A stretch of DNA of 55,357 bases from the NCBI GenBank assembly GCA_902596975.1, contig CACJWS010000008.1, positions 1-55,357 on the forward strand, written 5' to 3'. Both the position numbers and the translations under genes were made by a program. This document shows, piece by piece, positions 1 to 55,357 of this stretch (its first letter is position 1; each line of letters opens with the position of its first letter). The notes under the pieces were generated by a model. It searched no databases. It had not been told where the DNA came from and saw only the letters and a program-made list of their open reading frames with translations. This DNA comes from an uncultured Pelagibacteraceae bacterium (lineage in GTDB: Bacteria > Pseudomonadota > Alphaproteobacteria > Pelagibacterales > Pelagibacteraceae).

Positions 1-1
1 A

Positions 2-691
2 GAAGCTCGTATATTCACACTCTATCCAGATTTTTTTCCAGGCTATTTAGGCCAAGGTATTTTTGGTAAAGCACTATCAGAGAATAAATGGAAAATAGAT
101 ACTGTGGATATAAGAGAGTATGCATTTGATAAGCATAAAACTGTTGATGACACTCCTTATGGAGGAGGGGAAGGTATGTTAATTAAAGCAGATGTATTAG
201 CAAAATCAATAGATAAGAATGTTAAAGATGGCGAAAAGATTATTTATCTAAGTCCAAAGGGTAAGTTGTTCAATCATCAATTAGCAAAACAACTATCTCA
301 AGAAAAAACAATAAATATAATTTGTGGACACTTTGAAGGAGTTGATGAAAGATTGTTAAAAACAAGAAATATTGAGGAAGTAAGTATAGGAGACTTTGTT
401 TTATCTGGAGGTGAAGGAGCTTCGTTTGTAATTCTTGATGCAATTTTAAGATTTATTCCTGGTATTCTTGGTAATACAAATTCAGCTAAAGAAGAAAGTT
501 TTGAAAACGGACTTTTAGAGTATCCTCAATTTACAAAACCTCAAATATGGGAGGAAAAAAGTGTTCCAGATGTGCTATTATCAGGCGATCACGCCAAAAT
601 TAAAGACTGGCGTTTATCTCAATCTGAGGCTATAACACGCGACCGAAGACCGGATTTGTGGCAATTATATAAAAAGACTAAAGAGAATTAA
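2..691 (+). CDS. trmD: tRNA (guanine-N1)-methyltransferase, 5' end cut by window edge
   Basis: TrmD methylates G37 of tRNAs with SAM, using a knotted SPOUT fold, and so prevents frameshifting. The open frame continues upstream of the GTG at 104 to the first base of the window and reads [21 protein letters not shown], the expected TrmD N-terminus. GTG 104 is therefore an internal Val, and only a few N-terminal residues are missing. Visible family features are [13 protein letters not shown] (substrate region), the SPOUT core around [12 protein letters not shown], and the SAM-loop stretch [16 protein letters not shown]. It ends one base before rplS. The rimM-trmD-rplS-leuCD order is common in alphaproteobacteria. 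Identity is secure; the true start lies outside the window. Confidence 0.95.
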
Positions 692-692
692 A

Positions 693-1274
693 ATGAAGAC
701 AATTGAAGAAATTAATCAATCTAAAGTAAAAAAAATTATTTCTGAGAGAAAGCATCCAGAATTTTTCCCAGGTGATATTGTTAAAGTAGGAGTTAGAATA
801 ACTGAAGGAAAAAGAGATCGTATTCAATATTTTGAAGGTGTGTGTATTGCAAAAAAAAATAGAGATATCAATTCTTCTTTTACTGTAAGAAAAATTTCTT
901 TTGGTGAGGGTGTGGAAAGAACATTTGCTTTATATAGTCCGATTGTAGATACAATTAAAGTTGTAAGGTCAGGAAAAGTTAGAAGAGCCAAGTTATATTA
1001 TTTGAGAGATAGAACAGGTAAATCTGCAAGAATTGCAGAAAAAATTAAAAAGAAATTAGGTATAGATGTCGAAACTAAGATTCACGAAGTAACAGAAGAA
1101 AATGTTATGCCTGATACAGAGCAAAAAACAGCAGACAGCTCACAAGATACCAATAAAGATGCTCCAAAAGTAGAAGCAAAAAAACCAGAAGATAAAAAAG
1201 AAACTAAAGAAGAAACCCCATCAGTAGAAAAAAAAACTGATGAAAAAAAAGAAAATCCTGAAGTAAAAAAATAA
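693..1274 (+). CDS. rplS: 50S ribosomal protein L19 with long charged C-terminal tail
   Basis: L19 sits at the 30S-50S interface of the ribosome. Residues 1-125 carry the family fold, including the [13 protein letters not shown] segment and the [13 protein letters not shown] segment near the end of the usual protein. L19 is normally about 115-130 residues, whereas this one has 193. The last ~68 residues are a low-complexity Lys/Glu/Pro/Thr-rich tail that looks disordered. The ATG is one base after the trmD stop, so translation is probably coupled. leuC follows after 9 bases. The core assignment is certain; the function of the tail is unknown. Confidence 0.96.
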
Positions 1275-1283
1275 TTTTTTACA

Positions 1284-2687
1284 ATGCCTCAAACTATATA
1301 CGATAAAATATGGAATGATCACCTTGTTCATCAACAAGAAGATGGGACTTCACTTCTATTTGTTGATAGACATTTAATTCATGAAGTTACTAGTCCACAA
1401 GCATTTGAAGGTTTAAGAAATTCTAATAGAAAAGTTAGACAACCTTCTTTAACTTTAGCAGTAGCAGATCACAATGTTCCAACAACGGATAGATCAGTTC
1501 CTATTACTGACAAAGATTCAAAAATACAAATCGAGACACTAGAAAAAAACTGTGCAGAATTCGGAATAAATCTTTTTGGAATGAACGATAAAAGACAAGG
1601 AATAGTTCATATTATTGGTCCAGAACAGGGATTTACACAACCTGGAACTATTATCGTTTGTGGTGATAGTCACACTGCTACTCACGGAGCATTTGGTGCA
1701 TTAGCATTCGGAATTGGAACTTCGGAAGTGGAACATGTCTTGGCAACACAGACTTTAGTTCAAAAAAAATCAAAAAATTTTAGAATAAACGTTAATGGAT
1801 CTCTTCCTGTTGGAGTAACATCTAAGGATGTAATATTACAAATAATCGGAAAAATTGGTACAGCTGGTGGAACTGGTTATGTAATTGAATATGCTGGAAA
1901 CTTAATTTCGAATTTAAGTGTCGAACAAAGAATGACGATTTGCAATATGACAATTGAAGGTGGAGCAAGGGCTGGATTAATAGAGCCAGATGAAAAAGTT
2001 TTTAATTATTTAAAAGGTAAACCAATGTCTCCAAAGAATTCAAATTGGGACAAAGCATTAGAATATTGGAGTAAATTAAAGTCTGATGGTGATGCAGTAT
2101 TTGACAAAGAAATCAGTCTTGAGGGCAAAGATATTAAACCAATGGTAACTTGGGGAACTTCGCCTCAGGATGTAGTAGATATTGATGGAATTGTCCCTGA
2201 TCCTGAAAATGAGCAAAACGAAGACAGAAAAAATTCTATTAACAGGTCATTAAAATATATGGGTTTAAAGCCGAAAACTAAAATAAAAGATATTAGAATT
2301 GATAAAGTTTTTATTGGAAGTTGCACAAATGGAAGAATTGAAGATTTAAGAGAAGCTGCAAAAATCTTAAAAGATAAAAAAATTGCTTCTCATGTAAATG
2401 CAATGATAGTTCCTGGTTCAGGATTAGTAAAACAACAAGCAGAGCAAGAAGGTTTAGATGTAATATTTAAAAATTCTGGATTTGAATGGCGTGAGCCAGG
2501 TTGTTCAATGTGTTTAGCTATGAATGCAGATAAGTTGAAGCCAGAAGAAAGATGTGCATCAACATCAAATAGAAATTTCGAAGGAAGACAAGGACGAGGT
2601 GGAAGAACTCATTTAGTTAGTCCAGCTATGGCTGCTGCAGCTGCTATATCAGGAAATTTAGATGATGTTAGAAAATACAATAGTTAA
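1284..2687 (+). CDS. leuC: 3-isopropylmalate dehydratase large subunit
   Basis: LeuC and LeuD together isomerise 2-isopropylmalate to 3-isopropylmalate in leucine synthesis, using a [4Fe-4S] cluster. The 467-residue length is normal. The three cluster ligands are visible as Cys347 (IGSCTNG) and Cys407/Cys410 (EPGCSMC). The aconitase-type [20 protein letters not shown] motif and the C-terminal [18 protein letters not shown] segment are intact. leuD begins at the very next base after the stop, and leuB then overlaps leuD, making a tight leuCDB operon downstream of trmD-rplS. Confidence 0.97.
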
Positions 2688-3293
2688 ATGAACAAATTCT
2701 CAACATTAAAAAGCATTCCTGCATATTTACCAATTGTAAATATCGATACAGATATGATTATTCCAAAGCAATTTTTAAAAACAATAAAAAGAACAGGACT
2801 TGGAAAAAATTTATTTTATGAAATGAGATATGATGAAAAAGGTAAAGTAGTAGATGACTTTATCTTAAATAAATCCCCATATGATAATTCTAAGATTTTA
2901 ATTGCAGGGAATAATTTTGGATGTGGATCTTCTAGAGAACATGCGCCATGGGCACTTTTAGACTTTGGTATCACTTGCGTTATAAGTACTAGTTACGCAG
3001 ATATATTTTATAACAATTGTTTTAAAAATGGAATATTGCCTATTAAAGTTAATGATGAACAGATAAAAGAACTTTCTGAATATTCTAAGAGACAAGAAGA
3101 AATTGCAATAAATTTACCAGATCAAAAAATAATTTTTGGGAATAAAGAAATCAAATTTGAATTAGATGAATTTAAAAAAAAATGTTTAATTGAGGGACTA
3201 GATGATATTGCACTGTCTTTGGAAAAGTCTAATAAAATAATTTCATTTGAAGAAAAATTAAAATCCACAAAGCCTTGGATATTTAATGATTAA
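2688..3293 (+). CDS. leuD: 3-isopropylmalate dehydratase small subunit
   Basis: This is the small (swivel-domain) subunit of isopropylmalate isomerase, 201 residues, the normal size. Recognisable segments are [16 protein letters not shown] near the N-terminus and the substrate-binding loop [18 protein letters not shown] around residues 70-87. It directly abuts leuC (0 bases) and overlaps the start of leuB by 8 bases, consistent with coupled translation of the two dehydratase subunits and the next enzyme. Confidence 0.97.
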
Positions 3294-4395
3294 AGTCAAA
3301 AAAAGAAAATTCTTATTATTACCAGGTGATGGTATTGGTCCCGAGGTTATTGGTGAAGTTAAAAAGATTATAACTTGGTTTAATGTAAATAAATCTCTTG
3401 ATTTTGATATGGAAGAAGCTTTAGTTGGAGGAGCATCTTACGACAAGCACGGAACACCTATTACAGATGAAGTATTTTATAAATCATTAGAGTGTGAAGC
3501 AGTCATTCTAGGAGCTGTGGGTGGACCAAAATATGATAATTTAGATTTTTCCAAAAGACCTGAGAGAGCTCTTCTTAAGCTAAGAAAAGAATTAAAATTA
3601 TTTGCAAATTTGAGGCCTGCAATTTGTTTTAAACAATTAGTTGAGGCATCTACGCTAAAACCTGAAATCGTATCAGGTTTAGATATCATGATTGTTAGAG
3701 AATTGACAGGTGGTATTTATTTTGGTGAGCCGAGAGGTATCAAGCCAATTGATAATGGTGAACGTAAAGGAATAAACACTCATACTTATACTTCATCAGA
3801 AATTAAAAGAGTTGCTAGAGTTGCATTTGATCTAGCAAAGAAGAGAAACAATAAAGTTACTTCCTGTGAAAAATCAAATGTTATGGAAGCAGGTCAATTA
3901 TGGAAAGAGGAAGTTCAAAATCTTCACGATAAAGAATTTAAAGATGTTGAGTTAAATCATATGCTTGCAGATAATTGTGCAATGCAACTTTTGAGAAATC
4001 CAAAGCAATTTGATGTAATTGTGACAGATAATTTGTTTGGTGATATGTTGTCAGATGAAGCATCTATGCTGACGGGATCTTTAGGTTTATTACCTTCAGC
4101 TTCTCTGGGTGCAAAAAATAAAGATGGTGAAATGAGAGCAATGTATGAGCCTGTTCATGGATCTGCTCCAGATATTGCTGGAAAAGGAATTGCAAATCCA
4201 ATTGCAACCATCTTGAGTTTTGCAATGGCCCTGAGGTACTCTCTTGACTTAGATAAAGAGGCTGATGACTTAGAAAAAGCAGTGCAAAATGTACTAGATG
4301 ATGGGTTAAGAACTAAAGATATTATGTCAAAAGGAACAAAAGAAATTTCAACTTCTGGTATGGGAGATGCGATTATTGCATATTTGCAAAAATAA
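3286..4395 (+). CDS. leuB: 3-isopropylmalate dehydrogenase
   Basis: LeuB oxidatively decarboxylates 3-isopropylmalate with NAD+ to give 2-oxoisocaproate for leucine synthesis. At 369 residues it matches the beta-decarboxylating dehydrogenase family. Visible motifs are [11 protein letters not shown] at the N-terminus, [15 protein letters not shown] (substrate loop), and the NAD/metal site around [20 protein letters not shown] and [18 protein letters not shown]. The start overlaps leuD by 8 bases. A 32-base gap separates it from the dmd cluster, so leuCDB may end here or read through. Confidence 0.97.
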
Positions 4396-4427
4396 AAAAA
4401 TTAACTTAATTTGATACTATTAAATTT

Positions 4428-6188
4428 ATGACTGTTTATTCCGCACCTGTGAAAGATATGATGTTCTTATTTGAACATCTAAAAGATAATAAAAATTATA
4501 ACGAAATTGAAAAATATAAAGAAGTCACATCTGATCTAGTAAAAGATATCTTAGAGGAAGCTGCAAAAATTAATGAAGAAATGCTTCTTCCTTTAGCTAA
4601 AGCTGGAGACGAAAATCCTTGTGTCTATGAAAATGGAGTAGTTAGAACCCCTCCAGGTTATAAAGAGGCATATTCAAAATTTATAGAAGATGGATGGGTA
4701 TCTTTAACTTGTGATCCAAAATATGGTGGCCAAGGAATGCCAAAAACTGTAAGTGCTTTTTTTGATGAAATGCTTTCATCATCAAGTTTATCTTTTAAAT
4801 TATATAGTGAATTAAGTATAGGTGCATACAATTGTATTTTGAGTCATGCAACTGAAGAAATCAAAAACACATATCTTCCTAAAATTGTTGAGGGTAAATG
4901 GAGTGGGACAATGTGTTTAACAGAGCCTCAATGTGGAACAGATTTAGGACTAATAAAAACAAAGGCAATTAAAAATGAAAATGGTACTTATAATATAAGT
5001 GGACAAAAAATCTTTATTACTTCTGGTGACCACGATTTAACTGAAAATATTATACACCTTGTTTTAGCAAGAACGCAGGATGCACCAAAAGGAACGAAGG
5101 GGATAAGTTTATTTTTAGTACCAAAATATGAAATTAATGATGATGGATCAATTGGTCCAAGAAACGGCGTCAATACTGTTTCAATTGAATCAAAAATGGG
5201 TATTAAAGGTTCACCCGCGTGTGTATTAAGTTTTGATGATGCCAAAGGCTATATGATCGGACCAGAGAACAAAGGCTTAAATTCCATGTTTACAATGATG
5301 AACTTAGAAAGAATTGTTGTCGGTATACAAGGATTAGGTCTATCTGAAACAGCTTATCAAACTGCTTTAAGTTATTCAAAAGAGAGAAAACAAGGCAAAT
5401 CAAATAATAATTCTAATGGAGAAACAGATTTAATTATTAAGCACGCAGATATTCGAAGAAGTTTATTAAATATGAAGTCTATAATTGAGGGAGAAAGATC
5501 CTTATCTTTTTGGATGGCTCAGCAGGTAGATGTAAGCTTAAGTCATAGTTCAGAGGAAGTAAAAAAAGATGCATCGGATATTGTAGGTCTTATGACCCCA
5601 GTAATTAAGTCATTTTTTACAGATATGGGTATGGAAATAACCAATGAAGCAATTCAGGTTTTTGGTGGCTATGGTTATACAAAAGACCAAGGGATAGAAC
5701 AATTATTTAGAGATAATAGAATTACACCTATTTACGAAGGAACTAATTCTGTGCAGGCAATTGACTTTGTATTTAGAAAAATTAGTCAGAAAAAAGTTTT
5801 TGAAAATTTTATGAAATATGTAGATACAGAAATTCAAAATTGTTCAAAAGTAGACAATTTAAATGAACATGTAAAAAAAATATCTGAATTAAAAAATATA
5901 TTGTCAGATTTCACGGACTGGATATCTCCTAATGGCAATACGCCAAAAGACGATATAAGCGCATCATGTAACGATTATTTAAGATTTTTTGGTTATTTTT
6001 GTCTTTCATTTATATGGCTAAAAACAATGAGAAAAAGCTATGAAAATTTGGAAAACAATAAAGAGTTTTATGAAGATAAATTAAATACAGGAAATTATTA
6101 TTTTGACAAAATTTTGCCTAGAGCTGAGAGCCATTATAAATCTGCTATTTCTGGTAGTAAATATACTATGAGCGCAAAATTTAACTGA
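4428..6188 (+). CDS. dmdC: Acyl-CoA dehydrogenase, probable 3-methylmercaptopropionyl-CoA dehydrogenase
   Basis: This is a 586-residue FAD acyl-CoA dehydrogenase of the long form with a C-terminal extension of about 110 residues, as in DmdC and related FadE-like enzymes. Visible features are CLTEPQCGTDLG (FAD/substrate region), IEGERSLSFWM, FGGYGYTKDQGIEQLFRDNR, and the catalytic base Glu437 in PIYEGTN. DmdC makes methylthioacryloyl-CoA from MMPA-CoA in DMSP demethylation. The DmdC assignment rests mainly on position: the next genes are an acyl-CoA ligase (stop and start touch) and dmdA. By sequence alone a fatty acyl-CoA dehydrogenase cannot be excluded. Confidence 0.85.
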   Translation: MTVYSAPVKDMMFLFEHLKDNKNYNEIEKYKEVTSDLVKDILEEAAKINEEMLLPLAKAGDENPCVYENGVVRTPPGYKEAYSKFIEDGWVSLTCDPKYGGQGMPKTVSAFFDEMLSSSSLSFKLYSELSIGAYNCILSHATEEIKNTYLPKIVEGKWSGTMCLTEPQCGTDLGLIKTKAIKNENGTYNISGQKIFITSGDHDLTENIIHLVLARTQDAPKGTKGISLFLVPKYEINDDGSIGPRNGVNTVSIESKMGIKGSPACVLSFDDAKGYMIGPENKGLNSMFTMMNLERIVVGIQGLGLSETAYQTALSYSKERKQGKSNNNSNGETDLIIKHADIRRSLLNMKSIIEGERSLSFWMAQQVDVSLSHSSEEVKKDASDIVGLMTPVIKSFFTDMGMEITNEAIQVFGGYGYTKDQGIEQLFRDNRITPIYEGTNSVQAIDFVFRKISQKKVFENFMKYVDTEIQNCSKVDNLNEHVKKISELKNILSDFTDWISPNGNTPKDDISASCNDYLRFFGYFCLSFIWLKTMRKSYENLENNKEFYEDKLNTGNYYFDKILPRAESHYKSAISGSKYTMSAKFN

Positions 6189-7816
6189 TGAATAAATATA
6201 ATCAGAACTTAGATAAAAATCCTTCAAATTATGTCCCGTTAACACCGCTTAGCTTTCTAGAAAGAGCAAAAGATATTTATCCAAATTATGAGGCTTTAGT
6301 ATATGAAACAAAATCTTTCACATGGACTGAAGTATTTAACAGGTGCATCAAATTTGCAAGTGCACTAGAGAAAATTGGTATTGTTGAAGGAGACACAGTC
6401 TCAGTTATGACCTTTAATACTCCAGAGATTTTTGAAGCACATTATTCTGTTCCTATGACAGGAGCCGTTTTAAATACAATTAATTCAAGACTTGATGCAA
6501 AAACTGTTGCTTATATTTTAGAACACAGTGAAGCAAAAATATTAATAATAGATAGACAATTACATGCTGTTGCAGAAAAGGCTTTATCAACTTTAAAAAA
6601 CAAACCAATTGTTATTGATGTTCAAGACGATTTTGCAGATCAATCCTTATTAAAAAAAATTGGAGACAGAGAATATGAGGAATTTTTAAATACTGGTGAT
6701 GAAAATTATATTTGGAAAAAACCAAAGGATGAGTGGCAAGCAATTTCTTTAAGTTACACATCTGGAACTACTGGAAATCCAAAAGGTGTTGTTTATCACC
6801 ATAGAGGATCTTATTTAATGTCAACAGGTAGTGCCGTTGCTTGGAATATGCCAAATAGATTAAATTTTTTAACAGTTGTACCAATGTTCCACTGTAATGG
6901 ATGGGGATACCCGTGGACAATACCAATGTTAAATGGAAAAACAGTTTGTTTAAGAGCTATTGATGTAAAAAAAATATTTGAATTAATTGAAAAGCATGAC
7001 ATTACCCATTTTGGAGGTGCACCTATTGTACTTAATATGATAACAGGTGCATCACAAAATGATATCAAGGAATTAAAAAACAAAGTTTATGTTTTAACTG
7101 CTGGAGCACCACCTCCAAGTATTATTTTCAAAAAAATGAAAGCATTAGGATTTGAGGTAATGCATGTCTATGGTTTAACAGAAACATATGGGCATGTTTT
7201 ACAATGTGCTTGGAATGATGAATGGAATGGTTTTGAAGAAGATAAAATTAATGAAATTAAAGCAAGGCAAGGTGTGAGGTTTCCAAACACAGAAGGAGTG
7301 GTTGTTTTAGATCCAGAAACTATGAAACCCGTGCCCATGGATGGAGAAACCATTGGCGAGATAATGATCAAAGGTAATGTTGTTATGAAAGGGTATTTTA
7401 AAGACAAAGAGGCCACTGAAAAGGCTATGAAAGATGGATGGTTTCACTCTGGCGATTTGGCAGTTATTTATCCAGATGGATACATCAAGGTTAAAGATAG
7501 GTCGAAAGATATTATTATTTCAGGTGGAGAGAATATTTCTTCTATCGAAATTGAAAACACACTTTCTAAGCACCCAGCTGTTTCAATTGTTGCTGTAGTA
7601 GCAAAACCAGATGAGAAATGGGGAGAAGTTCCATGCGCTTTTATAGAGAAAGTGGCAGATAAAGAGACAAATGAAAAAGAATTAATCGATTTTTGTAGAG
7701 AAACTCTAGCAGGGTTTAAAATTCCAAAAAAAATAGACTTCTGTGAACTTCCAAAAACATCAACAGGTAAAATCCAAAAATTTGAATTAAGAAAAAGAGC
7801 TAAGGAACTTACTTAG
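6188..7816 (+). CDS. dmdB: Acyl-CoA ligase, probable 3-methylmercaptopropionate-CoA ligase
   Basis: This is an AMP-forming acyl-CoA synthetase of 542 residues. Motifs in order are the phosphate-binding loop SYTSGTTGNPKGVVYHHRG, the VPMFHCNGWG segment, YGLTETYG, the hinge/ATP motif GWFHSGDLAVIYPDGY with DRSKDIIISGGENIS, and the C-terminal catalytic lysine in PKTSTGKIQKFELR. DmdB activates MMPA, the product of DmdA, with CoA and ATP. The start shares one base with the end of the dehydrogenase, and dmdA lies 65 bases downstream. Context makes MMPA the likely substrate; medium-chain fatty acids are possible alternatives. Confidence 0.86.
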   Translation: MNKYNQNLDKNPSNYVPLTPLSFLERAKDIYPNYEALVYETKSFTWTEVFNRCIKFASALEKIGIVEGDTVSVMTFNTPEIFEAHYSVPMTGAVLNTINSRLDAKTVAYILEHSEAKILIIDRQLHAVAEKALSTLKNKPIVIDVQDDFADQSLLKKIGDREYEEFLNTGDENYIWKKPKDEWQAISLSYTSGTTGNPKGVVYHHRGSYLMSTGSAVAWNMPNRLNFLTVVPMFHCNGWGYPWTIPMLNGKTVCLRAIDVKKIFELIEKHDITHFGGAPIVLNMITGASQNDIKELKNKVYVLTAGAPPPSIIFKKMKALGFEVMHVYGLTETYGHVLQCAWNDEWNGFEEDKINEIKARQGVRFPNTEGVVVLDPETMKPVPMDGETIGEIMIKGNVVMKGYFKDKEATEKAMKDGWFHSGDLAVIYPDGYIKVKDRSKDIIISGGENISSIEIENTLSKHPAVSIVAVVAKPDEKWGEVPCAFIEKVADKETNEKELIDFCRETLAGFKIPKKIDFCELPKTSTGKIQKFELRKRAKELT

Positions 7817-7881
7817 ATTTCTTTCAAATAAACAACTTACTTTCTTTACAAATAGATAAAAAGATGACACTAAGCTAAAAA

Positions 7882-8991
7882 ATGAAAAACTTTTCTATTG
7901 CAAAATCAAGAAGACTTAGAGGTACGCCTTATACATCAAGAATTGAAAAACAAGGTGTTACAGCTTACACAATATACAATCATATGTTGCTTCCTGCTGC
8001 ATTTGGTTCTTTAGAAGACTCATATCATCATTTAAAAGAGCATGTTCAAGTTTGGGATGTGGCCGCTGAGAGACAAGTAGAGATTACTGGAAAAGATGCT
8101 GCAAAATTGGTTCAACTTATGACTTGTAGAGATCTTTCGAAATCAAAAGATGGAAGATGTTATTATTGTCCAATCATAGATGATAATGCTGGATTAATTA
8201 ATGATCCAGTTGTTCTAAGATTTAATGAGAATAAATGGTGGGTTTCTATTGCAGATACGGATGTAATCTTATTTGCAAAAGGATTGGCAATTGGAAATAA
8301 ATTTGATGTAAATATTATCGAACCTGAAGTTGACATTATGGCTGTGCAAGGGCCAAAATCTTTTAAATTAATGGAAAAAGTTTTTGGTGAAAAGATAACA
8401 AAATTAAAATTTTTTGGTTTTGATTATTTTGATTTTGCTGGAGCCAAACATTTAATTGCTCAATCAGGATGGTCTAAACAAGGTGGATATGAAATTTATG
8501 TAGAGAATAATGCTTCAGGTTTAAAATTATACGATCATCTATTTGAAATTGGAGATGAGTTTAATATTAGAGCAGGATGTCCTAATTTAATTGAACGTAT
8601 CGAAAGTGGATTACTTTCTCAAGGAAACGATATGGACAATGGAGACAACCCATACGAATGTGGCTTTGATAAATATATTAATATTGATAGTGATGTTGAA
8701 TTTTTAGGAAAAGAGAAATTAAAAAAAATAAAGTCTGAAGGAATTAAAAGAAAACTAATGGGTGTTAAAATTGATACTGATAAAATAAGTGTAACTGGTT
8801 CAATGAACTTAACAGATGAAAAAAATAATATAATCGGAGAATTAAGATCAGGTTGTTACAATCCAACTTTTAAACAGGTAATTGGTATAGCTATGATAAA
8901 AAAACCATATTTTGAAGCAAAGCAAACATTCAAAATTGATATAAATGGTAATAGTTTTAACGGAACAGTTTGCGATTTACCTTTCATTTAG
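7882..8991 (+). CDS. dmdA: Dimethylsulfoniopropionate demethylase
   Basis: DmdA transfers a methyl group from DMSP to tetrahydrofolate, giving 3-methylmercaptopropionate and 5-methyl-THF. This is the main marine route for reduced-sulfur assimilation from DMSP. The 369-residue protein has the GcvT (aminomethyltransferase) fold, with [18 protein letters not shown] near residue 53, the [15 protein letters not shown] segment at 194-208, and the [20 protein letters not shown] region. Length and sequence match the Pelagibacter-type DmdA rather than glycine-cleavage T-protein, and no gcvH or gcvP is nearby. Trp197 and Tyr206 are present in the segment I recall as lining the DMSP pocket. The dmdC-B-A context supports the call. 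Confidence 0.93.
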
Positions 8992-9005
8992 TATAAATCT
9001 TTAAA

Positions 9006-10016
9006 ATGACTAATATAGCTATCATCGGTGCAACCGGTAATGTGGGAAGAAAGACTCTAGAAGTTATAGAAAAAAAAGATATTAAATTTGATAATCTTTT
9101 TTTAGTTGCCTCTTCTAATAGTGCTGGAAAAAAAATAAGTTTTAAAGGCAAAGATTACGAAGTCCATGATCTTGAAAAATATGATTTTTCAAATGCGAAT
9201 ATAACTTTTTTTGCAGCTGGCGGTAAAATTGCAGAACAGTATGCAGAAAGTGCAGCAAAATTAACAACTGTAATTGATAATTCTAGTTTTTTTAGAATGG
9301 ACCCCGATGTTCCACTTATTGTGCCTCAAGTGAATGCAGAAAAAATTAATGAAATGAAAAAAAATATTGTGGCAAATCCTAACTGCTCAACAGCTCAGTT
9401 AGTATTAGCTCTTAAACCATTACATGATTTATATAAAATAAAAAGAGTGATAGTTTCTACCTATCAATCTGTTTCTGGAGGCGGAAAAGCACCTATGGAT
9501 GAATTGATTGAACAAACTAAATCTTATCTCGATGGAAATTCTGTTCAATCTAAAAATTTTACTAAACAAATAGCTTTCAATATCATTCCTCACATTGATG
9601 TTTTTTCGGATGATGGATACACAAAAGAAGAATTGAAAATGACTAATGAAACAAAAAAAATACTGGATAATAATATAGAGCTAACAGCCACGTGCGTTAG
9701 AATTCCTGTTCTTGTATCACATTCAGAGTCAGTAAATATAGAGTTTGAAAATCCTTACTCTCTAGAACAAATCAGAGAAGCATTAAATAATGCTGATGGT
9801 TGTAGAGTTATAGATAAAAGAGAAAATGGAGGATATAGTACACCAATAGAAGCAACTGGTAGTGATGAAACATTTATCTCAAGAATTAGAGATGATAAAA
9901 CAAAAGAGAATTCAATTAATTTGTGGATCGTTTCAGATAACCTATTAAGAGGCGCCGCATTAAATTCTGTTGAAATTGCAGAAACAATAATGAAAGCAAA
10001 TCAAAATGGAAAATAA
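9006..10016 (+). CDS. asd: Aspartate-semialdehyde dehydrogenase
   Basis: Asd reduces aspartyl phosphate to aspartate semialdehyde with NADPH, the branch point to Lys/diaminopimelate, Met and Thr. The 336-residue protein shows the nucleotide-binding IIGATGNVGRKTLEV, the catalytic Cys127 in NPNCSTAQLVLALKPLHD, and the GGGKAPMDEL region. The C-terminal segment runs into sdhC: the two genes overlap by 11 bases, so asd is translationally linked to the succinate dehydrogenase operon. It starts 14 bases after dmdA. Confidence 0.96.
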   Translation: MTNIAIIGATGNVGRKTLEVIEKKDIKFDNLFLVASSNSAGKKISFKGKDYEVHDLEKYDFSNANITFFAAGGKIAEQYAESAAKLTTVIDNSSFFRMDPDVPLIVPQVNAEKINEMKKNIVANPNCSTAQLVLALKPLHDLYKIKRVIVSTYQSVSGGGKAPMDELIEQTKSYLDGNSVQSKNFTKQIAFNIIPHIDVFSDDGYTKEELKMTNETKKILDNNIELTATCVRIPVLVSHSESVNIEFENPYSLEQIREALNNADGCRVIDKRENGGYSTPIEATGSDETFISRIRDDKTKENSINLWIVSDNLLRGAALNSVEIAETIMKANQNGK

Positions 10017-10386
10017 TCCTTTATCTCCTCATATTCAAATTTATAGATGGCATGTTTCATCTTTAGTTTCAATATCTCATAGAATTACAGGAATAATAAA
10101 TATATTAGCAATAACTTTAATTTGTATCTTTTTTATTTTTTTTTCATTTAGCGAAGGAAGTCATGAATTTATAAAATTATTCCTCCAATCTATTATTGGG
10201 AAATTTTTCATCTTGGGTATTACATGGTCTTTTAGTTTTCAAATCTTAAGTGAGATAAGACATTTAATTATGGATTTTGGTTATGGATTTGAGTTAAAAA
10301 CCACAAAAATTACTGGCTTAATTGTAATATTTGGATCTTTTATATTAACCGTTTCAATTTATTTAATAGGACGAAATTTATTTTAA
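10006..10386 (+). CDS. sdhC: Succinate dehydrogenase cytochrome b556 subunit
   Basis: SdhC is one of the two membrane anchors of complex II and contributes to the heme b and quinone site. The 126-residue protein has the family signature SPHIQIYRWHVSSLVSISHRITG at the N-terminus, three hydrophobic segments (about residues 28-48, 65-85 and 103-123), and the probable heme-ligand histidine in IRHLIMDFGYG. It overlaps asd by 11 bases, and its stop shares a base with the start of sdhD. Confidence 0.95.
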   Translation: MENNPLSPHIQIYRWHVSSLVSISHRITGIINILAITLICIFFIFFSFSEGSHEFIKLFLQSIIGKFFILGITWSFSFQILSEIRHLIMDFGYGFELKTTKITGLIVIFGSFILTVSIYLIGRNLF

Positions 10387-10715
10387 TGAGAGCAGTGACA
10401 AAAAAATGGGTATTTTTAAAAGTGAGTTCTCTCATATTAGTGCCTTTGATGTTATGGTTTGCTTTAAATTTGGTTAGTATTTATGACAAAAGCTACTTAG
10501 AGATATTAACTTTTCTAACTTCTCAACCTTCAAAGTTTATATTTAGTCTTTTTCTTATTTTTGCTTACTTTTTCTCGGCATTAAGCATCAGCGAGGTTTT
10601 TGAAGACTATATTAAAGATGAAAAAATCAAAAATGCCGCAAACAAAGCTTTAAATTTTTTTGCTATAACAATTCCTTTAATTACAATATTTGCGGTATTT
10701 AAACTAACTATATGA
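10386..10715 (+). CDS. sdhD: Succinate dehydrogenase membrane anchor subunit
   Basis: This is a small, poorly conserved second anchor of complex II (109 residues), identified mainly by position between sdhC and sdhA and by three hydrophobic helices (about 11-30, 48-70 and 88-108). The N-terminal [20 protein letters not shown] is compatible with alphaproteobacterial SdhD. The usual DHxxxG motif is not obvious; [13 protein letters not shown] occupies the equivalent place, with no histidine visible there. It overlaps sdhA by 4 bases (ATGA). Confidence 0.86.
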
Positions 10716-12487
10716 AATCTTATAATATTATAGATCATGAATACGATGTCGTTGTCCTTGGTGCTGGAGGTTCTGGCCTAAGAGCTGCGGTTGGCTTAAG
10801 TGAAGCTGGATTAAAAACTGCATGCATTTCTAAAGTCTTTCCAACCAGAAGTCATACATCAGCTGCCCAAGGTGGAATTTCAGCAGCCCTTGGAAACATG
10901 GGAGAAGACGATTGGCGTTGGCATATGTACGATACTGTAAAAGGAGCAGATTGGTTAGGCGATCAAGATAGTATTGAATATTTGTGTAAGGAAGCTCCAA
11001 AAGCAGTACTAGAATTAGAAAAGTATGGTGTTCCTTTTAGTAGAACAGAAGACGGAAAAATCTATCAAAGACCATTTGGAGGAATGACAAAAAATTATGG
11101 AAATGGAATTGTACAAAGAACTTGTGCTGCAGCAGACAGAACTGGTCATGCAATTCTTCATACATTGTATGGTCAAGCACTTAAACATAATACAGAATTT
11201 TTTATTGAATATTTTGCATTAGACTTAATTATGAAAGATGGACAATGCAAAGGTTTAATTGCTTGGAATTTAAATGATGGAACGATTCATCGTTTTAGAT
11301 CTCACATAACAATTATAGCCACAGGGGGATATGGGAAGGTGTATTACTCAGCAACATCTGCACATACTTGTACTGGTGATGGTAATGCAATGGTATTAAG
11401 AGCTGGATTACCTCTTCAAGATATGGAGTTTGTACAATTTCACCCAACAGGAATATATGGACACGGAACACTTATTTCTGAAGGTGTAAGAGGTGAAGGT
11501 GGATACTTGGTAAACTCTAAAGGTGAAAGATTTATGGAGAGATATGCTCCCAACGCTAAAGATCTTGCATCAAGAGATGTAGTTAGTAGATCAATGTCTA
11601 TTGAAATCAATGAGGGAAGAGGTGTTGGTAAAGATCAAGACCATGTTCATTTATATTTAAGTCATTTAGATAAAAAAGTTATTGAAGATAGATTGCCAGG
11701 CATTACTGAGGCAGCAAGATTATTTGCAAATGTAGATGTAACCAAAGAACCGATACCAGTTGTTCCAACAGTTCATTATAATATGGGTGGTATACCAACA
11801 AATTATAAAGCTGAAGTTTTAACAGTAAACGGATCTCAAAAAACAGTCCCAGGTTTGATGGCGATTGGTGAGGCCGCGTGCGTATCTGTGCATGGAGCAA
11901 ATAGATTAGGTTCAAATTCACTTATTGACTTGGTTGTTTTTGGAAGAGCAGCAGCAAAGAGAGCAGCGGAATTGGTAAAACCTGGAACGCCTCACGAAGA
12001 AGTTAGTGAAAGCGAAACTGAAAAATGTCTAAATAGATTTGATAAACTAAGGTATGCAGAGGGAGATAATGGAACTGCTGAACTTAGACTGGCGATGCAA
12101 AAAACAATGCAGTCTAAATGTGCTGTATTTAGAACTGAAAAGAATCTTAAAGAGGGTGTAGACGAGATCAGAAAAACATATGACGGCATGGAATCGATTT
12201 CTGTTAAAGATAAATCGTTGGTATTCAATACTGATTTAGTTGAGACTTTAGAATTTGATAATTTAATTAGACAAGCAATAACAACTGTAGATTCTGCATA
12301 TCACAGAAAAGAAAGCAGAGGAGCTCATGCTCGTGAAGATTATCCGAAAAGAAATGATGAAAAATTTATGAAACATACATTATCTTGGTGTGATGGAAAA
12401 AATACTAAAATTGAATACAGAGATGTACATACTTCAACATTAACAAATGAAGTCCAATATTTTCCTCCACAAGAAAGAGTGTATTAA
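10712..12487 (+). CDS. sdhA: Succinate dehydrogenase flavoprotein subunit
   Basis: SdhA oxidises succinate to fumarate on a covalently bound FAD, facing the cytoplasm. The 591-residue length is typical. Visible features are the Rossmann motif [16 protein letters not shown], the FAD-linking histidine in [15 protein letters not shown], the active-site stretches [22 protein letters not shown] and [16 protein letters not shown], and the C-terminal [16 protein letters not shown]. It overlaps sdhD by 4 bases and sdhB by 1, within an asd-sdhCDAB run. Confidence 0.98.
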
Positions 12488-13260
12488 TGGTTCAATTAAA
12501 TTTACCACAAAACTCAAAAGTTAATAAAGGTAAATATTTTAAAGACAAAACTGGTTCAAAGAATATTAGAAAAGTAAATGTTTATAGATGGGATCCAACC
12601 ACTGGAGAGAACCCAAGGATAGACACATATGAAGTAGATATGGACAATTGTCCATCTAAAGTTTTAGATATACTAAATAAAATTAAAAACGAAATTGATC
12701 CAACACTTGCATATAGAAGATCTTGTGCGCATGGAGTTTGTGGTTCATGTGCAATGAATATGGGTGGAAAAAATGGTCTTGCATGTACTAAGCCACATGC
12801 AGAAATTAAGGGAGATATAGATATATATCCTTTGCCTCACTTAAAAGTAAAAAAAGATTTAATAGGAGACTTAAGTGGATTATACAAACAATACCAATCC
12901 ATTGAACCTTGGTTAAAAAATAATTCAAAAAGTGAAACAACAGAAATTCATCAATCTCCAGAAGATAGAGCTAAACTTGATGGAGCTTATGAATGTATAA
13001 TGTGTGCTTGTTGTTCTACTTCATGTCCTAGTTATTGGTGGAACGGTGATAAGTATTTAGGTCCTGCAGTTTTATTACAAGCTTATAGATGGATAATGGA
13101 TAGTAGAGACGAAGATAGAAAGGAAAGACTTCAAAAGGTTGCAGATGAACTTAAGCTTTATAGATGCCATACGATTTTGAACTGCACTAACGCGTGTCCA
13201 AAAGGATTAAATCCAGCAAAAGCTATTGCTGAGATAAAGAAAATGCTTGCAACCACATAA
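12487..13260 (+). CDS. sdhB: Succinate dehydrogenase iron-sulfur subunit
   Basis: SdhB carries electrons from FAD to quinone through three Fe-S clusters. The 257-residue protein shows all three: the [2Fe-2S] ligands in [15 protein letters not shown] with a later GLAC, the [4Fe-4S] ligands in [12 protein letters not shown], and the [3Fe-4S]/[4Fe-4S] ligands in [18 protein letters not shown]. The N-terminal [23 protein letters not shown] is typical of alphaproteobacterial and mitochondrial SdhB. It ends 20 bases before the mmsA-like gene. Confidence 0.98.
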
Positions 13261-13280
13261 TTACTTATTTAAATACATTC

Positions 13281-15741
<2,461 letters not shown>

Positions 15742-15744
15742 TTA

Positions 15745-16905
15745 ATGAATATTCACGAACACCAAGCAAAGAATATACTTAGAAAATATGGGGCTAAAGT
15801 TCCGGATGGAGTTTATGCTCTAGATGTAAATGAATTATTGGAAAAAGCTAAAAATCTTAAAACTGATAAATATGTGTTGAAAGCACAAATTCATGCTGGA
15901 GGCAGAGGTAAAGCTGGTGGAGTTAAAATAGTAGATGATTTAAAAAGTCTTGAAACAGAGGCAAAATCCTTGCTTGGAAAAAAATTAATCACTCATCAGA
16001 CAGGACCTAGTGGAAGAATTGTCAAAAGATTATATGTCGAAGTTTCATCTAACATTGATAAAGAATTTTATTTGTCTTGTGTTGTAGATCGTGCGAGCTC
16101 AAAGATAGCTTTTATCTCAAGTGATCAAGGGGGTATGGATATAGAGGAAGTCGCAATCAAATCTCCTGAGAAAATTTTAACAACAAAAGTAGATTTAGAT
16201 AACGAAATATCTGATGAAAATTGTAATAAAATAATAAGTATTTTTAATCTAGATGAAGAAACAAAAGAACAAGGAATTAGTCTAATCAAGTCCATATACA
16301 AATTATTTATAGAAACCGATGCTAATTTAATTGAAATTAATCCTTTAATTTTAACAAAAGAAAAAGAGTTGATTTGTTTAGATGCAAAAATGAATTTTGA
16401 TGGAAATGCTTTATTCAGACATCCAGAGCTAATTGAGTTGAGAGACCTCAATGAAGAAGAAGAAACAGAGATAGAAGCTAGCAAGCATGATTTAGCATAT
16501 ATTAAACTTGATGGAACAATTGGATGTATGGTTAATGGAGCTGGGCTCGCAATGGCAACTATGGACATAATTAAATTATATGGAAAGGAACCAGCAAATT
16601 TTTTAGATGTTGGTGGTGGGGCTTCTAAAGAAAAAGTGGCAGCTGCTTTTAAAATAATTTTATCAGATAAAAATGTTAAAGGAATATTGATTAATATTTT
16701 TGGTGGAATAATGAGATGTGATGTTCTTGCCCAAGGTGTTGTGGATGCTGCAAAAGAAATAAAAATGAATGTTCCTTTAGTTGTAAGATTAGCTGGAACA
16801 AATTTTGAAGAGGGAAAAAAAATACTTGATAATTCAGGTCTTGAGTTAATTTCTGCATCTGATTTATCAGATGCCGCCAAAAAAATTGTAGAGGCTATTA
16901 AATAA
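15745..16905 (+). CDS. sucC: Succinyl-CoA synthetase beta subunit
   Basis: SucC pairs with SucD to make ATP or GTP from succinyl-CoA. The 386-residue protein has [20 protein letters not shown] at the N-terminus, the ATP-grasp segment [39 protein letters not shown], and [17 protein letters not shown] in the C-terminal domain. sucD starts at the next base. The mdh-sucC-sucD-sucA-sucB-lpdA order is the standard alphaproteobacterial arrangement. Confidence 0.98.
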
Positions 16906-17781
16906 ATGTCAGTTTTAGTTAATAAAAACACAAAGTTAATTTGCCAAGGTTTTACGGGTAGTCATGGAACTTTTCATTCGGAGCAAGCAATAAAATATGG
17001 AACAAATTTAGTCGGAGGGGTTACACCAAAAAAAGGTGGTCAAACTCATCTAGATAGACCAGTATTTAATACAGTAAAGGAAGCAGTCGACAAAACTGGT
17101 GCCAACGCAACTATGATTTATGTTCCTGCGAAATTTGCATCTGCAGCAATCATAGAAGCCATTGAAGCTAACTTAGAATTAATTGTTTGTATCACTGAGG
17201 GAATACCAGTTCTTGATATGATTAAGGTCAAAAAAAAGTTACTTAATTCAAAATCAAGATTAATCGGTCCCAATTGTCCAGGGATAATCACTCCTGATGA
17301 ATGCAAAATCGGGATAATGCCAGGAAATATACATAAAAAGGGTTCTGTTGGTATTGTATCAAGATCTGGAACTTTGACCTACGAGGCTGTCGCACAAACT
17401 ACAGAGAATGATTTGGGCCAATCAACATGTATAGGTATAGGTGGTGATCCAATAAATGGCACAAATTTTATTGATTGTTTAGATTTATTTTTAAAAGATG
17501 AGGAAACTAAATCAATTTTAATGATTGGTGAAATAGGAGGATCAGCTGAAGAAGAAGCAGCTGAATTTGTAAAAAATCATGACATAAAAAAACCCATGGT
17601 TGGTTTTATTGCAGGAGTTACAGCACCACCGGGTAGAAGAATGGGACATGCAGGGGCCATAATATCAGGTGGTAAAGGTGGGGCCAAAGATAAAATCAAA
17701 AAAATGGAAGATTGTGGCATAGAAGTAGCCACATCCCCTTCAGAAATTGGAAAAACATTGTTAAATAAATTGTCCAATTGA
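16906..17781 (+). CDS. sucD: Succinyl-CoA synthetase alpha subunit
   Basis: This is the CoA-binding, phosphohistidine-carrying subunit of succinyl-CoA synthetase, 291 residues. The CoA-site [47 protein letters not shown] and the phospho-His motif [16 protein letters not shown] are all present. It abuts sucC without a gap. A 30-base gap separates it from sucA. Confidence 0.98.
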
Positions 17782-17811
17782 AAACAAAATTTAGTATTAT
17801 AATAAAATAAA

Positions 17812-20709
17812 ATGAGTTCTCCTAAAAATCTGGAATATAAAAAAACATCATTTCTAAATAAGGCCAATAGTGCATTTATTGAGGAAATGTATGTAAAATT
17901 TATAAATAAAGATCCATCTCTATCTGAAAGTTGGATTGAATATTTCTCAAGTGTAGATGAGGATATGAAGATATTAGTCGACGAGATAAATGGACCATCA
18001 TGGAAACCTTTTTCAAAGAAAATAAATATAGAAGATGTTGAGAAAACAGCTCAAGAAAATGAAAAAAATAAAGATAATTCTAGTAAGTTTAATTTTCAAG
18101 TAATTGCAAATTCAAATAAAAATTCAATAAGTGCTGTAGCCTTGATAAGAGCTTATCGCTTAAGGGGACATCTATTATCAAAATTAGATCCTTTAGAATT
18201 GATGAAGTCAGAATATTTAGACGAATTACATCCTGAGTACTATGGTTTTAAAAAAGAAGATTATGAGAAAGAAATTTTTCTAAACGGAATAATAAATAAA
18301 AAAAGTGCAAATATTAGAGAAATACTTAAGTTTTTAAAAAAAACTTATTGTGGTCCCATAGGTTATGAGTACATGCATATTTCAAATCCAACTGAGAGAA
18401 TGTGGTTTAGAGATAGAGTTGAAAAAGACGAGAATGCACTCAAGTTTACAAAAAATGGAAAGCAAGCAATTTTAAATAAATTAATACAAGCAGAGGGATT
18501 TGAAAAATTTTTAAACACAAAATATGTTGGTACTAAAAGATTTGGTTTAGATGGTGGAGAAAGTTTAATACCTGCTCTTGAGCAAATTATAAAAATCGGA
18601 GGACAATCCAAAATAAAAGAAGTTAAAATAGGAATGTCACATAGAGGAAGACTAAATGTCTTAGCAAACGTTTTACAAAAGTCTTATAAAAGAATTTTTA
18701 ATGAATTTGCTGGTGAAATGGATGGTTCAGAAGATGGTGCTGGAGATGTCAAATACCATTTAGGAGCCTCATCTGATAGAGAATTTGATGGAAATCCTGT
18801 ACACGTTAGTTTAACAGATAATCCTTCACATTTAGAGGCAGTTAATCCTGTTGTTCTTGGCCAAACTAGAGCTAAACAATTTTTTCACAAAGACAAAGAA
18901 AGAAATAAAGTTATACCAATATTAATTCACGGCGATGCTGCATTTGCAGGGCAAGGAATAGTAGCAGAGTGTTTTGCGATGTCCGGACTTCCTGGTCATA
19001 ACACTGGAGGGACAATCCATATTATTGTTAATAACCAAATTGGATTTACAACAAGTCCTAGATTTGCGCGATCTTCCCCTTATCCTTCTGACGTAGGTAA
19101 AATGGTTGATGCACCAATTATCCATGTTAATGGAGATGATCCTGAGGCAGTTGTTTACGCAACTAGAATAGCAACTGAGTTTAGATTAAAATTTAATAGA
19201 GATGTTGTAATTGATTTAATTTGTTACAGAAGATTTGGACATAATGAGGGAGATGAGCCATCCTTCACCCAACCACTTATGTACAAAAAAATTAGATCTC
19301 ATCCATCTACAATTAAAATTTATGGTGAAAAGCTGGTAAATGAAGGACTTTTTACGAAACAAGATTTAGATCAACAAATTATTGATTTTAAAAATTTATT
19401 AGATGATCAATTTAAAAATGCAAAAGATTATAAACCTAAAATTAGGTGGTTTGAGGGAACTTGGTCGAGATATAAACCCGAAAGAGGTAAAGATAAAAGA
19501 GGTGTAACTGGATCAGATTTGAAAATTTTAAATAATATTTCTGACAGAATACATGTTTTTCCAACTGATAAAAATATTCACAAAACCATAACAAAAATTA
19601 TGGAAAATAGAAAAAAAACTATTAATGAAGGCTCAGGAATTGATTGGGCAACAGCTGAGTCTTTAGCATTTGGTTCATTATTAGTTGAAGGTTATCCAGT
19701 AAGGTTAGTAGGTCAGGACTCAGGTAGAGGTACCTTTAGTCAAAGACATTCAGTTTTAAGAAATCAAATTGATAATTCAAGGTACATACCTTTAAACAAT
19801 ATATCTAGTAACCAAAAAAATTTTGAAATTGTAGATAGTTTTTTATCTGAACTTGCAGTTTTAGGATTTGAATATGGATACAGTTTAGTAGAACCGAATA
19901 CATTGACAATTTGGGAAGCTCAATTTGGAGATTTTGCAAATGGTGCACAAGTAATTATTGATCAATTTATATCATCTGGTGAAAGAAAATGGAAAAGAGC
20001 ATCTGGACTGGTTATGTTATTACCCCATGGTTATGAAGGACAAGGTCCAGAGCACTCCTCTGCGAGATTAGAGAGATTTTTACAATTATGTGCAAATGAT
20101 AATTTACAAGTTATGAATTGTACTACACCTGCAAATTATTTTCATGCTTTAAGAAGACAGATGCACCGTGATTTTAGAAAACCTTTAATTATAATGACAC
20201 CTAAGTCACTTTTAAGAAATAAATATTGTGTATCAAATTTAGAAGATTTTAGTAAAAAAAATTCTTTTCATAGAGTGCTATGGGATCATGCTAGAGATAC
20301 TAAGCAAAAAGGTTTTATTAAGTTAAAAGAAGATAAAAAAATTAGAAAAGTAATATTATGCTCTGGAAAAATTTATTTTGATCTTCTCGCGGCAAGAGAG
20401 AAACTAAATATCAATGATGTGATTTTGTATAGAATTGAACAACTATATCCTTTCCCTGCAAAAAGTTTGGTTAAAGAGCTAAAACCATTTGCAAAAAATT
20501 CAAAATTTTATTGGTGCCAAGAGGAGCCCAAAAATATGGGTGCTTGGTTTGCTGTTAGAGATTATATACAATGGACATTAGAGACTATTAAGGCTAAAAA
20601 CAATGCAATTTCTTACATTGGAAGAAGTCCAGATGCTACACCTGCTACAGGTTATGCAAGAAGACATAATTCTGAACAACAAGAAATTATAAATAAAGTA
20701 TTTGAATAA
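17812..20709 (+). CDS. sucA: 2-oxoglutarate dehydrogenase E1 component
   Basis: E1 decarboxylates 2-oxoglutarate on thiamine diphosphate and passes the succinyl group to SucB. The 965-residue length is full. Visible parts are the N-terminal E2-binding region with SFIEEMYVKF-like sequence (here SAFIEEMYVKF), GGESLIPALEQII, MSHRGRLNVLANVL, the ThDP motif GDAAFAGQG continuing to NNQIGFTTSPR, and the C-terminal QEEPKNMGAW and PATGYARRHNSEQQ. A perfect TATAAT at 17798-17803 sits just before the ATG, but no convincing -35 accompanies it. It abuts sucB. Confidence 0.98.
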   Translation: MSSPKNLEYKKTSFLNKANSAFIEEMYVKFINKDPSLSESWIEYFSSVDEDMKILVDEINGPSWKPFSKKINIEDVEKTAQENEKNKDNSSKFNFQVIANSNKNSISAVALIRAYRLRGHLLSKLDPLELMKSEYLDELHPEYYGFKKEDYEKEIFLNGIINKKSANIREILKFLKKTYCGPIGYEYMHISNPTERMWFRDRVEKDENALKFTKNGKQAILNKLIQAEGFEKFLNTKYVGTKRFGLDGGESLIPALEQIIKIGGQSKIKEVKIGMSHRGRLNVLANVLQKSYKRIFNEFAGEMDGSEDGAGDVKYHLGASSDREFDGNPVHVSLTDNPSHLEAVNPVVLGQTRAKQFFHKDKERNKVIPILIHGDAAFAGQGIVAECFAMSGLPGHNTGGTIHIIVNNQIGFTTSPRFARSSPYPSDVGKMVDAPIIHVNGDDPEAVVYATRIATEFRLKFNRDVVIDLICYRRFGHNEGDEPSFTQPLMYKKIRSHPSTIKIYGEKLVNEGLFTKQDLDQQIIDFKNLLDDQFKNAKDYKPKIRWFEGTWSRYKPERGKDKRGVTGSDLKILNNISDRIHVFPTDKNIHKTITKIMENRKKTINEGSGIDWATAESLAFGSLLVEGYPVRLVGQDSGRGTFSQRHSVLRNQIDNSRYIPLNNISSNQKNFEIVDSFLSELAVLGFEYGYSLVEPNTLTIWEAQFGDFANGAQVIIDQFISSGERKWKRASGLVMLLPHGYEGQGPEHSSARLERFLQLCANDNLQVMNCTTPANYFHALRRQMHRDFRKPLIIMTPKSLLRNKYCVSNLEDFSKKNSFHRVLWDHARDTKQKGFIKLKEDKKIRKVILCSGKIYFDLLAAREKLNINDVILYRIEQLYPFPAKSLVKELKPFAKNSKFYWCQEEPKNMGAWFAVRDYIQWTLETIKAKNNAISYIGRSPDATPATGYARRHNSEQQEIINKVFE

Positions 20710-21984
20710 ATGAGTGAAAAAATATTAGTTCCAGTTTTGGGAGAAAGTATTACAGAGGCTACGGTCACTAAATGGTTAAAGAAAAAGGGTGATAACGTAG
20801 TTGCTGATGAAGCTGTAGTAGAATTAGAAACTGACAAAGTAAACTTAGAAGTTCCTGCACCTGCAAGTGGTGTTATATCAGAGATCAACTCAAAAGATGG
20901 TGATACAGTTGAAGTTGGAACTGTATTAGGAATGATTTCAGAAGGTAGTGCTCTTAAAGAAGAAAAGGAAGCTGAGCCTGTTAAAGGAAACGTTGAAAAA
21001 AATAACGTAATAAATTTAGAAATCGAAAAGAAAAAAGATATAAAAAAAACTCAAGAACCTTTATTGCTTGATGAAGAACCATTGGTATTAACCGATGAAG
21101 TTGAAGAAACCAAGCCTATTAAACAAAATAAAACACTTTCTCCTGCTGTAAGAAAAATGGTTGTTGAAAATAAAATTAATTTAGATGAAGTAAAAGGGAC
21201 AGGTAAAGATGGAAGAATTTTAAAAGGCGATTTAATAAGTTTAATGGGAGCTAACCCTCAACCTAACGAAAGAAAAATTCAATACGGTGAAGAAGAACGA
21301 ATTAAAATGTCACGACTAAGACAAACGATTGCTAAACGTTTAAAAGAGGCTCAAAATAATGCTGCTATGCTCACAACGTTTAATGAGGTTGATATGTCAA
21401 ATATAATTTCAATGAGAAAAGATAACCAGGAAGATTTCCAAAATAGTTATGGAATTAAACTTGGCTTCATGTCCTTTTTTGTGAAAGCTTGTATAGTAGG
21501 ATTAAAATTATTTCCTGCAATAAATGCTGAAGTTGAAAATGATGAAATGGTTTACAAAAACTATTATAATGTGAGCTTTGCAGTAGGAACTGAAAAAGGA
21601 TTAGTAGTTCCAGTATTAAAAAATGCTGATGAAATGTCTTTTGCGGACATTGAAAAAAACATAAAAGATCTGTCAGACAAAGCAAAAAATGGTAGTCTTA
21701 CTATAGAGGATCTTCAAGGGGGAACATTTACAATTAGCAATGGAGGTGTGTATGGATCAATGTTATCTACTCCTATTTTAAACCCTCCACAATCAGCAGT
21801 TCTTGGAATGCATAATATCGTTGAAAGACCTGTTGTTGTTGACGGTGAGATAAAGGCTAGACCTGTAATGTTTTTAGCATTGTCTTATGATCATAGAATA
21901 ATTGATGGAAAAGAATCTGTAAGTTTTTTAAAAACTGTTAAAGAAAACTTAGAAGATCCGAGAAGGTTATTTTTAAATTTATAA
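20710..21984 (+). CDS. sucB: Dihydrolipoamide succinyltransferase (2-oxoglutarate dehydrogenase E2)
   Basis: E2 transfers the succinyl group from E1 to CoA. The domains run in order: one lipoyl domain (about 1-75) with the lipoylated Lys43 in [15 protein letters not shown], a charged linker, the peripheral-subunit-binding domain (about 138-175, [19 protein letters not shown] and GRILKGDLI), and the catalytic domain from about 195 with the active-site [16 protein letters not shown]. The total of 424 residues is normal. It directly follows sucA, and lpdA starts 1 base after it. Confidence 0.97.
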
Positions 21985-21985
21985 T

Positions 21986-23383
21986 ATGTCAGAAAAATTT
22001 GATGTTACAGTAATTGGTGGTGGCCCTGGGGGATATGTTTGTGCAATTAGATTGTCTCAACTTGGACTTAAAACAGCATGCATAGAGTCTAGAGGATCTC
22101 TAGGGGGGACGTGTTTAAATATTGGATGTATCCCGTCAAAAAGTTTACTTAATTTATCTGAAAAATTTCACAGTGCTAAAAATTTTGAAAAAATTGGAAT
22201 CGAGACTGGAGAAATAAAACTCAATTTAGATAAAATGATGAAAAATAAAGACAAAGCTGTAACAGTTTTGACTAAAGGAGTTGAATTTTTATTCAAAAAA
22301 AACAAAGTCACTTATTTTAAAGGCAAAGGTTCGTTTGAGAACGAGAATTCAATAAAAATTGAAGGCTCTGAAGGCATTAAAATAATTCAAACTGATAAAA
22401 CAATAATAAGTACAGGATCAGAGCCAGTTTCATTGCCTGGAGTAGATTTTGATGAAGAGAGAATTCTTTCTTCAACTGGAGCCCTATCTATTCCCAAACT
22501 CCCCAATAAAATGATTGTTGTTGGTGGAGGATATATAGGATTGGAAATGGGATCAGTTTGGTCAAGACTTGGCACTGAAGTTACAGTCGTTGAATTTTTA
22601 GATCATATCACGCCTGGAATGGATCGAGATATTTCAAATGAATTTATGAAAATATTAAAGAAACAAGGTATAAAATTCAACCTTAATACTAAAGTTGATA
22701 AAATAACTAAAAACTCTAACGGTGTGACGGTTGAGACTTCACAAAATGATGGCCAAAAAGTTAAACACGATGTTGATGTTGTTTTAATTTCTGTAGGAAG
22801 AAGACCTTATACTAAAAACTTAAATTTAGATAAAGTTGGTGTAAAGTTAGATGAAAAAGGAAGAGTTAAAGTAAATAAAAATTTTGAAACGAATGTTAAA
22901 AATATTTATGCAATAGGTGATGTTATTGATGGCCCAATGTTAGCCCATAAAGCTGAAGAGGAAGGAATTGCAGTTGCAGAATTAATAGCAGGCCAGTCAG
23001 GTCATGTTAATTATGATATTATTCCTGGAGTTGTTTATACATCTCCCGAGGTTGCTTATGTTGGTAAAAGCGAAGAGCAATTAAAAAAAGAAAACATAGG
23101 GTACAAAATTGGTAAATTTCCTTTTATGGCAAATTCAAGAGCCAAAGCAATTGATGAGCCAGAGGGTTTTGTAAAAATTTTGGCAGACCAATCAACTGAT
23201 AAAGTGCTTGGTGTACATATTATTGGTCCTCATGCAGGAGAAATGATAGCAGAAATGTCCGTTGCAATGGAGTTTGGGGCCAGTTCAGAAGATATCGCAA
23301 GAACATGCCACGCACACCCAACATTTTCAGAAGCTATAAAAGAAGCGGCATTATCAGTAGATAAAAGACAGATACACTCTTAA
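21986..23383 (+). CDS. lpdA: Dihydrolipoamide dehydrogenase (E3)
   Basis: This flavoprotein reoxidises dihydrolipoamide with NAD+ in 2-oxoacid dehydrogenase complexes. The 465-residue protein shows the FAD motif VIGGGPGGYVCAIRL, the redox disulfide Cys43/Cys48 in GGTCLNIGCIPSK, the NAD motif VVGGGYIGLEMGS, AIGDVIDGPMLAHKAEEEG, and the C-terminal active-site CHAHPTFSEAIKEA. It lies directly after sucAB, so it probably serves that complex, though an lpd may be shared with pyruvate dehydrogenase. Confidence 0.97.
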   Translation: MSEKFDVTVIGGGPGGYVCAIRLSQLGLKTACIESRGSLGGTCLNIGCIPSKSLLNLSEKFHSAKNFEKIGIETGEIKLNLDKMMKNKDKAVTVLTKGVEFLFKKNKVTYFKGKGSFENENSIKIEGSEGIKIIQTDKTIISTGSEPVSLPGVDFDEERILSSTGALSIPKLPNKMIVVGGGYIGLEMGSVWSRLGTEVTVVEFLDHITPGMDRDISNEFMKILKKQGIKFNLNTKVDKITKNSNGVTVETSQNDGQKVKHDVDVVLISVGRRPYTKNLNLDKVGVKLDEKGRVKVNKNFETNVKNIYAIGDVIDGPMLAHKAEEEGIAVAELIAGQSGHVNYDIIPGVVYTSPEVAYVGKSEEQLKKENIGYKIGKFPFMANSRAKAIDEPEGFVKILADQSTDKVLGVHIIGPHAGEMIAEMSVAMEFGASSEDIARTCHAHPTFSEAIKEAALSVDKRQIHS

Positions 23384-23402
23384 TATATATCATAATTAAT
23401 TT

Positions 23403-25358
23403 ATGAAATATCCTGTTCTATTGCCTAATATATTTGATCATCCATTTACATATCTAAGTAATATTAAATTAAAACCAGGAGATTATGTAAAAGTACCTTT
23501 TGGTAAGAAAAATATTATTGGTGTAATTTGGGATATTTTTGAAGAAAAGAATAAGAAAGAATTTAAATTAAAATCTATAACTGAAAAAATTGAAATTGAA
23601 CCACTAAGTAAAAATACAATCAATTTTTTAAAGTGGTTTTCTAACTACAATCTTGTACCCCTAGGAATGTGTTTAAAACTACATTTGATTAATGACGAAA
23701 ATTTAAAAATAAAAAATGACAAAGATCTATTAAAATACGATATATCAAATGAAAAAAAAATTTATCAACTTTCTGAAGAACAAAACAACGCTTATAAAGA
23801 ATTATCAAAATATGATAGCGGCTTTAGAGTTCATTTACTTCAAGGAACAACAGGTTCAGGCAAAACAATAGTTTATTTTAAAGCTATTGAAAAAATTCTA
23901 AATATTGGATCACAGGCTCTAATTTTATTGCCCGAAATAGGGCTAACAAATGAATTTGAAAAAAAATTTAAATCTTATTTTGGATTCGAAGCTGCAGTTT
24001 GGCATTCAAAAATAAGTCCAAAAAAAAGAAAAATTATATGGAATGGTTTATCCTCAGGCAGAATAAAAGTAGCTATTGGAGCAAGATCATCTTTATTTCT
24101 ACCATTCAAAAAATTGGGTTTAATTACCGTAGATGAAGAACACGATCAATCTTACAAACAAGATGAAGGAATTATCTATAATGCTAGAGATATGGCAATA
24201 TCAAGAGCTAAACATGAAAATATTCCAATAAATTTAGTAACTGCAGTTCCATCAATCGAAACATATGAAAATATTAAAATTAAAAAATATAATTACTCAA
24301 GATTGCTTAATCGATATAAAGGTGCGAATTTGCCCAAACACCATGTTATAGATCTTTATCAAAATCAACTAGCGACCAAAAGTTCTATATCTCTCAAAAC
24401 TATTGAAAAAGTAAAAGAACATTTAAATAAAAAAGATCAAATTCTCTTCTTCATAAATAGAAGAGGTTTTGCGCCCTACGTTTTATGTAAAAAATGTTTA
24501 AATGTTTTTACATGCCCTAGGTGTTCTATAAATTTAGTATTTCACAAAAATAAAAAAATTCTTTTGTGTCATTACTGTGGATATAAATCAAAATTAAATA
24601 GAGATTGTAAAAAAGGAGATGTTTGTGAGTTTGTATTTAGTGGACCTGGAGTAGAAAAAATTGCGGAAGAGGTTAAAAACTTATTCCCTAATAAAAAAAC
24701 AATAATTTTTTCCAGCGACACAATGAATAAAGCATCTGGTAAAGATAAATTGGATAAAATTATATCTGGTGAAATAGATATTCTTGTAGGCACTCAATTA
24801 ATATCAAAAGGATTTCACTTTCCAAAATTGAATTGTATTGTTGTATTAGATATTGATTTAACTTCTCAAGGACACGATCTTAGGAGCACTGAAAAAAATT
24901 TACAACTTTACCACCAGTTATCAGGAAGAGCGGGCAGAACTGGCAAGCCAGCAAATATTTATTTCCAAACATATAATTTAAAACCAGAAGTTATAAATCA
25001 AATTACAAATGAAGATCCTTTTAAATTTTTAGAAAATGAATTAAATTTAAGAAAAAAGAATAATTTACCTCCCTACGAAAGATTTATCGCTTTAATTTTA
25101 TCTTCATCAAATGAAAAAAAATTAGATATAGATGCCGCAAAACTTAAAAATATTTTATCAAAGTCTATAGATGCAAAAATTTTAGGACCCGTAAACGCCC
25201 CAATATATAGAATTAATAGAAAATTCAGAAATAGACTATTAATAAGAGCAAAAAAAACATCTAGTATTCAGAAAAAATTGAAAGATGTATTGAAAGAATT
25301 TCAACTCTCCAAAGGAATGAAACTTTCAGTTGATGTTGACCCTATCAGCTTCAATTAG
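23403..25358 (+). CDS. priA: Primosomal protein N' (replication restart helicase)
   Basis: PriA reloads the replisome at collapsed forks. The 651-residue protein is shorter than the ~730 of E. coli. It has an N-terminal DNA-binding domain, Walker A GTTGSGKT (148-155), Walker B DEEH (244-247), a cysteine-rich zinc region (about 361-408) and C-terminal helicase motifs (GTQLISKGFHFP, HQLSGRAGRTGK). In the zinc region three CxxC pairs are clear, but the last is altered: after Cys402 the expected Cys405 is Gly and a Cys occurs at 408 instead. It sits between lpdA and the atp operon, the common alphaproteobacterial position. The call is secure. Confidence 0.95.
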   Translation: MKYPVLLPNIFDHPFTYLSNIKLKPGDYVKVPFGKKNIIGVIWDIFEEKNKKEFKLKSITEKIEIEPLSKNTINFLKWFSNYNLVPLGMCLKLHLINDENLKIKNDKDLLKYDISNEKKIYQLSEEQNNAYKELSKYDSGFRVHLLQGTTGSGKTIVYFKAIEKILNIGSQALILLPEIGLTNEFEKKFKSYFGFEAAVWHSKISPKKRKIIWNGLSSGRIKVAIGARSSLFLPFKKLGLITVDEEHDQSYKQDEGIIYNARDMAISRAKHENIPINLVTAVPSIETYENIKIKKYNYSRLLNRYKGANLPKHHVIDLYQNQLATKSSISLKTIEKVKEHLNKKDQILFFINRRGFAPYVLCKKCLNVFTCPRCSINLVFHKNKKILLCHYCGYKSKLNRDCKKGDVCEFVFSGPGVEKIAEEVKNLFPNKKTIIFSSDTMNKASGKDKLDKIISGEIDILVGTQLISKGFHFPKLNCIVVLDIDLTSQGHDLRSTEKNLQLYHQLSGRAGRTGKPANIYFQTYNLKPEVINQITNEDPFKFLENELNLRKKNNLPPYERFIALILSSSNEKKLDIDAAKLKNILSKSIDAKILGPVNAPIYRINRKFRNRLLIRAKKTSSIQKKLKDVLKEFQLSKGMKLSVDVDPISFN

Positions 25359-25378
25359 CCCGTTAAATCTTACCATTT

Positions 25379-25408
25379 TTTACAATCTGAGCCTTGAAGA
25401 CTGATAAT
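25379..25408 (+). promoter_or_regulatory. Probable sigma-70 promoter of the atpHAGDC operon
   Basis: In the 102-base gap between priA and atpH there is TTTACA (25379-25384), an 18-base spacer, then GATAAT (25403-25408), each 5 of 6 to the sigma-70 consensus. The inferred transcription start near 25415 gives a leader of about 45 bases ending in a GAGAG-type ribosome site ahead of the TTG start. This is a consensus match only. Confidence 0.6.
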
Positions 25409-25460
25409 TCGTATGTTATCTAAGCAAAATTTTAAACATCTTCACAATTGAGAGTATAAA

Positions 25461-26015
25461 TTGAGCGAAAAAAAAATATCAATAACTTCTAATAACAGTT
25501 ACGCGCAAGCATTATTTGAGCTGGCTAATGAAGATAAATCTATAGCAAAAGTAGAGGAACAAGTCGTTTCAATAATAAGACTCATAAATGAGAGTGAAGA
25601 ATTTAGATATTTAATTAAAAACCCCACGACAAGCATTGAGGATTTAACTAGAGTTATTGAAACAATTGCTGAAAAAAACAGTTTTGATAATCTTTTAAAA
25701 AGATTTCTGGTTTTTTTAATACAAAAAAGAAGATTTTTTTATTTAGAAAAAATTTTAAGTGATTTTATAGAGGTATGTTCGAAAGCTAGAGGCGAGATAA
25801 AAGCAGAGCTTTTTTCAGCTAAAGAACTTAATGAAACAGATATTTCTAAAATTAAAGAAGAGTTATCTCAAAACTTTGGAGCAAAGATACAATTAAATTA
25901 TAAATTTGACCCAAGTTTAATTGGTGGTTTGGTATTAAAAGTAGGAAGCACGATGGTAGATAATTCTATTAAAAATAAACTGCAACAAATTCAAAAACAA
26001 ATGATAGAGGCATAA
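25461..26015 (+). CDS. atpH: ATP synthase F1 delta subunit
   Basis: The delta subunit links F1 to the peripheral stalk of ATP synthase. The 184-residue protein shows the family pattern: SYAQALFELANEDKSIAKVEEQV at the N-terminus and the C-terminal KIQLNYKFDPSLIGGLVLKVGSTMVDNSIKNKL, split here by reading position only. The start codon is TTG (25461), with GAGAG 6-10 bases upstream; no in-frame ATG offers a complete N-terminal helix. It abuts atpA. The order delta-alpha-gamma-beta-epsilon without the F0 genes is normal for alphaproteobacteria. Confidence 0.95.
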   Translation: MSEKKISITSNNSYAQALFELANEDKSIAKVEEQVVSIIRLINESEEFRYLIKNPTTSIEDLTRVIETIAEKNSFDNLLKRFLVFLIQKRRFFYLEKILSDFIEVCSKARGEIKAELFSAKELNETDISKIKEELSQNFGAKIQLNYKFDPSLIGGLVLKVGSTMVDNSIKNKLQQIQKQMIEA

Positions 26016-27536
26016 ATGGAAATAAATCCTTCAGAAGTAACAAAAATACTAAAAGAACAGATAAAAAAACTTGGCGATAGAGCTGAAGTTTCAGAGGTCG
26101 GACAAGTATTGTCTGTTGGAGATGGAATTGCAAGAATTTACGGCTTGGACAATGTTCAAGCAGGAGAAATGGTTGAGTTTTCTGATGGCTCTAAAGGAAT
26201 GGCATTAAACTTAGAGAGCGACAACGTTGGTGTTGTTATATTTGGTGATGATAGAGAAATTAAAGAGGGAGATACTGTAAAAAGAACTGGTGCGATTGTT
26301 GATGTACCAGTTGGAAAACAACTTTTAGGAAGAGTTGTTGATGGATTAGGAAATCCAATTGATGGAAAAGGAGCTTTAGATAAAAGTTTAGAGAGAAAAA
26401 GAGTTGAAGTTAAAGCGCCAGGAATTATTCCACGACAATCTGTTGGTGAACCAATGCAAACAGGTTTAAAAGCAATTGATAGCTTAATTCCTGTTGGAAG
26501 AGGGCAAAGGGAACTTATAATTGGGGATCGTCAAACAGGTAAAACTGCAGTAGCTATCGATACAATTATAAATCAAAAGAAAATTAATGAGTCAGACGAT
26601 GAAAGTAAAAAACTTTATTGTATATATGTTGCAATTGGACAAAAAAGATCAACGGTTGCTCAGATTGTAAAAACTTTAGAAGATGCTGGCGCAATGGAAT
26701 ATACGACTATAGTTTCCGCAACAGCCTCAGACTCTGCGCCTCTTCAGTTTTTAGCTCCTTATACAGGATGTACTATGGGAGAATATTTTAGAGATAATGG
26801 AATGCATGCTTTAATTATTTACGATGATTTATCAAAGCAAGCAGTTGCATATAGACAAATGTCATTATTATTAAGAAGACCACCGGGACGTGAAGCATAC
26901 CCAGGTGATGTGTTTTATTTACATAGTAGATTATTAGAAAGGGCTGCTAAGTTAAGTGATGAAAACGGTGGAGGTTCTTTGACTGCGCTACCAATTATTG
27001 AAACACAAGCAGGTGATGTTTCTGCATATATTCCAACAAATGTAATATCTATTACAGATGGGCAAATATTTTTAGAAACTGAACTATTCAATCAAGGAAT
27101 TAGACCAGCAGTAAACGTTGGATTATCCGTATCTAGAGTTGGATCAGCTGCACAAACTAAAGCTATGAAATCTGTGGCTGGATCAATTAAATTAGAGTTA
27201 GCTCAATACAGAGAAATGGCAGCTTTTGCTCAATTTGGATCTGATTTAGATGCATCTACACAGAAACTTTTAAATAGAGGTTCGAAGTTAACTGAACTTT
27301 TAAAACAAGGACAGTATTCTCCCATGACAGTTGCAGAACAAGTTATATCAATTTTCTGTGGTGTAAAAGGTTATTTGGATGATATTGAACTTAAAGATGT
27401 AGCCGACTTTGAAAATAAAGTTCTGCAAAAGTGTAAATCTGATAAACCAGAGATTATGGAGTCTATAGCCAAAACTGGAAAGATTGAGGAAGACATTGAA
27501 AAACAATTAGTAGAATTAATTAAAGGAATTAAATAA
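26016..27536 (+). CDS. atpA: ATP synthase F1 alpha subunit
   Basis: This is the non-catalytic nucleotide-binding subunit of the F1 hexamer, 506 residues. Visible features are the Walker [10 protein letters not shown] (about 170-178), the [29 protein letters not shown] segment seen as [19 protein letters not shown], the SRVGSAAQ region, and the N-terminal stalk-binding helix [15 protein letters not shown]. It directly follows atpH and lies 6 bases before atpG. Confidence 0.98.
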
Positions 27537-27542
27537 TTATAA

Positions 27543-29847
<2,305 letters not shown>

Positions 29848-29848
<1 letters not shown>

Positions 29849-30246
29849 TGAGTAATCTTTTTAATATAGATATTGTTAATCCAGAACAATCTTTTCTTTC
29901 TAAAGACAATGTATTTGAGGTTGTAATACCTGCTGTAGAAGGAGAGATTGGTATTCTTAAAGACCATATTCCAATTATCTCTTTTTTAAAACCAGGTATA
30001 ATTAGAGTATTCTCTGAGTCTGAGGAACAAAGTTTCTATGTTGAGGATGGTATTGTCGAATTTAAAGATAATACATTATCTGTATTAACTAGTTCAATTT
30101 TTGATTTAAAAAATGCTGATAAAAATTTTGTATCTGAGTCGATAAGCAGTGCTGAAGCAGAATTATCAAAAGATAATATCGATGATCAAAAAAGATTTCT
30201 TTTAAATCACAAAGTCGAAGTTCTAAAATCTATAAGTATTAATTAA
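29848..30246 (+). CDS. atpC: ATP synthase F1 epsilon subunit
   Basis: Epsilon caps the rotor and regulates ATP hydrolysis. The 132-residue protein has the beta-sandwich pattern FNIDIVNPEQSFLSKDNVFEVVIPAVEGEIGIL and a C-terminal helical part with EAELSKDN. It shares one base with atpD. Its 3' end overlaps the convergent rppH gene by 8 bases, so no separate terminator can lie between the operon and its neighbour. Confidence 0.95.
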
Positions 30247-30715
30247 CTACTTTTTCTAATTCTTTTTGAATTTCTTGGTAAACATGAAGTTTAAAATCTA
30301 CAACTTTAGTTGTTAAATCTTTAATATCTATCCATTTCCAATCTAGAAATTCAGGATGTTTAGTTTTAATGTTAATCTCATTTTCCTCTCCATTAAACTT
30401 TACAATAAACCACTTTTGCTTTTGGCCTTTATATTTTCCTTTCCAAATAATTCCTAGAAGGCGATCAGGAAGATCGTAAGTTGTGTATTTGCTTATTTCT
30501 TTAACTAGTTCTACTGACTTTATGCTTGTTTCTTCTTTAAGTTCCCTTAACGCTGCATCAAAATAATTTTCACCTTCATCAATACCGCCCTGAGGCATCT
30601 GCCAAAAATCAGCAGGATTATCAATTCTTTTTGCCACAAATATCTTATTTTCTTTATTTAAGACTGCAATACCAACACCATTTCTTAATGGGAGGTTTTG
30701 AAATTTTTCTTTCAT
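30239..30715 (-). CDS. rppH: RNA pyrophosphohydrolase (Nudix)
   Basis: RppH removes pyrophosphate from 5'-triphosphorylated RNA, starting RNase E-dependent mRNA decay. The 158-residue protein starts LRNGVGIAVLNKENKIFVAKR and carries the Nudix box GGIDEGENYFDAALRELKEE, preceded by WQMPQGG, the RppH hallmark. It is last in the - strand run obgE-proB-proA-nadD-rsfS-ctpA-rppH, 2 bases after ctpA. Its end overlaps the convergent atpC by 8 bases. Confidence 0.93.
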   Translation of the reverse strand: MKEKFQNLPLRNGVGIAVLNKENKIFVAKRIDNPADFWQMPQGGIDEGENYFDAALRELKEETSIKSVELVKEISKYTTYDLPDRLLGIIWKGKYKGQKQKWFIVKFNGEENEINIKTKHPEFLDWKWIDIKDLTTKVVDFKLHVYQEIQKELEKVVN

Positions 30716-30717
30716 TC

Positions 30718-31851
30718 TTAACCATTTAATAATTTAAGTGCAAATTCCAACTGGTTATCGGTATCTGTATTTATTCTAAATTCATCTGAACCTTCAGCAA
30801 TAACTATATCTGGATTTACACCTACTCTTGAAATCGATTTACCTGATGGGAGATAATATTTAGAAACAGTAAGTCTTATGGCACCTTCATTTTCTAAAGG
30901 AATAATTGACTGGACTGACCCTTTTCCATATGTACTCTCTCCTACTAATATTGCTCTTTTGTGATCTTGTAGTGCTCCTGCAACAATTTCAGATGCTGAT
31001 GCAGACCCATAATTAATCAAAATAACCATTGTTTCTCCGTCAATAATATCTCCTTTTTTTGCAAACCATTTTCTATTTTCATACTTTCTTTTACTTTTTG
31101 TTGAAACTATTTCTCCATTTTCTAAAAAATAATCTGAAATTTTTATTGCTTGAGATAACAATCCACCAGGATTGTTTCTTAAATCTAATATGTAATTTTT
31201 AATTTTCTTATTTTTCTTAAATTCTTTGATTTTATTTTTTATTTGTTTACTACTATTCTCATTGAATGATGTTAATCTTATATAACCTGTCTGATCATCT
31301 TTTATTTCAGACTTTACAGATGCAACTTGTATAATTTCTCTTGTAATTGTAAATATAAGAGCTTTTCTTTCTCCCCTTCTTCTTACAGTAATTTCGATAT
31401 CAGATCCAACTGGGCCTCTCATTAATTCTACAGCTTCAGAAAGAGTTTTTCCTTGAACTTGAACATCATCAATTTTAACAATGTAATCTCCAGCTTTAAC
31501 GCCAACCTCCTCAGCTGGTGAATTATCAATTGGAGAAATTACTTTTACGACACCAGCCTCCATACTGACTTCAATGCCCAATCCTCCAAATTCTCCGCTA
31601 GTCTCAGTTTGCATATTTTTAAACGAGTCCGGAGACATATATGCTGAATAGGGATCCAGAGATTGCAAAACACCGTTTATAGCAGCATCCATTGCTGCAC
31701 TTTGATTTACTTCATCAACATATTCTTTATTAATTTTATCTAAGACTTCGCTGAATAAATCAATTTTTTTGTAAATATCGTTTTCATTACTCAAAATTGG
31801 ATTTGTAAATATGAAAAAAAATAATGAAGCTATAAAGTATACTTTTTTCAT
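30718..31851 (-). CDS. ctpA: Periplasmic C-terminal processing protease (S41)
   Basis: This is a tail-specific protease of the envelope, 377 residues. It has an N-terminal signal peptide (1-21, hydrophobic FIASLFFFIFTNPILS), a PDZ domain at about 85-165 (GLGIEVSMEAGVVKVISP), and an S41 catalytic domain with Ser285 in GSASASEIV, Asp296 and Lys310 in GKGSVQ, matching the spacing of the Ser-Asp-Lys set of E. coli Tsp. The start overlaps the rsfS stop by 4 bases (ATGA). In many alphaproteobacteria a murein hydrolase activator and rlmH lie between rsfS and ctpA; they are absent here. Confidence 0.94.
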   Translation of the reverse strand: MKKVYFIASLFFFIFTNPILSNENDIYKKIDLFSEVLDKINKEYVDEVNQSAAMDAAINGVLQSLDPYSAYMSPDSFKNMQTETSGEFGGLGIEVSMEAGVVKVISPIDNSPAEEVGVKAGDYIVKIDDVQVQGKTLSEAVELMRGPVGSDIEITVRRRGERKALIFTITREIIQVASVKSEIKDDQTGYIRLTSFNENSSKQIKNKIKEFKKNKKIKNYILDLRNNPGGLLSQAIKISDYFLENGEIVSTKSKRKYENRKWFAKKGDIIDGETMVILINYGSASASEIVAGALQDHKRAILVGESTYGKGSVQSIIPLENEGAIRLTVSKYYLPSGKSISRVGVNPDIVIAEGSDEFRINTDTDNQLEFALKLLNG

Positions 31852-32198
31852 ATGATCAGTTTTTCTTTAGGAATTAATTCTGACCACATTTTTTCTAATT
31901 CGTAAAATTTTCTTTTTTCAGGATTAAAAATATGAACTATTAAGTCTATTCCATCTACAAGTTTCCAATCATTGCTATCCTTTCCTTCAATTTTACAATT
32001 ATTCACACCATTAATTTTTAATTTTTCAAAAACTTGTTCAGATAAAGCTTGAATATGTCTTGATGATGTACCACTAGCTATAATCATGAAGTCTGCAACT
32101 GATGACTTTCCTTCGAGATCTATTGAAACTATGTCTAAGGCTTTATTAATATCAAGCGTTTTGATTATTTCATCTTTAAGAGCTGATATTTTTTCCAT
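31848..32198 (-). CDS. rsfS: Ribosome silencing factor
   Basis: RsfS (Iojap) binds L14 and blocks joining of ribosomal subunits under nutrient limitation. The 116-residue protein has the typical KALDIVSIDLEGKSSVADFMIIASG and SSRHIQALSEQVFEKLK, followed by DWKLVDGIDLIVHIFNPEKRKFYELEKMW written here in part. It lies 17 bases after nadD, the usual partner, and overlaps ctpA by 4 bases. Confidence 0.95.
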   Translation of the reverse strand: MEKISALKDEIIKTLDINKALDIVSIDLEGKSSVADFMIIASGTSSRHIQALSEQVFEKLKINGVNNCKIEGKDSNDWKLVDGIDLIVHIFNPEKRKFYELEKMWSELIPKEKLII

Positions 32199-32215
32199 TA
32201 ATTAATTTAAGAGTA

Positions 32216-32758
32216 TCAAATTTTTCTTAATTGAGAAGATGAAATATTGACTTTATTAAACTTTATAAATTCAACTGCTTTTTTATTATATTTCCTAAAT
32301 GATTTAGATCTAAAAGCCTTTGATTTGTATCCATTTCGATCAAATACCAATATTTTGCACATTTTAGTTATTGAATTGTACCCTTTCCATTTATGAAAAT
32401 TTATTAGGTTATCTGCCCCCATTAAAAAAAATATTTCTGAATGTTTAAATTTTTTTTTTAAATATTTGATTAAATCTACTGTACGATTAGATTTTATTAT
32501 TTCTTCAAAACATTTAACTTTTATAAATTTATTATTTTTATTAATTTTTTTTGCATAAGCTGTTCTTTTATATAGATCATTTGGATTACTTTTTTTAAAT
32601 GGATTTTGTTTTGTTATAGCCCATATAACTTGGCTCAAATTATAATTTTTTTTTGCTAATTTAGAAATTCTTACATGACCAACATGCGCTGGATCAAATG
32701 ATCCACCGAGTACACCAATCTTTTTATTTTCTAATTTGCCCTGAACCATAAACTTCAT
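32216..32758 (-). CDS. nadD: Nicotinate-nucleotide adenylyltransferase
   Basis: NadD adenylates nicotinate mononucleotide in NAD synthesis. The 180-residue protein has the nucleotidyltransferase motif GVLGGSFDPAHVGHV (about 15-29), FFLMGADNL in the middle, and the C-terminal ISSSQLRK (about 172-179). The start drawn here (ATG at 32758) overlaps the end of proA by 35 bases; an in-frame ATG three codons later is equally possible, since neither has a clear ribosome site. The gene stops soon after the ISSS motif, shorter than most NadD proteins. Confidence 0.92.
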   Translation of the reverse strand: MKFMVQGKLENKKIGVLGGSFDPAHVGHVRISKLAKKNYNLSQVIWAITKQNPFKKSNPNDLYKRTAYAKKINKNNKFIKVKCFEEIIKSNRTVDLIKYLKKKFKHSEIFFLMGADNLINFHKWKGYNSITKMCKILVFDRNGYKSKAFRSKSFRKYNKKAVEFIKFNKVNISSSQLRKI

Positions 32759-33971
32759 ATTTATAACTTACTAACTGATTTAGACCGACAGGACCTCTTG
32801 GTGGCAAGGTGTTTGTTGAAATTCCAACCTCTCCACCAAAACCAAATTCTCCTCCGTCAGCAAATTGTGTTGATGAATTTTGAATAGCAATAGAGCTTTT
32901 TACATTTTTAATAAAGAATTTTGCTGTATTTTTGTTTTTGGTTACTATTGCATCTGTATGCATAGTTCCATATTTGTTGATATGGGCAACTGCTTCTTTG
33001 ACATTATTCACTAATTTAACTGAAATAATCGGTGAAAGATGTTCTTTTGACCAAGTATTATTATTTGCAGGATATGTTTTGCCTTTAAATAATTTACTTA
33101 TTTTTTTATCTGCTAAAATTTTACAACCGCTTTTAGCTAGTGAATTTAAAATTAAATTTACTGATTTTGATTTACTTTTATGTATTAAGAGAGTTTCAGT
33201 TGCACCACATATACTAGTATTTCTCAACTTAGCATTTAATACTATTTTGTTTGCCATACTATCTTCTGCTTCTTTATCAATATATGTATGACAAATTCCT
33301 TCCAAATGACCAATAACTGGCACCTTTGAAAGTTGTTTAACTTTTTTTACTAAATTTTTTCCGCCTCGTGGTATTACAACATCAATGGAGTTTTCCATTT
33401 TTGATAATAAATAATCTACGAGTTTTCTGCTTTTATTGTTTATAAACTGGACGTAATTTTCGTTTACTTTATTTTTTTTTAGAGCTTTCCTAAATAAATT
33501 TACTAAAATTTTATTACTATTGTAGGCTTCGGAACCACCTCTTAATATAACAGCATTTCCAGATTTAAAACATAGTGCTGATACATCCGATGTAACATTG
33601 GGTCTACTCTCAAATATTACACCTATAACTCCTATTGGTATTGTAACCCTTCTAATTTGAAGTCCATTTGGCCTTTTCCATTTGGAAGTTACTTGATCTA
33701 TAGGATCTTTAAAAGAAGTAATAGTTTTAACAGAGTCAATTATACTTTTTAATTTATTATTACTAAGAGTAAGTCTTTGAATTAAGTTTTCTTTTAATTT
33801 TTTTCCTCTTGCATAAAAAATATCTTTCTTATTTTCGCTAATAATTTTATTCTTATTAATCTCAATTAATTTTACAAAATCTTTTAAAACTTTATTCTTT
33901 TTTTTTGGACTAATACTTGAATTCAAAGCTTTTCTAGAATTCAATCCAATTTTTTTAAGTAGTTTACTCAT
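32724..33971 (-). CDS. proA: Gamma-glutamyl phosphate reductase
   Basis: ProA reduces gamma-glutamyl phosphate to glutamate semialdehyde in proline synthesis. The 415-residue aldehyde-dehydrogenase-fold protein has IPIGVIGVIFESRPNVTSD, RGGSEAYNSN, IPRGGKNLV, the catalytic Cys in NTSICGATETLL, and the C-terminal FGFGGEVGISTNTLPPRGPVG segment. Its start shares one base with the proB stop, so the two are coupled. The 3' end overlaps nadD. Confidence 0.96.
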   Translation of the reverse strand: MSKLLKKIGLNSRKALNSSISPKKKNKVLKDFVKLIEINKNKIISENKKDIFYARGKKLKENLIQRLTLSNNKLKSIIDSVKTITSFKDPIDQVTSKWKRPNGLQIRRVTIPIGVIGVIFESRPNVTSDVSALCFKSGNAVILRGGSEAYNSNKILVNLFRKALKKNKVNENYVQFINNKSRKLVDYLLSKMENSIDVVIPRGGKNLVKKVKQLSKVPVIGHLEGICHTYIDKEAEDSMANKIVLNAKLRNTSICGATETLLIHKSKSKSVNLILNSLAKSGCKILADKKISKLFKGKTYPANNNTWSKEHLSPIISVKLVNNVKEAVAHINKYGTMHTDAIVTKNKNTAKFFIKNVKSSIAIQNSSTQFADGGEFGFGGEVGISTNTLPPRGPVGLNQLVSYKYEVYGSGQIRK

Positions 33972-35077
33972 TAAATTTTAACCATATCATCTTTATGTAT
34001 AACTTCAGACTTTGTAACATAGCCTAAAAGATTACTAATTTTGTTAGAATGTTCTCCTTTTATTTTAGATATCTCATCAGATGTAAAACTGCTCAACCCT
34101 CTAGCAAATTCTTTGTTATTTTTATCCAAAATTCTAACATGATCACCTTTAACAAATTTTCCTGAAACTTTTCTAATACCTGCAGCTAATAAACTTTTTC
34201 CATTTTTTAAAGCATTTAAAGCACCATCATCTATAATAATTTCTCCTTTTGGAGATATAGAGCTAATTATCCATTTTTTTCTTGCATCTAATTTAGATAC
34301 TTTTGGCAAAAACCATGTCCCAGATTTATGTTCCAGTATATTTTTAATTGGTCTTTTAATTAAACCATTTGCAATAGCCATATAGCAACCCGAGACTTGA
34401 CATACTTTTGCAGCATCAATTTTCGTTTTCATTCCACCAGTACCATACTCACTTGTGCTTTTACTTGAAAAATTTTCAATTTTAGAATCAATATTTTTTA
34501 TTTCTTTAATCAATTTAGCATTTTTATGAATTTTTGGGTTTTTAGAATACAATCCATCAACATCAGACAATAATATTAAACAATCTGCACCTGATATTTG
34601 TGCAACTCTTGATGCTAATCTGTCATTATCTCCGTATTTAATTTCAGAAGTTGCAATACTATCATTTTCATTAACAACAGGTACAAAATTAAGCTCAAAT
34701 AAGTTTTCGAAAGTTCTTTTAGCATTTATAGCTCTTCTTCTTTGTTCAGTATCTTCTAAAGTAATTAAAATTTGAGAAATATTTATTTTATTTGAGCTAA
34801 ATGTCTTTTTAAAAAGATTCATTAATTCTATTTGTCCAATTGATGCAACAGCTTGACTTTTATCAAGCTTTAAAGTTTTTTTATTTAATTGTAATTTTTT
34901 ACACCCTAAAGCAATTGCTCCAGAACTCACTATAACAATGTTTTTTTTAAGTTTTTGTAACTCTTTAATATCTTTAGCAAATTCCAAAAGCCATTTTTCT
35001 CTAATAATTTTATTGTCATTTATTAATAAAGATGAACCTATTTTTATTACTACAGTTTTGGAGTCCTTAAGATACAT
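33971..35077 (-). CDS. proB: Glutamate 5-kinase
   Basis: ProB phosphorylates glutamate, the first and usually feedback-controlled step of proline synthesis. The 368-residue protein has an amino-acid kinase domain (1-~260; VVIKIGSSLLI, IVSSGAIALGCKKL, NENDSIATSEIKYGDNDRL, GTGGMKTKIDAA) and a C-terminal PUA domain (~280-360; GEIIIDDGALNALKNGKSLL). It overlaps the end of obgE by 11 bases and proA by 1. Confidence 0.96.
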   Translation of the reverse strand: MYLKDSKTVVIKIGSSLLINDNKIIREKWLLEFAKDIKELQKLKKNIVIVSSGAIALGCKKLQLNKKTLKLDKSQAVASIGQIELMNLFKKTFSSNKINISQILITLEDTEQRRRAINAKRTFENLFELNFVPVVNENDSIATSEIKYGDNDRLASRVAQISGADCLILLSDVDGLYSKNPKIHKNAKLIKEIKNIDSKIENFSSKSTSEYGTGGMKTKIDAAKVCQVSGCYMAIANGLIKRPIKNILEHKSGTWFLPKVSKLDARKKWIISSISPKGEIIIDDGALNALKNGKSLLAAGIRKVSGKFVKGDHVRILDKNNKEFARGLSSFTSDEISKIKGEHSNKISNLLGYVTKSEVIHKDDMVKI

Positions 35078-36050
35078 AGTTTACCAACTTTGACTTTATA
35101 TCTGATACTGATTTTTTATCCATTGTTGACATTAAAAAGATATTTTTTTTTAATTTATTCTTGAGTTTTTTTATCTTGTCTTTTTTTTCCTCTTCATCAA
35201 TTAAGTCAGTTTTATTTAAAACTACTATTTCTTTTTTTTTAACTAAATCTTTACTGTATTTTGATAATTCTTTTCTGACTTGATTGTAAGAATTAAATAA
35301 ATCATCTTCAGTTATATCTATTAAATGCAGCAAAGTTTTGCACCTTTCTATATGTTTTAAAAACTTTATTCCAAGACCAGTTCCGGTATGAGCACCTTCA
35401 ATTAAGCCTGGTATATCTGCTAAAGTAACTTCTTTGTCATCATAACTAGCAACACCAAGATTTGGATTAATTGTAGTAAATTTATAGTTTGCTATTTTTG
35501 GATTTGCACTCGTCATTGATGCAAGCAAGCTGGATTTCCCAGCATTGGGCAATCCTATGATACCGATATCAGCAATTGTTTTTAGTTGAAGCCAAATCCA
35601 AAATTCCTCTCCATGACCCCCTTTTGTAAATTTCTTTGGGGCTCTATTGGTTGAGGACTTAAATCTTGTATTTCCAAATCCTCCTTTACCTCCGCTTGCT
35701 ACTAAAAATTCCTCTTTCTGACTTTTAAAATCATAAATAAGTGTTTTATTATCTTCTTCAAATACTTGTGTTCCTAAAGGTACTTTTAAATATAAATCTT
35801 CACCACCTTTCCCAGTTTTGTTTTTTCCGCTGCCATCTTTTCCTCTTTCAGCTTTGAAGTGTTGTTGATACCTGTAATCAATCAAAGTATTAAGATTTCT
35901 TTCACTAATAAGAATTACAGATCCTCCTTTCCCTCCATCGCCGCCATCAGGGCCACCAAACTCTACAAATTTTTCCCTACGAAAACTTGGAGATCCCGAC
36001 CCTCCGTTGCCAGCTTTTACATATATCTTAACTTGATCTAGAAATTTCAT
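35067..36050 (-). CDS. obgE: Ribosome-associated GTPase Obg
   Basis: Obg is an essential GTPase for 50S assembly and stress signalling. The 327-residue protein has the glycine-rich Obg fold (1-~158; VKAGNGGSGSPSFRREKFVEF, GGDGGKGGSVI) followed by a G domain with P-loop GLPNAGKSS, switch II DIPGLIEGAHTGTGLG and NKTD. It lacks a long C-terminal extension. The rplU-rpmA-obgE-proB order is widely conserved. Confidence 0.97.
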   Translation of the reverse strand: MKFLDQVKIYVKAGNGGSGSPSFRREKFVEFGGPDGGDGGKGGSVILISERNLNTLIDYRYQQHFKAERGKDGSGKNKTGKGGEDLYLKVPLGTQVFEEDNKTLIYDFKSQKEEFLVASGGKGGFGNTRFKSSTNRAPKKFTKGGHGEEFWIWLQLKTIADIGIIGLPNAGKSSLLASMTSANPKIANYKFTTINPNLGVASYDDKEVTLADIPGLIEGAHTGTGLGIKFLKHIERCKTLLHLIDITEDDLFNSYNQVRKELSKYSKDLVKKKEIVVLNKTDLIDEEEKKDKIKKLKNKLKKNIFLMSTMDKKSVSDIKSKLVNYVS

Positions 36051-36077
36051 ATAACAACTATGTGAATGTTGTATCTA

Positions 36078-36332
36078 TTAATTGGGCTTTACAGAAACGT
36101 AAGTTCTATCAGATTTTGATTTTTTAAATTCTACTTTACCTTTAACAACTGAAAAAATCGAATGGTCTTTACCCATACCAACATTTTCTCCAGGAAATAT
36201 TTTAGTTCCCCTTTGTCTTACAATAATGTTGCCAGGCACAACCATCTCGCCACCATATTTTTTCACACCCAGTCTACGACCTGCACTATCTCTTCCGTTT
36301 CTTGACGATCCACCTGCTTTTTTCGTTGCCAT
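36078..36332 (-). CDS. rpmA: 50S ribosomal protein L27
   Basis: L27 reaches toward the peptidyl-transferase centre. The 84-residue protein has the typical [20 protein letters not shown] start and the [21 protein letters not shown] core. It lies 10 bases after rplU and 27 bases before obgE on the same strand. Confidence 0.98.
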
Positions 36333-36342
36333 AAATTACTTT

Positions 36343-36744
36343 TTATTTAGCTGCTTCCTTAGTTTCAACTGTTTTTTTTGATGGTATTTCTTTTCTTATT
36401 TCTGCTTCAGAAATAATTTTACCATCTTTTGAATAGATTTTACTTATTCTTACCATTGTAAATTTTTGTCTATGACCATTTTTTCTTCTCGAATTTTGCC
36501 TTCTTCTTTTTTTAAAAATAAGAACTGTTCTATTTTTTCCATTTTTTATTAATTCAGCTTCAACTTTAGCTCCACTAATAGTTGGCTCTCCTAACTCTAA
36601 ATTTTTATCATCTCCGTAAGCTAGTATTTCATTAAACTCTATTTTTGAATTTTCTTTTGAATCTTCGAGTTTTTCAACTTTAAGAATCTCTCCAGCTTTA
36701 ACTTTATATTGTTTACCACCTGTTTGAATTACTGCGAATGACAT
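36343..36744 (-). CDS. rplU: 50S ribosomal protein L21 with C-terminal extension
   Basis: L21 binds 23S rRNA. The N-terminal MSFAVIQTGGKQYKVKAGE and the C-terminal core FKKRRRQNSRRKNGHRQKFT are diagnostic. At 133 residues it is about 30 longer than the common ~103-residue form; the extra part is a Lys/Glu-rich tail ending in VETKEAAK. A good promoter lies just upstream, and an AGGA ribosome site stands about 10 bases before the ATG. Confidence 0.97.
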   Translation of the reverse strand: MSFAVIQTGGKQYKVKAGEILKVEKLEDSKENSKIEFNEILAYGDDKNLELGEPTISGAKVEAELIKNGKNRTVLIFKKRRRQNSRRKNGHRQKFTMVRISKIYSKDGKIISEAEIRKEIPSKKTVETKEAAK

Positions 36745-36770
36745 AGTTAGTCCTAATTTTTATAGGGAGC

Positions 36771-36798
36771 AATATAGTCCGGGTTGTATTATAGTCAA
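36771..36798 (-). promoter_or_regulatory. Probable sigma-70 promoter of rplU-rpmA-obgE
   Basis: Read on the - strand, TTGACT (36798-36793) is followed after 16 bases by TATATT (36776-36771), each 5 of 6 to consensus. The inferred start near 36764 leaves a leader of about 20 bases before the rplU ATG. The 64-base gap separates rplU from gloB on the same strand. Confidence 0.6.
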
Positions 36799-36808
36799 GT
36801 TTAATAAC

Positions 36809-37528
36809 TTAAAAATTATCCTTTAAATCCCGCAATTTTTTGAAATTTTCTAGATCGTTTGACTTAAGAAAAATGTTACAATTAAGTTCCTCACCAATAG
36901 TTGATGGCATACTAGTTTTACCTTGTTTAATTTTTTCCTTAATTTCTTTAATTTTGTTTAGTAATTCATTGTTATTGGAATCTTGTGCTAAACAAAATTC
37001 AGAATTCTTTAAAGTATACTCATGTCCACAATAAATTTTTGTATCTTTATCTAAATTTTTTAAAACTTGTAATGAGTTATACATTTGCTCATAACTCCCT
37101 TCAAAAATTCTTCCACATCCCAAGGAAAATAAAGTATCTCCTGTAAAAATTAATTTATTTTTAAAAAAATGAAAACAGATGTGACCTATAGTATGACCTG
37201 GGACATGATATATTTTTGCTTCAAAAATATCTTCTTTCCAAATTTCACCATCATTTAAGCAAATATCAATTTGAGGTATTCTACTTTTATCTCCAATATA
37301 ACCTACTACTTCTGCATCAAATTTTTTTTTTAATTCCTCATTCCCACCAACATGGTCATTATGATGATGTGTATTTAATATATATTTTAAATTTAATTTA
37401 TTTCTCTCTAAATAATTTATAATTGGATCTGCTTCACCAGGATCGATAACACAACAATTTCTATTAGCTTCATTAATTAAAATGTAAGAAAAATTATCTT
37501 CCAGACACTTAATAATTTCTACTTTCAT
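36809..37528 (-). CDS. gloB: Hydroxyacylglutathione hydrolase (glyoxalase II)
   Basis: GloB hydrolyses S-lactoylglutathione to lactate and glutathione in methylglyoxal detoxification. The 239-residue metallo-beta-lactamase-fold protein has the metal motif THHHNDHVGG, VPGHTIGHICFHF, the LIFTGDTLFSLGCGRIFEG segment, and IYCGHEYT. It follows metW with no gap (metW stop, then gloB ATG), as in other alphaproteobacteria where metX, metW and gloB cluster. Confidence 0.94.
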   Translation of the reverse strand: MKVEIIKCLEDNFSYILINEANRNCCVIDPGEADPIINYLERNKLNLKYILNTHHHNDHVGGNEELKKKFDAEVVGYIGDKSRIPQIDICLNDGEIWKEDIFEAKIYHVPGHTIGHICFHFFKNKLIFTGDTLFSLGCGRIFEGSYEQMYNSLQVLKNLDKDTKIYCGHEYTLKNSEFCLAQDSNNNELLNKIKEIKEKIKQGKTSMPSTIGEELNCNIFLKSNDLENFKKLRDLKDNF

Positions 37529-38125
37529 TTAACTTTCTATTAAAAATATACCTAAGTGAGAGTCAAGATTTTTATAATTTAAATTTGATTTGCTTATTTC
37601 TGAAATTCGACTTTTTTTTAAAGCAATAGACTTATATATTTTAATATTCTTATTACTGCAAAAATTATAAAAATCTTTAATTGTGCACATATGTAAATTT
37701 GGTGTATTGTACCACTCATGAGGTAAATTTTCCGTTACAGGCATTGTGCCTTTGAACAATAATTGTAGTCTAACTTTCCAGTAACCAAAATTAGGTATGG
37801 TAACAATTACTTTTTTTCCTACTTTCAGTAATTCATTAATTACTAATTCAGGATTCAAAAATGCTTGCAATGTTTGGCTTAAAATAACGTAATCAAAAGA
37901 CGATTTAGGAAATTGTTTTAAATCGCTTTCAGCATTCCCTTCTATAACAGTTAATCCTTTTGACAAACAATTTTGAACTTTTTCTTTAGAAATTTCTAAT
38001 CCACGAATATCTTTAGTTTTGTTTTCTTGTAAAAATTTCATTAAGTCTCCATTGCCACAACCAACATCGAGAACTCTTGTATTTTCCTCTATCAAATTAG
38101 ATATAATATTAAATTCTTCTTTCAT
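37529..38125 (-). CDS. metW: Methionine biosynthesis protein MetW
   Basis: MetW is a SAM-methyltransferase-fold protein found beside metX and needed with it for homoserine acylation in several proteobacteria. The 198-residue protein has motif [35 protein letters not shown], and [19 protein letters not shown], the MetW hallmark. It overlaps metX by 17 bases, and both are downstream of the SAM-II riboswitch. Confidence 0.95.
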
Positions 38126-39242
38126 TTATAATTTTGTAGGTTGAATTAATATAATCGCCTAGTGTCTTTAGGAAACTTGGAACATCAAGCAAAAATGAGT
38201 CATGTCCCTTATCAGATTCTATTTCAACAAATCCGACATCTGCACCAATAGAATTTAATGCTATAACTATTTCTCTATTCTCCGATGTTGGATACAACCA
38301 ATCTGATGTAAATGATATTACAAAAAATTTTGTTTTAGTTTTTTTGAATGCATCAGATAAATTTCCTTTGTACTGTTTGGATAAATCAAAATAATCCATT
38401 GCACGAGTTATATATAGATAACTATTAGCATCAAATCTATCAACAAACACAGATCCTTGGTATCTAAGATAACTCTCAATTTGAAAATCTGCCTCAAATC
38501 CATATCTTAGGCTATCCCTATCTTGCAATTTTCTTCCAAATTTTTCCTGCAATCCTTTTTCAGAAAGATAAGTAATATGTGCTGCCATTCTTGCTACTGC
38601 TAAACCTTTGTCAGGATTTAATTTGTAATTACTATAAAATCCATTTTCCCACTTACTGTCAGCCATAATTGCTTGTCTTCCTAATTCATTAAACGCTATG
38701 TTTTGTGCCGAGTGACTAGATGTGCAAGCAATCGGTATTGCGAGTTTTGCTTTATCTGGAAAATTGGCAACAAATTGAAGTACTTGCATTCCACCCATTG
38801 AACCACCTACTACAGCAAAAAGTTTTTCAATTTCTAAATATTTAATTAGCTCATATTGAGCGTTAACCATGTCGTTAATAGTTATAATTGGAAAATCAGT
38901 TCCTATTTGTTTACCAGTGGATTCATTTATTGAGCTAGGTCCGTAAGATCCCATACAGCCTCCCATAACGTTTGCACAAATCACAAAAAATTTATTTGTA
39001 TCAATTGGCTTATTTTCTCCAACGACATAACTCCACCAACCATCTTTATTAGTTATTGGGTTTTTTCCAGAAACATATTGATCTCCAGTTAAAGCATGGA
39101 AAACTAATATTGCATTACTTTTTTCACTGTTTAATTCCCCATATGTCTCATATGCTATTGGAAAGTTATTAATTTCATTACCACAATCCAATTTAAGGGG
39201 ATTTGATATAATTATTTTTTTTGTATCAATATTCTTATTCAT
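38109..39242 (-). CDS. metX: Homoserine O-acyltransferase
   Basis: MetX acylates homoserine with acetyl-CoA (or succinyl-CoA) in methionine synthesis. The 377-residue alpha/beta hydrolase has [28 protein letters not shown], the nucleophile Ser148 in [12 protein letters not shown], the catalytic Asp in [14 protein letters not shown] and the His in KGHDSFLLD. Acetyl versus succinyl specificity cannot be decided by eye. The start codon has no obvious ribosome site. A SAM-II riboswitch ends about 35 bases upstream, indicating feedback control by SAM. Confidence 0.95.
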
Positions 39243-39276
39243 AATAATTGTACTGATTGAATTGTGAGAAAAAAAA

Positions 39277-39326
39277 CATTTTAGCGGTTTTTTTATAGCG
39301 CTCGCAATTCAGTATAAATCAGCGCA
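39277..39326 (-). ncRNA. SAM-II riboswitch upstream of metX
   Basis: On the - strand the leader of metX matches the SAM-II (metA) consensus I know. The P1 stem GCGCU (39325-39321) pairs with AGCGC (39302-39298). The loop begins GAUUUA, contains AUUGC before the 3' strand, and is followed by AUAAA and CGCUAAAA (39286-39279), the 3' strand of the pseudoknot. SAM-II RNAs control methionine genes in alphaproteobacteria by binding S-adenosylmethionine. The element ends about 35 bases before the metX ATG. Confidence 0.85.
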
Positions 39327-39353
39327 TCCAGCTTTTACTTCAAAGGAATTTAT

Positions 39354-39395
39354 ATGTCAAATATTGCTGAATTATTTATTGTTTTATCTAGTTAA
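39354..39395 (+). CDS. Possible 13-residue small ORF upstream of hisC
   Basis: ATG at 39354 opens a 13-codon frame, MSNIAELFIVLSS, ending with TAA at 39393-39395. An AAAGGA ribosome site lies 6-11 bases before the ATG, better than anything in front of hisC itself. It is in the same frame as hisC, which starts 28 bases later. It has no His codons, so a classical histidine attenuator is not indicated. Immediately downstream is an inverted repeat ACTAT-TT-ATAGT (39400-39411). I do not recognise the peptide; it could be a leader peptide or chance. Confidence 0.4.
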   Translation: MSNIAELFIVLSS

Positions 39396-39422
39396 AAGAC
39401 TATTTATAGTGAAATATTTACT

Positions 39423-40505
39423 ATGACATTGCTAAGATTTAAAAACATAAAATTACAGAGTTACAAACCAGGAAAATCCTTATTGGCTGGTAATAAAAAT
39501 ATTATTAAGTTATCTGCAAATGAATCTGCTTTAGGTGTCAGTAAAAATGTCGAAAAAATTGTTAAGTCTAAATTTGATATATCAAAATATCCAGACAGTA
39601 AATTTTTGGAGTTAACACAAAAAATATCAAAAAAGTATGGTTGTGATAAATCAAAGATAATTTGTGGCTCTGGTTCTGACGAAGTAATTCAAATGCTTTG
39701 TCAATTGTTCCTTAGAGAGAATGATGAAGTTGTTGTTCCTCAGTACAGTTTTCTCATGTATAGGATATACTCCAAAATCGTAGGAGCAAATGTAAAATTA
39801 GCTAAAGAAATTGATTTTAAGGTTTCAGTTAAAGAAATACTTAAAAAGACATCAAAAAAAACAAAAATTGTTTTTATTGCAAATCCTAATAATCCAACAG
39901 GCACCTATTTAACAAAAAACGAGCTATTGGACTTAAGGAGAAGATTAAATAAAAATATTTTATTGGTTGTTGATGATGCATATTTTGAATACATGAAGAA
40001 TAAGGATTACAAATCTGGAATTGAGTTATTTAAAAACTCTAAAAATGTATTTATTTTAAGAACATTTTCAAAAATCTATGGTCTAGCTTCATTAAGGATA
40101 GGCTGGGGATACGGTGACAAATCTATAATTAAAGAATTATATAAAATTAAACCACCTTTTAACGTAAATAAATTTGCTCAAATTTGTGCTGTTGAATCAC
40201 TTAAAGACAATAAATTTGTTAAAAAGTCAGTAATACATAATCTTAAATGGTGTAAAAAAATTAAAAATGAGATGTTAAAATATAATATTGCTACAAACAA
40301 AATATCTGGAAATTTCTTTTTATTAGATTTTAAAAAAGCAAAATTTACTGCAGATACAACTTTAAAAAAATTACAGAAATATGGGATTATACTAAGAGAA
40401 ATGAATTCATATGGCATAAAAAATTGTCTAAGACTTACAATTGGCAACACAAAAGAAAACCAAATATTCCTTAAAAGAATGAAAACTATTTTTAAAAATG
40501 TTTAA
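39423..40505 (+). CDS. hisC: Histidinol-phosphate / aromatic aminotransferase
   Basis: This PLP fold-type I aminotransferase of 360 residues acts on histidinol phosphate and, in this gene context, probably also on prephenate or aromatic oxoacids. Visible motifs are LSANESALGVS, CGSGSDEVIQML, ANPNNPTGTYL, VVDDAYFEY, the PLP lysine Lys217 in RTFSKIYGLASLRIGWG, and the C-terminal LRLTIG. It overlaps tyrC by 8 bases. The pairing hisC-tyrC, divergent from metX, is a familiar alphaproteobacterial layout and argues for a role in Tyr/Phe synthesis as well as His. Confidence 0.92.
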   Translation: MTLLRFKNIKLQSYKPGKSLLAGNKNIIKLSANESALGVSKNVEKIVKSKFDISKYPDSKFLELTQKISKKYGCDKSKIICGSGSDEVIQMLCQLFLRENDEVVVPQYSFLMYRIYSKIVGANVKLAKEIDFKVSVKEILKKTSKKTKIVFIANPNNPTGTYLTKNELLDLRRRLNKNILLVVDDAYFEYMKNKDYKSGIELFKNSKNVFILRTFSKIYGLASLRIGWGYGDKSIIKELYKIKPPFNVNKFAQICAVESLKDNKFVKKSVIHNLKWCKKIKNEMLKYNIATNKISGNFFLLDFKKAKFTADTTLKKLQKYGIILREMNSYGIKNCLRLTIGNTKENQIFLKRMKTIFKNV

Positions 40506-41391
40506 TAATATTCTTATTATCGGTTGTGGATTGATAGGCTCATCAATATTAAAGGCGTCAATACAAAAAAAAATTTCTAAAAATTTTTTTGTATTTGAAA
40601 AATCTAAAAAATATAAATCTATTATTAAAAAATTTAACAAAAAAATTAAATTTTTAACAAGATTAGATAAAAATTTAAAACAAATTGATCTTGTGATTTT
40701 AAGTACTCCTATGAGTGAATATCCTAAATTTTTTTCTTCATTAAATAAAAATCTGAATCATAATTCAATTATAACCGACGTTGGTTCAACAAAAAAAAAT
40801 CTAATTACTTTAAAAAAAAAAAAATTATCAAAAAATCTTGATTGGGTGATGAGCCATCCTATCTCAGGATCCGAAGTTAGCGGACCCGAATATGGTAATT
40901 CTAATTTGTTTAAAAATAAATGGTGCATAATAATAAAAGATAAAAATGTTCCAAAGCAAAAAAAAATAGAGAGATTTTGGAAATCTTTAGGATCTAAAAT
41001 AATTATTATGAACCCAGATGATCACGATAAAATTTTTTCAGTAACTAGCCACCTACCTCACTTGATTGCTTACAATTTAATAAAAACTGCTCAGGATTTT
41101 CAGAAAAAAAAGAGTAAAAATTTGATTAAATTTAGTGCAGGTGGATTAAGAGATTTTTCAAGAATTGCTGCATCCAACGAAATCATGTGGAGAGATATAT
41201 TCTTTGAGAACAAAACTAATATGATTGAAGCAATAAATCTTTTTATGAAAAATTTAAATGATTTTAAGAAGAATATAAGCAAGAAAGAAAATTCAAAGAT
41301 AATAAAAAAATTAATCAATTCGAAAGTAGTAAGAAAACAAATAATTTCTCAAAAACAAGATATTTCTAAACCTGATTTTGGTCGAGAATAA
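40498..41391 (+). CDS. tyrC: Prephenate/arogenate (cyclohexadienyl) dehydrogenase
   Basis: This enzyme oxidatively decarboxylates prephenate or arogenate toward tyrosine. The 297-residue protein has the NAD(P) motif ILIIGCGLIGSSILKASI, LVILSTPMSEYPKFF, ITDVGSTKKNLI, the catalytic His region MSHPISGSEVSGPEYGN, and the SVTSHLPHLIAYNLI segment. It is Lys/Asn/Ile-rich, reflecting the low GC of the genome. The 8-base overlap with hisC implies coupling. It converges on the NlpC/P60 gene with a single base between stops. Confidence 0.92.
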   Translation: MFNNILIIGCGLIGSSILKASIQKKISKNFFVFEKSKKYKSIIKKFNKKIKFLTRLDKNLKQIDLVILSTPMSEYPKFFSSLNKNLNHNSIITDVGSTKKNLITLKKKKLSKNLDWVMSHPISGSEVSGPEYGNSNLFKNKWCIIIKDKNVPKQKKIERFWKSLGSKIIIMNPDDHDKIFSVTSHLPHLIAYNLIKTAQDFQKKKSKNLIKFSAGGLRDFSRIAASNEIMWRDIFFENKTNMIEAINLFMKNLNDFKKNISKKENSKIIKKLINSKVVRKQIISQKQDISKPDFGRE

Positions 41392-41392
41392 A

Positions 41393-42139
41393 TCATATTC
41401 TTATTACTTTTTTTACATCTAATTTCGCAGTTTCTTTAATTAGTTTTATCGTTTTTTTTATTGGCATTATGATCACTCTTTTTTTTGGACCATAAGCGTG
41501 AATAAGATCATTTGTATTGATGCATATAGCAACATGCCCTTTCCAAAAAATAATATCACCTTTTTTAAATTTTTTTTTGCATTGCACACCTTTTTTTAAT
41601 TTAACTTGATCAATCGTATCTCTTGGAAAAAAATTATTATTAAATTTATAAAATATTTGTAATAGAGCTGAACAATCAATTCCTTCGAATGTTTTTCCAC
41701 CCCACTTATATTTACAGTTTAGAAAACTTTTAAATATTTTTACAAAATTAGTATTTTTTTTTTGGATTGGAAATATGCCCTTTGATCTTAGCCATTTATC
41801 TTTTTCATACATAATAAAATTTTGATTTCTTTTTAAAATTTGTATTTTGCTCGCAAATGGTAAAAACTTATTTGATTTCTTTTTTTTATTACCTAAATAA
41901 ATTCTTGATTTCAAAATTCCAACTTTATGAGTTGGATTAAATTTTTTGTAGTTATCAATTTTTTTTATAAAACCTGAATATTTATCATATGAACTTTTTA
42001 TTTTAAAATAATTATTTTTTTTACCAATTATTTTAAATTTCTCACCGTAGATAAGTTGAGAGCTTAGATTAGAGTTCTTTATTGGCTCTTCTAATATATT
42101 GACTGAAGGTTCTTTTAAAAAAAGACTATTTTGCACCAA
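41393..42139 (-). CDS. NlpC/P60 family cell-wall peptidase with SH3 domains
   Basis: This is a 248-residue protein with no signal peptide. The N-terminal half (about 10-120) resembles two bacterial SH3 modules (SQLIYGEKFKIIGKKNNYFKIK). The C-terminal half is an NlpC/P60 domain with the catalytic Cys in GGKTFEGIDCSALLQIF and the His in KGDIIFWKGHVAICI; a third polar residue is plausibly in DLIHAYG. Lack of an export signal and position directly behind an AmpG-like permease fit a cytoplasmic muropeptide peptidase. The start is not ATG: TTG at 42139 or GTG at 42136, both overlapping the AmpG end. The next in-frame ATG is far downstream. Confidence 0.85.
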   Translation of the reverse strand: MVQNSLFLKEPSVNILEEPIKNSNLSSQLIYGEKFKIIGKKNNYFKIKSSYDKYSGFIKKIDNYKKFNPTHKVGILKSRIYLGNKKKKSNKFLPFASKIQILKRNQNFIMYEKDKWLRSKGIFPIQKKNTNFVKIFKSFLNCKYKWGGKTFEGIDCSALLQIFYKFNNNFFPRDTIDQVKLKKGVQCKKKFKKGDIIFWKGHVAICINTNDLIHAYGPKKRVIIMPIKKTIKLIKETAKLDVKKVIRI

Positions 42140-43499
42140 TTTTAATCTTGTTCCTTATAAACCACAAACAAATTAAAGATGGAATAACCATTAAAGTAGT
42201 TATTATAAAAAACGTTCCCCAGTCTCCATTTAGCCAATCTACTAAAGCACCCGATGAAGAAGCAAGTGTAGTTCTTCCCGCTGTTCCAATTGAAGCTAAT
42301 AGTGCATACTGGGTAGCAGTATATGTCCTATCAACTAAAAGAGATATAAATGCTACAAAAGCAACAGTTGCAAATGCTGCAGATATATCATCAGCGATAA
42401 CTGCTAAAGCAAACAACCACTCAGATTTTCCTGTCCATGCCAATGCAGCAAATAATAAGTTTGTCGCTGCCATAAATCCACCGGCAACAAACATTGTTTT
42501 GATTGTACCAGCTCTCATAGCAAATATTCCACCTAATAATGTAAATACAACTGTCGTTATCCAGCCCAGCGTTTTTGAATATATTGCTATCTCGCCTTTT
42601 GAAAATCCAACCTCTTTATAAAAAACTATGGACATTCTTCCAAGAAAGGCTTCTCCTATTTTAAAAAGAAATACAAAACCCAGTATACCTACTGCAATTG
42701 AGAAACCATTTTTCTTAAAGAAGCTAATTATTGGACCTCCAATTGTACCAGTAATATAGGCAACAAATTTTGTAATTGCATTATTTGATCCAAGTTTTGA
42801 TTGTATTATTTCATCTGTCTCTTTTTGTTTGTTTTGCCTATCTGTTGTTATAGGCTCATGTATGAACATTAAGCCTATATTCATCAAGATTACTACAACA
42901 CCAAGAACTAAAAAAGTAGTTTGCCAGTAATCTTGAATTCCAATATTTTGAAAATATTCCGCTGTAAATAATGCTATAACACCACCCAACTTGTATCCAG
43001 TCCACCATCCGACAACAGCCATAGCAGCACCTGCTGCCATTGATTTTCCTTCATCGGCATTGATCTGTTCAATTCTTAATGCGTCAACTGTTATATCTTG
43101 TGTAGCCGAAGCAATTGCAATAACTAATCCAACACTAATTAGTAATGCTAAATTTTCTGTAGGGTTTATAAAACTCCAAACAATTAAGCTAAATAAAATT
43201 ATAATCTGCATTAGGACAATCCAACCCCGTCTATGTCCCAATTTTTTTGTTAAAAATGGAATTTGTATTCTATCAATTATAGGAGCCCACAAATAATTAA
43301 AGGCGTAAACTCCAAATATTAAACCTGCCCACCCAATAGTTGACCTACTTAATCCCTCTTCTTTAAGCCAAAGACTTAAACTACTCGCAATCAATACCCA
43401 GGGAAAACCACTTATTGCACCAAGAAGTAAAATTCTTAGCATTCGAATATCTTTGTAGACTAAAATAGATTCTGACCAAGTTTGTTTTTTTTCAAACAT
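42126..43499 (-). CDS. ampG: AmpG-like muropeptide permease (MFS)
   Basis: This is a 12-TM major-facilitator protein, 457 residues from ATG 43499. AmpG imports GlcNAc-anhydroMurNAc peptides for recycling. The N-terminal LLLGAISGFPWVLIASSLSLWL, YAFNYLWAPIIDRIQIP, and LGHRRGWIVLMQ match the AmpG group, as does ASATQDITVDALRIE. A TTG 15 bases upstream extends the frame, but GGAG just before the ATG and the TAATG junction with trkH favour the ATG. It overlaps the NlpC gene by 14 bases. Transport substrate is inferred from family. Confidence 0.85.
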   Translation of the reverse strand: MFEKKQTWSESILVYKDIRMLRILLLGAISGFPWVLIASSLSLWLKEEGLSRSTIGWAGLIFGVYAFNYLWAPIIDRIQIPFLTKKLGHRRGWIVLMQIIILFSLIVWSFINPTENLALLISVGLVIAIASATQDITVDALRIEQINADEGKSMAAGAAMAVVGWWTGYKLGGVIALFTAEYFQNIGIQDYWQTTFLVLGVVVILMNIGLMFIHEPITTDRQNKQKETDEIIQSKLGSNNAITKFVAYITGTIGGPIISFFKKNGFSIAVGILGFVFLFKIGEAFLGRMSIVFYKEVGFSKGEIAIYSKTLGWITTVVFTLLGGIFAMRAGTIKTMFVAGGFMAATNLLFAALAWTGKSEWLFALAVIADDISAAFATVAFVAFISLLVDRTYTATQYALLASIGTAGRTTLASSSGALVDWLNGDWGTFFIITTLMVIPSLICLWFIRNKIKIGAK

Positions 43500-44947
43500 T
43501 AATATTTTCTCCAAAACGATGGAATGAATAATACTAGAATTGCAAATAATTCCAACCTTCCAAGTATCATTGCAACACTAAGGATCCATTTAGAAAAGTC
43601 AGAAAGGCTCGAAAAACTCCCATTAGGTCCAATAATATCACCTAAACCTGGCCCAACATTTGAAATTGACGTTGCTGCAGCCGAAATAGCAGTTATAAAA
43701 TTTAACCCATCAAGTGATAACAGAGCTGTCACAATAAAAAATATTAAAATATAAAGAAAAATAAATGAGATTATTGAGTCCATGAATTTTTCATCCACAT
43801 TGTTATTTTGATATTTAATTTTGAAAATTCCTCGAGGGTAAATTATTTTTTTCAGTTGGTTTGATATAAATTGATATAAAATTTGAACTCTAAAAATCTT
43901 TATTCCACAAGTTGTAGAACCTGCACATCCTCCGATGAACATTAAAATTATAAAATATACTAATGGAAATTGACCCCAATTACTAAAATTTTCGGTAGCA
44001 TATCCTGTTCCAGTCAAAATAGAAATTATATTAAAGCTAACTGACAAAAAACTTATCTCAGTTAAGCTTTTATTTATAACAGATAAATAAAAAAACATAA
44101 AAAGAATTGAAATAATAACTAAAATTATGAAAGTTTTTATTTGTGTATCTTTGAAAAATATTCTTTTATCTCCAGCTAAGTATTTGATGTAACTAATAAA
44201 AGGTATACTTCCAAGAATAATAAATATTATTGCATTAATTTCTATTAACGAGCTATTAAAATAACCTATAGATTCATTATAATTTGCAAAACCCCCAGTT
44301 GCTATTGTTGTCATAGCATGCACGATGCTATCAAAAAAACTCATCCCAAATATAAAATAAAAAAAAGCACAAGTTAAAGTTAATAAGGAATATATAGACA
44401 ATAATCTCAGAGAAACTTCTTTAGTTTTAGGAAAAATTTTTTCAGAAGTATCATTAGATGAAATATTGAAAAGTTGCATACCTCCTATATTCATTAAAGG
44501 CATTAAAGTAATTGCCATTACGATAATTCCAATACCACCAAACCACTGTAACATTCCTCTCCAAAGTAATATCGCTTTAGATGTTTCATTTAAATTTGTG
44601 ATAATTGTAGATCCTGTTGTTGTAATACCAGACATGCTTTCAAAAAAAGCATCTGTAAAACTCAAATCCGTACTAGAAAAAATTAAAGGTAAAGAACCAA
44701 ATATAGCAATACTTAACCACGAAAGTGCTGTGAGCAAAAAAGCTTGAGGTAAACTTATCTTTCTATCGTGATCATAATTAGAAATGAAAAATAAAAATCC
44801 AAAAACAATAGTAACAATCATTGATCCGATAAATCCTGCATCAATTTGATCAAATATTAATTGAACCAAAATAGGTACAATCATTGAAAGACCTAAAATA
44901 ATTTGCAAAACCCCTAATGTAAAAAAGACAGTTTTATAATTGGACAT
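43499..44947 (-). CDS. trkH: Potassium uptake channel subunit TrkH
   Basis: TrkH/KtrB proteins form K+ channels gated by a cytoplasmic RCK protein such as TrkA. The 482-residue membrane protein has the four pore loops visible as ITTTGSTII, IATGGFANY, LTGTGYATEN and ISNVGPGLGD, each with the selectivity-filter glycine, between paired hydrophobic helices. No trkA is in the window. It ends in a one-base TAATG overlap with the AmpG-like gene and is divergent from lysS. Confidence 0.94.
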   Translation of the reverse strand: MSNYKTVFFTLGVLQIILGLSMIVPILVQLIFDQIDAGFIGSMIVTIVFGFLFFISNYDHDRKISLPQAFLLTALSWLSIAIFGSLPLIFSSTDLSFTDAFFESMSGITTTGSTIITNLNETSKAILLWRGMLQWFGGIGIIVMAITLMPLMNIGGMQLFNISSNDTSEKIFPKTKEVSLRLLSIYSLLTLTCAFFYFIFGMSFFDSIVHAMTTIATGGFANYNESIGYFNSSLIEINAIIFIILGSIPFISYIKYLAGDKRIFFKDTQIKTFIILVIISILFMFFYLSVINKSLTEISFLSVSFNIISILTGTGYATENFSNWGQFPLVYFIILMFIGGCAGSTTCGIKIFRVQILYQFISNQLKKIIYPRGIFKIKYQNNNVDEKFMDSIISFIFLYILIFFIVTALLSLDGLNFITAISAAATSISNVGPGLGDIIGPNGSFSSLSDFSKWILSVAMILGRLELFAILVLFIPSFWRKY

Positions 44948-45033
44948 TTTGAATGGACATTATTTTATGGTAAATAAATTTCAACTCTATATGAATTATT
45001 AAAAAGGCTGATATTAAGGATATTTAAGTAGTT

Positions 45034-46602
45034 GTGATTGACAAAACAAATTTTGACAAAACAAACGCCTGGCCATTTGTTGAGGCTAAAAAGCTATTAA
45101 GAGAGAGAAAATCGAACATAGAAAAAAAAAATAAAATAGTTTTACAAACTGGTTATGGTCCTAGTGGTCTACCACATATAGGTACATTTGGAGAAGTTGC
45201 AAGGACGACAATGATTGTCAACGCTCTTGATCATTTAACAGATATTCCAAAGGAAATTATTACATTTTCTGATGATATGGATGGTCTTAGAAAAGTACCT
45301 GAAAATGTTCCAAATCAAGAAAAGCTCAAAAATAATCTTCACAAACCTTTAACGGATGTCCCCGATCCATTTGAAAAGTTTAGTAGTTTTGGAGAACATA
45401 ATAATAATATGTTGAAACAATTTCTTGATAATTTTAAATTTAAATATTCATTTAAAAGTTCTACAGAACTCTACAAGTCTGGTTATTTTAATGACACCCT
45501 AAAATTAGTTCTAGAAAATTATGAAAAAATTATGGAAATAATTCTTCCAACTTTAGGCAAAGAAAGACAGAAAACCTATTCTCCCTTTTTACCAATATGC
45601 CCAGAAACTGGAAAAGTTCTTGAAATACCCGTTTTAGAAATTGATTCTAAATCTTCTAAAATCATATTTGATAATAATGGATCAAAATTGGAAAAAAGTA
45701 TTTTAGACGGGAACTGCAAATTGCAATGGAAAGTTGATTGGGCAATGAGATGGTACGCTTTAGATGTTGATTTTGAAATGTATGGAAAGGATTTAATAGA
45801 GAGTGCAATTCTTTCAACTAAGATTATTAAAACATTAGGTAAATCTAACCCATCTGGTTTTGCGTATGAACTTTTTTTGGACGAAAAAGGTGAAAAAATA
45901 TCTAAATCAAAAGGTAATGGAGTAACTATAGATGAATGGCTGAATTATGCATCTCCTCAAAGTCTATCTCTTTACATGTATCAAAATCCAAAAAGAGCAA
46001 AAAAATTGTACAGAGAAGTTGTTCCAAAAGCTGTTGATGAATATCTAGATTTTATAGAAAAAGGAAAAACTCAAAATGATTTGCAGAAGTTAATGAATCC
46101 AGTTTGGCATGTACATAATGGATCAATGCCAGAGGAAAATACAATTATGACTTTTTCAATGCTTTTAAATTTAGTTGAAACAAGTAATGCGGACAGCAAA
46201 CAATTACTTTGGAAATTTGTAAAAAAATACAAGTCAGAAATTAATGAAAATGATCATCCAATTTTTGATAATTTAATTGAATATGCAATAAAATATTTCA
46301 ATGATGTTATAAAAACAAAAAAAATTTACAAAACTCCAAATGAAAAAGAGAAACTTGCACTGAAAGCATTAATTAAGTCTTTAGATAATTGTAATGATAA
46401 AATGGCTCCTGAAGATATTCAGACAAATATTTTTACTGTGGGAAAAGAAAATGGTTATAAAGAAAATTTAAGAGAATGGTTTAAGCTTATCTATGAGGTT
46501 GTATTTGGTGACGAAAATGGACCCAGAATGGGCTTCTTCATTAGTTTTTTTGGAGTAAATGAAACCAAAGAATTGATAAAAAAAAAGGTTGAAAATGTTT
46601 AA
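45034..46602 (+). CDS. lysS: Lysyl-tRNA synthetase, class I
   Basis: This is the archaeal-type class I LysRS, the form used by many alphaproteobacteria in place of the class II enzyme. The 522-residue protein has NAWPFVEAKKLLRER at the N-terminus, the HIGH motif variant PSGLPHIGTFGE, and the KMSKS motif KISKSKGNG. The start is GTG (45034); the next Met is internal to the Rossmann domain. AAGGA lies 13 bases upstream, farther than usual. It overlaps pyrD by 8 bases. Confidence 0.96.
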   Translation: MIDKTNFDKTNAWPFVEAKKLLRERKSNIEKKNKIVLQTGYGPSGLPHIGTFGEVARTTMIVNALDHLTDIPKEIITFSDDMDGLRKVPENVPNQEKLKNNLHKPLTDVPDPFEKFSSFGEHNNNMLKQFLDNFKFKYSFKSSTELYKSGYFNDTLKLVLENYEKIMEIILPTLGKERQKTYSPFLPICPETGKVLEIPVLEIDSKSSKIIFDNNGSKLEKSILDGNCKLQWKVDWAMRWYALDVDFEMYGKDLIESAILSTKIIKTLGKSNPSGFAYELFLDEKGEKISKSKGNGVTIDEWLNYASPQSLSLYMYQNPKRAKKLYREVVPKAVDEYLDFIEKGKTQNDLQKLMNPVWHVHNGSMPEENTIMTFSMLLNLVETSNADSKQLLWKFVKKYKSEINENDHPIFDNLIEYAIKYFNDVIKTKKIYKTPNEKEKLALKALIKSLDNCNDKMAPEDIQTNIFTVGKENGYKENLREWFKLIYEVVFGDENGPRMGFFISFFGVNETKELIKKKVENV

Positions 46603-47635
46603 TCTTATAAGACCTTTTATATTTAAATTTAGCCCTGAAGTTGCACACACGCTAGCAATAAAGGCTTTAAAGTTAAATCAGATACCAGCTATAGATAAAA
46701 CAACCAGAGTTACTATCCAAACTAAATTTTTAAACAAAACCTTAAATTCTCCTCTAGGTGTTGCTGCTGGATTTGATAAAAATGCAGAAGTTTACAATCC
46801 TCTATACAAACTAGGATTTGGTTTTGTTGAGGTAGGTACAATTACACCTAAACCACAAATAGGAAATCCGAAGCCAAGAGTGTTCAGATTGGAGGAAGAT
46901 GAGGCTTTAATTAATAGACTTGGATTTAACAATATTGGATCAGAAGAAAGTAAAAAAAATATTGAAAATAATTCACCTAATGGATTGCTTGGTATTAATA
47001 TAGGACCTAATAAAGATACTGAAAACAGAGTTGAAGATTATTTAATTTGTTTCAGAAAATTTCATAATTTAGCAGACTATATTACAATTAATATCTCTTC
47101 TCCTAACACAGAAAATTTAAGAAACTTTCACAAAAATGAAGAGTTAGATAATCTTTTAAAATGCATAAATGAAGAAAAGAAAAATTTAAATTCAAATGTG
47201 CCAATAGCAGTCAAAGTATCTCCTGATATTGATGAAAAAAGTATTGATGAAATCTCAGAACTTTTTTTAAAATATAATGTTAAAATAGTTATAGTTTCAA
47301 ATACGACAGATAGAAATAGAGAAAATATATCTAATATAAATAAATTAGAGAAAGGCGGTTTGTCTGGAAAACCACTTGAAAATATCTCTAATGAATTGAT
47401 TAATAAATTTTTTAAATTAGTTGGAAAAAAAATCTTAATAATTGGAGTTGGAGGCGTTGACTCTGCCGATGGCGTTTTTAATAAAATTGTAAGCGGTGCA
47501 ACTCTTGTGCAATTGTATACAGGTATGGTTTATAAAGGACCAACTATTGCTTCAAAGATTAATAAAGATCTCGACGAAATTGTAAAAAGAGAAGGTTTTA
47601 AAAATATTTCTGAAGCTATTGGAACAAAAAATTAA
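46595..47635 (+). CDS. pyrD: Dihydroorotate dehydrogenase (class 2, quinone)
   Basis: PyrD oxidises dihydroorotate to orotate in pyrimidine synthesis, passing electrons to quinone at the membrane. The protein has the N-terminal membrane-associating segment MFNLIRPFIFKFSPEVAHTL of class 2 enzymes, SPLGVAAGFDKNAE (FMN), GFVEVGTITPKPQ, NISSPNTENLRNF with the catalytic region, and GVGGVDSADGVF. I place the start at ATG 46595 (346 residues); a TTG two codons upstream is less likely. It overlaps the end of lysS by 8 bases. Confidence 0.96.
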   Translation: MFNLIRPFIFKFSPEVAHTLAIKALKLNQIPAIDKTTRVTIQTKFLNKTLNSPLGVAAGFDKNAEVYNPLYKLGFGFVEVGTITPKPQIGNPKPRVFRLEEDEALINRLGFNNIGSEESKKNIENNSPNGLLGINIGPNKDTENRVEDYLICFRKFHNLADYITINISSPNTENLRNFHKNEELDNLLKCINEEKKNLNSNVPIAVKVSPDIDEKSIDEISELFLKYNVKIVIVSNTTDRNRENISNINKLEKGGLSGKPLENISNELINKFFKLVGKKILIIGVGGVDSADGVFNKIVSGATLVQLYTGMVYKGPTIASKINKDLDEIVKREGFKNISEAIGTKN

Positions 47636-47637
47636 TC

Positions 47638-47666
47638 TTGACTGGTATTCTTTAAGACCATATACA
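47638..47666 (+). promoter_or_regulatory. Possible promoter of rpmB with very short leader
   Basis: TTGACT (47638-47643), a 17-base spacer and TATACA (47661-47666) lie directly ahead of rpmB. The -35 matches 5 of 6, the -10 4 of 6. If used, transcription would begin about 6 bases before the ATG at 47679, giving a nearly leaderless mRNA. Confidence 0.45.
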
Positions 47667-47678
47667 TCTTGAAAATTT

Positions 47679-47960
47679 ATGTCTAAAAAATGCGAACTTA
47701 CTGGTAAAATCCCTCTAAAAGGCCATAATGTTAGTCACGCTAACAATAAAACTAAGAGAAGATTTCTTCCAAATTTAAAGAAAGTAAAATTTAAAAGTGA
47801 ACTTTTAAAAAAATCTATGAGATTAACAGTTTCAAATGCAGGTGTTAGATCTGTAGATAAAAAAGGTAGCTTTGATAATTTCTTAAAATCTGCAAAATCA
47901 AGAGATTTATCGTTAAGATTAAAAAAGCTTAAAAAATCAATAATCGCAAAAACAGCATAA
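47679..47960 (+). CDS. rpmB: 50S ribosomal protein L28
   Basis: L28 is a small 50S protein; this one has 93 residues. The family pattern [29 protein letters not shown] is visible in parts ([19 protein letters not shown]), followed by [17 protein letters not shown]. One base is shared with the following transporter gene. Confidence 0.96.
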
Positions 47961-48508
47961 TGAATAAAGTTTTCCTTACTCTCTCATTTTTAATGGGATT
48001 GGTTGTGCTAGCATCTAATTATTTAGTTCAATTTCCCATAAAATATTACGGTTTAGAGGAAATTTTAACTTACGGTGCTTTTAGTTATCCAATTGCATTT
48101 TTAATTACAGATTTAGCCAACAGATCCTTTGGAAAATTAGTAGCTAGAAAAATTGTTTATATAGGCTTCACAATTGGAATTTTGTTTACTTTAATATTTT
48201 CAACTAATTTTACTGATCTTATTTCTATAAGAATAGCAATTGGTTCAGGAACAGCTTTTATAATTGCTCAACTTTTAGATGTTCAGATATTTGATCAATT
48301 AAGACAAAAAAAGTGGTTTATAGCACCTTTAACATCTTCTTTGATAGGTTCAACTGTTGATACTATTTTATTTTTCTCAATATCATTCTATGGAACGGGA
48401 ATTCCTTGGGTAACTTTATCGTTAGGAGATCTTGCGGTAAAAATATTTGTAGCTCTTGTAATGTTGATACCTTTTAGATTATTACTCGGCACACTAAAAG
48501 CAGCATAA
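47960..48508 (+). CDS. yhhQ: Queuosine precursor transporter (YhhQ/VUT family)
   Basis: This is a 182-residue membrane protein with about six hydrophobic segments. Characteristic stretches are GAFSYPIAFLITDLANRSFGK, RIAIGSGTAFIIAQLLDVQIFDQLR, and FFSISFYG, matching the VUT/YhhQ family that imports queuosine precursors such as preQ0 or preQ1. No queuosine synthesis genes are in the window. It starts on the last base of rpmB and its stop abuts the stop of the convergent aguA. Confidence 0.87.
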   Translation: MNKVFLTLSFLMGLVVLASNYLVQFPIKYYGLEEILTYGAFSYPIAFLITDLANRSFGKLVARKIVYIGFTIGILFTLIFSTNFTDLISIRIAIGSGTAFIIAQLLDVQIFDQLRQKKWFIAPLTSSLIGSTVDTILFFSISFYGTGIPWVTLSLGDLAVKIFVALVMLIPFRLLLGTLKAA

Positions 48509-49561
48509 CTAAATTTTAGGTTCTTGTTGGGTCATGCAATGTATTGCACCAAATCCCCATATCAATTTGCTACAGTCAACTGTTTCGATTTTTCTATTTC
48601 TAAAGTAATTTTTGAAAATTTTAATTGCAATATTGTCTTCTTTTACTTTGAATATTGGAAGAATTATTTTTTTATTACAAATATAAAAATTCATATAACT
48701 TGCAGGAACTCTAGTATTCTCAATATAAATTGGTGAAGGCATAGGAACTTTTATAATTTTGAATTTATTTCCTTTCTCACATTTACTTTCTTTCAATATA
48801 TTTAAATTCTTATTTAAGTTTTTGTAATTTATATCTTTTTTATTATTTTCAACCGCAGTCATAATCGTATTTCTTGAAACAAATCTTGATATGTCATCAA
48901 CATGTCCATGCGTGTCATCGCCAGCGATTCCTTTTTTAAGCCATATAAAGTTTTTTATATTTAAGTATTTATTAAACATTTTTTCGTAGTCTTTTTTTTT
49001 AAAATTTTTATTTCTTTCTTGAATTTTGCTTAACAAACATTCTTCAGTTAATAAAATTGTACCTGAGCCATTTACATCAAATGCCCCTCCTTCCATGATT
49101 ATTTTTCTAATTCTGCCTTTTTTTTTGATTATTGGATCAATCTTTTTAAAATTAGCAATTTTACTAATACTATTATTGATTTTATTGTCATTTTTATAAT
49201 TTTTATACTTTGACCATCCGTTAAAACCAAAATTTAGTATTACTTTTTTCTTTTCGACCTTGTTTGTTATAAATATGGGTCCAGAATCTCTTAACCATAT
49301 TCTATCAGTTTTAATATAGTGGAAGTTGATATTTTTGATTTTATTAAGTTTTATTAATTTTTTTATATTTTTTATATTTTTGCTAACGATTAAGTTAATT
49401 TTTTGATTTTTTGAAATTTTTTTTATAATCTTTAAAATTACTTCAGGAATAAATTGATATAATCCAGGCCAATCATTTTTATTATAAGGCCAAGCAATCC
49501 AAACTGAATTTTGAGGCTCCCATTCAGCCGGCATTCTAAATCCATTAAAGTTTTCATTCAT
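48509..49561 (-). CDS. aguA: Agmatine deiminase
   Basis: AguA hydrolyses agmatine to N-carbamoylputrescine and ammonia. The 350-residue peptidylarginine-deiminase-fold protein has FRMPAEWEPQNSVWIAWPYNKNDWP at the N-terminus in part (MPAEWEPQNSVWIAWP), RIWLRDSGPIFI, IIMEGGAFDVNGSGTILLTEEC in part, the catalytic His in GDDTHGHVDDISRF and the catalytic Cys342 in GAIHCMTQQEP. It overlaps aguB by 8 bases (ATGAATGA). The two enzymes together convert agmatine to putrescine. Confidence 0.93.
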   Translation of the reverse strand: MNENFNGFRMPAEWEPQNSVWIAWPYNKNDWPGLYQFIPEVILKIIKKISKNQKINLIVSKNIKNIKKLIKLNKIKNINFHYIKTDRIWLRDSGPIFITNKVEKKKVILNFGFNGWSKYKNYKNDNKINNSISKIANFKKIDPIIKKKGRIRKIIMEGGAFDVNGSGTILLTEECLLSKIQERNKNFKKKDYEKMFNKYLNIKNFIWLKKGIAGDDTHGHVDDISRFVSRNTIMTAVENNKKDINYKNLNKNLNILKESKCEKGNKFKIIKVPMPSPIYIENTRVPASYMNFYICNKKIILPIFKVKEDNIAIKIFKNYFRNRKIETVDCSKLIWGFGAIHCMTQQEPKI

Positions 49562-50435
49562 CTGCAGGATTTTTTAGTATGCCTTTATAAAAATCGATTC
49601 TTCTATCTCTTAAAAAAGGCCAATGCTCTCTGGCTAAATCAATTTTTTTATAGTTTATTTCACGAATTAAAATTTCTTCTTTTTTATTCCCAAGTTTCCC
49701 AATTACTTGCCCACTAGGATCTATGATCATTGAGTTTCCCCAGAATTCTATTTTCTTCTTACCTTTTTTTTCTGTTCCAACTCTATTTATAGCAACCACA
49801 TAAGTACCATTTGCGATTGCGTGAGATTTTTGCATTGTTATCCAAGAGTCTAGTTGAGATTTTCCAAATTTTTTTTTCTCTTTAGGATGCCATCCAATAG
49901 CAGTAGGGTAAAAAATTATTTGTGCACCTTTAAGTGCAGTCAATCTTGCAGCTTCCGGAAACCATTGATCCCAACAAATTAAAGGTCCAATTTTACCAAA
50001 TTTTGTTTTAACAGATTTGAAACCTAAATCTCCAGGAGTAAAATAAAATTTTTCATAATAACCAGGATCATCTGGTATATGCATTTTTCTATATTTCGAT
50101 AAAATTTTACCTTTCTCGCTAATAACGATACTAGTATTATGATAGAAGCCATGTGTTTTTTTTTCAAATAATGAAATCATTAATACTATTTGTAAATCTT
50201 TGGCTAATTCACAAAATATTTTTGTAGTTCTGCCAGGTATTTTTTCCGCTAGCTTAAAGTTGGAATGACTTTCTGTTTGACAAAAATAATTTGATAAAAA
50301 TAGTTCTGGTACACAAATTATTTTAGCTTTTTTTGATGCTGCTTTTTTTATGTTTTTAATAGCTGAATTTATATTTTTTTGAATATTATCTGAAATTTTA
50401 CTTTGAATAATTCCAATTTTTACTTTTTTGATCAT
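49554..50435 (-). CDS. aguB: N-carbamoylputrescine amidohydrolase
   Basis: AguB cleaves N-carbamoylputrescine to putrescine, CO2 and ammonia. The 293-residue nitrilase-family protein has the Glu-Lys-Cys triad: Glu44 in CVPELFLSNYFCQTE, Lys117 in SKYRKMHIPDDPGYYEKFYF and Cys154 in GPLICWDQWFPEAARL. The FCQTE and MHIPDDPGYYEKFYF segments are typical of plant and bacterial N-carbamoylputrescine amidases. It overlaps aguA by 8 bases and starts 3 bases after the DHS-like gene. Confidence 0.93.
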   Translation of the reverse strand: MIKKVKIGIIQSKISDNIQKNINSAIKNIKKAASKKAKIICVPELFLSNYFCQTESHSNFKLAEKIPGRTTKIFCELAKDLQIVLMISLFEKKTHGFYHNTSIVISEKGKILSKYRKMHIPDDPGYYEKFYFTPGDLGFKSVKTKFGKIGPLICWDQWFPEAARLTALKGAQIIFYPTAIGWHPKEKKKFGKSQLDSWITMQKSHAIANGTYVVAINRVGTEKKGKKKIEFWGNSMIIDPSGQVIGKLGNKKEEILIREINYKKIDLAREHWPFLRDRRIDFYKGILKNPADE

Positions 50436-50438
50436 CTA

Positions 50439-51479
50439 TCAAAATATTTTGGAAAAGTTTTTTCTGTCTCTATTTTTCCATTCTCCAGTATGATAGGCGT
50501 CACTTGCTATTAATGGTAAAACACTGGTAGCTTCAGCAAATACCATTTGTTCTTTGGTAGTATCAACCTTACCCCATGAACTTGCTTCTTTTAATGTTGA
50601 ACTACTGCAAGCTCCATCTCTTGAGTCAGCAACAGTAATTTGTATTGCATATTTGTGCATATTTACATTTTTTCCCAAAAGTTCAGCACAAATTACCGTG
50701 TCTTGTATAAAGTTTTTAGGAACTCCACCACCAATCATGAATAATCCCGACCCTTTAGATTTAATTTTAATCTCTGTTAGTTCTCTAAATTCTCTAATTG
50801 AGTCTATTGTAATATGATTTTTTGGATTTCTCTCTTGATGCATGACTAATCCAAAACCTGCACTTGAGTCTGTAAATGCAGGACAGAATATAGGTACATC
50901 GTTATCAAAAGCTGTTTCAATTAAAGAACCTTTCTTTTTAGAATTAGTTTTTAGATATTTGCCAATCTCATTAATAAATTCTCTCGACGTGTAAGACTTC
51001 GGCTCAAGTTTGTCTGCTATTTCTCCTATTGTTTTATCACAAACCTGGAGCTCCTCTTCATCGATGTAAGTATCATAAATCCTATCTATATAATTGTCTC
51101 TAAGTTCATTATCATTTTGATATTGTGATCCTTGGTAATGTTTAAATCCAAGCGCTTCAAAAAAATCCATATCTATTATAGATGCTCCAGTTGCTACAAT
51201 TGCATCTACCATGTTGTATTTAACCATATCTCTATAAATATGCATACATCCAGCGGCAGAAGTAGACCCTGCAAGAGTTAAGAATATTGTACAATCTTTA
51301 TCTTTAAGCATTTCATTATATATCTTGGATGCATTAGCAGTTTCTCTTGAAACAAAAGACATTTTTTCCATAGAAGATATAATTTTTCTAGAGTCAAAAG
51401 ATGTAATATCAATATGTTCAACCTCTTTACTTAAAAAGTCTTTTTTTCTGTTATGATTAAGATTTTTTGTATCTGACAT
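50439..51479 (-). CDS. Deoxyhypusine synthase-like protein
   Basis: This is a 346-residue member of the deoxyhypusine synthase (DHS) family. DHS uses NAD to move the aminobutyl group of spermidine to a lysine of eIF5A. Recognisable segments are LTLAGSTSAAGCMHIYRDMVK, GASIIDMDFFEALGFKHYQGS in part, FCPAFTDSSAGFGLV, MIGGGVPKNFIQDT, and the catalytic-lysine motif SSWGK (Lys304). Bacteria lack eIF5A, and none is encoded here, so true hypusination is unlikely. Plant homospermidine synthase arose from DHS, so a polyamine aminobutyl transferase role (for example homospermidine formation) is reasonable. The operon with aguA, aguB and a decarboxylase supports a polyamine substrate. Confidence 0.85.
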   Translation of the reverse strand: MSDTKNLNHNRKKDFLSKEVEHIDITSFDSRKIISSMEKMSFVSRETANASKIYNEMLKDKDCTIFLTLAGSTSAAGCMHIYRDMVKYNMVDAIVATGASIIDMDFFEALGFKHYQGSQYQNDNELRDNYIDRIYDTYIDEEELQVCDKTIGEIADKLEPKSYTSREFINEIGKYLKTNSKKKGSLIETAFDNDVPIFCPAFTDSSAGFGLVMHQERNPKNHITIDSIREFRELTEIKIKSKGSGLFMIGGGVPKNFIQDTVICAELLGKNVNMHKYAIQITVADSRDGACSSSTLKEASSWGKVDTTKEQMVFAEATSVLPLIASDAYHTGEWKNRDRKNFSKIF

Positions 51480-52657
51480 TATGCAACAAGAAACTCTTTA
51501 TATGTTTCTTTGTCATACATCGTCATTATTGGATAATCACATACTTCGTAAATACTATCAGAATAATATCCATTAAATTGAGTTCTAAATGTCAATCCGT
51601 ATGCTCCTAATTGACCTAATTCAATGTAATCACCTTCTTTAATATTATTAGGTAGAATAAAAGGTCCCTTCATATAATCCATGCTATCACATGTTGGTCC
51701 ATAAAAATCAAATGAAGTCAATTTTTTTGATATAATTCTTCCACTTGTAATTATCCTTGATGGATAAACTATATTAGGCACACCTGCATCAAATAAAGTT
51801 CCGTATGTTCCATCATTTATATATAGCTTTTGTTTTTTCCTTAAGTTTACTCTCACAATTGTCGAACCACTTTCTGCAACAATTGCTCGACCTGGCTCAC
51901 ATATAATTTCTGGTTTTTTTTCTAATTTTAATTTATTTAATGAATTTTTTATTTCCTCAAAATAAGAGTCTAATGATTTAGGAACTAAGTCAGGATAGAT
52001 TGTTGGAAATCCTCCACCTATATTTATAACATCTGGAACTATTTTTGTTTTTTTTATTATATATTTAATTTCATTAATCCCTTTTGAATAGGATATTGGA
52101 TGCATACATTGCGAACCCACATGAAAACTTAATCCTATTTTTTTTGCATACTGTTTTGTTAATCTATAAAGCCCTATTGCTTCAGAAGTTTGTGCGCCAA
52201 ATTTTTTAGATAAATCTATTTCTGCGTGTTCATTAGAAACTGCAACTCTCACAAATAACTCTAAATCCTTAGCTTGATTAGTACTATTAAGAATTTTTGT
52301 TAATTCATCTTTTGTATCTATTGAAAAAGTCTTAATATTATATTTGAAATATGCTTCGTTTATACTTTCCTTGCTTTTTACGGTATGCATGTAGGAGCAT
52401 TTTGCATCTGGGCTAACACTTCTAATTGCCTCAACTTCTTTAATTGAAGCGATATCAAAATCATTAATTCCACTTTCCACGATAGTTTTTAATACTAATG
52501 GATGCGGGTTAGTTTTAACTGCATATAGGATCTTACCAGGAAATTTATTCTGAAAAAATTTAGAAGCTATGTTTATAGAATCTCTTCTAATACAATAAAC
52601 AGGTTCTGTTGGTTTCAGTTGATTTACCAATTTATCAACTGATTTAAATTTTTGCAT
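51479..52657 (-). CDS. ODC-type PLP-dependent basic amino acid decarboxylase
   Basis: This is a 392-residue fold-type III (alanine-racemase-like) decarboxylase of the eukaryotic ODC family. PLP Lys48 lies in ILYAVKTNPHPLV. Further motifs are SFHVGSQ, INIGGGFPTIYP, CEPGRAIVAESG (PLP phosphate), YINDGTYGTLFDAG and the catalytic Cys323 in GPTCDSMD. Ornithine would yield putrescine directly; arginine would yield agmatine, which the neighbouring AguA and AguB consume. The Asp in LFDAG aligns with the ODC substrate-binding Asp, mildly favouring ornithine or lysine. A GGAG ribosome site precedes the ATG, and the TAATG overlap couples it to the DHS-like gene. Confidence 0.85.
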   Translation of the reverse strand: MQKFKSVDKLVNQLKPTEPVYCIRRDSINIASKFFQNKFPGKILYAVKTNPHPLVLKTIVESGINDFDIASIKEVEAIRSVSPDAKCSYMHTVKSKESINEAYFKYNIKTFSIDTKDELTKILNSTNQAKDLELFVRVAVSNEHAEIDLSKKFGAQTSEAIGLYRLTKQYAKKIGLSFHVGSQCMHPISYSKGINEIKYIIKKTKIVPDVINIGGGFPTIYPDLVPKSLDSYFEEIKNSLNKLKLEKKPEIICEPGRAIVAESGSTIVRVNLRKKQKLYINDGTYGTLFDAGVPNIVYPSRIITSGRIISKKLTSFDFYGPTCDSMDYMKGPFILPNNIKEGDYIELGQLGAYGLTFRTQFNGYYSDSIYEVCDYPIMTMYDKETYKEFLVA

Positions 52658-52681
52658 TTAAAGCTCCAAAAAAAATTTAAC

Positions 52682-52712
52682 AAAAAAAACCGGCATAACT
52701 GCTATGCAAGTT
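52682..52712 (-). terminator. Terminator-like hairpin in the leader of the decarboxylase operon
   Basis: Read on the - strand, AACTTGCATA (52712-52703) pairs with TATGCCGGTT (52697-52688) around the loop GCAGT, with one T-C mismatch and one T-G wobble, and a run of eight T follows (52689-52682). It lies about 25 bases before the decarboxylase ATG. No gene on the - strand ends nearby, since the next gene upstream is the oppositely directed regA. An attenuator or leader regulatory structure is therefore more likely than a normal operon terminator. Not a family I recognise. Confidence 0.45.
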
Positions 52713-52802
52713 TATATAAAACGAGCATTTATGCAGAAAATGAGCCAATGTAAAGTAAAAATGTACTCTTGAAATAATTTAGAATGTTTCCATATAAGGC
52801 CC

Positions 52803-53366
52803 ATGCCAGAAGCAGAAGTATTAAAAAAAATAACAGAATTTGAGGATAAATCTCTACTTATAGTAGATGATGATAACCCTTTTAGAGAAAGACTAGCTCG
52901 AGCAATGGAGAAAAAGGGCTTTTCTGTTTCACAAGCAGAGGGTGTAAAAATTGGAATTGAGTCTGTGAAATCAAAAAAACCTGCTTTTGCAGTTGTTGAC
53001 TTGAGACTAAACGATGGAAACGGACTAGAAGTTGTAAAAGAAATCCAGAAAAATAACTCAGAGAGCAGAATAGTGATGCTTACTGGTTATGGAAATATAC
53101 CAACCGCAGTAGCAGCCATTAAAGAAGGTGCAATAGACTATTTAGCTAAACCAGCAGATGCAGATGACGTAGAAAAAGCACTTTTAGCTGATCCAAATAA
53201 AAAAGCTGCTCCACCAGAAAATCCAATGTCCGCTGATAGAGTTAAATGGGAACATATTCACAGAGTTTTTGAATTATGTAACAGAAATGTATCTGAGACT
53301 GCAAGAAGACTTAAAATGCATCGAAGAACACTTCAAAGAATTCTATCAAAAAGATCTCCAAGGTAA
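52803..53366 (+). CDS. regA: ActR/RegA-family response regulator
   Basis: This is a global redox-response regulator of alphaproteobacteria, 187 residues. The receiver domain (about 16-130) has the acidic pocket IVDDDNPF, phospho-acceptor Asp66 in VVDLRLNDGNGLE, Thr94 in MLTGYG and Lys116 in AKPAD. After a Pro-rich linker comes a Fis-type helix-turn-helix (about 143-187) with NVSETARRLKMHRRTLQRIL, nearly the family consensus. The usual partner sensor kinase regB and senC are not adjacent. AAGG stands 5 bases before the ATG. It converges on bioY with 2 bases between stops. Confidence 0.94.
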   Translation: MPEAEVLKKITEFEDKSLLIVDDDNPFRERLARAMEKKGFSVSQAEGVKIGIESVKSKKPAFAVVDLRLNDGNGLEVVKEIQKNNSESRIVMLTGYGNIPTAVAAIKEGAIDYLAKPADADDVEKALLADPNKKAAPPENPMSADRVKWEHIHRVFELCNRNVSETARRLKMHRRTLQRILSKRSPR

Positions 53367-53368
53367 TT

Positions 53369-53920
53369 CTAAATATATTTTCTAATTTTAATAATTTTAT
53401 TAACTAAAGCTGTTAGTAATAATATCTTAAATAATTCAGCATAAAGAAATGGGTAAACACCAAATTCTAATATTGGTTTATCCCAACCGATTAAATTTCC
53501 AAGCCACAAAATACCCAAAATATATATTACTGATGTTGCAATTATAATTTTTAAAAAATTTAATATATGGTTTTTATCGTATGTAAATATGCCTGCTATC
53601 AGACATGCAAATATAAAACCTATTAAATATCCCATTGTGGGACCAACAAAATAAGCTAATCCTATTCCTTTCTCTGGTGAGTTAGAAAATACCGGTAATC
53701 CCATAATTCCTTCTATTAAATAAAAAACTACCGAAAGTACTCCAACTTTATATCCAAAGGAAATTCCTAAAAACAAAACTATAAATGTTTGCATAGTCAT
53801 AGGAACTGGATAAAAAGGTATTTTAATTTTTGCAGATATTGTCAATAAAATAGAACCTATTAATGCAAGTACTACGATTTTAATTATTTTATTATTAGAA
53901 ATTGAATTTACTAATTCCAT
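53369..53920 (-). CDS. bioY: Biotin transporter substrate-binding (S) component
   Basis: BioY is the integral-membrane biotin-binding subunit of an ECF-type transporter, 183 residues with about six hydrophobic segments. Signature stretches are IPFYPVPMTMQTFIVLFLG, YLIEGIMGLPVF, and GPTMGYLIGFIFACLIAGI. No bioM or bioN (ATPase and T component) is adjacent, so it works with energising subunits elsewhere or alone. It is divergent from polA. Confidence 0.93.
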   Translation of the reverse strand: MELVNSISNNKIIKIVVLALIGSILLTISAKIKIPFYPVPMTMQTFIVLFLGISFGYKVGVLSVVFYLIEGIMGLPVFSNSPEKGIGLAYFVGPTMGYLIGFIFACLIAGIFTYDKNHILNFLKIIIATSVIYILGILWLGNLIGWDKPILEFGVYPFLYAELFKILLLTALVNKIIKIRKYI

Positions 53921-53966
53921 TAGCTGTAAATTACTATTTTAATAAAGTTTAATCCACTAATATTTA

Positions 53967-53995
53967 TTAACAGGATGTTTTATTCTTACTATAAT
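53967..53995 (+). promoter_or_regulatory. Probable sigma-70 promoter of polA
   Basis: TTAACA (53967-53972, 5 of 6), a 17-base spacer and a perfect TATAAT (53990-53995) lie in the 100-base gap between bioY and polA. The inferred start near 54002 gives a leader of about 19 bases before the ATG. It is the best consensus promoter in the window. Confidence 0.7.
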
Positions 53996-54020
53996 ATGTC
54001 AATTTATTATAAATTAAATT

Positions 54021-55271
54021 ATGGGTAAAATTAAAAAAACAGATCATTTCTATCTTATTGATGGGTCCGGATACATATTTAGAGCCTATTATGCATTGCC
54101 ACCATTAACACGAAAAAGTGACGGTTTGCCAGTAGGAGCGGTAAGTGGATTTTGTAACATGCTGTTTAAATTATTAGAGGACTCTAAATCTAGCGAAAAT
54201 TTAGAAAAACCAACTCATTTTGCAGTAATCTTTGACTCTGCAAGAAAGAATTTTCGAAACGAAATATATTCAGATTATAAAGGAAATAGGTCTGATGCTC
54301 CCGATGATCTTATTCCACAATTCGATTATATTAGAAAGTCAGTATTAGCATTCAATTTACCCTCAATAGAAATGTTAAATTACGAGGCTGATGATTTGAT
54401 TGCCACCTATGTAGAGCAAATATTAGACGAGGGTGCAAAGGTAACAATTGTATCATCCGACAAAGATTTAATGCAACTTTTCAAAAAAAAGGTTCGTATA
54501 TACGATCCAATGAAGAATAAATTTATATCTAATGACGATGTAATCAATAAATTTGGGGTTGGTCCGGATAAAGTAATTGATGTTCAATCACTAGCAGGTG
54601 ATAGTACAGACAATGTACCTGGCGTTCCCGGTATTGGTGTAAAAACAGCAGCAGAATTAATTAAGGAATATGGAAATTTAGAAAACCTTCTCAAAAACGC
54701 AAATAAAATAAAACAGAATAAAAGAAGAGAAACACTTTTAGAAAATAAAGATAAGGCTCTGGTAAGTAAAAAACTGGTTACATTAAAAAATGATGTTCCG
54801 GTGAAAGACAAATTAACTGATTTTGTTCTAAAAAAAGTAGACGTAGACAAGTTATATAATTTTTTGAGAGAAATGGAATTTAATAGATTATTGAGTTCGG
54901 CAATTTCGACGTATGGTCAATCCAAATTTAGTGATGAAATAGAAGTCAAAAAAGAAACATCTAAAATATCAAAAGATAAATATGTTTTGATAAAAAATTT
55001 ATCTGAAATAAAAGATTGGATGCAAGAAGCCGAAGAAGCTGGTGAATTTTCTATTGATACTGAAACAGATTCTCTTGACCCACACCAGGCAAATTTAGTT
55101 GGTATCTCAATTTCTAGCAAAATAGGTAAAGCTTGTTACATTCCAACAGGTCATATTGATAAAAATAATCTAAATGAAAAAGATGTTTTGAGAATTTTAA
55201 AACCATATTTAGAGGATAAAAGTTTAAAAAAAATTGGGCAAAATATTAAATTCGATTACATAAATATTTAG
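54021..55271 (+). CDS. polA: DNA polymerase I, 5' part; frame broken at the contig end
   Basis: Pol I fills gaps and removes RNA primers. Residues 1-~290 are the 5'-3' exonuclease/flap domain (YLIDGSGYIFRAYYALPPLTR, YEADDLIATYVEQI, SSDKDLMQLF, GDSTDNVPGVPGIGVKTAAEL in part). From ~325 the 3'-5' exonuclease begins, with Exo I SIDTETDSLDP and Exo II GQNIKFDYI. The frame then reads NI and stops (TAG 55269-55271). A normal Pol I continues for about 500 more residues. The stop lies in sequence that belongs on the other strand (see 55262-55357), so this is a truncated record of an intact gene, not a short Pol I. Preceded by a strong promoter. Confidence 0.93.
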   Translation: MGKIKKTDHFYLIDGSGYIFRAYYALPPLTRKSDGLPVGAVSGFCNMLFKLLEDSKSSENLEKPTHFAVIFDSARKNFRNEIYSDYKGNRSDAPDDLIPQFDYIRKSVLAFNLPSIEMLNYEADDLIATYVEQILDEGAKVTIVSSDKDLMQLFKKKVRIYDPMKNKFISNDDVINKFGVGPDKVIDVQSLAGDSTDNVPGVPGIGVKTAAELIKEYGNLENLLKNANKIKQNKRRETLLENKDKALVSKKLVTLKNDVPVKDKLTDFVLKKVDVDKLYNFLREMEFNRLLSSAISTYGQSKFSDEIEVKKETSKISKDKYVLIKNLSEIKDWMQEAEEAGEFSIDTETDSLDPHQANLVGISISSKIGKACYIPTGHIDKNNLNEKDVLRILKPYLEDKSLKKIGQNIKFDYINI

Positions 55272-55357
55272 TAATTTTTCTGATTTAAGCGATTTCAAAA
55301 ATATTTTATATAAACGGTAAGTTATATCGGCATCTTCTGCCGCATAATCTTTTGCAA
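55262..55357 (-). other. polA: Inverted fragment of polA (Exo III region) at the window end
   Basis: Read on the - strand from 55355, this stretch gives AKDYAAEDADITYRLY, then KIFLKSLKSEKLLNIY. That is the Exo III region of DNA polymerase I (E. coli equivalent: GRYAAEDADVT), expected some 60 residues after the FDYI where the forward gene breaks. The junction falls on the self-complementary AAATATTT (55262-55269). The best reading is an inverted chimera at a contig end from genome amplification or assembly; a real local inversion is much less likely. Confidence 0.9.

Follow-up and report, generated by a model that had tools for sequence, protein, structure and literature searches.

Inverted chimeras of whole-genome amplification with phi29-type polymerases are the closest described counterparts of the sequence join analysed here; they form when a 3' end, once displaced, primes synthesis on a single strand close by. 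In the portion of the study by Lasken and Stockwell (2007; PMC1855051) drawn on here, which concerns one E. coli cell, 406 of 475 multiple displacement amplification (MDA) chimeras were inverted with an intervening deletion, 337 of these 406 joined segments less than 10 kb apart, the complementary words at the junctions measured 2-21 nt (76.8% of junctions having at least 2 bases), and hairpin self-priming was excluded as a major route. For phi29 chimeras in reanalysed human data, the relevant part of PMC4595205 gives a distance peak of 250-300 nt and overlaps that are mostly 5-8 nt.

The window, i.e. the whole 55,357-nucleotide stretch of DNA analysed, is a complete contig (C8) of an assembly of 32 contigs and 1,246,502 bases from an uncultured Pelagibacteraceae bacterium, and ends within polA, the gene for DNA polymerase I (Pol I). 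At this end the polA sequence changes strand, a flip that is real in the record and that very probably reflects an inverted chimera of phi29-type whole-genome amplification and not an alteration of the chromosome. Like the inverted MDA chimeras, as far as they are described in the part of PMC1855051 used here, the polA join has an inverted second segment that lies nearby (within 10 kb), sequence is deleted between the two segments and a short complementary word marks the junction; among close relatives, for which the search is informative, this junction is private to one library. Its breakpoint spacing (289-294 bases, according to how the overlap is counted) and its overlap of five bases likewise match the phi29 profile in that part of PMC4595205. 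Unlike the chimeras of PMC1855051, which are reads, the polA join survives in a finished contig and its polarity is unreadable; unlike the human data of PMC4595205, it represents one event, in an A+T-rich bacterial genome.

The locus was compared with relatives fetched with their polA genes (n = 80 loci from Pelagibacteraceae records, the majority named AG-...), of which 56, at a cut-off of at least 95% DNA identity, form the close set. The forward part of the window's polA comprises the first 414 codons plus one base and covers two 5'-3' exonuclease domains as well as the first half of the 3'-5' exonuclease domain; its 414 residues are collinear with, and nearly identical to, those of other Pelagibacteraceae Pol I enzymes, such as that of locus L022 (921 aa). 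As the initial annotation had it, the gene runs in frame to GQNIKFDYI and then hits a stop: the ORF closes with ...GQNIKFDYINI-stop, in which NI and the TAG stop come after the native FDYI. Pfam searches of the 416-aa ORF matched PF02739, PF01367 and PF01612 (positions 1-89 of 173) and gave no match to PF00476, the family A polymerase domain, whereas the L022 enzyme has all domains, including the polymerase. Unlike L022 Pol I, the window ORF thus lacks the polymerase domain as well as the remainder of the 3'-5' exonuclease. A search of the assembly for PF00476, whose positive control was detected in 10 of 14 known genomes, gave no match. Against the 56 close loci, the forward part shows 17-51 base differences and 0-9 amino-acid differences; the low number of amino-acid changes relative to base changes suggests that selection acted on the gene up to the very recent past.

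We use the conventional motif names Exo II, for the region around GQNIKFDYI, and Exo III. The 94 bases that follow the join, and that run to the contig end, equal L022 positions 5532 down to 5439 and encode native polA residues about 481-512. Read on the minus strand, the last ~100 bases translate to AKDYAAEDADITYRLYKIFLKSLKSEKLLNIY, which is identical at 31 of 32 positions to L022 polA residues 481-512, in agreement with the initial assignment of the last ~95 bases to the Exo III region on the opposite strand. Alignment of the last ~100 bases with the polA genes of relatives, a check that the initial annotation had itself proposed, matched 55255-55357 to the opposite strand with 97-99% identity over 103 bases among the best 25 BLAST matches; with a best E value of 1.5e-47, a chance match is excluded. 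Between the two segments, 195 bases (L022 5244-5438, residues about 415-480) are without representation, and the earlier estimates of about 200 bases lost, and of a resumption about 60 residues later, were therefore about right.

The junction was mapped by ungapped comparison of the contig end with the 56 close loci. Forward identity extends to 55263 in 48 loci, is shorter in eight and goes further in none, and on the reverse strand identity sets in at 55259 in 36 loci and later in 20; the two matches thus share the word CATAA. L022 carries this word at 5239-5243 and the complementary TTATG at 5533-5537. Among 200,000 random inverted pairs drawn from L022 at distances of 50-3000 bases, 1.06% had an overlap of at least five bases, a rate that modestly supports priming. 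The eight-base palindrome AAATATTT, at which the switch point had originally been placed, does not coincide with these limits and was rejected in favour of CATAA: six of its eight bases fall past the join, in the inverted part only. Eight-base palindromes number 390 in the window (7 per kb), with AAATATTT alone present 27 times. In the search of 60 relatives with the last 558 bases, the long forward matches extend up to 11 bases beyond 55263 (to query position 475), by chance gapped matching. The features are collected in Table 1.

Table 1. Features at the polA end of the window (coordinates in nucleotides of the window; a point denotes no strand).
Feature	Coordinates	Strand	Evidence
polA, correct collinear 5' part	54021..55263	+	ORF; Pfam; collinearity with 56 close loci
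Spurious ORF created by the join	54021..55271	+	416 aa vs native 921 aa in L022
CATAA, common to both segments; junction and likely priming word	55259..55263	.	Ungapped comparison, 56 close loci
AAATATTT palindrome, incidental, mostly within the inverted part	55262..55269	.	Junction mapping; 27 window copies
Inverted polA scrap, Exo III region	55264..55357	-	Opposite-strand BLAST; minus-strand translation

The relatives carry an intact polA. Its length is 921 aa in 55 of the 56 close loci, the 56th being open and running off its contig; across all 80 loci, 76 stop at 920-929 aa, three (L031, L070 and L080) are open off the sequence and L060 was left out. The search with the last 558 bases gave some match in 40 of 61 genomes (the 60 relatives plus that of the window) and no long match across the junction in the relatives; where both parts were matched, they lay on opposite strands, as expected of an intact gene. 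Short weak matches nominally crossing the junction in other genomes (at most 74 bases, E values of 6.6e-6 or worse) lie at other places and are taken as chance. In a pattern search, the exact 26-base junction was present in one of 399 same-genus genomes, the window's own, a sample that was drawn evenly from a larger group and is informative for close relatives only, since a diverged inversion could escape it. There were 24 further places within 2-3 mismatches, of which 23 are native Exo III-side sequence and one (G101:C1) is unrelated. The same inversion was thus found in none of the close relatives.

The contig end coincides with a large gap in the assembly. In locus L173 of relative G027, polA reads on past this point; C8 matches it in the forward direction up to L173 777, a few bases beyond the junction by chance, and another contig of the assembly (C2, reversed) resumes at 7959. 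The arrangement is the same in L175 of G013, with the C8 end at 10908 and the C2 resumption at 18092, and these two close relatives place ~7.2 kb, missing from the assembly, between the C8 end and C2. Apart from the inverted 103-base match (L173 963-1065), the assembly contains no substantial piece of this gap. In L022 the first 4 kb of the missing stretch holds the remainder of polA and two ORFs which, judged by their sequences, resemble a response regulator with its histidine kinase. Whole-assembly searches with the polA end and with the relatives' downstream sequence returned only short weak matches outside C8, and comparison of contig ends with the end stretches of the contigs revealed no inverted match for the C8 polA end; a fold-back onto sequence elsewhere in the assembly was accordingly rejected.

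Taken with the published profile, the spacing, the five-base overlap, the adjoining gap, the intact polA of close relatives and the private junction make an inverted amplification chimera at the contig end, one of the origins put forward in the initial annotation, the best supported. In a branched amplification product, a displaced 3' end would have annealed through a five-base complement, most likely CATAA, to a nearby single-stranded copy and then been extended. As the assembly lacks the adjoining 7.2 kb, such chimeric molecules were probably the sole extension open to the assembler and would thus have become the last bases of the contig. The product is double-stranded and readable either way, so that the record is silent on which segment came first; for the same reason hairpin self-priming is conceivable for this single case.

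A real inversion of ~290 bases in the polA of this cell, between CATAA and TTATG and cutting Pol I short inside the 3'-5' exonuclease domain, would produce an identical visible junction, and the contig stops before the reciprocal junction at which the two origins could be told apart. We nevertheless regard such an inversion as very improbable, given the intact genes in the close loci, the absence of the exact junction from the 398 other genomes searched, the few amino-acid changes in the 5' part of polA, the weakness of a 5-base inverted repeat as a recombination site and the position of the contig end at a large assembly gap. It is equally improbable that the cell carried a Pol I reduced to a 5' nuclease and half a proofreading domain within a population in which polA is otherwise intact.

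A chimera formed outside whole-genome amplification, at another laboratory step such as ligation or library PCR, is expected to give the same junction, whichever the stage at which it arose; however, the spacing and overlap lie on the phi29 peaks given in the part of PMC4595205 cited above, and both the relatives and the lengths of the contig gaps point to an amplified single cell, such that we consider this origin very improbable. That the assembler alone joined two strands, which the initial annotation had also entertained, agrees with the location of the join at a contig end, where assemblers err. In de Bruijn assemblers, however, an overlap in the assembly graph requires more than five or eight shared bases. 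Neither the five shared bases nor the eight of the palindrome approach assembly word lengths, and the assembly has no second copy of the stretch from which the inverted piece derives; the junction was therefore most likely present in the sequenced molecules, and a join made without a chimeric molecule is scarcely credible.

We have high confidence that the polA join is an amplification artefact, and one that is ordinary of its kind, and the other contig ends indicate how isolated it is. Against G027, one of 31 checkable contig ends has a terminal flip, that end being the polA end of C8. An end was checkable if it had a G027 match of at least 85% identity and at least 90 bases that reached to within 10 bases of the end; the 56 readable ends comprise these 31, 20 without such a match and five that were matched but short, while eight ends of contigs C29-C32, consisting of N letters only, were left out. 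Four of the five short-stopping ends fall at the end of a reference contig, and the fifth (C10_R) diverges, with 76% identity over 504 bases, and does not flip. Among the relatives, none of the 16 contig ends within the fetched polA loci flips. A general habit of flipping in this assembly was rejected on these counts, and the polA flip is a lone event in it, not a pattern; this lack of a general excess of flips speaks, if anything, against an amplification origin.

Up to the junction the window is collinear with G027, except for one large indel at 23386-23398. At 23384-23402 the window is without about 690 bases carried by G011, G018 and G027, whereas the flanks gave no match in G013. The flanking genes (named from sequence) are a dihydrolipoamide-dehydrogenase-like gene at 21986-23383 and a PriA-like helicase gene at 23403-25358, and in G027 the ~690-base insert holds a 214-aa ORF on the opposite strand with the look of a methyltransferase. 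As both flanking ORFs are intact, this difference is likely a natural gene gain or loss.

The nearest public records are mostly AG-... isolates, which we take to be single amplified genomes. The smallest contig in the assembly has 2130 bases. Ten gaps of less than 8 kb separate neighbouring contigs on G027, three of which measure 200-201 bases, the length expected from two 100-base trims; the other seven measure 120, 547, 1307, 1991, 2864, 5733 and 6995 bases, the last being the polA gap as counted from the inverted scrap. In the part of PMC5519541 relied on here, a single-cell pipeline removes 100 bases at either end of a contig and retains only contigs of more than 2000 bases. The AG-... relatives, the 200-base gaps and the 2130-base minimum all fit such a pipeline, and the genome may well have been whole-genome amplified and handled in this manner. 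If a 100-base trim was applied, the inverted tail would have been ~200 bases long before trimming and would have outlasted it. In its account of single-cell genome sources, PMC11247762 gives, in the part consulted, a figure for benchmark cultures of 1.5 misassemblies per 100 kb, a rate at which one such error is unremarkable.

These observations suggest a cheap check, in which amplified genomes are compared at their contig ends with same-species relatives to detect terminal strand flips; a fixed 100-base trim need not remove such flips. Taken at face value, the present record gives a false Pol I of 416 residues that lacks the polymerase, as the initial annotation rightly warned, and hides the fact that the remainder of polA falls in an assembly gap. 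Such a truncated Pol I is probably not real. Were the inversion true, the cell would lack the polymerase of Pol I, a result that specialists would find surprising.
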